Of a stretch of 39,974 bases of DNA, positions 1-39,974 are shown piece by piece; positions within the stretch are counted from its first letter, which is position 1, and each line of letters opens with the position of its first letter. Origin of the DNA: an uncultured Eubacteriales bacterium (GTDB lineage: Bacteria > Bacillota > Clostridia > Oscillospirales > Oscillospiraceae); NCBI GenBank assembly GCA_900320465.1, contig ONSQ01000009.1, positions 1 through 39,974 on the forward strand, in the 5' to 3' direction. Under the pieces are notes generated by a model. It was not told the origin of the DNA. It saw only the letters and a program-made list of their open reading frames with translations, and did not search any database. The position numbers were made by a program, and so were the translations under genes.

Positions 1-98
1 ATGACGACCATCAGCAGCACCAGACCCAGGAACACCACCAGATAGCCCAGCAGGGCCGTCAGAGCGGCGTTCGGGATCGAAATGTTGACAAGATCCAT
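1..98 (-). CDS. Sodium pump decarboxylase gamma-like subunit (OadG), partial
   Basis: Only the first 32 codons lie in the window; the gene runs off the left edge. The visible peptide starts MDLVNISIPNAAL and continues into a strongly hydrophobic helix (residues about 12-32), the layout of the small OadG/MmdD-type subunit that anchors biotin-dependent Na+-pumping decarboxylases in the membrane. It begins 4 bases after the stop of the carboxyltransferase gene, so the two are one transcript. Identity is inferred from the short membrane start plus this context; another small membrane protein is possible. Confidence 0.6.
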   Translation of the reverse strand, partial: MDLVNISIPNAALTALLGYLVVFLGLVLLMVV

Positions 99-102
99 TT
101 TC

Positions 103-1485
103 TTACGCCTCCGTTATCGTGTAGCGGACGACCTTCTCTTCCTTGGCCTTGCGATCGGCAAAGAACTTTTCGGCGACCTGCGGGAAAGAGATGTAGCTCA
201 GCACGTCCTCTTCGCAGCGGGCGGTATCACCGAGCTTCTCGGCAGCCTTCTCATAGGTGTCGGTCGGCAGTGTGTCGGCGTAGCGACCCTCGACCGGCTT
301 GAGATCGCCAAGGATCTTGGCGCGGACCTCTTCGTTGATCGGCGCGGGCGTGCGGCCGTATTCGCCGCGGCAGTAGGCCTTGATCTCGGCGCCTACGTTC
401 TTGTAGCGCTCGCCGGCCAGGACGTTCTGCACCGCCTGGGTGCCGACAAGCTGGCTGGTGGGCGTGACAAGGGGAGGATAGCCCATGTCCGCGCGGACCT
501 TCGGCGTCTCGATGAGGGCTTCTTCAAACTTGTCCAGCGCGTTGAGGCTCTTGAGCTGGCTGAGCAGGTTGGAGAGCATGCCGCCGGGGATCTGGTAGGT
601 AAGGCAACGGGTGTCGGTGGTCATGGAGATGGGGTTGAGGGTGCCCTTTTCCAGGAACTCAGCACGCAGGGGCTTGAAGAAGTCAGCCATGGCGTTGATG
701 GACTTCTCGTCCAGATCGACTTCATAGCCAAATTCCTTGAGGGCGTAGTACAGCGTCTCGGTAGCGGGCTGGGAGGTGCCGCCGGAGAAGGGGGAGATAG
801 CGGTGTCGATCACATCGGCGCCGGCCTCGATGGCCTTGAGGTAAGTCATGAAAGCAAGACCCGTGGTGCAGTGGGTGTGCATGACGACAGGCAGATCCAC
901 GGCGTCCTTGATGGCGGAGACTAGATCATAGGCGGCCTTGGGGGTGAGGATACCGGCCATGTCCTTGATGCAGATGGAGCTGACGCCCATGGAGGCGAGC
1001 TCGCGGACCATCTCCACGTATTTTTCGCGGGTGTGGACCGGGCTGGTGGTGTAGGAGATCGCACCGGAAGCCATTGCGCCGGAATTGACGGCCTCTTCCA
1101 CGGCGACCTTCAGGTTGTTGACATCGTTCAGTGCGTCGAAAATACGGATGATGTCGATACCGTTGCGGACAGCGGCGCGCACGAAGCGGCGGACGATGTC
1201 GTCCGGATAGTGCTTGTAGCCCAGAATATTCTGGCCGCGCAGCAGCATCTGCAGCTTGGTGTTGGGCAGCTTCTGGCGCAGCTTGCGCAGACGCTCCCAC
1301 GGGTCCTCGCCCAGGAAACGCAGGCAGACGTCAAAGGTGGCGCCGCCCCAGCATTCCACAGAGTAGAACCCTGCTTTGTCAATCGTGTCAAGGATAGGCT
1401 CGAACTGGTCATAGCCAAGTCTGGTCGCGATCAGCGACTGGTTGGCATCGCGCAGCACGGTCTCGGTAAACTGTACTTTCTTCAT
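103..1485 (-). CDS. oadA: Oxaloacetate decarboxylase alpha / pyruvate carboxyltransferase subunit (carboxyltransferase domain only)
   Basis: A 460-residue carboxyltransferase that moves CO2 between oxaloacetate (or a related acid) and biotin in Na+-pumping decarboxylases or transcarboxylase. Visible family motifs are RDANQS near the N-terminus, the KDMAG segment (about residue 173) with the lysine that is carbamylated in this family, and MHTHCTTG (about 203-210) holding two metal-ligand histidines. The protein ends after the carboxyltransferase region without a biotinyl MKM domain, so biotin must be carried by a separate subunit outside the window. The start follows an AGGAGGAG ribosome binding site. 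The next gene (oadG-like) follows after 4 bases. The promoter carries a Rex-like palindrome, which suggests redox control. Confidence 0.9.
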   Translation of the reverse strand: MKKVQFTETVLRDANQSLIATRLGYDQFEPILDTIDKAGFYSVECWGGATFDVCLRFLGEDPWERLRKLRQKLPNTKLQMLLRGQNILGYKHYPDDIVRRFVRAAVRNGIDIIRIFDALNDVNNLKVAVEEAVNSGAMASGAISYTTSPVHTREKYVEMVRELASMGVSSICIKDMAGILTPKAAYDLVSAIKDAVDLPVVMHTHCTTGLAFMTYLKAIEAGADVIDTAISPFSGGTSQPATETLYYALKEFGYEVDLDEKSINAMADFFKPLRAEFLEKGTLNPISMTTDTRCLTYQIPGGMLSNLLSQLKSLNALDKFEEALIETPKVRADMGYPPLVTPTSQLVGTQAVQNVLAGERYKNVGAEIKAYCRGEYGRTPAPINEEVRAKILGDLKPVEGRYADTLPTDTYEKAAEKLGDTARCEEDVLSYISFPQVAEKFFADRKAKEEKVVRYTITEA

Positions 1486-1530
1486 TGCTCCTCCTCTGAT
1501 TCATAAGGATATTCGGGTTTGAAAGTGTGC

Positions 1531-1548
1531 TTGTTATCATTATAACAA
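1531..1548. promoter_or_regulatory. 18-bp palindrome over the oadA -10, Rex-like operator
   Basis: TTGTTAT-CATT-ATAACAA is a perfect 7-4-7 inverted repeat. Rex, the NADH/NAD+ sensing repressor of Firmicutes, binds TTGTTAA-N4-TTAACAA in Clostridia; this site keeps the spacing and differs by one base per half. It covers the oadA -10, where a repressor would block initiation. The assignment to Rex is inference. Confidence 0.5.
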
Positions 1549-1571
1549 ATCACAAAAATAAATCCAGTCAA
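1539..1571 (-). promoter_or_regulatory. Likely oadA promoter
   Basis: On the minus strand a perfect TATAAT (-10, 1539-1544) lies about 55 bases before the oadA start. The nearest -35-like hexamer is TTGACT (1566-1571), but the spacer is 21 bases, longer than usual, so the -35 element may be weak or activator-assisted. The -10 is embedded in the inverted repeat at 1531-1548. Confidence 0.5.
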
Positions 1572-1663
1572 ACTTTCCTTTTTTTATTATCTCACAATTA
1601 GATCGGCGAATTGGAAGAGAAACGACTCTCGTTCTTGTACATTTTGCTATATCTTTGAAACAG

Positions 1664-1694
1664 AAAAACCCCGCGGAACGATTGTTCCGCGGGG
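1664..1694 (-). terminator. Intrinsic terminator of the NlpC/P60 gene
   Basis: Read on the minus strand: an 11-bp perfect stem CCCCGCGGAAC / GTTCCGCGGGG with a 4-base loop, followed by TTTTT. It lies just downstream of the wall hydrolase stop at 1713. Confidence 0.9.
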
Positions 1695-1712
1695 GAGTGG
1701 AGTGCAAGACCG

Positions 1713-3203
1713 CTACACAAGGCGGCGGGCGGTAAATCCGCGGGTGTCATAGTATCCGCTGAGTTCGGAAATGATGACGCCGGTCGTGTAAGTCGAAGCG
1801 TGGATGAACTTGTTGTTGCCGATATAAATACCCACGTGTCCGACATAGCTGCCGCCGGAATAAAAGCACAGCAGATCGCCGGGCTGCAGGGCGCTGTTGT
1901 CCACATGGACACCGTCCTGGGTCTGGTCGTCGGCCACACGGTGCAGGCTGATGCCGAAGTGTCCGTACACATAGGTCGTGAAGCCGGAGCAGTCAAAGCC
2001 GTCGGGCGTGGTGCCGCCCCAGACATAGGGCGAGCCCTCATACTGCAGCGCGTACTGCACGATCTGTTTGCCAAGCTCGCTGGCGTTGGGATCGTCGGCG
2101 ATCACATTGACAGCGCCTTCAGCCACATACTGGGAGTACACATAGCCGGCCTGAGAGTTGATCACGACGGCGGTCCATTCGCCGGAGCGTCCGGTGATGG
2201 TCAGCACCGTGCCGTAATTGAGCTCGTCGAGGATATCGTCGCGGGTGGAGGGACCGCTGCGGAAGCGGACCGTGTTGCCGGTGATGTATCCCGCGGTGCC
2301 GGTGTCTTGAACAGGCTCAGGTGTGGGCTCGGGCGCAGGTTCGGGGGTGGCGGAGGGCAGCTGGGGAATATCGCCGCCGTCGGATACCACGTAAGAGCTG
2401 TACACAAACCCCTCGCGGCCGTTGATGGTCACGGCGCACCAGCCGTCGATGGTGCCGGTGATAGTGAGCTGTGTGCCGTCGTTATAGGTATCCAGAATCG
2501 AATAGTTGCTGGAAGGCCCGGTGCGGAAATTGACGTAGTCGCCGCGGATATGGCCTGTCACGCCGCCGCTGCTCTGCGGGGTGGGGGTGGGCTCGGGAGC
2601 CGGCTCGGGGGTGGGCTCCGGCGTGGGGGCGGGAGTCACATCCACCGGGGCGGGCGCGGCGTTTTCACTGAGCGTCACATAGTCGGCGTACATATAACCG
2701 CTCTGGCCGCCGACAGTGATGGCGTACCAGCTGTCGGAAGTGCCCGTGACAGTCACGCTGGTGCCGCTGTTATACTCGCCCAGAATGGAGTGATCCATAC
2801 TGGGGCCGCTGCGCAGACGGACATACATGGCGTTGACCGTGCCGGAGTAGCTGCTGCTCTGCTGGGGAGCGGGCGTTTCGGCGGGAGCTTCCGGCTGTGC
2901 AGAGGGCTGCGGGGGAGCGGCGGTCTCGGCGGGAGAAGAATCCGAGATCCTGAGATAGGTTGCGTAGATAAATCCGGAATGCCCGTCGTATGTAACACCG
3001 TACCACTCACTGTCCGAACGGTCGGTGACCGTGACGACAGTGCCCCGGGGGAGGCAATCGTACACCGAATAGTCTGTGCCCGGACCGGTACGGAAATTCA
3101 CCTCGTTTCCGGTGACTTCCGCGCTTTCCGCGGAAACGGAAGCGGTCAGCAGCATACAGAACAGTGCAGCGAATGCCAGGGTTCTCAAGACATACTTTCG
3201 CAT
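1713..3203 (-). CDS. Secreted cell-wall hydrolase: four SH3b repeats plus NlpC/P60 domain
   Basis: A 496-residue exported peptidoglycan hydrolase. A signal peptide (residues 1-25, basic start, hydrophobic core, end near VSAESA) is followed by four SH3b-type repeats (about 28-90, 117-180, 217-280, 303-362), each with the xVNFRTGPGT-like signature, joined by proline-rich PEPTPEP linkers. The C-terminal NlpC/P60 peptidase (about 378-496) shows the catalytic cysteine in DGFDCSGF (about residue 404) and the histidine in VGHVGIYI (about 455). Such enzymes cut D-Glu/iso-Gln to diamino-acid bonds in stem peptides. It lies 27 bases after the small conserved gene at 3231-3512 and probably shares its promoter. 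An AAAGGAA ribosome binding site precedes the ATG, and a strong terminator follows the gene. Confidence 0.93.
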   Translation of the reverse strand: MRKYVLRTLAFAALFCMLLTASVSAESAEVTGNEVNFRTGPGTDYSVYDCLPRGTVVTVTDRSDSEWYGVTYDGHSGFIYATYLRISDSSPAETAAPPQPSAQPEAPAETPAPQQSSSYSGTVNAMYVRLRSGPSMDHSILGEYNSGTSVTVTGTSDSWYAITVGGQSGYMYADYVTLSENAAPAPVDVTPAPTPEPTPEPAPEPTPTPQSSGGVTGHIRGDYVNFRTGPSSNYSILDTYNDGTQLTITGTIDGWCAVTINGREGFVYSSYVVSDGGDIPQLPSATPEPAPEPTPEPVQDTGTAGYITGNTVRFRSGPSTRDDILDELNYGTVLTITGRSGEWTAVVINSQAGYVYSQYVAEGAVNVIADDPNASELGKQIVQYALQYEGSPYVWGGTTPDGFDCSGFTTYVYGHFGISLHRVADDQTQDGVHVDNSALQPGDLLCFYSGGSYVGHVGIYIGNNKFIHASTYTTGVIISELSGYYDTRGFTARRLV

Positions 3204-3230
3204 CTTTCTGTATAATTCCTTTATAAAGAT

Positions 3231-3512
3231 TTACCTGGAGGCCAGCGCCCTTTCCAGCCACACGGCCGCCACGTCGATGGCGTCGTACAGGCTGTCCTTC
3301 TCGCTCTTTTTCACGACGCGGTCGCGGGATTTGATGGACGGGTCGGTCAGCTGGAGCTGAACCGATACCTTGCTGGCAACGTCCAGATCCTTGACCTTCT
3401 TGGTGTCGAGAATCTGAATCATGGCGATGTACTTGTCGGCAAAGCTGCCGTAGTAGATGATGTTGTCCTTCCTCTGGAGAGGGTGTCCCTTATACTCCAA
3501 TTTTGCTGCCAA
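3231..3512 (-). CDS. Conserved small protein of Clostridia, unknown function (TTG start)
   Basis: A 93-residue soluble protein starting MAAKLEYKGHPLQRKDNIIYYG. I choose the TTG at 3512 because a strong GGAGGTG ribosome binding site sits 6 bases before it and a consensus promoter (3540-3568) lies just upstream; a longer reading frame to 3662 would start upstream of that promoter. The sequence is mixed beta (YYGSFADKYIAMIQIL) with a charged middle and a C-terminal helix (about 72-92). It resembles small proteins found widely in Oscillospiraceae, but I know no assigned function. It is followed after 27 bases by the NlpC/P60 hydrolase, so a role near the envelope is possible but not shown. Confidence 0.8.
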   Translation of the reverse strand: MAAKLEYKGHPLQRKDNIIYYGSFADKYIAMIQILDTKKVKDLDVASKVSVQLQLTDPSIKSRDRVVKKSEKDSLYDAIDVAAVWLERALASR

Positions 3513-3539
3513 TGATAGCACCTCCAGTTTTGTAATCGA

Positions 3540-3568
3540 AATGTAACACAAAGACAGGAATCTGTCAA
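3540..3568 (-). promoter_or_regulatory. Sigma-A promoter of the small protein / NlpC operon
   Basis: On the minus strand: TTGACA (3563-3568), a 17-base spacer, then TACATT (3540-3545), 27 bases before the TTG start at 3512. Confidence 0.75.
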
Positions 3569-3599
3569 CAAGAATATTATGGTAAACTACACGCAGGCG

Positions 3600-3622
3600 G
3601 CGGAAAAGCGGGGCTTTTCCGC
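3600..3622. repeat. Perfect inverted repeat downstream of the PBP gene
   Basis: GCGGAAAAGC and GCTTTTCCGC form a 10-bp perfect stem with a 3-base GGG loop. A run of seven A follows on the plus strand, so neither strand has a T-run after the stem and it is not a standard terminator. It could still slow polymerase or protect the 3' end of the PBP transcript. Confidence 0.5.
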
Positions 3623-3682
3623 AAAAAAACAGAGGGAAAGCGGCCTTCTGACCAAAATGCATGCCGGGGGAGGGGGGGAAGG

Positions 3683-5845
3683 CTAATCGGCGCCTTCCCC
3701 TTCTGCCTCGGCTGCTGCCGCTTCCGCGGCGGCCTCGGCAGCCATGGCCTCTTCCTCTGCCCGGATCTGTTCCTCCAGCGCGGGGTGCAGATCGCCGAAC
3801 AGATAGCTGTCCCCGCCGATATACGGCCAGGGGAACGAGCGGTATTCCAGACCCGCGTGTACGCGCAGCATGATATCATGCCAGATGCGCGCGGCGGGGT
3901 TGTTCCAGACGTTGATCGTCTCGGGAATGTCATAACCGGTCCATACGGCGGCCACGTAGTAGGGCGTGCAGCCCACGAACCAGCGGTCCTTGTTCTCGCC
4001 GGAGGTACCGGTCTTGCCGGCCACGGGCATGCTGCCGAGATACGCAGCGCCGCCGGTGCCGGATTCCACCGCGTTCTGCATCATGTAAGTCATGATATAG
4101 GCGGTGTTGGGCTTGAAGGCCACAATGGTGCGCGGCGTATTGTCAATGACGATGTTGCCGTTGGAGTCGGTGATGCGGGTGTAGGTGCGCGAGTAGGTGA
4201 AGATACCGTCGTTGACGAAGGCCGAATATGCCTGTGCCATTTCGCGCACGGTGATGCCGTTGGTCAGCTGGCCCAGCGCCATGGGGGCGTAGGAGGCGTC
4301 GTCGGGCACGAGGCTCGTCACGCCCAGACGGTCCCGCAGGAAATTGTAGCTGGTCTCGGGCCCCAGCTTGTCGACGATCTGGGCGGCGACGGTGTTCAGC
4401 GAAAGGGTCAGCGCGTCATAGATCGTGATGATGCCGTAGTTCTCCCAGCTGTCGTTGTGGGGGTACCAGCTGGTGCCGGACAGATACATATCCTCCGAGT
4501 CGTTGACCAGCGTGTTGGGCGTGAGCCCCAGCAGCTCCACCGCGGGGCCGTAGACCGACAGCGGCTTGATGGAGGAGCCGGGCGGACGCTGGGAGCCGGT
4601 GGCTCTGTTGAGCGGGAAGTTCTGGGTCTTCTGGCCGACGCCGCCGCTCAGCGCTTTGATCTCGCCGGTATAGGGGTCCATGATGACGATGGCGCTTTGC
4701 AGCTGCTTGTCGGTGCCGTAGGTCTGCGGGATGTTGTCGATGTTTTCGTAGACGTTGTCCACGTAGGCCTGGATCGTCTCGTCCAGACAGCAGAAGATCT
4801 GGTAGCCGCCGTTGTACACCAGGTGGCGCGCAGCCTCCTTGCTGATGCCCTTCTGGGTCATCAGGTCCTCGGTCACGTCGGCAATGACGACCTCTTCATA
4901 ATAGCTGTAAATATCCTGAGTATAGACGGTGTTCTCGCGGTAGACGAAGTTCAGCGGTTCCTCAACAGCGGCGCGATACTCCTCATAGTTGATGAAGTTC
5001 TGCTCGTACATCTCGTGGAGGATCGTCTCCTGCCGCTTTTTATTGGCGGCCGGGTCGTAGAACGGGTCATACTGAGTGGGCTTGTTGGTGATGCCGACGA
5101 TGGCGGCACATTCGGCCAGACTCAGATCCGAGACGTTTTTGCCGAAGTAAGTCTGCGCTGCGGTCTGAACGCCCCAGCAGCCCTCGCCGAAGTACACGGC
5201 GTTGAGATACCATTCGATGATCTCACGCTTGTCGTATTTCTTCTCCAGCTCCAGCGCACCGAAGATCTCGGAGAGCTTGCGCTGTACCGTGACCTCGTTC
5301 CTGCCGGTCAGATTTTTGATCAGCTGCTGGGTGATGGTGGAACCGCCGTAGGTGTCCGACATGCGGGCGAACATCTCTACAAAAGCGCCGGCGGTGCGGT
5401 ACCAGTCCACGCCTTTATGCTCGTAAAAGCGCTTGTCCTCAATGGCCACCAGGGCCTTTTCCATGTACCAGGGGATCTTGTCATAATCCACCCAGATGCG
5501 CTTTTCGGTGCCGGTGAGGGTGCACAGCTCTTTCCAGCCGCCGGTGGAATCGGTATACCAGATCGTGCTGGATTCGCTGAGCTGATAGTCCTCCAGCGAA
5601 ATATCCAGCGTCGAGGTCAGACAGCTTTTGACGTAGTAGGCGAAAATGCAGCTGAAAATGAGACCCGTCAGCACAAATACCAGCAGGACCGAGCCGATCA
5701 GCTTCAGCACGCTCGAGAGCGTCACCGAGACCGTATCGATCGTCAGGTCGGCTGCCCGCGCGGCCACCTCGGCGGTATCGATCCGCTTGAGACCGCGGAT
5801 CACCTCAAGTGCGCGGCCCTTGCGCTTTTTCTTCTTGTCATCCAT
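3683..5845 (-). CDS. Class A penicillin-binding protein (bifunctional glycosyltransferase/transpeptidase, PBP1A type)
   Basis: A 720-residue peptidoglycan synthase. A basic cytoplasmic start (DDKKKKRKGR) and one membrane helix (about 48-72) lead to a GT51 glycosyltransferase domain (about 100-300) with the catalytic ALVAIEDKRFYEHKG motif and GGSTITQQLIKNL. The transpeptidase domain (about 385-660) has all three penicillin-binding motifs: SSIK in RPPGSSIKPL (about 422, acyl-enzyme serine), SLN, and KTGTSG (about 610). The tail is an unusual acidic alanine/glutamate-rich stretch (about 685-720), probably a flexible extracellular extension. The start is preceded by GGGAGGTG. It stands alone, with a TGn-extended -10 upstream. 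A GC-rich hairpin overlaps the stop codon but lacks a T-run, so termination here is unclear. Confidence 0.95.
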   Translation of the reverse strand: MDDKKKKRKGRALEVIRGLKRIDTAEVAARAADLTIDTVSVTLSSVLKLIGSVLLVFVLTGLIFSCIFAYYVKSCLTSTLDISLEDYQLSESSTIWYTDSTGGWKELCTLTGTEKRIWVDYDKIPWYMEKALVAIEDKRFYEHKGVDWYRTAGAFVEMFARMSDTYGGSTITQQLIKNLTGRNEVTVQRKLSEIFGALELEKKYDKREIIEWYLNAVYFGEGCWGVQTAAQTYFGKNVSDLSLAECAAIVGITNKPTQYDPFYDPAANKKRQETILHEMYEQNFINYEEYRAAVEEPLNFVYRENTVYTQDIYSYYEEVVIADVTEDLMTQKGISKEAARHLVYNGGYQIFCCLDETIQAYVDNVYENIDNIPQTYGTDKQLQSAIVIMDPYTGEIKALSGGVGQKTQNFPLNRATGSQRPPGSSIKPLSVYGPAVELLGLTPNTLVNDSEDMYLSGTSWYPHNDSWENYGIITIYDALTLSLNTVAAQIVDKLGPETSYNFLRDRLGVTSLVPDDASYAPMALGQLTNGITVREMAQAYSAFVNDGIFTYSRTYTRITDSNGNIVIDNTPRTIVAFKPNTAYIMTYMMQNAVESGTGGAAYLGSMPVAGKTGTSGENKDRWFVGCTPYYVAAVWTGYDIPETINVWNNPAARIWHDIMLRVHAGLEYRSFPWPYIGGDSYLFGDLHPALEEQIRAEEEAMAAEAAAEAAAAEAEGEGAD

Positions 5846-5913
5846 CTATAGAGAACACCTCCCAGGGGAGCAGACAAAGGCAAAACAGAATACTCCATCT
5901 TATCTAAAGCCGT

Positions 5914-5922
5914 ATTATAGCA
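5914..5922 (-). promoter_or_regulatory. Extended -10 promoter of the PBP gene
   Basis: The minus strand reads TGCTATAAT (5914-5922), a perfect -10 with a TGn extension, 70 bases before the PBP start. No good -35 is visible, as is common for extended -10 promoters. Confidence 0.6.
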
Positions 5923-5980
5923 CAGCTTTGCAAAGAAAGGTAGCGATTTTATGAATTTTTAAGAGAGCGACTGTCTTCGG

Positions 5981-6009
5981 CCGACTTTTTGCGCCATCGC
6001 GCATATAAT
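5981..6009 (+). promoter_or_regulatory. Probable promoter of the BofC-like gene
   Basis: CCGACT (5981-5986), a 17-base spacer and a perfect TATAAT (6004-6009), about 50 bases before the start at 6062. The -35 matches only half the consensus. Confidence 0.5.
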
Positions 6010-6061
6010 TTTACCCGTTTTGCGGAATACTTCATACAGAAAAACCGGAAAAGGAGAAGCG

Positions 6062-6400
6062 ATGATGGGAATCAAGCTGAGAGCCGTTCTGCTCGCGCTG
6101 GTGGGGCTGCTGGCCGGTCTGTCTGTCCACGCGGCGGCCGCCACTGTGCGTCGGACGGAGGACGCACTGCCCAAAGAGATCTGGGCGGAATACCATGCCA
6201 AGGGCGCCCGCGCGGCCTATGTTGTCAAGGCGCAGGACGGACTGGTGGCCGTATACCGCAGCGGTGCGCGCAGCGCCGAAAAACTGACGGATATCGAGAC
6301 GGCCGTCCTGCGGCGCTCTGACCGGGCCATGCTGGAGAGGGGCATTCCCGCAGAGAATATCGGAGAGGTGCTGCAGCTGCTGGAGGATCTGGGCTCGTGA
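6062..6400 (+). CDS. Exported protein with BofC C-terminal-like domain
   Basis: A 112-residue protein with an N-terminal signal or anchor helix (residues about 5-24, ending HAAAA) and a C-terminal domain of about 60 residues (AAYVVKAQDGLVAVYRSG, then a helical ERGIPAENIGEVLQLLEDLG end) typical of the BofC_C family common in clostridial spore formers. In Bacillus, BofC is an intermembrane-space inhibitor of the SpoIVB protease in the sigma-K checkpoint; these shorter clostridial proteins share only the C-terminal domain and their role is unknown. The start ATG at 6062 follows AAGGAG by 5 bases; a second ATG immediately after could also be used. It has its own promoter and is separated from the DUF1292 gene by another. 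Confidence 0.7.
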   Translation: MMGIKLRAVLLALVGLLAGLSVHAAAATVRRTEDALPKEIWAEYHAKGARAAYVVKAQDGLVAVYRSGARSAEKLTDIETAVLRRSDRAMLERGIPAENIGEVLQLLEDLGS

Positions 6401-6413
6401 GTCATAAAAGCTG

Positions 6414-6442
6414 TTGATTTCTCTGGGAAAATGCGGTATGAT
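6414..6442 (+). promoter_or_regulatory. Sigma-A promoter of the DUF1292 gene
   Basis: TTGATT (6414-6419), a 17-base spacer and TATGAT (6437-6442), 29 bases before the start at 6472. Confidence 0.7.
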
Positions 6443-6471
6443 AGAGACACAAAACAAGTGGAGGAACCGAT

Positions 6472-6768
6472 ATGAGCAACGAATACGGCGGCGATCTGAT
6501 CACCATGACCGACGAGAACGGCGAAGAGTTTACGCTGGAGCTGGTCGAGACCATCGATTACAACGGCAAAACCTACACCGCGTTCCTGCCGGCCGACATC
6601 GACGAGAATGATCCGGATTACGGTCTGGTGCTGCTGTGCAATTCTCAGGACGAGAATGGCGAAGAGGTGTTCGACACCATCGACGACGACGCGGAGCTGG
6701 AGGATGTGTACAACCAGTTCATGCGCATTCTCTTCGACGACGAGGAAGAAGACGGCGAGGCGGAATAA
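6472..6768 (+). CDS. DUF1292 family acidic protein (YrzB-like)
   Basis: A 98-residue very acidic soluble protein. The segments DLITMTDENGEEFTLELVET, YNGKTYTAFLPAD and the LLCNSQDENGEEVFDTIDDD stretch match the all-beta DUF1292 fold seen in B. subtilis YrzB, followed by a helix (VYNQFMRILF) and a poly-acidic tail. The function is unknown across the family; in many Firmicutes it sits with the YrrK/YqgF Holliday-junction resolvase and alaS, neither of which is here. A GGAGG ribosome binding site and its own promoter support the start. The 6S-like RNA begins about 40 bases after the stop. Confidence 0.85.
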   Translation: MSNEYGGDLITMTDENGEEFTLELVETIDYNGKTYTAFLPADIDENDPDYGLVLLCNSQDENGEEVFDTIDDDAELEDVYNQFMRILFDDEEEDGEAE

Positions 6769-6810
6769 TCCGCGCCGGACAGTCATAGGATTGTCATAAG
6801 AAAAGAATCA

Positions 6811-7017
6811 TATTCCTGCTGTGCGCGTGTTGTTTTCTTCTGAAACAGTACGGCCCATTAAACCCACATCTCTCATAAGGGATGCCGAAATGAGTCTGCG
6901 GATTGCAGGCCTCCCGGCCGCTTGCGGCTGGATGTTGGAAGCAGCGAAACAGAACTAAGGCGACCCACCTGCCCATTCGTGCAGGTTATAATTGGGCCGG
7001 CACGGCATAAGCGGGAT
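6811..7017 (+). ncRNA. ssrS: 6S RNA (RNA polymerase-binding regulatory RNA)
   Basis: A non-coding segment of about 207 bases with nested long-range pairing typical of 6S RNA. The ends pair ATTCC with GGGAT and TGCTGTGC (6817-6824) with GCACGGCA (7000-7007); inside, CGGCCCA pairs with TGGGCCG (about 6851 and 6993); further hairpins are TGTTT/AAACA, CATCTCT/AGGGATG (loop CATA) and CCTGC/GCAGG. The single-stranded AAACCCAC and GGCGACCCACCTG stretches and the GAAGCAGCGAAACAGAAC segment match what I recall of clostridial 6S RNAs. 6S RNA binds housekeeping RNA polymerase by imitating an open promoter. An intrinsic terminator follows at once. No clear promoter is visible. A covariance search was not run; SRP RNA was considered and fits less well. 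Confidence 0.78.
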
Positions 7018-7018
7018 G

Positions 7019-7052
7019 CTCCCGCAGCGAAAGCTGCGGGAGTTTTTATTTT
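7019..7052 (+). terminator. Terminator of the 6S RNA
   Basis: CTCCCGCAGC-GAAA-GCTGCGGGAG, a perfect 10-bp stem with a GNRA tetraloop, followed by TTTTTATTTT. Confidence 0.95.
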
Positions 7053-7107
7053 GCTGATTACCCCATGAATAATATTATGTAAACCTAAATGAAGCTTCTT
7101 TCCGATG

Positions 7108-7142
7108 CAAAAAAGCCCCGGAGAGGGGAGAACCTCTCCGGG
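7108..7142 (-). terminator. Terminator of gdhA
   Basis: Minus strand: CCCCGGAGAGG, 6-base loop, CCTCTCCGGGG, then a C and TTTTTT. Perfect 11-bp stem, 55 bases after the gdhA stop. Confidence 0.93.
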
Positions 7143-7197
7143 GTATGCTGGGACCAGTAAGGAGTAAAAGCGTTGTGCAAAGCGCTTTTCTTCGGAA

Positions 7198-9676
<2,479 letters not shown>

Positions 9677-9677
9677 C

Positions 9678-9709
9678 AAAAAGACGGCGGGTGATCCCCG
9701 CCGTCTTTT
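9678..9709. terminator. Bidirectional terminator between galM and the XRE regulator
   Basis: GACGGCGGG and CCCGCCGTC form a 9-bp stem flanked by AAAAA on the left and TTTT on the right, so it can end transcription from both convergent genes. Confidence 0.9.
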
Positions 9710-10341
9710 CATTTTGTCAGCTTTCGAATCAGAAGCGAAAGAAGAACGGACAGTACGCAGCCGCCGCCGAAAATCAGATAGAAGATTGTCATGGGCAGGC
9801 CCACCCGCACAAAGGCGGGGTAGTTGAGCGCGGCCAGCGCGGTGAACAGACACAGGGCGTAGACGATACGCACCAGGAGAGAGGCGCGCCGCTCTTCCTT
9901 GCCGGGCAGCGTGCAGTCGAAATACACCGTCAGCACGCATTCCAGCAGTCCGAAACCGGTAAGCAGCGCCCGCAGCGGGCCGTCAACATGGGCGAAAAGC
10001 AGCGGCCCGATGAAGAGCAGTGCGCCGACCACACTGTTGATCGAAAGATAGGCCGACAGACCGACCAGCTTGCGCGTGCTGATGGACTCCACCAGCAGCT
10101 TTTCCGCTGCGCTCTGGCGGTCCGGTTCCTCTATGCGCTGCCCCGCCAGCAACTCGGACAGGCTCAGCTCCAGCTCCCGGCACAGAGGCTCGAAGAGCGC
10201 CACGTCCGGCAGCGAACGGCCCTTCTCCCACTTGGACACCGCCTTGTTGGTCACGCCAAGGCGGTCCGCCAGCTGCTGCTGGGTCAGTCCTCGACGCTTC
10301 CGCTCTTCTGCGATCAGATTTCCGATGGCTTGCTGATCCAT
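9709..10341 (-). CDS. Membrane-anchored XRE-family transcriptional regulator
   Basis: A 210-residue protein with a Cro/C1-type helix-turn-helix at residues about 5-60 (RKRRGLTQQQLADRLGV, then NKAVSKWEKGRSLPD) and four predicted membrane helices in the C-terminal half (about 92-113, 118-138, 152-172, 180-203). The pattern is common in Clostridia, where such regulators are thought to sense membrane or envelope state; no ligand is known here. The start follows AAGGAGCG. It has its own promoter (10377-10405) and is divergent from the HxlR gene, so it could act on that intergenic region, but no clear operator is visible. Confidence 0.88.
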   Translation of the reverse strand: MDQQAIGNLIAEERKRRGLTQQQLADRLGVTNKAVSKWEKGRSLPDVALFEPLCRELELSLSELLAGQRIEEPDRQSAAEKLLVESISTRKLVGLSAYLSINSVVGALLFIGPLLFAHVDGPLRALLTGFGLLECVLTVYFDCTLPGKEERRASLLVRIVYALCLFTALAALNYPAFVRVGLPMTIFYLIFGGGCVLSVLLSLLIRKLTK

Positions 10342-10376
10342 ATTCCCACGCTCCTTACTTCACTTTCAGTGCTTCC

Positions 10377-10405
10377 AGTGTAGCTGATCAACCCGGAAAA
10401 CGCAA
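10377..10405 (-). promoter_or_regulatory. Promoter of the XRE membrane regulator
   Basis: Minus strand: TTGCGT (10400-10405), a 17-base spacer and TACACT (10377-10382), 36 bases before the start. Confidence 0.65.
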
Positions 10406-10462
10406 TCCACCGTCAGTAGAACGGTGCAGAAGCTGCCAAAAACTGCCGATACGGAATGTTTC

Positions 10463-10491
10463 TTTACAACGAAAAACTTACTTGCTATACT
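10463..10491 (+). promoter_or_regulatory. Promoter of the HxlR / aldo-keto reductase operon
   Basis: TTTACA (10463-10468), a 17-base spacer and TATACT (10486-10491), 51 bases before the HxlR start. Confidence 0.78.
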
Positions 10492-10541
10492 GACAACACA
10501 GCACCACTCTTTATGGGCTGACGGATGAAGGAGGGAACGCC

Positions 10542-10877
10542 ATGTCAAGGGAACACAATTGCCCCTGCGCGGAGTCCTGTGTACTGCAGGGGGCGCTGGA
10601 CGCGATCGGGGGAAAGTGGAAGCTTCCGATCCTCTGCTCGCTGCTGGCCAACGGAGCGAGCCGCTATAACGAGCTGCTGAAAAACATACGCGGCATTTCC
10701 AACACCATGCTGTCCAAGACCCTCAAGGAGATGGAGGAGGACGGGCTGGTACGGCGCGAGGAATTTCTGGAGATACCGGTGCGCGTGGAATACGATCTGA
10801 GCGAGAAGGCGCGCAATCTCCAACCGATTTTGAATGACCTCATTCAATGGGCGTTGACTGAAAGGAAGGCAGAATGA
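10542..10877 (+). CDS. HxlR-family winged-helix transcriptional regulator
   Basis: A 111-residue DNA-binding protein. The family core is clear: GGKWKLPILCSLL, the recognition region RYNELLKNIRGISNTMLSKT, and the wing EDGLVRREEF. HxlR proteins respond to aldehydes, quinones or diamide-type stress. Cysteines in the N-terminal segment (CPCAESCVLQG, residues about 7-14) resemble the redox- or electrophile-sensing cysteine found at this place in YodB/CatR/HypR relatives. The ATG follows GGAGG. Its stop overlaps the start of the aldo/keto reductase by 4 bases (ATGA), so it probably regulates its own operon in response to a reactive compound that the reductase handles. Confidence 0.93.
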   Translation: MSREHNCPCAESCVLQGALDAIGGKWKLPILCSLLANGASRYNELLKNIRGISNTMLSKTLKEMEEDGLVRREEFLEIPVRVEYDLSEKARNLQPILNDLIQWALTERKAE

Positions 10878-12070
10878 TGCAATATCGCAGGGACAGACAC
10901 GGCAATGAGCTGAGCATATTGGGATATGGCTGCATGCGCTTTTCCAAAAAGGGCGCCGGCATCGACATCGAAAAGACGGAGCGCGAGCTGCTGGAAGCCT
11001 ACCGTGCCGGGGTCAACTACTATGACACGGCCTATATCTATCCCGGCAGCGAAGCCGCCGTGGGCGAGATCTTAGAGCGCAATCATATCCGTGAAAAGGT
11101 GAACCTGGCTACGAAGCTGCCGCAGTATCTGATCGGCAACCGAGCCGCGCTGGACCGCTATTTCGGCGAGGAGCTCTCTCGTCTGCGGACCGACTATGTG
11201 GACTATTATCTGATGCACCACCTGACGGACGTGGCCATGTGGGAAAAACTGAAAAAGGTCGGTATCCTGGACTGGATCGCCGAGAAAAAACAGAGCGGGG
11301 CCATCCGCAATATCGGCTTTTCCTACCATGGCAACACGGAGAACTTCCTGAAAATCCTCAACGACTACGACTGGGATTTCTGCCAGATCCAGTATAACTA
11401 TCTTGACGAGGTCGCCCAGGCAGGCCGGGATGGACTGCGAGCCGCCGCGGCCAAGGGCGTCGCCGTGATGATCATGGAGCCGCTGCGGGGCGGCAAGTTG
11501 GTGAACATGCTGCCAGAGAAGGCAAAGAAGGCCATGGCGGAGAGCGGACGTGGCTGGAGTCCGGCTGAGTGGGGCCTGCGCTGGCTGTACAATCAGAGCG
11601 AGGTCACAGTCGTACTGTCGGGCATGAACTCGCTGGAGATGGTTCAGGCCAACTGCCGCACCGCCAGCCAGGCACTGCCTGGAACGCTGACAGCGGAGGA
11701 CTTTACCACGCTGGAAAAGGTCAAAAGCGCCATACGGGAAAAGGAAAAAGTGGGCTGCACCGGCTGCCGCTACTGTATGCCCTGCCCGAAGGGTGTGGAT
11801 ATTCCCGGTATTTTCCGCAGCTACAACACCATGTTTAGCGAATCCAGGTTCGCTGGACGCTCGCAATTTGTCCAGACCGTCGGTCTTACCCGGGAGCCTG
11901 CGTTCGCCACCCAGTGCATCCGCTGCGGCAAGTGCGAGCAGCATTGCCCCCAAAGCATCCCTATCCGCGACAAGCTGGTGGAGGCGGATCGCGCGCTTCG
12001 CCCGCTGCCTTACAAAGTCGCCATTCAGGCCATGCGTTCCTTCATGTACCGCAAGCCATCGGAGAAATGA
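10874..12070 (+). CDS. Aldo/keto reductase with C-terminal 4Fe-4S ferredoxin domain
   Basis: A 398-residue fusion. Residues about 5-280 form the aldo/keto reductase barrel: YDTAYIYPGSE holds the catalytic tyrosine with the preceding aspartate, KLPQYL the lysine, and MHH the histidine position. Residues about 290-370 carry iron-sulfur motifs: CTGCRYCMPCPKGVDIP and CIRCGKCEQHCPQSIPI. Such proteins are frequent in Clostridia and may draw electrons from ferredoxin-type donors for carbonyl reduction; substrates are mostly unknown. It overlaps the HxlR stop by 4 bases; the second ATG (10877) is an alternative start. The GC-rich hairpin at 12081-12110 follows, but its T-run favours the opposite strand. 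Confidence 0.93.
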   Translation: MMQYRRDRHGNELSILGYGCMRFSKKGAGIDIEKTERELLEAYRAGVNYYDTAYIYPGSEAAVGEILERNHIREKVNLATKLPQYLIGNRAALDRYFGEELSRLRTDYVDYYLMHHLTDVAMWEKLKKVGILDWIAEKKQSGAIRNIGFSYHGNTENFLKILNDYDWDFCQIQYNYLDEVAQAGRDGLRAAAAKGVAVMIMEPLRGGKLVNMLPEKAKKAMAESGRGWSPAEWGLRWLYNQSEVTVVLSGMNSLEMVQANCRTASQALPGTLTAEDFTTLEKVKSAIREKEKVGCTGCRYCMPCPKGVDIPGIFRSYNTMFSESRFAGRSQFVQTVGLTREPAFATQCIRCGKCEQHCPQSIPIRDKLVEADRALRPLPYKVAIQAMRSFMYRKPSEK

Positions 12071-12073
12071 CGC

Positions 12074-12110
12074 AAAAAAAACCGCGCCGGGGAGCTTTCC
12101 CCGGCGCGGT
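12074..12110 (-). terminator. Terminator of hpf (possibly shared by both strands)
   Basis: Minus strand: ACCGCGCCGGGG, short loop, CCCCGGCGCGGT, then TTTTTTT. A 12-bp perfect stem 20 bases after the hpf stop; on the plus strand it is equally stable but lacks a T-run. Confidence 0.92.
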
Positions 12111-12129
12111 GGAGTCTACGCGATCTATA

Positions 12130-12678
12130 TTAATCGTCCAGTCCGTCGTCGCAGATCAGACCGTAGCCGCCGTTTTTGCGCGCATATACGACCGAGATCG
12201 CATCCTCGGCGTCCATGTTGCGGAAAACGAAGAACTCATGGCCCAGCAGATTCATCTGCAAAATGGCTTCCTGAACACCCATGGGCTTGATCGAAAAGCG
12301 CTTGCTGCGCACGACCTTGAATTCGTCTTTGTCCTCCTCTTCGGCGGGGACATAAGCAGGTACGGCGTCACGCTCCAATGCACCCTCGCGAAGTCTCTTC
12401 TCGAGGCGTGTCTTGTTCCGGCGGATCTGCCGCTCGATGGCGGCCACACCGGAGTCGACCGATGCGTACATGTCGTTCGTCAGTTCGCTTGCTCTGTAAT
12501 AGAGCCCGTTGTTGTGGATGGTGATCTCAGCGCGGAAGCGGCCGCGTTCGATCGAGAAGGTGACAAAAGCATCGCCCTCGTTTCTGAAGAAACGGTCGAG
12601 CTTGCCGATCTTCTTGATGGCATACGCGCGCAGATCCTCGGAAGAATCCATCTTTTTCTCGGCGAAAGTGAACTTCAT
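12130..12678 (-). CDS. hpf: Ribosome hibernation promoting factor, long form
   Basis: A 182-residue ribosome-binding protein. The N-terminal domain (about 1-100: MKFTFAEKKMDSSEDLRAYA, FVTFSIERGRFRAEITI, ELTNDMYASVD) is the RaiA/HPF fold that blocks tRNA and mRNA sites on the 30S subunit. After a charged linker, the C-terminal domain (about 125-180: VVRSKRFSIKPM, EAILQMNLLGHEFFVFRN, VVYARKNGGYGLI) dimerises to join two 70S ribosomes into inactive 100S particles. The ATG at 12678 is chosen over upstream codons because AGGAGGAAAGG precedes it and all homologous sequence starts there. It is a single-gene unit with its own terminator. Confidence 0.95.
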   Translation of the reverse strand: MKFTFAEKKMDSSEDLRAYAIKKIGKLDRFFRNEGDAFVTFSIERGRFRAEITIHNNGLYYRASELTNDMYASVDSGVAAIERQIRRNKTRLEKRLREGALERDAVPAYVPAEEEDKDEFKVVRSKRFSIKPMGVQEAILQMNLLGHEFFVFRNMDAEDAISVVYARKNGGYGLICDDGLDD

Positions 12679-12786
12679 ACTGCCTTTCCTCCTGTATATG
12701 ACGGCCGCGGCGAGCATGGCACCGTCAGCCGCGCTTGAATTCGAAGCGGCGCCTTTGCGTGTAATGCTGCGCCTCTTCGTGAGAAC

Positions 12787-12815
12787 AGTATACCACTTTT
12801 GCACCTTAAAGAAAA
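12787..12815 (-). promoter_or_regulatory. Possible hpf promoter
   Basis: Minus strand: TGGTATACT gives a good -10 (12787-12792) with a TGn extension; the hexamer 17 bases upstream, TTTTCT, is a poor -35. About 110 bases before the start. Confidence 0.45.
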
Positions 12816-12920
12816 GAATTTTTGTGAACAAAGCCCATTATCGTCATATCACACCGATGGGATAGGTATTTTTTGGCTAATCATACGAAATTTCGCCGCG
12901 GTAAAACCGCTCCGGCAGAC

Positions 12921-12952
12921 AAAAGGAGCCGACGCAAACACGCGTCGGCTCC
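12921..12952 (-). terminator. Terminator of the glyQS-nadE operon
   Basis: Minus strand: GGAGCCGACGC, 6-base loop, GCGTCGGCTCC, then TTTT. Perfect 11-bp stem 24 bases after the nadE stop. Confidence 0.92.
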
Positions 12953-12975
12953 TTGATTCACCTGTGGGGAAGTAC

Positions 12976-14874
12976 TTATTTGAGACTGCTTTCGTATTCG
13001 TCCAGCATGCGCAGGAACAGCGTGCTCTCTCCGTCGGAGGGCATACGCAGACCGGTACGCGGCGAGACGGAGAAGGCCTCCACCGAGGGACCGTCCATCA
13101 GACAGCTGCGCTTGAACTGCTGGGTGAACAGACGCTTGCAGTAGCTTCTCAGCCAGCGGATCAGCTCTTCGTCGGAAAACTCATCGCCATAGGCGAGCTT
13201 CGCCAGACGCAGCGTCTTGACCGGGTCAAAACCGCAGATCAGGATCTTGTGGGTGAAGAAGTCCTGCAGACTGTAGGAGCCTACCGCGTCCTCGCTCTTC
13301 TGCTCGATCAGATCGTCATGGATCGGCAGGAGCTCCGGCGTAACCGGACAATCCAGCACGTCATAGAGCGCGGCCTTGAGGACCTTGTCGTCCGTCAGCG
13401 CGGCGATGTGGCTGACGGCGGCGCGCACCTGAGTCTTGGTCATGCCGATATTCACGTCGTACATGCTGGTGTGGTCGCCGTTATAGGTGCACCAGCCGTC
13501 GATATACTCGCTCAGATCCTCGGTGCCCACGTCAAGGCCGTTGACCTTGTTGGCAATGTCCATCAGGACCTGGGTGCGCTCGCGGGCCTGGGCGTTTTCA
13601 AAGGCAATGGAGTAATCGTCGTGGGCGTGGCCAATATCGTCAAAGTGCTGGTACACGCTCTTGCCAATGTCGATCACGCGCACCTCGGCGCCGATCTGCT
13701 CGGCCACGACGATAGCGTTGGACTTGGTGCGCGACGAGGTGCCGAAGCAGGGCAGCGTGCAGGCAACCACGTTGGTGGAGGGCAGCCCCATGCGCTTGAC
13801 CGCCATGGCGCTGACCATCACGGCCAGCGTGGAGTCCACACCGCCGGAGATGCCGACCACGCAGTGATCCAGATGGGCAAACTCCATGCGCTTGACAAGG
13901 CCGGAGACCTGGATATCCAGCATGCGCTCGCAGTAGGTATGCAGCGCGGCCTCGCCCTCGGGCAGATGCGGATGCTTGCGGTAGCGGCGCGTGAGTGCCG
14001 TTTCGCTGAGCTCATCGCCCCAGTACTCCACGTCGCAGTCGATTCCGGGCGTGCCGAAGCCGCCCATGGCGCGGCGCAGGTTCTGCAGGTACTGCACGTC
14101 GATCTCCGACACGGCCAGTGCGTCGGCGCGCTCTTCCTCGGCAAGCAGCTCGCCGTTCTCGGCCACCAGGCAGAGACCGGAATAGCTGTTGTCGGTCGTG
14201 CTCTCGCCCCGGCCGGGGGCGGCGAGCACCAGCGAGCAGGCCAGCCGTTTCGATTCGGCGCTGACGGCGCGGCGCGCCTCCAGATCGGAATACACGGTCT
14301 GGGGGAAGTCCGCCATCTGGGCGATCAGCGTGGCACCCTCCAGCGCATAGCCGACAGCGGGGGAGACGATATCGTTTCGATCTCCGCCCAGCTCGACGGC
14401 GACGGTCAGACCGTCCAGCGTCTCATGGGTAAAGAGAGCCTCGGCGCACAGATGCGTCTCATAGGGCCCCACGCTGACAAAGTCGCCGCTGCCCTCATAG
14501 GCGGCAAAGGGACTGCCGCTGACAGCTCTTCGGGGGACAAGGGCCAGGATACCGCCCCGGTATAGGACGGCTGCCACGCTCAGAACCTTGGCGCCGAAGG
14601 CAAAGGGCAGACCGACGAAAACCAGCATGTCGCGGTCTTCGGTGGCGGCGGTGACGGTCTCAAGAGCACGGCGTGCGCCGCGAAGCAGCACCTCGTGGCG
14701 GATGAGATCGCCGCAGGTTACGCCTGTGAGCGTCAGCTCGGGAAAGACGAGCACCTTGACGCCGGCGGCGTCAGCACGCTCGATGGCTTCGATCACGCGC
14801 GCGGCGTTATAGTCACAGTCGGCTACCCGGATGACCGGAGAGGCCGCCGCAACCTTTACAAATCCATCTTTCAT
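12976..14874 (-). CDS. nadE: NAD+ synthetase, two-domain form with degenerate glutaminase domain
   Basis: A 632-residue protein with the layout of glutamine-dependent NAD+ synthetase, last step of NAD synthesis. Residues 1-280 are a nitrilase-like (CN hydrolase) domain; residues about 300-632 are the ATP-binding synthetase domain with the intact SGGVDSTLA loop, CFGTSSRTKSNA and FKRSCLMDGPSVEAFSVSPR. The glutaminase triad is broken: E46 (FPELTLTG) is kept, but the lysine of the usual PKTYLP motif is R115 and the nucleophile cysteine of the usual VEICED motif is G163 (VELGGD). I therefore infer an ammonia-dependent enzyme, or one fed by another glutaminase. It starts 16 bases after glyQS in the same transcript, with a weak ribosome binding site (GAGGCGACGG). 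Confidence 0.93.
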   Translation of the reverse strand: MKDGFVKVAAASPVIRVADCDYNAARVIEAIERADAAGVKVLVFPELTLTGVTCGDLIRHEVLLRGARRALETVTAATEDRDMLVFVGLPFAFGAKVLSVAAVLYRGGILALVPRRAVSGSPFAAYEGSGDFVSVGPYETHLCAEALFTHETLDGLTVAVELGGDRNDIVSPAVGYALEGATLIAQMADFPQTVYSDLEARRAVSAESKRLACSLVLAAPGRGESTTDNSYSGLCLVAENGELLAEEERADALAVSEIDVQYLQNLRRAMGGFGTPGIDCDVEYWGDELSETALTRRYRKHPHLPEGEAALHTYCERMLDIQVSGLVKRMEFAHLDHCVVGISGGVDSTLAVMVSAMAVKRMGLPSTNVVACTLPCFGTSSRTKSNAIVVAEQIGAEVRVIDIGKSVYQHFDDIGHAHDDYSIAFENAQARERTQVLMDIANKVNGLDVGTEDLSEYIDGWCTYNGDHTSMYDVNIGMTKTQVRAAVSHIAALTDDKVLKAALYDVLDCPVTPELLPIHDDLIEQKSEDAVGSYSLQDFFTHKILICGFDPVKTLRLAKLAYGDEFSDEELIRWLRSYCKRLFTQQFKRSCLMDGPSVEAFSVSPRTGLRMPSDGESTLFLRMLDEYESSLK

Positions 14875-14890
14875 CGTTCCGTCGCCTCGC

Positions 14891-16315
14891 TTAGAACTTG
14901 ATGCGCTCGGCGATGTAGTTCTTGACCTCGCTGATGGGGATGCGGACCTGCTCCATGCTGTCGCGGTCGCGGATCGTGACGCAGTGGTCGGCTTCATCGG
15001 TGTCGGTGCCGACGGTGTTGAAGTCAAAGGTGATGCAGAACGGCGTGCCGATCTCATCCTCGCGGCGGTAACGCTTGCCGATGGAGCCGGTCTCGTCGTA
15101 ATCGCACATAAACTCCTTCGAAAGCTCGCGGTACAGCTCCATGGCGGGGCCGGTGAGGATCTCCTTCTTGGACAGCGGCAGGATCGCGCACTTGTAGGGC
15201 GCCAGAGCCGGGTGCAGATGCAGCACGGTGCGGATATCGTCGTTGCCCTTCTTGTCCTGGCCCACGACCTGCTCGTCATAGGCCTCGCACAGGAAGGCCA
15301 GCGCCACGCGGTCACAGCCCAGGGAGGGCTCGATCACATAGGGGATATAGTGCTCGTTGGTGTCCTGGTCGAAATAGGTCAGATCCTTGCCCGAGGCCTC
15401 CTGATGGCGGCCCAGGTCATAATCCGTACGGTCGGCAATGCCCCACAGCTCGCCCCAGTCGGTGAAGGGGAAGGCGTATTCGATATCGGTGGTGGCGCGG
15501 GAGTAGAAGGCGAGCTCGGCCTTCTCATGGTCGCGCAGGCGCAGATGCTCTTCCTTGATGCCGAGGCTCAGCAGCCACTTCTGGCAGTAGTCCTTCCAGT
15601 AGGCGAACCACTCCAGATCGGTGCCGGGCTTGCAGAAGAACTCGCACTCCATCTGCTCAAACTCGCGGGTGCGGAAAGTAAAGTTGCCCGGGGTGATCTC
15701 ATTGCGGAAGGCCTTGCCCACCTGGCAGACGCCAAAGGGCAGCTTCCGTCTGGTGGTACGCTGGATATTGGCAAAGTTGACAAAAATGCCCTGGGCCGTC
15801 TCCGGACGGAGATAGCAGACAGAGGAGGAGTCCTCGGTCACGCCGATGGCGGTCTTGAACATCAGATTGAACTTGCGGATGGGGGTAAAGTTGTGCTTGC
15901 CGCACACGGGGCAGACGATGTCCTCGTGCTCGGCGATAAAGGCGTCCATCTCGTCAAAGCTCATGGCGTCCACGTTGACCTCACTGTGCTCGTCGCCGAT
16001 CAGCTTGTCGGCGCGGTGACGGGCCTTGCAGCTGCGGCAGTCCAGCAGCGGGTCGGAGAAGCCGGCCACATGACCGGTGGTGACCCAGGTCTGGGGGTTC
16101 ATGATGATGGCGGCGTCGAGGCCGACGTTGTACTCGCTCTCCTGCACGAACTTCTTCAGCCATGCCTTTTTGACGTTGTTTTTGAATTCCACGCCCAGGG
16201 GGCCGTAGTCCCAGGAGTTGGCAAGACCGCCGTAGATCTCGCTGCCGGCGTAGACGAAGCCGCGGTTTTTGCACAGGGCTACAATCTTGTCCATTGTTTT
16301 TTCGCTGTGTTCCAT
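14891..16315 (-). CDS. glyQS: Glycyl-tRNA synthetase (dimeric alpha2, class II)
   Basis: A 474-residue enzyme charging tRNA-Gly, of the single-chain homodimeric type also found in Gram-positives, archaea and eukaryotes. Class II motifs are visible: motif 1 region [18 protein letters not shown], motif 2 around [21 protein letters not shown], and motif 3 near [14 protein letters not shown]; the C-terminal anticodon-binding domain starts about residue 375 ([13 protein letters not shown]). CPVCGKHNF and CRSCKARH in the insertion may bind zinc. The ATG at 16315 follows AAAGGAAGAG; the frame extends a little upstream without a better site. No T-box leader is visible in the 70 bases between promoter and start, which is unusual for a Firmicute synthetase; an 18-bp palindrome is there instead. 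Confidence 0.96.
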
Positions 16316-16359
16316 TTTCTCTTCCTTTCCCCCGCGGCTGGCTGCCGCAGAGAGTTTCA

Positions 16360-16377
16360 TTTGTCAATACTGACAAA
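16360..16377. promoter_or_regulatory. 18-bp palindrome just downstream of the glyQS -10
   Basis: TTTGTCA-ATAC-TGACAAA is a perfect 7-4-7 inverted repeat. On the minus strand it starts 5 bases after the -10 of the glyQS promoter, so it covers the transcription start, a classical repressor position. It could also form a weak RNA hairpin. The factor is unknown. Confidence 0.5.
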
Positions 16378-16382
16378 ATCAC

Positions 16383-16411
16383 AGTATAGCAGATTATTCC
16401 CTCAACTGCAA
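16383..16411 (-). promoter_or_regulatory. Promoter of the glyQS-nadE operon
   Basis: Minus strand: TTGCAG (16406-16411), a 17-base spacer, TATACT (16383-16388), 68 bases before the glyQS start. Confidence 0.75.
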
Positions 16412-16469
16412 CGAAAACTGTGCCTGCTTGAAAAAAACTCTTAAATCTCATAAACTAACAAAAAAGGTG

Positions 16470-16498
16470 TTAACATAATGCAAAAGATGGTGTATACT
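16470..16498 (+). promoter_or_regulatory. Promoter of the polysaccharide deacetylase gene
   Basis: TTAACA (16470-16475), a 17-base spacer and TATACT (16493-16498), 42 bases before the GTG start. Confidence 0.78.
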
Positions 16499-16539
16499 AC
16501 TTCGATAGAGATCAATACAGCGAAACGGTGGGAGCGGAC

Positions 16540-18048
16540 GTGAAGGACAAGAAAAAAAGCACGCACGTGAGGGAAGAAAAGCCCAAACTGACGAGCGAGG
16601 AAAAGCACAGGAAAATACACAGAAAAAAAGTCGCCGTGATCTTTGCCATCGCTCTGATCTATCTGGTGATCGTCGTTGCGGCAGCCATCGTCATTGACGA
16701 CCGTCATGTGGAAATCACCCTTCTGGGAGACAGCGAGCAAACCGTGGAGGTTGGCGTGCCATACGCCGACCCCGGCGCCGAAGCCTATCTGACCGGCAAC
16801 CTCTTCGGCCGCATGGACTCTGCAGTCACCCTGCGGATCAGCGGCGAGGTCAACAGCGCCGAGATCGGCGACTATGCGCTGGAATACAGTGCCAGCGCCT
16901 TCGGCCGTGAGGCGGTCAGCTACCGGCTGGTCCACGTGCGGGATACCACACCTCCAGTCATCACGCTCAACCACGAGGACGGCTATATGGCAAGCTGGCT
17001 GGTGGGCTACAGCGAGGAGGGCTTCAGCGCCGTTGACAATTATGACGGCGATGTGACCGAGCGGGTCATCCGCACCGAGGGCGACGACATCATTTATTAC
17101 AGCGTCACCGACTCCTCCGGCAACGAGAGCACCGTACAGCGCGTCATTGAATACGGCATTTCCGAGCCGATGATCCGTCTGGAGGGCGGCGAGGAAATCA
17201 GCTATCCGGCGGACTTTACCTTTACCGATCCCGGCTTTGAGGCCATTGACGAGAGCGGCAACGACCTGACCGCCTATGTCCAGGTAACCGGAGAGGTCAA
17301 ACCCTGGATCGTGGGCAGCTATGAGCTGAACTATTATATTATGAATGAGCAGGGCGAGACGGCCAGCGCCAAGCGCGTGGTCAACGTGGTGCCCCAGCCC
17401 ATGCCGGATACGGTGGTGCCGGAGGAAAAGACGATCTATCTCACCTTCGACGACGGTCCGGGTCCCTATACCGAGCGGCTTTTGAACCTGCTGGCCAATT
17501 ACGGTGTCAAGGCGACCTTTTTTGTCACAGGCAACGGGCCGGACTATGACGACATGATCGGCCGCGCCTATCGTGAGGGACACGCCATCGGCGTACACAG
17601 CTATACGCACGACTACAGCCGCATCTATGCCAATGAGCAGGCCTTCTTCGACGACTTCCAGGCGACGGAGGAGCTGATTTACTCCCAGACCGGCAGCTAC
17701 ACCCGCCTGTTCCGCTTCCCCGGCGGCAGCAGCAACACCGTCAGCCGAAATTACAACTACGGCATCATGTCCCGCCTGGCGCGCTATATGACCGATATGG
17801 GCTACGTCTTCTTCGACTGGAACGTGACCAGCGGCGACGCGGGCGAAACCACCTCCACCTATCGGGTGGCCGAGAACGTCAAGAACGGCTGCAGCGAGCA
17901 CACGGTCTGCGTGGTGCTTCAGCACGACATCAAGGGCTTCAGCGTGGACGCGGTGGAAAACATCATCATCTGGGGCCGCAACCACGGCTACACCTTCAAG
18001 CCTCTGGATGAGACGAGCTTCGGCGCGCACCACGGCACCAACAATTGA
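16540..18048 (+). CDS. Membrane-anchored polysaccharide deacetylase with Ig-like repeats
   Basis: A 502-residue surface enzyme. After a lysine-rich cytoplasmic start and one membrane helix (about 36-57) come three beta-rich Ig-like repeats of the DUF5011 type (about 65-140, 143-215, 218-295; signatures DPGAEAYL, TPPVITLNHED, TDPGFEAID). The C-terminal NodB domain (about 310-500) has TFDDGPGPYT (metal and base aspartates), GVHSYTHDY (metal histidines), RFPGGSSN and LQHDIKG, so it should be active on N-acetylated glycans, probably peptidoglycan. GTG at 16540 is preferred because GGTGGGAG lies 6-8 bases before it; an in-frame GTG at 16528 overlaps that site. It is probably monocistronic or leads into coaX. 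Confidence 0.93.
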   Translation: MKDKKKSTHVREEKPKLTSEEKHRKIHRKKVAVIFAIALIYLVIVVAAAIVIDDRHVEITLLGDSEQTVEVGVPYADPGAEAYLTGNLFGRMDSAVTLRISGEVNSAEIGDYALEYSASAFGREAVSYRLVHVRDTTPPVITLNHEDGYMASWLVGYSEEGFSAVDNYDGDVTERVIRTEGDDIIYYSVTDSSGNESTVQRVIEYGISEPMIRLEGGEEISYPADFTFTDPGFEAIDESGNDLTAYVQVTGEVKPWIVGSYELNYYIMNEQGETASAKRVVNVVPQPMPDTVVPEEKTIYLTFDDGPGPYTERLLNLLANYGVKATFFVTGNGPDYDDMIGRAYREGHAIGVHSYTHDYSRIYANEQAFFDDFQATEELIYSQTGSYTRLFRFPGGSSNTVSRNYNYGIMSRLARYMTDMGYVFFDWNVTSGDAGETTSTYRVAENVKNGCSEHTVCVVLQHDIKGFSVDAVENIIIWGRNHGYTFKPLDETSFGAHHGTNN

Positions 18049-18144
18049 CTTTCAGAGCGCCGCGGTTTTTAGAGTGCCGCGGGCGGTGTGCAGCCTCGGA
18101 AAAACATGCAAGAACGGAAGAAACATCAAAAAGGAGATAGAAAC

Positions 18145-18909
18145 ATGATCCTTGCCATAGACGTGGGAAATACCAATATTGTGATCGGCAGCATCGACAA
18201 CGGGGAAATCCGCAACGTGGTGCGCATCCACACCGATACCCGCGAGACCGAGGCGGAATACACCATCAAGCTCAAGGAAATCTTTTACGCCTACGGCATG
18301 GCGATCGAAGCCTTTGACGGCGCGATCCTCTCCTCCGTGGTACCGCAGGTGACCGGCGCGCTCTGCCGCGCGGTCAAGCTCCTGACCGGACTGGACTGCA
18401 TGGTGGTGGGCCCGGGCATGAAGACGGGGATGAACGTGCGCGTAGACGACCCCGGCACCGTGGCGGGTGATCTGATCACCGGCGGCGTGGCGGCTATGCA
18501 GTACTACGGTACGCCGGTCATCGTTCTGGATCTGGGTACGGCCACGACCTGCACGGTTGTGGATCGCGGCGGCAATTTCCGCGGCGGCGCGATCCTGCCG
18601 GGCATCAAGCTTTCGTACAACGCACTGGCGGCGGGGACGAGCCTGCTGCCCGATATTTCCATCAGCGCGCCCAAGCAGTGCATCGCCACCAACACGGTGG
18701 ACTGCATGCGTTCCGGTGCGGTGTTCGGTACGGCTTCCATGATCGACGGCATGATCGAGCGCATGGAAGAGGAGCTGGGCGAGAAATGCAAGGTGGTGGC
18801 CACCGGCGGTCTGGCAGGCAGCATCACCCCCTGGTGCCGCCATGCGATCATCTGCGACGACGACCTGCTGCTTAAGGGCCTTTGGTATCTCTATCAGAAG
18901 AACAAATAA
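18145..18909 (+). CDS. coaX: Type III pantothenate kinase
   Basis: A 254-residue ASKHA-fold kinase that phosphorylates pantothenate in the first step of coenzyme A synthesis. The phosphate-1 loop DVGNTNIVIG is at residues 6-15, the pantothenate/metal aspartate is in DPGTVAGDLITGG, the phosphate-2 motif is LDLGTATTCTVV, and the C-terminal ATGGLAG completes the nucleotide site. The common GADR signature is replaced by AGDLI, keeping the aspartate, a variation I also associate with other Oscillospiraceae. The ATG at 18145 follows AAGGAGAT. Type III kinases usually need a monovalent cation and escape CoA feedback inhibition. It may share the promoter of the deacetylase gene, 96 bases upstream. 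Confidence 0.95.
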   Translation: MILAIDVGNTNIVIGSIDNGEIRNVVRIHTDTRETEAEYTIKLKEIFYAYGMAIEAFDGAILSSVVPQVTGALCRAVKLLTGLDCMVVGPGMKTGMNVRVDDPGTVAGDLITGGVAAMQYYGTPVIVLDLGTATTCTVVDRGGNFRGGAILPGIKLSYNALAAGTSLLPDISISAPKQCIATNTVDCMRSGAVFGTASMIDGMIERMEEELGEKCKVVATGGLAGSITPWCRHAIICDDDLLLKGLWYLYQKNK

Positions 18910-18941
18910 AAAATCGCCTGAGACGAAACGTCTCAGGCGAT
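18906..18941 (-). terminator. Terminator between coaX and hypB
   Basis: Minus strand: ATCGCCTGAGACG, loop TTT, CGTCTCAGGCGAT, then TTTTT. A 13-bp perfect stem; its T-run favours ending hypB, and the same stem can stop coaX less efficiently. Confidence 0.92.
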
Positions 18942-18961
18942 TGTATGAGCGAAGGAAAAAC

Positions 18962-19633
18962 TCAGTCCTCGTTCCAGGCGCGGATCTGCTCACGCAGCCA
19001 GTCGGCCCATTCCTCGATCCCCTCGCCGGTCCTGGCGGAGATGGGGATGATCTTCATGTTGGGATTCAGGCGGCGAACGTACTTCTCGCAGGCTTCCATA
19101 TCGAAGTCAAAGTAGGGCAGCACATCGATCTTGTTGATCAGCAGCACGTCGCAGATGGAGAACATCAGCGGGTATTTCAGAGGCTTGTCGTCTCCCTCGG
19201 GGACGGACAGGATCATCGCGTTTTTCGACGAACCGGTGTCAAACTCCGCCGGGCAGACCAGATTGCCGATGTTTTCCAGAATGGCAAAGTCCACGTCGTT
19301 GACGTCCAGCCCCTCCAGACCCTGACGGGTCATGCCCGCGTCCAGATGGCACATGCCGCCGGTGTGCAGCTGGATGACCTTCGCACCGGTCTTTTCAATA
19401 GTGGCGGCGTCCACGTCCGAGTCGATATCGGCTTCCATGACGCCGATGCGGAACTCATCCTTCAGCGCGGCGATCGTGCGCTGGAGCGTGGTGGTCTTGC
19501 CGCTGCCGGGAGAGCTCATCAGGTTGAGCAGAAAGACCTTGTCTTTCTTCAACTCGCTTCTGAGCTTGTCCGCCTCGCGGTCGTTATTTTCAAAAACGCT
19601 CTGTTTGATTTCAAGAACACGGAATCCTTCCAT
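18962..19633 (-). CDS. hypB: Hydrogenase/urease nickel-incorporation GTPase HypB
   Basis: A 223-residue SIMIBI-class GTPase that delivers nickel to [NiFe] enzymes. Motifs: P-loop SSPGSGKTT (about 41-49), EADIDSDVD (switch I), the metal site MCHLDAGM with adjacent cysteine and histidine, ENIGNLVCPAEFD (switch II with second cysteine) and NKID (guanine specificity). There is no histidine-rich nickel store or N-terminal CXXCGC site. The ATG at 19633 follows GGAGGG. No hypA, hydrogenase or urease gene is adjacent, so the client enzyme lies elsewhere. It has its own promoter with a palindrome immediately downstream of the -10, pointing to dedicated repression, perhaps metal-linked. Confidence 0.94.
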   Translation of the reverse strand: MEGFRVLEIKQSVFENNDREADKLRSELKKDKVFLLNLMSSPGSGKTTTLQRTIAALKDEFRIGVMEADIDSDVDAATIEKTGAKVIQLHTGGMCHLDAGMTRQGLEGLDVNDVDFAILENIGNLVCPAEFDTGSSKNAMILSVPEGDDKPLKYPLMFSICDVLLINKIDVLPYFDFDMEACEKYVRRLNPNMKIIPISARTGEGIEEWADWLREQIRAWNED

Positions 19634-19653
19634 GGTTATTCCCTCCAATAGAG

Positions 19654-19667
19654 TTTGTGTACACAAA
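19654..19667. promoter_or_regulatory. 14-bp perfect palindrome at the hypB start site
   Basis: TTTGTGTACACAAA reads the same on both strands. It begins at the edge of the hypB -10 and covers the expected transcription start, between promoter and ribosome binding site. It resembles GntR-type or other dimeric repressor sites, but the factor cannot be named from sequence. Confidence 0.55.
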
Positions 19668-19695
19668 GTTTACCACGCCTGAACGTTTTTTTCAA
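19667..19695 (-). promoter_or_regulatory. Promoter of hypB
   Basis: Minus strand: TTGAAA (19690-19695), a 17-base spacer, TAAACT (19667-19672), 34 bases before the start. Confidence 0.75.
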
Positions 19696-19721
19696 TCTGT
19701 CTTTTAGGAGCAGCGGTACAT

Positions 19722-20378
19722 ATGAACTATCAAGCGGTTTTACTGGATATGGACGGCACGGTGCTGGACACTCTGCGCGATCTGAACGCGGCGGTGAACC
19801 AGACCATGGCCCATTTCGGCTACCCCGGACAGAGTCTGGACGACACCCGCCGCTTTGTCGGCAACGGCTCCCGCCGCCTGCTGGAGCTGTCGGTGCCCGC
19901 GGGCACGAGCGCAGAGCGTATCGACGAGGTGCTGGCGTGGTATCTTCCTTATTATAACGCCCACGCCAACGACAGCACCGGCCCCTATGACGGGATCACG
20001 GAGCTGCTGGCGGCTCTCAGAGGTGCGGGACTTCGTCTTGCCATCGTGTCCAACAAACCGGATCGGACGGTAAAGGAACTGGCCGACATTCATTTCCCCG
20101 GCCTTCTGGAGACCGCAGTGGGGGAGGACGAGGCCCACGGAGTGCGCCGCAAGCCCTGGCCGGACACCCTGCTGGCCGCCGCGCAGAGGCTCGGGGTGAA
20201 AGAAGAGCACTGCCTGTATGTGGGTGACTCGGAGGTGGACGTGATGACGGCGAAGCGCGCCCATATGGACTGCGCCTCCGTGCTCTGGGGCTTTCGCAGC
20301 CGCGAGGAGCTGTTGGCAGCGGGAGCAAACCTGTTATTTGAAACGCCGGCGGAGCTGCAAAGCTTCCTGCTGGGATAA
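19722..20378 (+). CDS. HAD-superfamily hydrolase, phosphoglycolate phosphatase-like
   Basis: A 218-residue HAD phosphatase of subfamily IA. Motif I DMDGTVLDT (nucleophile and acid aspartates) is at residues 9-17, motif II is VSNKP, motif III is the lysine in RRKPWPD, and motif IV is GDSEVDV. The cap inserted after motif I is helical (about 20-85), as in Gph/PpaX. Substrate is likely a small phosphate ester such as 2-phosphoglycolate, but pyrophosphate (PpaX) or another ester is possible. The ATG follows TAGGAG. It is divergent from hypB and ends in its own terminator; no promoter stands out in the 50-base gap. Confidence 0.9.
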   Translation: MNYQAVLLDMDGTVLDTLRDLNAAVNQTMAHFGYPGQSLDDTRRFVGNGSRRLLELSVPAGTSAERIDEVLAWYLPYYNAHANDSTGPYDGITELLAALRGAGLRLAIVSNKPDRTVKELADIHFPGLLETAVGEDEAHGVRRKPWPDTLLAAAQRLGVKEEHCLYVGDSEVDVMTAKRAHMDCASVLWGFRSREELLAAGANLLFETPAELQSFLLG

Positions 20379-20401
20379 GCAATTTTTCGCATAAATGCAA
20401 G

Positions 20402-20434
20402 GAGAGAGGAGCCACGCGGTTCCTCTCTCTTTTT
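20402..20434 (+). terminator. Terminator of the HAD phosphatase gene
   Basis: GAGAGAGGA (20402-20410), 10-base loop, TCCTCTCTC (20421-20429), then TTTTT. It lies between two convergent genes; the T-run serves the plus strand. Confidence 0.88.
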
Positions 20435-20450
20435 CTATACAGATTCGTTA

Positions 20451-22964
20451 TCAGAAATCCTTTGTCAGATACCGTCCGGTGAGACTGTCCGGACAGGCGG
20501 CGATTCTCTCCGGCGTGCCCTGGGCCACGATCCTGCCGCCGCGTACACCGCCGCCCGGACCCATGTCGATCACATAGTCCGCGTTGCGGATCACGTCCAG
20601 ATCGTGTTCGATCACGATCACCGTCGCGCCGTTGTCGATCAGATGTCGGAACACCTGCAGGAGCGTCTGCACATCCAGCGGGTGCAGACCGATGGTGGGT
20701 TCGTCGAACACAAAGACGCTGTCTGACTGGCCGCGGCCCATCTCGCTGGCCAGCTTCAGCCGCTGGGCTTCGCCTCCGGAGAGACTGGGCGTCTGTTCCC
20801 CGAGTGTCAGATAGCCAAGCCCCAGTTCGCTGAGCACCCTGAGACGCCGGACCACCAGGGGCAGGTCACCGCATACCGCGAGCGCTTCGTCCACACTCAG
20901 CGCCATCAGCTCCGGCAGAGACAGGGCTTTTCCGTTTCCCTTCGCCGCCCGGCGGATAAAATACGCGTCTTTGGCGTAGCGCGAGCCGTGACAGTCCGGG
21001 CAGGGGATATCCACGTCCGGCAAAAACTGCACGTCCAGGCTGATGGAGCCGGTGCCGTCACAGGTAGGACAGCGCAGTGAACCGGTGTTGTAGGAGAAGT
21101 CTCCCGCCTTGTGGCGCCGGGCTTTGGCGTCGGCAGTACGGGCGTAGACCTTTCGCAGCTCGTCGTGGACGTCGGCATACGTGGCAACGGTGGATCGCAC
21201 ATTGATACCGATGGGCGTGGCGTCAATGAGCTTCACCTGCGCAATTCCCTCTGCCGTGATCTCCCTCACATGCGCCGGAAGCTTCTGCCCTTTGACAGTG
21301 GCCTCCAGCGCGGGGATCAGGCTTTCCAGAACCATCGTGGTCTTGCCGGAGCCGGATACGCCGGTCACGGCAATGAGACGCCCCTTGGGAAAGTCCACAT
21401 CCAAAGGCTGCACAGTGTGGATTTGAGACGTAGACAGATGGATCCGCCCCTGGGCGAACAGGTCCTGTTCCGCAATGCAGGGGCGCGCCTGGATGGATGC
21501 GCTGCCGGACAGAAAACCGCCGATGCGGGAGTTGGGGGTTCGTGCCACCTCGTCCACGCTGCCTTGGGCAATAACGGTCCCGCCACCGGCGCCGGCCTCC
21601 GGGCCCAGCTCGATGAGCCAGTCGGCTTCTTTGAGCACATTGGTGTCGTGATCCACCAGAATCACCGAGTTGCCGTCGGCAAGAAGATCGCGCATCACAC
21701 CGCGCAATCCCTCCAGATTGGCCGGGTGCAGACCGATGGAAGGCTCGTCGAGTACATACAGGACGCCGGTGGTGCGATTGCGCACGGCGCGGGCCAGCTG
21801 CATCCGCTGCCGTTCGCCGGTGGAGAGCGTAGAGGCTGCCCGATCCAGCGTCAGATAGTCCAGCCCCAGCTCCATCAGCCGTCGGGCCGCGTCCTGGAAG
21901 GACTCGCCGATGCGCTCGGCCATGGGACGCATCTCCTCCGGCAGAGAGGCCGGAACGCCGTCCACCCAGTCCACAAGCTCGGAGAGCGTCATCGTGCAGG
22001 CCTGGGCCAGACTGATGCCCCGCAGCAGGGGAGCACGTGCTGCGTCAGACAGGCGCGTGCCGCCGCATTCCGGGCAGACGCTCTGCTTCAAAAACTTCTC
22101 GACCCGTTTCATGCCCTTTTCGTCCTTGACCCTGGACAGGGCGTTTTCCACGGTGTAGGTGGCGTTGAAATAGGTAAAGTCCATGTCGCCTGCGGCGCCG
22201 CTTGTTTTGTTCTGATAGATGATATTCTTCTTTACGGCCGGTCCGTGAAAGACGATGTCACGCTCTTTCTCGGTCAGTTGGCAGAAGGGCACGTCGGTTC
22301 GCACGCCCATTTCCCGGGCAATATCCTTCATCAGAGACCACATCAGCGTCTGCCAGGGGGCCACGGCGCCCTCGTCGATGCTCAGCGATTCATCCGGAAC
22401 CAGCGTGGACTCGTCCACCGTGCGCACGATACCGGTGCCGTCGCAGCACTTGCAGGCGCCCTGACTGTTGAAGGCCAATTCCTCCGCACCCGGGGCGTAA
22501 AAGCTGACACCGCATTCCGGGCAGACAAGAGGCCTGTCCGCAGCCACGTTTACGGACGGGGGCACGTAGTGACCGTTGGGGCAGCGATGGCTGCCCAGAC
22601 GGGAGTACATCAGGCGCAGACTGTTGAGGAGCTCCGTCCCGGTCCCGAAGGTACTGCGAATACCGGGCACGCCGGGACGCTGGTGCAGCGCCAGCGCGGC
22701 GGGCACATACAGCACCTCATCCACTTCGGCCCGGGTGGCCTGCGTCATCCGGCGGCGTGTATAGGTGGACAGCGATTCCAGATACCGGCGTGAGCCCTCG
22801 GCATACAGAATGCCCAGGGCCAGCGAGGACTTGCCGCTGCCGGATACGCCAGCGATCCCGACCAGCTTGTGGAGGGGAATGTCCACATCCAGATTCTTGA
22901 GATTATGAACCCGCGCGCCACGAACTTCGATCCGCTCCGGCGCGGGGATGTTTTCACTCTTCAT
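20451..22964 (-). CDS. UvrA-like excinuclease ATPase, short form
   Basis: An 837-residue ABC-type ATPase with two nucleotide-binding halves: Walker A GVSGSGKSS (about 40) and GVSGSGKTT (about 545), signatures LSTGERQRMQLARA and LSGGEAQRLKLASE, Walker B LDEPSIGLHP and FDEPTIGLHP, plus cysteine pairs of the zinc modules (CPECGVSFY, CKCCDGTG, CPTCDGTG, CPDCHG). It is about 100 residues shorter than canonical UvrA (about 940), mainly in the first half where the UvrB-binding region normally lies, so it belongs to the UvrA2/DrrC-like branch linked to DNA-drug adduct tolerance. The ATG follows GGAGGTTGAT. It is the last gene of a minus-strand operon with an alkyltransferase-like gene and rsmG, a DNA-damage grouping. 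Confidence 0.92.
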   Translation of the reverse strand: MKSENIPAPERIEVRGARVHNLKNLDVDIPLHKLVGIAGVSGSGKSSLALGILYAEGSRRYLESLSTYTRRRMTQATRAEVDEVLYVPAALALHQRPGVPGIRSTFGTGTELLNSLRLMYSRLGSHRCPNGHYVPPSVNVAADRPLVCPECGVSFYAPGAEELAFNSQGACKCCDGTGIVRTVDESTLVPDESLSIDEGAVAPWQTLMWSLMKDIAREMGVRTDVPFCQLTEKERDIVFHGPAVKKNIIYQNKTSGAAGDMDFTYFNATYTVENALSRVKDEKGMKRVEKFLKQSVCPECGGTRLSDAARAPLLRGISLAQACTMTLSELVDWVDGVPASLPEEMRPMAERIGESFQDAARRLMELGLDYLTLDRAASTLSTGERQRMQLARAVRNRTTGVLYVLDEPSIGLHPANLEGLRGVMRDLLADGNSVILVDHDTNVLKEADWLIELGPEAGAGGGTVIAQGSVDEVARTPNSRIGGFLSGSASIQARPCIAEQDLFAQGRIHLSTSQIHTVQPLDVDFPKGRLIAVTGVSGSGKTTMVLESLIPALEATVKGQKLPAHVREITAEGIAQVKLIDATPIGINVRSTVATYADVHDELRKVYARTADAKARRHKAGDFSYNTGSLRCPTCDGTGSISLDVQFLPDVDIPCPDCHGSRYAKDAYFIRRAAKGNGKALSLPELMALSVDEALAVCGDLPLVVRRLRVLSELGLGYLTLGEQTPSLSGGEAQRLKLASEMGRGQSDSVFVFDEPTIGLHPLDVQTLLQVFRHLIDNGATVIVIEHDLDVIRNADYVIDMGPGGGVRGGRIVAQGTPERIAACPDSLTGRYLTKDF

Positions 22965-22988
22965 ATCAACCTCCGTCGTTTGCCTGGC

Positions 22989-23297
22989 TTAGCAGTCCCA
23001 TTGAAAATGCTTCATATCCACGTTCCCACCCGGCAGAAAGGCCACACCCTCGGCACGCAGCAGCGCTTCCTGCTCATAAAAGTGCGGCGCTGTGCGTCCG
23101 GCGTGGTTTACCACCCGGTGGCAGGGGTAATCGCCGTAGCGCTCGGCGTCGGATAGCACCCTGCCAACCAGACGGGCGTTGCGATCCCGGCCGATCAACC
23201 GCGCGATCTGCCCGTAGGAGGCGACTTTCCCACAGGGGATCTCCTCCACGACGGACAGGATTTCGTAAATCAGGTTTTCATCGAGTACTTTTTTCAT
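22989..23297 (-). CDS. MGMT-like DNA-binding protein (alkyltransferase-like, active-site Cys kept)
   Basis: A 102-residue protein equal to the C-terminal half of O6-alkylguanine-DNA alkyltransferase: IPCGKVASYGQIARLIG (helix-turn-helix region), NARLVGRVL (arginine-finger region) and GDYPCHRVV with the acceptor cysteine at about residue 59. The N-terminal domain of Ada/Ogt is absent. Alkyltransferase-like proteins that mark lesions for excision repair usually have Trp or Ala in place of this cysteine; here it is kept, so direct transfer is possible. The start is uncertain: the frame is open to an ATG at 23369, 17 bases after rsmG, but an 11-bp GC hairpin (23329-23353) would lie inside that extension. 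The neighbouring short UvrA supports a joint repair role. Confidence 0.85.
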   Translation of the reverse strand: MKKVLDENLIYEILSVVEEIPCGKVASYGQIARLIGRDRNARLVGRVLSDAERYGDYPCHRVVNHAGRTAPHFYEQEALLRAEGVAFLPGGNVDMKHFQWDC

Positions 23298-23386
23298 ATC
23301 ATCGGAAAAGGCGCCCGTCATAAAGCGGGGGAAGCCGCGTCGCGCGGCTTCCCTCCTGCTATCGTTCATTCGTGAAAGCGGTCACG

Positions 23387-24091
23387 TTACAGCGGCTGCT
23401 TTTTGATCTGCGCCCAGCGGCGCGGGTACTTGCCCGGCGTGTCTCCGGTTTTGCGGATCAGGATCGCGCTGTGCACCACGTCGGTGCCGGGAATTGTATA
23501 GGCAATGTCGCGCTCCAGCTCGCCTCCCAGCAGGGCGACGGCGCGCTTTGCCTCCGCAAGCTCTTCGGCGTGATCGCTGGCTTTCATGGCAATAAACAGC
23601 CCGCCTTTTTTCACAAAGGGCATGCACAGCTCGCACAGCACATTCAGCCTTGCCACCGCACGGGATACGGCGATGTCAAAGCCGCCGCGATACTCCGCGG
23701 GAGCCTCCTCGGCCCGCAGGTGCACACAGTCCACATCGGTGAGCGCGAGCCTTTCACAGCAGCTCTTTAAAAAGCCAACCCGTTTGTCCAGACTGTCCAA
23801 CAGCACCAGTGACAGATCCTCCCGTGCGATCTTCAGCGCAAGACCCGGAAAACCGGCGCCGGTACCGACGTCGATTACCCGCTTGTGCGAAAAATCCGCC
23901 AGGGTCAGGAGAGCAGCACTGTCCAGAAAATGAAGCCGTGCCACCTCGTCCTCACCGGTGATGGCCGTCAGATTCATTACGCGGTTGGTCTCCTCCAGCT
24001 CATCGGCGTACAGACGATAGCGCGCCAGAGCCTTTTCATCCAGGCTTAGCCCAAGAGACGAAAAGCCTTCGCGCAGAACCTCTTCCAGCAT
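23387..24091 (-). CDS. rsmG: 16S rRNA (guanine-527 N7)-methyltransferase RsmG
   Basis: A 234-residue SAM-dependent methyltransferase modifying G527 of 16S rRNA. The N-terminal helical region (TNRVMNLTAITGEDEVARLH) leads to the SAM-binding motif VIDVGTGAGFPGLALKI (about 72-88), LLDSLDKRVGFLK (acidic ribose-binding loop) and AVSRAVARL. Loss of this gene in other bacteria gives low-level streptomycin resistance. It starts 3 bases after the TSCPD gene and precedes the alkyltransferase-like gene. In most Firmicutes rsmG sits with mnmG/parA near the origin; here it is in a DNA-repair-like operon instead. Confidence 0.95.
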   Translation of the reverse strand: MLEEVLREGFSSLGLSLDEKALARYRLYADELEETNRVMNLTAITGEDEVARLHFLDSAALLTLADFSHKRVIDVGTGAGFPGLALKIAREDLSLVLLDSLDKRVGFLKSCCERLALTDVDCVHLRAEEAPAEYRGGFDIAVSRAVARLNVLCELCMPFVKKGGLFIAMKASDHAEELAEAKRAVALLGGELERDIAYTIPGTDVVHSAILIRKTGDTPGKYPRRWAQIKKQPL

Positions 24092-24094
24092 GCT

Positions 24095-24346
24095 TTACGC
24101 CTCGGACAGGGAGGCCTTCAGCGCCTGGGCCAGCTGGTCGGGGCAGGAGGTGGACTTGCGGCCGCAGCGCACACCCTCCAGACGGCGGATGACCTCTTCG
24201 ACCTCCATCCCCTCTACGAGACGGGAAATCCCCTTGAGGTTGCCGTCGCAGCCGCCGATCACATTCAGCGACTGCAGCTTGCCGTCCTCGATCTCGATCT
24301 CCATCAGCTGGGAACAAACGCCCTTGGGGCGATACGTAAACGTCAT
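24095..24346 (-). CDS. TSCPD-domain protein (TIGR03905 type)
   Basis: An 83-residue protein consisting of one TSCPD domain: VCSQLMEIEIEDGKLQSLNV, GGCDGNLKGISRLVEGM, and the eponymous STSCPDQLAQAL with conserved cysteines (about 11, 33, 65, 72). The same domain is found at the C-terminus of some vitamin B12-dependent ribonucleotide reductases, where the cysteines may bind metal or take part in disulfide exchange; the stand-alone form has no known function. The ATG follows AAAGGAGAG. It is the first gene of the operon leading to rsmG (3-base gap). Confidence 0.88.
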   Translation of the reverse strand: MTFTYRPKGVCSQLMEIEIEDGKLQSLNVIGGCDGNLKGISRLVEGMEVEEVIRRLEGVRCGRKSTSCPDQLAQALKASLSEA

Positions 24347-24376
24347 GGTTTTTCTCTCCTTTGCGTGCTTTTCTGC

Positions 24377-24406
24377 ATGATACCACCCCTGCGCGCCTCC
24401 CGTCAA
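24377..24406 (-). promoter_or_regulatory. Promoter of the TSCPD-rsmG-MGMT-uvrA operon
   Basis: Minus strand: TTGACG (24401-24406), an 18-base spacer and TATCAT (24377-24382) with a TGG extension, 31 bases before the start. Confidence 0.75.
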
Positions 24407-24415
24407 GAGAGGGCG

Positions 24416-24445
24416 GCATATCGCGCGGTGCAGCGTGCATACGAT
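24416..24445 (+). promoter_or_regulatory. Sigma-E-like promoter of spoIIP
   Basis: GCATAT (24416-24421), a 16-base spacer and CATACGAT (24438-24445). The -10 matches the mother-cell sigma-E consensus CATACANT except one base, and the -35 carries the ATA core. It is 25 bases before the spoIIP start; in B. subtilis spoIIP is a known sigma-E gene. Confidence 0.65.
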
Positions 24446-24469
24446 GTGGAGAAAGGCAGGGGAGTACAA

Positions 24470-25483
24470 ATGGGTGACGCTAAAAAGCTGGCGCTGCTGG
24501 GCGCGGCGGTGCTGCTGCTGTATCTGGCGGCGGGCGGCAGGGGAGAAGAAACCGGAAAGCCGCCGCAGGGACTTGCGGAGCGCGCATCCGAGAGCGCTGC
24601 CCGCGCGGAGAAAAGTGCCGAGCGGGACTGCACGGTCAGTGTGATCCAGGGGCCGGGATCGGCGTCGGAGGACTGGGAGGAGACTTTTTTCTCTCCCTCC
24701 GATGCGGACGAGGCCGTGGCCATGACCATCTCCGGCGAAGCGCTGATCAAAAACGAGACAGGCTATCCCGTTGACCCCGGCGCGGTGATCGAGGCCGGCT
24801 GCAACGTTCAACTGCCAGCGGATGGCCCGCAGATCCTGATCATCCACACCCATTCCTCTGAAGCCTATACGCCTGCGGGGCTGGATCGCTATGAAGCGAG
24901 CGATACCACCCGCACCGAGGACAGCGAGCACAACATTATTCGCGTGGGCGATGAGCTTTCCAGACTGCTGGAGAGTGCGGGGCTGAACGTGATCCACGAC
25001 CGCGGCGTGTACGATTATCCCAGCTACACCGGCTCATACGGGCGATCCGGCGCTGCGGTGGAGCAGTATCTCAAGGAGTATCCCACCATCCGCGTCGTCT
25101 TTGACGTGCACAGGGACGCTCTGGGCTCCGACGGCGTGATCTATAAAACGGTGGCGGAGGAAGAAGGGACATGCGCCAGCCAGGCCATGCTGCTGGTCGG
25201 TACCGACGAGAGCGGCCTGGAACACCCGAACTGGCGGGAGAACCTTTCTCTTGCGCTTTATCTGCAGGATGCCGTGCTGCGCGCCCATCCAACCCTCATG
25301 AGGCCGCTGACCGTGGTCCCCCAGCGCTATAACCAGCAGCTTTGCCCCGGCATGATGATCCTGGAGGTGGGCAGCAACGGCAACACGCTGCAGGAAGCCC
25401 TTGCCGCCGTAAGGCTCTTTGGCGAGGCCGCGGGACCGGCTCTTGCCGCCCTTGTCGCGGAGCAGGATTTAACCGATAATTAA
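24470..25483 (+). CDS. spoIIP: Stage II sporulation protein P (amidase/endopeptidase of the DMP engulfment complex)
   Basis: A 337-residue sporulation cell-wall hydrolase. An N-terminal membrane helix (about 6-22, [15 protein letters not shown]) is followed by a disordered linker and the SpoIIP catalytic domain (about 110-330): [14 protein letters not shown] (first zinc histidine and glutamate), DVHRDAL (second histidine) and [12 protein letters not shown] (catalytic glutamate). With SpoIID and SpoIIM it thins septal peptidoglycan during engulfment. The ATG at 24470 follows AGGGGAG; an upstream in-frame ATG would lie before the sigma-E-like promoter. This gene is direct evidence that the organism makes endospores. 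Confidence 0.95.
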
Positions 25484-25484
25484 C

Positions 25485-25513
25485 TTTACAAAAATGCGGC
25501 ATCATGATATATT
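25485..25513 (+). promoter_or_regulatory. Promoter of the rubrerythrin operon
   Basis: TTTACA (25485-25490), a 17-base spacer and TATATT (25508-25513), 52 bases before the start. No PerR-type palindrome is visible. Confidence 0.75.
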
Positions 25514-25565
25514 GAAGCCACACCTGAGCACCAATAATTTCATACAATTAAGGAGAGAAATACTT

Positions 25566-26132
25566 ATGAAAAAATGGGTTTGCCCCGTCTGCGGCTACGT
25601 CCATGAGGGCGATACGCCCCCTGAATTCTGCCCCCAGTGCAAGGTCCCCGGCTCCCGCTTCACCGAGATGAAGGGTGAACTGACCTGGGCCGCCGAGCAT
25701 GTTGTCGGTGTCGGCAAGAACTTCGGCGCCGATGTCCCGGCAGACGTGCAGCAGCATATCATCGACGAGCTGAGATCCAACTTCAACGGCGAGTGCAGCG
25801 AGGTCGGCATGTATCTGGCCATGTCCCGTGTCGCCCACCGCGAGGGCTATCCGGAAATCGGCCTGTACTGGGAAAAGGCCGCCTTTGAGGAAGCCGAGCA
25901 CGCCGCCAAGTTCGCCGAGCTCCTCGGCGAGGTCGTGACCGACAGCACCAAGAAGAATCTGGAGATGCGTGTCGACGCCGAGAACGGCGCCACCGCCGGC
26001 AAGTTCGAGCTGGCCAAGCTCGCCAAGAAGTACAATCTGGACGCCATCCACGACACCGTTCATGAGATGGCCCGCGACGAGGCCCGTCACGGCAAGGCGT
26101 TCAAGGGCCTGCTGGACCGCTACTTCAAGTAA
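25566..26132 (+). CDS. Reverse rubrerythrin (rubredoxin domain first)
   Basis: A 188-residue peroxide-reducing protein. The rubredoxin-like domain is at the N-terminus (CPVCGYV at 6-12, CPQC at 22-25), the reverse of classical rubrerythrin, followed by a ferritin-like four-helix di-iron domain with [18 protein letters not shown] and DEARHGKAF ligand motifs. Reverse rubrerythrins in clostridia act as NADH:rubredoxin-fed peroxidases, induced by oxygen. The ATG follows AAGGAG. The same transcript encodes a PPC-domain protein after 3 bases and a rubredoxin, a plausible electron donor. Codon use is strongly biased to C-ending codons, suggesting high expression. Confidence 0.95.
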
Positions 26133-26135
26133 GCA

Positions 26136-26558
26136 ATGGATTACAGGCGCTTTGGCGACACGATCGTCGCCCGGATCGACCGGGGTGAGGAGATCATCGA
26201 GCAGCTGGGCGAGATCGCCCGGCGGGAGGATATCTACCTTGCCGAGGTCAGCGCGCTGGGCGCGGTGGGCGACGTTACCGTCGGTGTGTTCCATACCGCG
26301 GAAAAGCAGTACCACGCCAATCACTTCACCGGCGATTACGAGATCGTCTCCCTCACCGGCAGCATCACGCGCAAGGACGGGGCCTTTTATCCCCACCTGC
26401 ACATGAGCGTCGGCGGGACTGACGGCAGCGTGGTGGGCGGTCATCTGAACCGCGCCGTCGTCAGCGCGACCTGTGAAATGTTCATCCGGCTGCTTTCCGG
26501 AAATGTGGGCCGCCGCTTTGACAGCGAGGTCGGACTGAATCTGTTTGATTTTACCTGA
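26136..26558 (+). CDS. PPC/DUF296-domain protein
   Basis: A 140-residue single-domain protein of the plants-and-prokaryotes-conserved (PPC, DUF296) family: SALGAVGDVTVGVF, EIVSLTGSIT, PHLHMSVGGTDGSVVGGHL and ATCEMFIRLL. In plants the domain sits in AT-hook nuclear proteins; in bacteria it is often labelled DNA-binding, but the histidine-rich pocket (HLHMSV, GGHL) suggests a metal-binding trimer and the role is not established. It begins 3 bases after the rubrerythrin stop with no separate ribosome binding site, so translation is probably coupled. Placement between a rubrerythrin and a rubredoxin suggests a part in oxygen or redox response. Confidence 0.88.
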   Translation: MDYRRFGDTIVARIDRGEEIIEQLGEIARREDIYLAEVSALGAVGDVTVGVFHTAEKQYHANHFTGDYEIVSLTGSITRKDGAFYPHLHMSVGGTDGSVVGGHLNRAVVSATCEMFIRLLSGNVGRRFDSEVGLNLFDFT

Positions 26559-26585
26559 ACTTATCTTACAAAGGAGGCTATATTC

Positions 26586-26720
26586 ATGAAGTACGTTTGC
26601 AATCTCTGCGGCTGGGTCTACGACGAAGAAGAGCAGGGCGTGAAATGGGAAGACCTTCCCGAAGATTTCGCCTGCGAGCTCTGCGGCGCCGGTAAGGACG
26701 ACTTCAGCGTCGAAGAATAA
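26586..26720 (+). CDS. Rubredoxin, miniature form
   Basis: A 44-residue iron protein with the two ligand pairs CNLCG (C5, C8) and CELCG (C30, C33), plus the conserved GWVYD, LPEDF and GAGKDDF segments. The loop between the pairs is about 8 residues shorter than in the usual 52-54 residue rubredoxins; a similar deletion is known in Desulfovibrio desulfuricans rubredoxin, so the fold should hold. The ATG follows AAAGGAGG. As the last gene of the rubrerythrin operon, it is the likely electron carrier to the reverse rubrerythrin. Confidence 0.93.
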
Positions 26721-26736
26721 GAGCATTTGCCCTAAT

Positions 26737-26768
26737 GGCCCGGAAACCTTTGGTTTTCGGGCCTTTTT
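26737..26768 (+). terminator. Terminator of the rubrerythrin-rubredoxin operon
   Basis: GGCCCGGAAACC, loop TTT, GGTTTTCGGGCC, then TTTTT: an almost perfect 12-bp stem 16 bases after the rubredoxin stop. Confidence 0.93.
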
Positions 26769-26797
26769 GCGGCTTGCGCGCATTTTCAAAAAAGGTG

Positions 26798-26826
26798 TAG
26801 ATTAATTGAAAATGCTGTGGTATAAT
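26798..26826 (+). promoter_or_regulatory. Promoter of the two membrane-protein genes
   Basis: A perfect TATAAT (26821-26826) with a TGG extension and a weak -35, TAGATT (26798-26803), at 17 bases. The 67 bases between it and the start hold nothing else recognisable. Confidence 0.6.
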
Positions 26827-26892
26827 GTGCAATGGATTATGACAACAAAATTATGACAACCATATTCTCTTATCGGAAGGGGTGCCTGCCAT

Positions 26893-27666
26893 ATGGAAAA
26901 ACAGAAAAAACAACATAAGGGTTTTTATGTGGAAAAGGGCAGCTTTTTTGTGCATGCCGCGGTGACGATCCTGGCGCTGTCCATGGTCTTTCGCCTGTTG
27001 GGGACCCTGCACTGCTGGGGTGATATGTTCCAGCTGGCCACGCAGATCGCGCTGCCGGTGGGAAGCGCTGTGCTGATGATCCTCTTTTTGCTCTTTTTCG
27101 GGCGCATCGCCCTGTGGACCACGATTCTGCCTGTCCTGGGCGGGGCCGCCTTCTTCATTCTGGCGGAGGTGGATCACAATCCCAGCTGGCCCATGTTTAT
27201 CTGCATCGCGCTGGCGTTTCTGGCTGTGTTCGTGTATACGGCGACGCTCACCAATCTGATCCGCACCAAGTGGCTGAACGTGATCGTTTTTCTCGGAATC
27301 CTGGTATATCAGTGCTGGGCCGTTGCCTATCCCGCCTTTGTTCTGGCGGCCGAGCCCATCAGCTTTGCCGAGGGGATGGCCCTGCTTTCCGCCATTGGCA
27401 TTGTACTGTCCATGCTGCTTGTCTCCCTGGCTATCCGCCGCAGAAAGCCGGTCAAGGAAGAAGTTGAGCTGCCCAAGATCAAAGACCCGGTCGTTCTGGC
27501 TCCCGAGACCGAAGAGGCGGCCGAAAACCAGGCCGAACCGGCCGGAAACGAAGAGCTCTCTATCCCGGAGGAGCCTGTGGCTGTTGAACCGGCGGGGGAC
27601 GATACGCTTGACAGTCTTCTGATCGACTCGTCCGAGCCCGGCACCGGCTCTGAAAGCGAGCAGTAA
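26893..27666 (+). CDS. Polytopic membrane protein with acidic cytoplasmic tail, unknown function
   Basis: A 257-residue protein I do not recognise as a named family. After a basic start (EKQKKQHKGFYVEKG) there are six likely membrane helices (about 18-37, 50-70, 74-92, 97-118, 126-150, 158-178). The final 75 residues are hydrophilic and very acidic, rich in Glu and Pro (EEPVAVEPAGDD), probably disordered in the cytoplasm. No catalytic motif is visible. An LRR membrane protein starts 40 bases after its stop, without a terminator between, so the two are likely co-transcribed and may form an envelope complex. Confidence 0.85.
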   Translation: MEKQKKQHKGFYVEKGSFFVHAAVTILALSMVFRLLGTLHCWGDMFQLATQIALPVGSAVLMILFLLFFGRIALWTTILPVLGGAAFFILAEVDHNPSWPMFICIALAFLAVFVYTATLTNLIRTKWLNVIVFLGILVYQCWAVAYPAFVLAAEPISFAEGMALLSAIGIVLSMLLVSLAIRRRKPVKEEVELPKIKDPVVLAPETEEAAENQAEPAGNEELSIPEEPVAVEPAGDDTLDSLLIDSSEPGTGSESEQ

Positions 27667-27705
27667 AACACAGGATAAGTGCCCTGCGGCACAGGTGGTG
27701 ATACC

Positions 27706-29574
27706 ATGAAGGAAACCGGCAGAACGGCTGCGTCCAAAGCCTTTACCGGAAAACACGAGACCGCTTCGTTTACGACGCAGCAGGCCGCCATCACGGCAAA
27801 GAAAAGAGCGGCCGAACTGAAAAAGAAACGTGCGCAGAAGCGTACGCTGTATATCGTTTTCACTGCCCTGGCAGCCGCCACGATCATCGTCGTCGCCTTT
27901 ATTCTCAAGGGCGCGGCGGAGCAGCGCAGCTACAACACCTATTACTCCAGTGCGCTGCAGGATTATTACAACGGCGATTATGACAGCGCTCTGGCCAGTC
28001 TGCGCCGCGCGTCCTCCATCTCCCAGACGGAGGAGTGCAGCATGCTGATGGTGGACTGCTATGAGCAGCAGGGGAACTACAACAAGGCCCTGTCTCTGCT
28101 CGAAGAGATGTACAAGCAGGACAAGAGCAATGTGGTGATCTCGGCCCGTATCGGCGAGATCAAGCGCAAGCTCAGCGAAGAGAAGAGCGAATCGCTCATC
28201 ACGGTGGCCGGGCGCCAGTTCGAAGCCGGGACCAGCTCGCTGTCGCTGCGCAGCACGGGGCTCGGCGACGGCATGCTGCAGGACGTGGTAAAGCTCTACT
28301 CTCTTAGCTCGCTGACGCTGACGGGCAACCGTCTGTCGGATATTTCGCCTCTGGCATCCCTGGGTGGCTTGACCTTCCTGGATCTGTCGGACAATCTGAT
28401 CAGCGACCTGACGCCGCTGTCCGGCCTGCGGGAGCTGAAAACCCTGTATCTGGACAACAATCCCTTTACCACGGCAACCGATTTTTCACCGCTCTATTCT
28501 CTGTCTCAGCTGGAGATGCTCTCCATCCGGGGCTGCACGATCAGCGAAGAGCAGCTAAAGGCGCTGGCCTCCGCGCTTCCCAACTGCATCATTCACAGCG
28601 AGACCGCCATTGAGACAGTCAGCGAGGTCACCCTGGGCGGGGTCTCCTTCAAAACGGACGCCAAGGAACTGAATCTGAGCAACATGGGCATCAGCGATCT
28701 GTCCGCGCTGAGCGTCTGCAGGGAGCTTAAATCTCTGGACCTTACAGGCAACCAGGTGTCCGATCTGTCCCCGCTGATGGACCTGCCCAAGCTGGAATGG
28801 CTTTGCATCAAGGATAACCTGGTGACCGATCTGCGCCCGCTGATGGCCATGAGCTCGCTGCGCACAATCAACGCCGAGGGCAACGGGATCACCGGCACCG
28901 CTGCGCTGGGCTCGCTGTCCCAGCTGACAGAGCTGTATCTGGCCTTTAATCCCATTTCCGATCTGTCCGGCGTTGGCAAACTGACGAATCTGCATAAGCT
29001 GGGTCTGGAATCCGTCGGACTGACCGACGAGATGCTGCCCGGCCTGTATGGACTCAGCAGCCTGGATGTCCTGCGCCTCTATGATAATCCCAATCTGTCC
29101 GGCGAGGCGGTGGACGCGCTGAAGGCTCAGCTGCGCGGCTGTCAGGTGCAGCACTCGCAGCTGCTGTACTCCATCACCGTGGAGGGGGAGAGCTTTCGCG
29201 AAAACGCCACGGAGATTTCTCTCTTCGGCCGCGGCATTTCGGATATATCAATGCTCAACCGCTTTAAGAAGCTGGAAAAGCTGGACCTGGGCGGCAACGA
29301 TATCGAGAATATCTACATGTTCCAGTATATGAGCGCGCCGCTGCGCGAGCTCAAGCTGGGCAACAACCGCATTTCCGACGCAACGCCCCTCATGTATCTG
29401 GAGCAGCTGGAGCGGCTGGATATCTCCGGCAACAACATTTCGTCTCTCACGCCGCTGACCAAGCTGACGAAGCTGCAATGGCTGAATCTGCGCGGCAATC
29501 CGCTGACAGAAGAGCAGGTGGCGGAGCTGCAGGCGGCCCTGCCCAACTGCGAGATCATCTTTGGAGACGAATAA
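27706..29574 (+). CDS. Membrane-anchored leucine-rich repeat protein with TPR-like segment
   Basis: A 622-residue protein with four parts: a basic cytoplasmic segment (about 1-46), one membrane helix (about 47-67, TLYIVFTALAAATIIVVAFI), a helical TPR-like stretch (about 80-150; YYNGDYDSALASLRRAS and QQGNYNKALSLLEEMY are two repeat helices), and an extracellular leucine-rich region (about 175-620). The leucine-rich repeats are of the internalin-like 22-residue SDS22 type (LTFLDLSDNLISDLTPLSG), arranged in three blocks separated by ALPNC and RGCQV turns. Internalin-type LRRs bind proteins; no LPXTG anchor is needed because of the N-terminal helix. ATG at 27706 follows AGGTGG. Its partner may be the polytopic protein encoded just upstream. 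Confidence 0.88.
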   Translation: MKETGRTAASKAFTGKHETASFTTQQAAITAKKRAAELKKKRAQKRTLYIVFTALAAATIIVVAFILKGAAEQRSYNTYYSSALQDYYNGDYDSALASLRRASSISQTEECSMLMVDCYEQQGNYNKALSLLEEMYKQDKSNVVISARIGEIKRKLSEEKSESLITVAGRQFEAGTSSLSLRSTGLGDGMLQDVVKLYSLSSLTLTGNRLSDISPLASLGGLTFLDLSDNLISDLTPLSGLRELKTLYLDNNPFTTATDFSPLYSLSQLEMLSIRGCTISEEQLKALASALPNCIIHSETAIETVSEVTLGGVSFKTDAKELNLSNMGISDLSALSVCRELKSLDLTGNQVSDLSPLMDLPKLEWLCIKDNLVTDLRPLMAMSSLRTINAEGNGITGTAALGSLSQLTELYLAFNPISDLSGVGKLTNLHKLGLESVGLTDEMLPGLYGLSSLDVLRLYDNPNLSGEAVDALKAQLRGCQVQHSQLLYSITVEGESFRENATEISLFGRGISDISMLNRFKKLEKLDLGGNDIENIYMFQYMSAPLRELKLGNNRISDATPLMYLEQLERLDISGNNISSLTPLTKLTKLQWLNLRGNPLTEEQVAELQAALPNCEIIFGDE

Positions 29575-29590
29575 GAAATCATGGGAATAT

Positions 29591-29629
29591 AAAAAAGTCC
29601 CCTGCGGCATATCGCCGCAGGGGACTTTT
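29591..29629. terminator. Bidirectional terminator between the LRR gene and dut
   Basis: GTCCCCTGCGGC (29597-29608), 5-base loop, GCCGCAGGGGAC (29614-29625), with AAAAAA on the left and TTTT on the right: a perfect 12-bp stem between convergent genes. Confidence 0.95.
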
Positions 29630-29643
29630 GTGCGATCAGGGAC

Positions 29644-30078
29644 TCAATTGGTGCCGGAGGAGCCGAAGCCGCCCGAACCGCGGTCGCTGTCGTCCAGAGC
29701 CGTGACCTCTTCAAATACGGCGGGAATCACAGGAGAGGGGATCAGCTGGGCGATACGCATGCCGGCGGTGATGGCAAAATCCTCCTCACCATGGTTGATG
29801 AGAATGACCTTTACCTCGCCGCGATACCCGGCGTCGATCGTGCCGGGGGCATTGAGGACCGTCACGCCGTGTTTCGCGGCCAGACCGCTGCGCGGACGAA
29901 CCTGCGCCTCGTAGCCGGCAGGCAGCTCCATGGCGATCGCGGTGGGCACACAGCCAAAGCCGTGGGCCTTGAGCGTGAAATCCTCCGAGGCGTACAGGTC
30001 GAAGCCCGCATCGTCCTCGTGCGCCTTGCGCGGGATCTGCGCACCCTCGCGCAGCTTGATAAAACGGATCGTCAGCAT
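29644..30078 (-). CDS. dut: dUTP diphosphatase
   Basis: A 144-residue homotrimeric dUTPase, hydrolysing dUTP to dUMP and PPi, which keeps uracil out of DNA and supplies dTMP synthesis. All five motifs are present in order: DDAGFDLYA (1), RPRSGLAAK (2), NAPGTIDAGYRGEVKV (3, with catalytic aspartate and the sugar-sensing tyrosine), RIAQLI (4) and the C-terminal arm RGSGGFGSSG (5). It is chromosomal in type and has its own promoter and shared terminator; no phage genes surround it. A GGAGG ribosome binding site precedes the ATG. Confidence 0.97.
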   Translation of the reverse strand: MLTIRFIKLREGAQIPRKAHEDDAGFDLYASEDFTLKAHGFGCVPTAIAMELPAGYEAQVRPRSGLAAKHGVTVLNAPGTIDAGYRGEVKVILINHGEEDFAITAGMRIAQLIPSPVIPAVFEEVTALDDSDRGSGGFGSSGTN

Positions 30079-30109
30079 ATTCGGTCAGCCTCCTGCTCTT
30101 TTTTGAGGT

Positions 30110-30138
30110 ATTATACCGTATTCCTTACTTTTCTTCAA
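30110..30138 (-). promoter_or_regulatory. Promoter of dut
   Basis: Minus strand: TTGAAG (30133-30138), a 17-base spacer and a perfect TATAAT (30110-30115), 32 bases before the start. Confidence 0.82.
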
Positions 30139-30180
30139 GCTTTAGGGAGAATTAAGGTTGATCCGCTACCATGTCCTTAC

Positions 30181-30209
30181 TTGAAATGATTGCACAACTA
30201 AGGTATAAC
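30181..30209 (+). promoter_or_regulatory. Promoter of the two-component operon
   Basis: TTGAAA (30181-30186), a 17-base spacer and TATAAC (30204-30209), 31 bases before the response regulator start. Confidence 0.75.
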
Positions 30210-30239
30210 TGTACTATATGAAAAAAACGGGGGATCACG

Positions 30240-30914
30240 ATGAAACTGCTGATTGCGGAGGATGAAATCGATCTGGCGGAGGCTCTGACGGCCTTTTTTG
30301 AGAAAAACCAGTTTACTGTCGAGGCCGTGTACAACGGCGCCGACGCCTATGACTATGCCCGCGAGGGCGGTTATGACGCCATCATCCTGGATGTTATGAT
30401 GCCCAAAATGAACGGGATCGAGGTGCTGCGCCGTCTGCGTGACGAGGGCTTGTCTACCCCTATCATGATGCTGACGGCCAAGGCGCAGAAGGATGACCGC
30501 GTGGAGGGCTTTGACGCCGGAGCGGACGACTATCTGCCCAAGCCCTTTGCCCCGGACGAGCTGCTTGCGCGTGTGCGCGCCCTGCTGCGCAGGGCGGGGG
30601 AGTTCAAGCCCACCGTGCTGACTTTCGGCGATCTTGCGCTGGATTCCTCTACCGGGATCCTCAGCTGCGGCGGCGAGTCGGTGCGGCTCTCCGGCCGTGA
30701 GTTCCAGCTCATGGAGCTGTTCCTGCGCTCGCCAAAGATCCTCTTTTCGGTCGACAAGCTGATGGAACGTATCTGGGGCTGGGACAGCGACGCTGAGATC
30801 AACGTGGTGTGGGTGCATATCTCCAACCTGCGCAAGAAATTGAAGTCCATCGGCTCCGAAGTATCGATCCGCGCCAACCGCGGTATGGGTTACGTACTGG
30901 AGGAAGGCAAATGA
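30240..30914 (+). CDS. OmpR/PhoB-family response regulator
   Basis: A 224-residue regulator. The receiver domain (1-118) has the acidic pair EDE (7-9), phosphoacceptor aspartate in ILDVMMPKMNG (about residue 51), the switch threonine in MLTAKAQ and the lysine in YLPKPF. The C-terminal winged helix (about 128-222) has the OmpR pattern LSGREFQLMELFLRSP, then VDKLMERIWGW and the recognition helix VVWVHISNLRKKL. It overlaps its histidine kinase by 4 bases (ATGA). No target operon is obvious in the window; a DegV-family gene with its own promoter follows the kinase. Confidence 0.95.
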   Translation: MKLLIAEDEIDLAEALTAFFEKNQFTVEAVYNGADAYDYAREGGYDAIILDVMMPKMNGIEVLRRLRDEGLSTPIMMLTAKAQKDDRVEGFDAGADDYLPKPFAPDELLARVRALLRRAGEFKPTVLTFGDLALDSSTGILSCGGESVRLSGREFQLMELFLRSPKILFSVDKLMERIWGWDSDAEINVVWVHISNLRKKLKSIGSEVSIRANRGMGYVLEEGK

Positions 30915-32188
30915 TCGGACGGCTGCGCAAGCGCTTCATCCGCATCGCCATGCTCTCGATGGGGCTGGTGATGCTGCTTCTGACCATCGTGGTGAACGTG
31001 GCGAACTATATCTCGGTAAACGCGGATCTGGATTCTCTGCTGGACATGCTCAGCTTTGAGCGCGGCGGCTGGATGGAACAGATGCCGCCCACCGACGAGC
31101 CCTTCCACGGCACTCATGGCGAGAGGGATGATGATATGGGCTGGTTTGAAAAGCGCGGCGACAAGCGCTTTAATTCCGAGACGCCCTTTTCCACCCGCTA
31201 TTTTGTCCTGTATTACGATGCCGACGGTACCCTCACGGCTTCTGATCTGAGCCATATCGCCTCGGTGAGCGAAGACGACACAGACGATTTCCTTGCCGCC
31301 GCTTACAAGCATGGGGAGGGAAGCGCCTATTACAGCGGCTACAAGTACCTGGTAAGCTGTCTTCCGGACGGAAGCTTTCGCGCCGTGTTTCTTGACAGCT
31401 ATACCGAAATCCGCTCCGTGCGGACCGTTTTCCTGCTGACGCTGTTTGCGGACGCGGCCTGCCTGGCACTGGTGTATGTTCTGGTGGTCGTCTTCTCCAA
31501 AAAGGCCATCGATCCCGTCGTGCGCAGCGCCAGGCAGCAGAAGCAGTTCATTACCGATGCCAGCCACGAGCTGAAAACACCGCTCACGGTCATGACCACC
31601 TCGCTGAAGGTGCTGGAAATGGAGGTCGGCCAGTCCAAGTGGATCGACAAGGCAGCGGCCCAGACCCAGAAGATGACGGAGCTGGTCAACGCGCTGGTCA
31701 CCCTCTCCCGCATGGATGAGGAGGAGCCGCCGCTGACCGTTACCGAATTTGATTTCAGCGGCGCGGTGCAGGAGACGGCCGAGTCCTTCCGCGACAGTGC
31801 CGAGAATGAAGGTCACGCCCTGGAACTGAGCATAGCCGACGGCCTGCGCTATCAGGGCGACGAGACGGCGGTACGCCAACTGGTTTCCATTCTTATGGAC
31901 AATGCGATCAAGTATACGCTGCCCGGCGGGGCCATCCGCCTGAGTGCTGACAGGGAGCACGGCGCCGTGGTGATCCGCCAGACCAACCCCTGCGAGCCGT
32001 TGACGCCGGAGGCCCTGGGCAAGCTATTTGACCGCTTTTATCGGGCGGATGAATCCCACTCCGGGACGAAAAAAGGCTTTGGCGTCGGTTTGTCCATTGC
32101 CCGGGGGATTGCCGAGGCCCACAAGGGCTCTATTACAGCCGCGTGTCCGCATGAGGGCGAGATCGAGTTTACGGTCGTCTTGAGATAA
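30911..32188 (+). CDS. Sensor histidine kinase
   Basis: A 425-residue membrane kinase. Two membrane helices (about 10-32 and 172-194) enclose an extracellular sensor of about 140 residues with no family I can name. The dimerisation domain has the H-box DASHELKTPLTVM (phospho-histidine about residue 220), and the ATPase domain shows the N-box MDNAIKY and the G2-box KKGFGVGLSIARGI. The G1-box DxGxG is replaced by RQTNPCEPL, a variation I also know from many clostridial kinases. Start at 30911 overlaps the regulator stop. No terminator is visible after the gene, but DegV has its own promoter. Confidence 0.94.
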   Translation: MIGRLRKRFIRIAMLSMGLVMLLLTIVVNVANYISVNADLDSLLDMLSFERGGWMEQMPPTDEPFHGTHGERDDDMGWFEKRGDKRFNSETPFSTRYFVLYYDADGTLTASDLSHIASVSEDDTDDFLAAAYKHGEGSAYYSGYKYLVSCLPDGSFRAVFLDSYTEIRSVRTVFLLTLFADAACLALVYVLVVVFSKKAIDPVVRSARQQKQFITDASHELKTPLTVMTTSLKVLEMEVGQSKWIDKAAAQTQKMTELVNALVTLSRMDEEEPPLTVTEFDFSGAVQETAESFRDSAENEGHALELSIADGLRYQGDETAVRQLVSILMDNAIKYTLPGGAIRLSADREHGAVVIRQTNPCEPLTPEALGKLFDRFYRADESHSGTKKGFGVGLSIARGIAEAHKGSITAACPHEGEIEFTVVLR

Positions 32189-32201
32189 AAGGAAATATAT
32201 G

Positions 32202-32230
32202 GTGACAAAAGTCGCGATCAATGCTATAAT
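32202..32230 (+). promoter_or_regulatory. Promoter of the DegV gene
   Basis: GTGACA (32202-32207), a 17-base spacer and a perfect TATAAT (32225-32230), 38 bases before the start. Confidence 0.78.
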
Positions 32231-32267
32231 AAGTCTATCAATTTTTTGAATTAAGAGAGGCTAACTG

Positions 32268-33149
32268 ATGCAGGATTACATTATTGCGACTTCCTCCACC
32301 TCCGATCTGACAAGGACTTATCTGGAAGAACACCAGATCCCCTTTGTGGCGTACACCTACACCGTCGGCGATACGCTCTTCGAGGACGATTGCCGCGAGG
32401 AGACCAGAGACCGTGTGTACAAGGGCATGCGCAGGGGCGACCGGCTGAAAACCTCCATGATCAACGAGTTCATCTATGCGGATTTCTTCCGCTCGCTGCT
32501 CCAGACAGGCAAGGACGTGATCTTCCTGGACATGTCCCAGCAGATGTCCGTATCGTATGAAAAGTGCAGACTGGCCGGCGAGATGATGAAGGACGAGTTC
32601 CCGGACAGAAGACTGTATCTGATGGATACGCGCTGCATCTCCGGCGGTCTGGGTCTTCTGGTCAAGAACATGGTCGCACGTGCCGAGCAGGGGATGAGCT
32701 ATGACGAGGTCATTGCCTGGGGCGAGGAGAACAAGCTGCGCATTGCCCACCGTTTTACAGTGGATGATCTGAACTACCTTAAGGCGGGCGGGCGCGTCTC
32801 CAACAGCGCGGCGCTGGTGGGCTCGCTTCTGTCTGTCAAGCCGGTGCTGTACGTTCCGGACCGGGGCACGCTGGACGTAGCAAAGAAGGTCCGGGGGCGC
32901 AAGGCGGCGCTCTCCGAGATCCTGTGCGGCGTCAAGGACGACCTGGCGCTGATCGATCCGACGGGCATTGAGATCAATATCCTCCAGGCTGATTGCCGCG
33001 AGGACGCGGAATATGTGCGCGACGAGATCAGGAAGGCTTATCCCATGGTGGGGGAGATCACGATCACCGGTCTCGGAGTCGTTATCGGCGCCCACTGCGG
33101 CCCCGGTCTGCTGACGGTGTTCTATCTGTGCAGCGGCCGCAGGCCCTGA
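32268..33149 (+). CDS. DegV-family fatty-acid-binding protein
   Basis: A 293-residue protein of the DegV/FakB family: STSDL at the start (lipid-head serine region), the KTSMINEFIYADFF segment, LMDTRCISGGLGLLV, and the late FTVDDLNYLKAGGRVSNSAALVGSLLSVKPVL signature, ending in GAHCGPGLLTVFY. FakB proteins present exogenous fatty acids to the kinase FakA for phosphorylation and incorporation into phospholipid; Clostridia often have several copies. No fakA is nearby. A small ribosome binding site (AGAGAGG) precedes the ATG. It is a single-gene unit with promoter and terminator. Confidence 0.94.
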   Translation: MQDYIIATSSTSDLTRTYLEEHQIPFVAYTYTVGDTLFEDDCREETRDRVYKGMRRGDRLKTSMINEFIYADFFRSLLQTGKDVIFLDMSQQMSVSYEKCRLAGEMMKDEFPDRRLYLMDTRCISGGLGLLVKNMVARAEQGMSYDEVIAWGEENKLRIAHRFTVDDLNYLKAGGRVSNSAALVGSLLSVKPVLYVPDRGTLDVAKKVRGRKAALSEILCGVKDDLALIDPTGIEINILQADCREDAEYVRDEIRKAYPMVGEITITGLGVVIGAHCGPGLLTVFYLCSGRRP

Positions 33150-33170
33150 ACACGATCGAATTTAATGAAA

Positions 33171-33197
33171 AAAGCCGCCCCGCTGGGGCGGCTTTTG
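33171..33197 (+). terminator. Terminator of the DegV gene
   Basis: GCCGCCCC, loop GCT, GGGGCGGC, then TTTT: an 8-bp GC stem extended by A-T pairs on both sides, 21 bases after the stop. Confidence 0.92.
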
Positions 33198-33271
33198 CTT
33201 GCAATTTCAAGGCTTAGCGTGAATCAACCGTGCTGGTTTAGAAAAAAACGGAAGATGCGAGAAAAAAAGCC

Positions 33272-33300
33272 TTGACTTTTTGATGCGTCTCTGCTAATAT
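33272..33300 (+). promoter_or_regulatory. Promoter of tRNA-Ala
   Basis: TTGACT (33272-33277), a 17-base spacer and TAATAT (33295-33300), 34 bases before the tRNA. Confidence 0.82.
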
Positions 33301-33334
33301 ACCTCTTGCGCGTGAGAAACGCGGTTTCACAGAT

Positions 33335-33410
33335 GGGGGCGTAGCTCAGCTGGGAGAGCGCCTGAATGGCATTCAGGAGGTCAACGGTTCGATCCCGTCC
33401 GTCTCCACCA
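33335..33410 (+). tRNA. tRNA-Ala (anticodon GGC)
   Basis: A 76-base tRNA with encoded CCA. The acceptor GGGGGCG pairs with CGTCTCC and includes the G3-U70 wobble pair that alanyl-tRNA synthetase recognises. The D-arm is GCTCAGCTGGGAGAGC; the anticodon stem CCTGA/TCAGG holds loop ATGGCAT (anticodon GGC, reading GCC/GCU); the T-arm contains GGTTCGATCC. It has its own promoter and terminator. Its 3' half is copied in the repeats that follow. Confidence 0.97.
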
Positions 33411-33477
33411 AAATGAAGTACTTGCGAAAGCAAGTGCTTCTTTTTTTATTTTCGCTTCGAACCGTTGACCTCCTGAA
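33372..33477. repeat. Inverted repeat of the tRNA anticodon/T-arm segment
   Basis: Bases 33372-33392, inside the tRNA, are perfectly complementary to 33457-33477, a 21-bp inverted repeat with the terminator hairpin between the arms. The inverted arm recurs at 33635-33655. A transcript reading through the terminator could fold back on the tRNA 3' half. Confidence 0.85.
33415..33447 (+). terminator. Terminator of tRNA-Ala
   Basis: GAAGTACTTGC, GAAA loop, GCAAGTGCTTC, then TTTTTTT: an 11-bp stem with one wobble, 4 bases after the CCA end. Confidence 0.93.
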
Positions 33478-33503
33478 ATAATAAATGAGGCCGCCGATGG
33501 CGG

Positions 33504-33563
33504 CCTGGCTGACCGAAGGTCAGACAGGTCAACCCTGGCTGACCGAAGGTCAGACAGGTCAAC
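33504..33563. repeat. Perfect tandem repeat, 2 x 30 bp
   Basis: CCTGGCTGACCGAAGGTCAG plus AACAGGTC-like tail (30 bases in all) occurs at 33504-33533 and again at 33534-33563 without change. Each unit contains the small hairpin CTGACC-GAA-GGTCAG. The second unit runs into copy B of the 128-bp block. Confidence 0.85.
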
Positions 33564-33592
33564 GGTTCGATCCCGTCTGTCTCCACCCAAAA

Positions 33593-33625
33593 GAAGTACT
33601 TGCAAAAGCAAGTGCTTCTTTTTTT
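33593..33625 (+). terminator. Duplicate of the tRNA-Ala terminator
   Basis: The same stem-loop and seven-T run as at 33415-33447, with one loop base changed, exactly 178 bases downstream in the duplicated block. It follows a tRNA 3'-end remnant, not a whole gene. Confidence 0.85.
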
Positions 33626-33749
33626 ATTTTCGCTTCGAACCGTTGACCTCCTGAAATAATAAATGAGGCCGCCGACGGCGGCCTGACGCAAGGAAGCTAT
33701 GCCGTGTTGCTGATCTTGTAATTGTGCGCTGCTGGGCCCGAAACGCGCC

Positions 33750-33778
33750 TTGACAAGCGCCGTGGGGAATGGCAAAAT
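33750..33778 (+). promoter_or_regulatory. Promoter of the deaminase-SLOG gene
   Basis: A perfect TTGACA (33750-33755), a 17-base spacer and CAAAAT (33773-33778), 28 bases before the start at 33806. Confidence 0.65.
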
Positions 33779-33805
33779 AGAACAAACATGAGAGGAGCTG
33801 GCAAG

Positions 33806-36232
33806 ATGATCTTTTTTCAGCAGTTCTATCTGGACAGAGAAAAAGACCTGGCGGTTGACCTTTACATGGAAGGGGAGCGCCTGGACTATGTCATCCGCAC
33901 GCCCAACCATCGCTCCGGCAATCTGATCTGCAACCTGGCCCGGCTCTGCGAGCTTCAGACCGATGAGGACGAGAACGGTTTGAAGGTCATCCGCGGCGAA
34001 ATCCCCAGCTATTATGACGGGGACAACCGGAAAATGTATATCCTGCGCCTGGGCAATACCAAGATCGCGAACATCTATCCCGACGGGCGTGTAGAGCTCA
34101 AGGCTTCTATCCCCGCTATCTCCAAGACGCTGATGAGCCAGACCAAGGATTATCGGCTGGGCGTTGAAAAGACCATCGTCAAAACCTACATCCGGGGCGA
34201 GTGCAAGTTCCGAACGGATCTGCATACCCATATGAACGGCAATCTGCCGCCCGATGCGCTGATTGCTCTGGGCATCACGCATCAGATCCGCTATCCTTAT
34301 TATTATATCAAGAAGCTTTCGCTGCGCTGTACCGCGAGCCAGATCGCCGCACTGGAGGAAAAGCGAAAAGCGGCGGAGGCCTCACTGGGCGAACTGAATC
34401 TGACCGGCAAGCACCGTGAGAGGCGCATCGACGACTATACCTTTATCAATTTTGCCGAGCTCATTTTAGGCAATCCCGCCGACGCCGCCTATAACATCGG
34501 CCGTATCCGCAACTCCCTTACCATCCCCAAGGATGGACAGGCTGTTTTTGCAGACCTGGAAAAGGTATATCTGTATCGCTACGTTTTCACAAAGGGCGTG
34601 GCTTCGGATGAACCTCTAAGCGGTATCAGCATTTCCGCCATCCCGGATCGGGAAGTGGGCGCCTATGCCGAGCAGATGCTGCGCGACAGGGAGGACGATC
34701 GCTACCGCGGCAATACGCTCTTCCAGGATCTGCTGCTGTGGATCGCGCGGGAATACCGGCGACACGGTATCGTGTATGCGGAAATCACGGACACTGCGCT
34801 GTTAAATGGAGCGATCTTCCCGGATCGGCTGCGGCAAATCCACGAGATCATGCCCATGGTCACCCGGGAGACGGGCGTGGTGCTGCGCTTTCTGGCGGGC
34901 ATCCGCCGCATCCCTCTGACGATCGTGCGCGATCATGTGACGCCCAACGATTATCTGGCTGACAATATGCGCTGCCTGCGCGTCATTGCCGCTGACCCCT
35001 ATGTGGCGGGCAGCGACATCATCGGCGAGGAGATCAACGATATTCTGGAGCTGCGCAGCGTCATCCGGGAACTGGTGCGTATTGCCGGCGAGCATCCCGG
35101 CTTCGTGATCCGCGTGCACGCCGGGGAGAACGACAGCCTGCGCGACAACGTGGCCAACAGCATCCGTTGTGTCGCTGAGGCGCTGGAACCGGGCCAGCCT
35201 TTCCCGCCCATGCGCATCGGCCACGGACTGTATACCTGCGATCTGCACTCGCCCAAGGGCAGACGCCTGCTGGAGGAGATCCGCCGCTGCGGCGTCACCC
35301 TGGAGTTCCAGATCACCTCCAACGTGCGTCTCAACAACCTCAGTCATCTGAACCGGCACCCGCTGCGCGAATATCTGGCCGCCGGCATCAGCTGTGTCCA
35401 GGGAACGGACGGCAGCGCGCTGTACGGCACCAACTCCATCGATGAAGAACTGAGTCTGGAAAAGCTGCTGGGCCTGCGCTTTGACGAGCTGTGCGAGATG
35501 CGGCGGGCGGAGGATTCTATCCTGGAAAGCAGTCTGCACACCTTCCACAACAAGCTCGGCGCGTTCCGCGAGTCGTTCTCCGGCGGCGATATCGGGCTGT
35601 ATTACGAAAACCTGCTGCGCTGCGCCGAGACAGGGGAAAGCGGACTCTGGACCTCCCGCGTCAAGTACGATGCGGCGCGATCACTCGCGGACAGGATCGC
35701 GGAACTGCCGACGGATAGCTTGCCGGTGATCATTGCGGGCGGGAGCTTCAATAATTCCAATCACCGCTCGCGCATGACCGAGAGCGATAAGGCCATCCTG
35801 GACAGCTTCGTGGAAAGGGCGGATCCGACAAAGGTCTTTTTTGTCGTGGGTCACTCACTCAGCGCGCAGGAGGGATACCTCGTGCGTCGGGCGGCGGAGC
35901 GCTTTACCGTCTTTGCTATCGTTCCCTCGGCTCTGAGTGCTGCGGAGCTGGGACGACTGAAAAAAGCGGGCGTGTCTGTCCGCATCGCCACGGAGAGCGT
36001 GGGTATGGGCCTGTACAAGAGCTTTTCCGACGAGATCTTTCGCCGGATGCCCTCGGTGCTGCTGGCCTTTGACGGCAACTCCGCTGCGCTGAATCTGATC
36101 CAGGAGGCGCGAAACGGGCAGGAGAAGTGCCGCATCTATATCAATGCGCGCTCGCGCCGTCTGGCAGCCAAGGCGCGTATGCTGGGCGGTTACGTCCGGC
36201 CCATCCAGGAGGCGCCTGAACGGGAACTCTGA
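33806..36232 (+). CDS. Large adenosine deaminase-like protein fused to a SLOG-like nucleotide-binding domain
   Basis: An 808-residue protein in three parts. Residues 1-130 are a beta-rich domain I do not recognise. Residues about 135-620 are an adenosine deaminase-like metal-dependent barrel with insertions: HTH (H140, H142), VHAGEN (H438, E441), RIGHG (H473) and GTDG (D535) supply the zinc ligands and catalytic residues. Two usual substrate contacts differ: the HLDG aspartate is N144 and the second aspartate of TDDP is G536. Residues about 638-795 look like a YspA-type SLOG fold (VIIAGGSF, VVGHSLSAQEG, LLAFDGNSAALNLI). SLOG domains bind nucleotides or ADP-ribose derivatives and occur in conflict systems. 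RdrB of the RADAR phage defence is also a large divergent deaminase, but no RdrA-like ATPase is adjacent. Start at 33806 follows GAGAGGAG. Confidence 0.85.
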   Translation: MIFFQQFYLDREKDLAVDLYMEGERLDYVIRTPNHRSGNLICNLARLCELQTDEDENGLKVIRGEIPSYYDGDNRKMYILRLGNTKIANIYPDGRVELKASIPAISKTLMSQTKDYRLGVEKTIVKTYIRGECKFRTDLHTHMNGNLPPDALIALGITHQIRYPYYYIKKLSLRCTASQIAALEEKRKAAEASLGELNLTGKHRERRIDDYTFINFAELILGNPADAAYNIGRIRNSLTIPKDGQAVFADLEKVYLYRYVFTKGVASDEPLSGISISAIPDREVGAYAEQMLRDREDDRYRGNTLFQDLLLWIAREYRRHGIVYAEITDTALLNGAIFPDRLRQIHEIMPMVTRETGVVLRFLAGIRRIPLTIVRDHVTPNDYLADNMRCLRVIAADPYVAGSDIIGEEINDILELRSVIRELVRIAGEHPGFVIRVHAGENDSLRDNVANSIRCVAEALEPGQPFPPMRIGHGLYTCDLHSPKGRRLLEEIRRCGVTLEFQITSNVRLNNLSHLNRHPLREYLAAGISCVQGTDGSALYGTNSIDEELSLEKLLGLRFDELCEMRRAEDSILESSLHTFHNKLGAFRESFSGGDIGLYYENLLRCAETGESGLWTSRVKYDAARSLADRIAELPTDSLPVIIAGGSFNNSNHRSRMTESDKAILDSFVERADPTKVFFVVGHSLSAQEGYLVRRAAERFTVFAIVPSALSAAELGRLKKAGVSVRIATESVGMGLYKSFSDEIFRRMPSVLLAFDGNSAALNLIQEARNGQEKCRIYINARSRRLAAKARMLGGYVRPIQEAPEREL

Positions 36233-36255
36233 GCGGCAATCCAATATCAAACAAA

Positions 36256-36287
36256 GAGGGAAGACCTGACGGCTTTCTCTCTTTTTT
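36256..36287 (+). terminator. Terminator of the deaminase-SLOG gene
   Basis: GAGGGAAGACC, 4-base loop, GGCTTTCTCTC with two wobbles and one mismatch, followed by TTTTTT, 23 bases after the stop. Confidence 0.78.
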
Positions 36288-36387
36288 GTTCTTCCAAGCC
36301 TCTTATGATAGCCTATCCCTATGGTTTACGCACAAAAATACGCTCAACATCTTGATATAATTTGTGCAGGAAAAAAGAAAAATCAAG

Positions 36388-36416
36388 TTGCTTTTCACAG
36401 GAGAGAATGATAAAAT
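36388..36416 (+). promoter_or_regulatory. Likely promoter of the exopolysaccharide operon
   Basis: TTGCTT (36388-36393), a 17-base spacer and TAAAAT (36411-36416). It would give a leader of about 160 bases. A second -10 (TATAAT at 36356-36361) lacks a -35 at normal distance. Confidence 0.6.
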
Positions 36417-36439
36417 CACAATGTGTATGTATGAAATAA

Positions 36440-36553
36440 CTATCATAGCGCATCTATGTGTTTCCTCAGAAAGAGGAGAATAAACCGGCGGAGCCATTTC
36501 GACCGGCAGCGTGTGAGCAAAGAAGTTGAACGACAAACCACACGCCCTGATAG
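36440..36553 (+). promoter_or_regulatory. Structured 5' leader of the exopolysaccharide operon, possible cis-acting RNA
   Basis: The untranslated stretch before the operon can fold into a closed multi-stem shape: an enclosing helix CTATCA (36440-36445) with TGATAG (36548-36553), and inside it TCCTC/GAGGA (36463-36477), CCGG/CCGG (36485-36506) and GCGTGTG/CACACGC (36509-36545, 23-base loop). CATAG/CTATG (36444-36458) competes with the enclosing helix. The layout is riboswitch-like, but it matches no class I can name; c-di-GMP and c-di-AMP types lack their key motifs here. The 36288-36439 stretch before it holds only the promoter. Confidence 0.45.
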
Positions 36554-36582
36554 CGCAATGTCAATTGTTGGAGATTGATACT

Positions 36583-37647
36583 ATGACCTGGAAAAAAGCG
36601 TTTGCATTGCTGCTCGTGATTGCGATCCTCAGCGCGGGCGTGTACTACATGCGCGAGATGGAGCAGGATGACAGCCGCAACCTGAAAGAGCTGTACAGCG
36701 AGGTGGAGCCTCTTCAGAGACAGCGTGAGGCCCTCGTGGCCGAGCGTGACAGCCTGGAAGTCGACTACGCGCTGCAGATGCGCGACGTGGGCACGATCCA
36801 GCTTCTGTTCAAGGAACTGAGCGAAGATATTTACACCGAGGTATATCCTCTCATGCGCGACCGCGGCATCGTGGGCGTGCTGGGCGTGACCTCGAAGGAA
36901 TACCCGGGCCTCCAGAAAAAGCTGAAGATCGACCAGTTCAACCGTCTTCTGATGGATGGTTGGGGAAGCTGCCTGATCTACGAAAAGAACACCAACTTTT
37001 CCAAATGGTATGACGGCATCGCCGACCGCATGGAACGCGACGAGCTGCCGATGCCTACCGCGATTTTCTTCCCGGAGGGCAATTACACCGAGGCCATGAC
37101 CCAGGATCTGATCGATCACGGCATCACCACCGTGGTGCTGCCCGGTGAGGACGGACGCTCCGCCACCGTCACGCCGCTGGACGGCGAGGTCTGGGTCACC
37201 AGCGCAATGCCCTGGAACTACACCGGTGTCAACACCGATACCGAACTGCTGGCCCGCACCAACGGCGCCAACCTGACCTTCACCATCAGCTTCAAAAACC
37301 TCTGGGACGCCTATGAGGAAGAATCCTTTATCCGCATCCTGGACAACTGGGAGAGCATGCTGGACACGGATGATCCTCTGGAGGAGCTTTCGCAGGGGAC
37401 CAACACTGCTTCTGCAAATCCCGCAGAGGTCATCACGGCGCAGGCTCAGCTGCTGATGCCGCGCTTGAAGACCACCAATTACGAATCCGCCCGCCAGGCT
37501 CACCTGGCCGCTGTTTCGGATAACGAGGGCCTGCAGCGCGAGCAGGACGAGCGCCGCGCCGCACTGGACGAACAGATCGCTGCCCTGGACGAGCAGATCC
37601 GTGCGGTGTACGACCGCTGGGAACAGAGTGCCAAGAAGGTCAAATAA
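36583..37647 (+). CDS. Membrane-anchored coiled-coil protein with degenerate deacetylase-like domain (exopolysaccharide locus)
   Basis: A 354-residue protein with an N-terminal membrane helix (about 5-22), a coiled coil (about 30-70, LQRQREALVAERDSLEVDY), a globular domain (about 75-280) and a C-terminal coiled coil (about 312-350). The globular part (DRGIVGVLGVTSKEYPG, then MDGWGSCLIYEKN, PTAIFFPEGNYTEAM, GITTVVLPGEDG) has the order of strands of a NodB polysaccharide deacetylase but lacks the TFDDG and HxxxH metal motifs, so I infer a non-catalytic relative. ATG at 36583 follows TTGGAG; a TTG further upstream would lie inside the folded leader. It is the first gene of the operon with Wzz-like and BY-kinase genes, so a scaffold role at the polysaccharide export site is likely. 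Confidence 0.75.
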   Translation: MTWKKAFALLLVIAILSAGVYYMREMEQDDSRNLKELYSEVEPLQRQREALVAERDSLEVDYALQMRDVGTIQLLFKELSEDIYTEVYPLMRDRGIVGVLGVTSKEYPGLQKKLKIDQFNRLLMDGWGSCLIYEKNTNFSKWYDGIADRMERDELPMPTAIFFPEGNYTEAMTQDLIDHGITTVVLPGEDGRSATVTPLDGEVWVTSAMPWNYTGVNTDTELLARTNGANLTFTISFKNLWDAYEEESFIRILDNWESMLDTDDPLEELSQGTNTASANPAEVITAQAQLLMPRLKTTNYESARQAHLAAVSDNEGLQREQDERRAALDEQIAALDEQIRAVYDRWEQSAKKVK

Positions 37648-37668
37648 GGACCTGGAAAGTATCAGCTT

Positions 37669-38427
37669 ATGAACTACAACAAAGACGAAGAATTCACCAT
37701 TGATCTGGGTCAGATCGCGAAGCTTCTGTGGAAGTACGTCGTTATCATTCTGATTGTCGGCATCCTGTTTGCCGCCGCGTTTTTCTTCTATGCGCAGATC
37801 TTTGTGACGCCCATGTATGAGGCGAACGCGCTGTTCTATGTCAATAACAGCACCTTCTCGGTGTCCAGCGCGGTGCGTATCAGCACGGGCGAGCTCAACG
37901 CCGCCTCCGATCTGGTGGATACCTATGTTGCAATCATGCAATCGCGCGCCAATATGGAGCAGGTCATTGCCGAGAGCGGTGCGAACTACAGCTACGAGCA
38001 GCTGCGCAGCATGGTTTCCGCCAAGGCTGTCAACTCCACCGGCCTGTTCCAGGTCACGGTTCGCTCCAGCAATCCCGAAGAGGCCAGAACCCTCTGCAAT
38101 ACCATCGCCGTTATTCTGCCCGATAAGATCGCGGACATCGTGTCCAACAGCTCGGTCGAGGTCGTCGACTACGCTGTCACACCGCACACCCGCGTCTCGC
38201 CCAGCTACTATAAGTACGCTGCCATCGGTCTGCTGCTTGGTATGATCCTGACCTGCGGCGTTATCCTGCTGATCAGTTTCTTTGATGACGTGATCCGCGA
38301 CGAGGATTATCTGCTGCAGAACTTCGATGCTCCGATCCTGGCAACGATCCCCGATCTGGCCGCCAAGACGCCCAAGAAGTACGGCTACTATGGTTCCTCC
38401 CAGACGAAAAAAGGAGGCGTGGCGTAA
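37669..38427 (+). CDS. Wzz-family chain-length/kinase-activator protein (CapA/YveK-like)
   Basis: A 252-residue membrane adaptor for exopolysaccharide synthesis. Two membrane helices (about 22-45 and 182-206) flank an extracytoplasmic domain with family segments MYEANALFYVNN, VRSSNPEEARTLCNTIA and VVDYAVTPHTRVSPS, the last before the second helix as in Wzz proteins. The cytoplasmic tail (FDDVIRDEDYLLQNFDAPIL, then tyrosine-rich KKYGYYGSS) is what activates the partner BY-kinase in Gram-positives. Its stop overlaps the kinase start (TAATG), showing tight coupling. Confidence 0.93.
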   Translation: MNYNKDEEFTIDLGQIAKLLWKYVVIILIVGILFAAAFFFYAQIFVTPMYEANALFYVNNSTFSVSSAVRISTGELNAASDLVDTYVAIMQSRANMEQVIAESGANYSYEQLRSMVSAKAVNSTGLFQVTVRSSNPEEARTLCNTIAVILPDKIADIVSNSSVEVVDYAVTPHTRVSPSYYKYAAIGLLLGMILTCGVILLISFFDDVIRDEDYLLQNFDAPILATIPDLAAKTPKKYGYYGSSQTKKGGVA

Positions 38428-39326
38428 TGGCGAAAACCAATTCTGCTTCCACCAAACTGAGCCCGAAAGAACTTGAACAGCAGAAAGCAATGCTGTGTGA
38501 CGGTCTGAGCTTCGGCGCTGCCGAGGCCTATAAGCTCCTGCGTACCAACCTGCTTTTCGCGATGCCGGATAAGCCCTGCCGGATCATCGGTATCACCAGC
38601 GCTGTGCGCGGTGAGGGCAAGTCCACAACCTCCGTCAACCTGTCCTATACCTTTGCGCAGTCGGGCAAGCGCGTCCTGCTCATTGACGCGGATCTGCGTC
38701 TGCCCAGCATCGCCTCCAAGCTGAACATTCCGTCCAAACCCGGACTGTCCAATCTTTTGGCGGGACTGAATAACGAAAAGTCCTGTCTGATGATCTCCGA
38801 GTATTTCGATAACTGGTATATCCTGCCCGCCGGCGACATCCCGCCCAACCCGTCCGAGCTTCTCGGCTCTGAGCGGATGCATGCCCTGCTGGAGCGTTAT
38901 ACCAAGTTCTTTGACTACATCGTCATCGACCTGCCTCCCATCGACCTTGTTGCCGATGCACTGGTGATCTCTCCCTGGACCGACGGCCTTGTGCTGGCTG
39001 TCCGCCAGAATTATTCCGAACGCAAGGCCCTCAATTCCTGCATGTATCAGGTCAAGAAGGTCGGTGCCAAGTTCCTGGGCTTTGTTATGACCGATGCCTC
39101 TGTTGCGGAGGGCAGTTATCGCCGCTATGGCAAGTATGGCGGGCACTACGGTTACGGATACGGCTATGGCTATGAGAGCGCCGATCGTCAGTCCACCGCT
39201 CATAAGGATGAGGCATTCCTCAACGCGACCCGCAGCCGCAAGTCCACTACCAAGCCCGAGCGCAGCGAGCAAAAGCCGCAGCAGGAGAGCACCGCTTCCG
39301 CCGAGCCGGAAGCTGAGCAGGAATGA
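38427..39326 (+). CDS. Bacterial tyrosine kinase of capsule/exopolysaccharide synthesis (CpsD/CapB/YwqD type)
   Basis: A 299-residue autophosphorylating BY-kinase. The Walker A loop SAVRGEGKSTTSVNL (about 52-66), Walker A' VLLIDADLRLPS and Walker B YIVIDLPPIDLV are intact, and EAYKLLRTNLLF is the usual N-terminal interface. The tyrosine cluster that is phosphorylated follows at about 231-252 (YRRYGKYGGHYGYGYGYGYE), and the protein continues for 45 more residues in a charged tail, unlike most homologues that end at the cluster. With the Wzz-like adaptor it controls polymer length and export. It overlaps both neighbours (TAATG and ATGA). Confidence 0.95.
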   Translation: MAKTNSASTKLSPKELEQQKAMLCDGLSFGAAEAYKLLRTNLLFAMPDKPCRIIGITSAVRGEGKSTTSVNLSYTFAQSGKRVLLIDADLRLPSIASKLNIPSKPGLSNLLAGLNNEKSCLMISEYFDNWYILPAGDIPPNPSELLGSERMHALLERYTKFFDYIVIDLPPIDLVADALVISPWTDGLVLAVRQNYSERKALNSCMYQVKKVGAKFLGFVMTDASVAEGSYRRYGKYGGHYGYGYGYGYESADRQSTAHKDEAFLNATRSRKSTTKPERSEQKPQQESTASAEPEAEQE

Positions 39327-39974
39327 GAAAGGTTTATCTCGGCGGCGGTATCGTCTGTCTGCTGCTCAGCGCTCTGCTGGTGTTCCTGAGCCTTCCGAAA
39401 AAAGCGCCTGAAAAGCCGCAGCTTGTCAAGGAGGCTACGGCAGCCGTTGCCGAACGCGGTGTGGATCTGCCGACGGAAGACGAGGGATACGTGAGCCCTG
39501 TCGATTTCGAAGCGCTCAGCCGGATGAACGAGGATATCTACGCCTGGCTCTATATTCCCGGCACTGAAATAAACCATCCGATCCTGCAAAGTCAGCACGG
39601 TGACAACGACTATTATCTGACCCACACGGTTGACCGGCTGGAGGACGAGAACGGCTGCCTCTTTACCGAGTATGTCTACAGCGACAAGGAGTTTGAAATT
39701 CCTGTCACCGTGGTGTACGGACACAGGCGGCGCAGCGGCGATATGTTCGGTCAGCTGCAGCAGATCTATTCTGTGACCGGAAGCCTTGAGGCTTACCCTG
39801 AAATCATTGTCTATACCCCGGAAAAGGAGCTCCGCTACCAGGTCTTTGCCGAGAGCGAGTTTTCCGATATGCACATCCCCAATCACTATAAGCGCTTTTT
39901 GGATACATCTCATCTGCCGGAGTTCCTGGATGAGCTGCGGCACTACCACACCATGACGCATCAGTTTAACGATG
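39323..39974 (+). CDS. Class B sortase (SrtB-like), partial at window end
   Basis: The first 217 residues of a sortase; the gene continues beyond the window. After a membrane helix (about 6-24, GGGIVCLLLSALLVFLSL) comes the sortase domain with class B signatures: MNEDIYAWLYIPGTEINHPI, YLTHTVDR, GCLFTEY and VVYGHRRRSGDMFGQL, the last with the catalytic histidine. The catalytic cysteine and arginine lie past the end. SrtB enzymes join sorted proteins to peptidoglycan. The gene overlaps the BY-kinase stop by 4 bases, so a sortase is co-translated with the polysaccharide kinase, which is unusual and suggests a protein-anchoring or polymer-attachment step in this locus. Confidence 0.9.
   Translation, partial: MRKVYLGGGIVCLLLSALLVFLSLPKKAPEKPQLVKEATAAVAERGVDLPTEDEGYVSPVDFEALSRMNEDIYAWLYIPGTEINHPILQSQHGDNDYYLTHTVDRLEDENGCLFTEYVYSDKEFEIPVTVVYGHRRRSGDMFGQLQQIYSVTGSLEAYPEIIVYTPEKELRYQVFAESEFSDMHIPNHYKRFLDTSHLPEFLDELRHYHTMTHQFND

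Follow-up and report, generated by a model that had tools for sequence, protein, structure and literature searches.

What does a deaminase act on when both of its substrate aspartates have been replaced and a putative ligand-binding domain follows at its C-terminus? The question is raised by the product of one gene in the window, the whole 39,974-nt stretch of DNA that was analysed (Table 1). An earlier note on this DNA described the ORF as a deaminase-type protein with altered substrate residues and a C-terminal SLOG-like domain, and that observation as a whole is borne out. The ORF opens with an ATG at 33806, preceded by a GAGGAG-type site, and its stop codon ends at 36232; the aligned start residue is the first residue in most homologues. 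A_deaminase is the sole Pfam match of the protein, above the cut-off of that family and with its best stretch at residues 313-566. A pattern scan of the region gave five promoter-like sites against 1.8 expected in shuffles. Similar sites were seen by eye upstream of the gene in three other loci (L073, L020, and L021), and a 9-of-12 match falls within 90 nt upstream in 27 of 80 loci, a rate that carries no chance control.

Table 1. Features of the locus, with the evidence for each.
Feature	Position	Strand	Basis
Deaminase-SLOG fusion gene, 808 aa	33806..36232	+	ORF; Pfam A_deaminase 3.5e-13; AlphaFold model of the full protein, mean pLDDT 84, pTM 0.77
N-terminal beta-rich domain, residues 1-130, no known family	33806..34195	+	No Pfam match; predicted strands
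Deaminase-fold core, ~residues 136-570	34211..35515	+	Foldseek best matches adenosine/AMP deaminases, E ~1e-9; conservation counts
C-terminal SLOG-like Rossmannoid domain, ~residues 635-801	35708..36208	+	Separate model; Foldseek; PF18171 match of a distant homologue
tRNA-Ala (GGC), neighbour, not part of the system	33335..33410	+	ARAGORN
Tandem duplication (two 141-nt copies), tRNA 3' end and terminator	33378..33696	+	Repeat search
Promoter-like site TTGACA-17-CAAAAT, TG preceding the second hexamer	33750..33778	+	Pattern scan; end 28 nt before start

The core contains H140, H142, H438, E441, H473, and D535, the zinc and catalytic residues that the earlier note had picked out, with N144 and G536 at the substrate aspartate positions. 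These six residues (HxH, HxxE, H, D) are invariant in 98/98 aligned sequences, the window protein and its distant relative included; at least one contig is present twice in this alignment. Position 144, the aspartate of HLDG (Asp19 of mouse ADA), is Asn in 95 of the 98, Ser in 2, and Ala in 1, and is never Asp, while position 536, the second aspartate of TDDP (mouse Asp296), is Gly in all 98, so that both substitutions described from the window hold throughout the alignment; the mapping onto mouse numbering is by motif. Residues and predicted fold together place the core in the adenosine deaminase superfamily (PF00962 fold). In the Foldseek search the best solved matches are Plasmodium, snail AMP, and bacterial adenosine deaminases; the top ten have TM-scores to target of 0.50-0.73 with high rmsd, N6-methyl-AMP deaminases are among the matches, and Cad1 chains take ranks 31 and 48-50 among the best 50. 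In a profile search of the PDB, ordinary adenosine deaminases were reached, as was an adenosine-deaminase-like protein at 0.29; Cad1 was not among the matches.

That this protein is simply a purine-salvage adenosine deaminase with extra domains is highly improbable. The Pfam match fits it, as does the finding that no separate A_deaminase protein turned up in 25 of the 27 fusion-bearing genomes of the genus, these genomes being incomplete; stand-alone A_deaminase proteins occur in 5/61 genomes of the genus, two of them among the 27. However, the NCBIfam adenosine deaminase models fall far under their cut-offs, which range from 216.55 to 549 bits: the best gives 39.9 bits against 426, and the TIGR01430 equivalog for the canonical enzyme gives 38.8 against 216.55. 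In addition, no A_deaminase match was found in 31 of the 34 genomes without the fusion, which suggests that the genus can do without the activity. Canonical adenosine deaminase, ADGF/ADA2, and the AMP and N6-methyl-AMP deaminases share the core fold and the zinc and catalytic residues with the window protein, but here the substrate aspartates are lost and there are extra domains at both ends.

A different substrate is hinted at by TaqCad1, a CRISPR effector that deaminates ATP (PMC12669630). According to that paper, TaqCad1 and its close homologues differ from canonical adenosine deaminase at exactly the Asp19 and Asp296 positions; the residues there are Gly264 and Asn549, and residues including both recognise ATP. 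TaqCad1 deaminates ATP, has low activity with adenosine, and does not act on AMP, ADP, or N6-methyl-AMP. Its N549D and N549D/G264D variants do not react with ATP, and in the double variant adenosine deamination is raised, not rescued, so these two positions are not the whole story (PMC12669630). Since the pocket of the window protein is changed at the same two positions as in this ATP-acting enzyme, it probably acts on a nucleotide and not on adenosine. The positional match is the strongest hint as to substrate, by analogy; the residues themselves are Asn and Gly here but Gly and Asn in TaqCad1, so the two pockets may differ in their chemistry.

Cad1 (or CAAD, the CARF-fused adenosine deaminase of type III CRISPR) likewise joins a zinc deaminase core to a Rossmannoid domain. 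The sole PADLOC model listed for the window protein at E<=1 is the Cad1-type CARF5--CARF_ADA (1.1e-4), which aligns by its positions 339-552 of 605 to the deaminase part and matches 44 of 54 family members at <=0.01 (best 1.2e-8). However, no CARF domain was matched in the window protein, and the SLOG-like domain is C-terminal here whereas CARF is N-terminal in Cad1. Of the Cad1 residues given in PMC11645235 (H243, H448, H472, and D533), H243 and H448, if they correspond to H142 and H438, are separated by about 91 fewer residues. As for a link to type III CRISPR, the sampled neighbours include one CARF-nuclease-like protein among 148, and nothing of the kind recurs.

The earlier note had also likened the protein to RdrB of RADAR. 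In architecture there is a resemblance: RdrB, whose residues are reported as H152, H154, H498, and H530, has an N-terminal extension and a core-splitting insertion (H152/H154 to H498, against H140/H142 to H438 here; PMC9994260). Cad1, by the numbers in PMC11645235, seemingly lacks such an insertion. The extra stretch is placed by the spacing of the zinc residues relative to the published RdrB and Cad1 numbers, with a presumed residue correspondence. By sequence model the likeness is not borne out, PADLOC having listed the CARF-ADA model only. The RdrB model of PADLOC is not among the matches of the window protein (E<=1) or of the 54 family members. There is also no constant neighbour among the loci compared and thus no sign of an RdrA-type partner. 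We class the family with neither Cad1 nor RADAR.

The N-terminal domain matched no Pfam family over its ~130 residues, in line with what the earlier note had said of it. It is modelled at a pLDDT of 81-91 per block for residues 1-100 and 45-62 for residues 101-130, and residues that are invariant among 54 sequences include D10, E12, K13, D14, T32, P33, H35, G38, and N39.

At the other end of the protein, a separate model of residues 612-808, built from 86 sequences, has a pLDDT of 89.3 and a pTM of 0.88. A fold search, which the earlier note had proposed as a check for SLOG, found chains of TRPM8, TRPM2, and TRPM4 as the best matches, presumably through their SLOG region, and then YvdD, YgdH, LOG, and Moco carrier proteins. 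E-values run from 2.5e-4 to 0.017, with only four matches at or below 0.001; the TRPM and LOG-type matches (TRPM8/2/4, YvdD, YgdH, and LOG) have TM-scores to query of 0.43-0.58 and probabilities of 0.96-1.00, and unrelated proteins of lower probability are interspersed in the best 50. The domain is thus SLOG-like by fold, as had been proposed, but its nearest chains are of the TRPM and LOG types and not of the YspA type.

Evidence by sequence comes from a distant homologue, L133, a 783-residue protein from another order that matches the window protein at 2.6e-51 with 23% identity over window residues 8-682. The N-terminal part of L133 is shorter and bears only a weak likeness, and the two C-termini are about 17% identical. 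The C-terminus of L133 matches PF18171 (LSDAT_prok, SLOG in TRPM, prokaryote) at 8.8e-4 over model positions 13-158 of 195, scoring 19.0 bits as a fragment and 16.1 bits (0.0069) as a whole protein, both under the curated cut-off of 25.4. The window's own C-terminus matched no SLOG model by sequence, and neither the C-terminal profile nor the C-terminus of L133 produced a meaningful match in sequence searches of the PDB. The SLOG assignment therefore rests on the predicted fold, with a weak sequence match, below the curated cut-off, by way of L133. The TRPM SLOG region and prokaryotic LSDAT share this predicted fold, but the window domain lies under sequence detection and there is no channel here.

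The LOG catalytic motif, PGGxGTxxE, occurs in 0/98 aligned sequences. LOG-type nucleosidase (phosphoribohydrolase) activity is thus rejected, and the absence of the motif suggests that the C-terminal domain probably binds a ligand. The same absence weighs against a metabolic enzyme that would strip the amino group, plain or substituted, from an adenine nucleotide that is unusual or modified, such as an N6-modified AMP, with the SLOG-like domain holding or channelling the nucleotide. Such an enzyme is unlikely, even though N6-methyl-AMP deaminases are among the core fold matches, LOG is among the C-terminal ones, and LOG-like SLOG domains act on AMP-containing substrates, many of which carry modified adenines (PMC9503650).

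As the earlier note observed, the neighbouring tRNA has its 3' end and terminator in two tandem copies; these are 93% identical and 178 nt apart. The gene has both copies on its upstream side, and a search of the window at up to 3 mismatches gave no third; the repeats thus do not bracket the gene in the manner of insertion sites, and integration at the tRNA is rejected. Any tRNA is present in 6/89 loci scanned and lies within ~1.1 kb of the gene in three (L073, L133, and L142); because the 89 loci vary in length and come from draft genomes, these counts show no preference. A tRNA beside the gene is not a general feature of the family, which goes against the suggestion that it marks a usual place for accessory genes. 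By eye, the near relative L073 has the same kind of tRNA duplication.

The accessory status itself is supported by the distribution of the gene. The fusion is present in 27/61 sampled genomes of the window's genus, a count that includes the window and two fragments (G005 and G019), and in 8/23 of the good-quality ones, against 59/61 for the control, a glycyl-tRNA synthetase named by eye. The synthetase was used since the UvrA-like protein at 20451-22964 was unsuitable as a core-gene control. Close copies of that UvrA-like protein occur in a minority of 60 relatives, and the others have more distant UvrA proteins. In a class sample of 391 genomes, 13 match at 1e-6: 11 full-length proteins (window included), the distant relative L133 (genome G725), and one frame of ordinary deaminase size. 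A phylum sample of 398 genomes gave 20 with a match, only the window's and one more being full length, and a search with the distant relative in 200 genomes of the order of G725 matched five, namely its own genome and four whose proteins are of the window's type. One scan of GTDB species genomes gave 205 related stretches, and the best 80 of these were examined; by their titles, read by eye, 30 come from the gut of goat, sheep, deer, water buffalo, or yak, 33 carry RUG isolate names, presumably denoting rumen genomes, and 17 name no host. The bacterium that hosts the fusion gene is a gut bacterium.

Mobile elements yielded little. In plasmid records the one match was weak and partial, to an add gene; phage records and viral contigs gave no match, and no full-length copy was found in the phage, plasmid, or viral collections searched. 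A search with the distant relative L133 gave no match in plasmids or phages; in PHROGs it has one weak match, with no function assigned, and the window protein has none.

Clades within the genus were split by glycyl-tRNA synthetase identity to the window, a value available for 58 of 60 relatives and in some taken from fragments; G1030, which has the fusion gene, lacks the value and stands outside the clade counts. The gene is present in 10/22 genomes of the nearest clade, 1/21 of the second, and 14/15 of the third. Two copies in the nearest clade (G033 and G019) are only 55-56% identical, the G033 copy groups with a copy from another family with a support of 1.00, and the G897 copy is far from those of G913 and G991, two other species of the genus to which G897 belongs. 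Given these divergent copies, the gene seems to be inherited within groups and exchanged between lineages, and contamination of metagenome-assembled genomes could yield some of the cases. The fusion family is both conserved and patchy.

No constant neighbour or partner gene accompanies the family. Neighbour genes were called by a codon model trained on the family gene, the DNA being GC-rich. Across 112 loci, which include duplicates and short contigs, the commonest neighbour family within three genes, one that looks like a generic ABC-transporter ATPase, occurs in 12, and all others in at most 7. Among the first 25 of 183 Pfam families in the near-gene set, transport, peptidoglycan, and regulatory families lead. 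This composition suits the metabolic enzyme considered above, whereas the lack of any widely recurring neighbour family does not, and neither does the absence of the gene from the majority of genomes sampled in the genus and class. Housekeeping-type neighbours are shared by four loci of the third clade: a methyltransferase-like gene and a pyridoxal-enzyme-like gene recur in L153, L159, and L166, an S21-like small protein in these three and L167, and a leucyl-tRNA-synthetase-like gene in L159 and L167 (all named by eye), while other loci of the clade differ. A TIR gene lies ~2 kb upstream in L153 (genome G1014); among loci sharing its downstream genes, L159 shows by eye no TIR in three upstream genes, and L166 has one upstream gene on its contig.

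Links to defence were sought with PADLOC at 1e-10 among proteins of 80-620 aa, with 148 clusters sampled out of 231 that lie within two genes of the fusion gene and another 148 out of 294 that lie at least six genes away. Twenty-one models were matched near the gene and 6 far from it, each in one protein. Judged by their names, seven or eight of the near models seem to describe a single protein of the CARF-nuclease type and two more a single one of the cysteine-desulfurase type, which would leave perhaps about 11 proteins; no clear excess emerges near the gene, though a modest one is possible. AriA-, CapH-, and DRT-type names appear once each. TIR_2 proteins occur in 18/27 genomes with the gene and 18/34 without it (Fisher p 0.31), and the argument from co-occurrence for a TIR-made ligand is rejected.

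These data bear on a one-gene anti-phage effector, in which an infection signal would act through the SLOG-like domain to turn ATP or dATP into ITP or dITP and arrest the cell, as in RADAR and Cad1. This is a possibility, though a somewhat improbable one. It draws on the superfamily shared with RdrB and Cad1, both described as ITP makers in PMC9994260 and PMC11645235, and on the two altered positions shared with TaqCad1 (PMC12669630). Thoeris has a SLOG domain that senses an ADP-ribose-type signal (PMC9503650 and PMC12948488). The patchiness and apparent exchange of the gene fit as well, as does the count of 21 PADLOC models to 6, although these may represent fewer distinct proteins. However, the defence role that the earlier note entertained draws no clear support from context: there is no constant partner, each near-gene match is a single protein in 148 and by name largely generic or one of several models for one apparent protein, the TIR co-occurrence is not clear, full-length copies are absent from the phage, plasmid, and viral collections searched, and the gene is nearly universal in one clade, where four loci have the housekeeping-type neighbours. 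ThsA of Thoeris (SIR2-SLOG) likewise fuses an effector enzyme to a SLOG sensor, but its effector is an NADase with a TIR partner, whereas the effector here is a deaminase with no recurring TIR partner (PMC9503650 and PMC12948488).

The best explanation, standing at about an even chance, is that the protein works alone as a ligand-regulated deaminase of adenine nucleotides, following the logic of Cad1 but with SLOG where Cad1 has CARF. Other adenosine deaminases activate a zinc-bound water, and here too such a water would attack C6 of the adenine. With Asn144 and Gly536 instead of Asp19 and Asp296, a free 5'-OH would no longer be gripped, and the pocket would take an adenine nucleotide phosphorylated at its 5' position, such as ATP, dATP, or ADP-ribose. 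The SLOG-like domain would bind a small nucleotide-type ligand and switch the deaminase on or off; an ADP-ribose-like ligand is the leading guess, given the resemblance to TRPM. The N-terminal domain and the core insertion are, at a guess, the parts that would probably build an oligomer.

A deaminase-SLOG fusion is undescribed in the titles and abstract openings searched, which covered few subscription papers; such a fusion may be mentioned in a survey from 2015 on conflict systems centred on nucleotides. The word deaminase is absent from the SLOG-rich review PMC9503650, and the word SLOG from the RADAR paper PMC9994260; both words occur in PMC7251102 and PMC11204291. Even a metabolic enzyme would still be a deaminase of unassigned substrate, one that Pfam-based annotation would call an adenosine deaminase. 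A wider reading, tentative and on the doubtful side, is that the self-contained deaminase-SLOG proteins found in dozens of Clostridia genomes are partner-free, ligand-gated ATP/ADP-ribose deaminases in which a TRPM-like SLOG domain replaces CARF, acting as a single-protein immune or stress switch that would poison or readjust the nucleotide pool with inosine nucleotides. If true, they would be a third, self-contained design for turning ATP into ITP as an immune output, beside RADAR, which depends on its partner RdrA, and Cad1, which depends on a CRISPR signal, as the cited papers describe them, and would offer a simple one-protein system in which to ask what ligand a TRPM-like SLOG domain binds in bacteria.

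A tandem duplicate of the tRNA-Ala 3' end with its terminator is present in two different genomes, that of the window and that of L073, a locus carrying a homologue of the deaminase-SLOG protein; in both, no other gene lies between the copies of the tRNA-Ala 3' end.

Coordinates of features in the window and at homologous loci
Feature	Location	Position (strand)
tRNA-Ala 3' end and terminator, tandem duplicate	Window	33378-33696
tRNA-Ala 3' end and terminator, tandem duplicate	L073	about 8930-9280
Very distant deaminase-SLOG-like protein, 783 aa	L133	9226-11577
UvrA-like protein	Window	20451-22964 (-)

The L133 protein has TRPM-like glycine loops and is encoded by a 1.2-Mb genome from an order other than that of the window. 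Its gene is flanked on either side by tRNAs, and a Nudix-like gene was noted nearby by eye.

At L162 (G1030:C53) there is a partial second family copy, with 47% identity and matching residues 521-798; the same genome additionally has a full-length copy. A TIR-domain gene about 2 kb upstream of the deaminase-SLOG gene was seen at one locus alone, L153 (G1014:C5). Several close relatives of the UvrA-like protein contain one in-frame stop (TGA, TAG or TAA) in the matched stretch, their open frame nevertheless being nearly full length.

The codon aligned with the deaminase-SLOG start is ATC, behind a ribosome-binding-like site, in eight of the 80 loci (L048, L049, L052, L053, L055, L057, L059, and L074), all of which fall within a single clade of the family tree. 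For L052, L053, and L055 an upstream start is impossible because a stop codon lies only two codons 5' of the ATC. Low expression of the deaminase-SLOG gene may be maintained at the ATC loci by a rare start codon.
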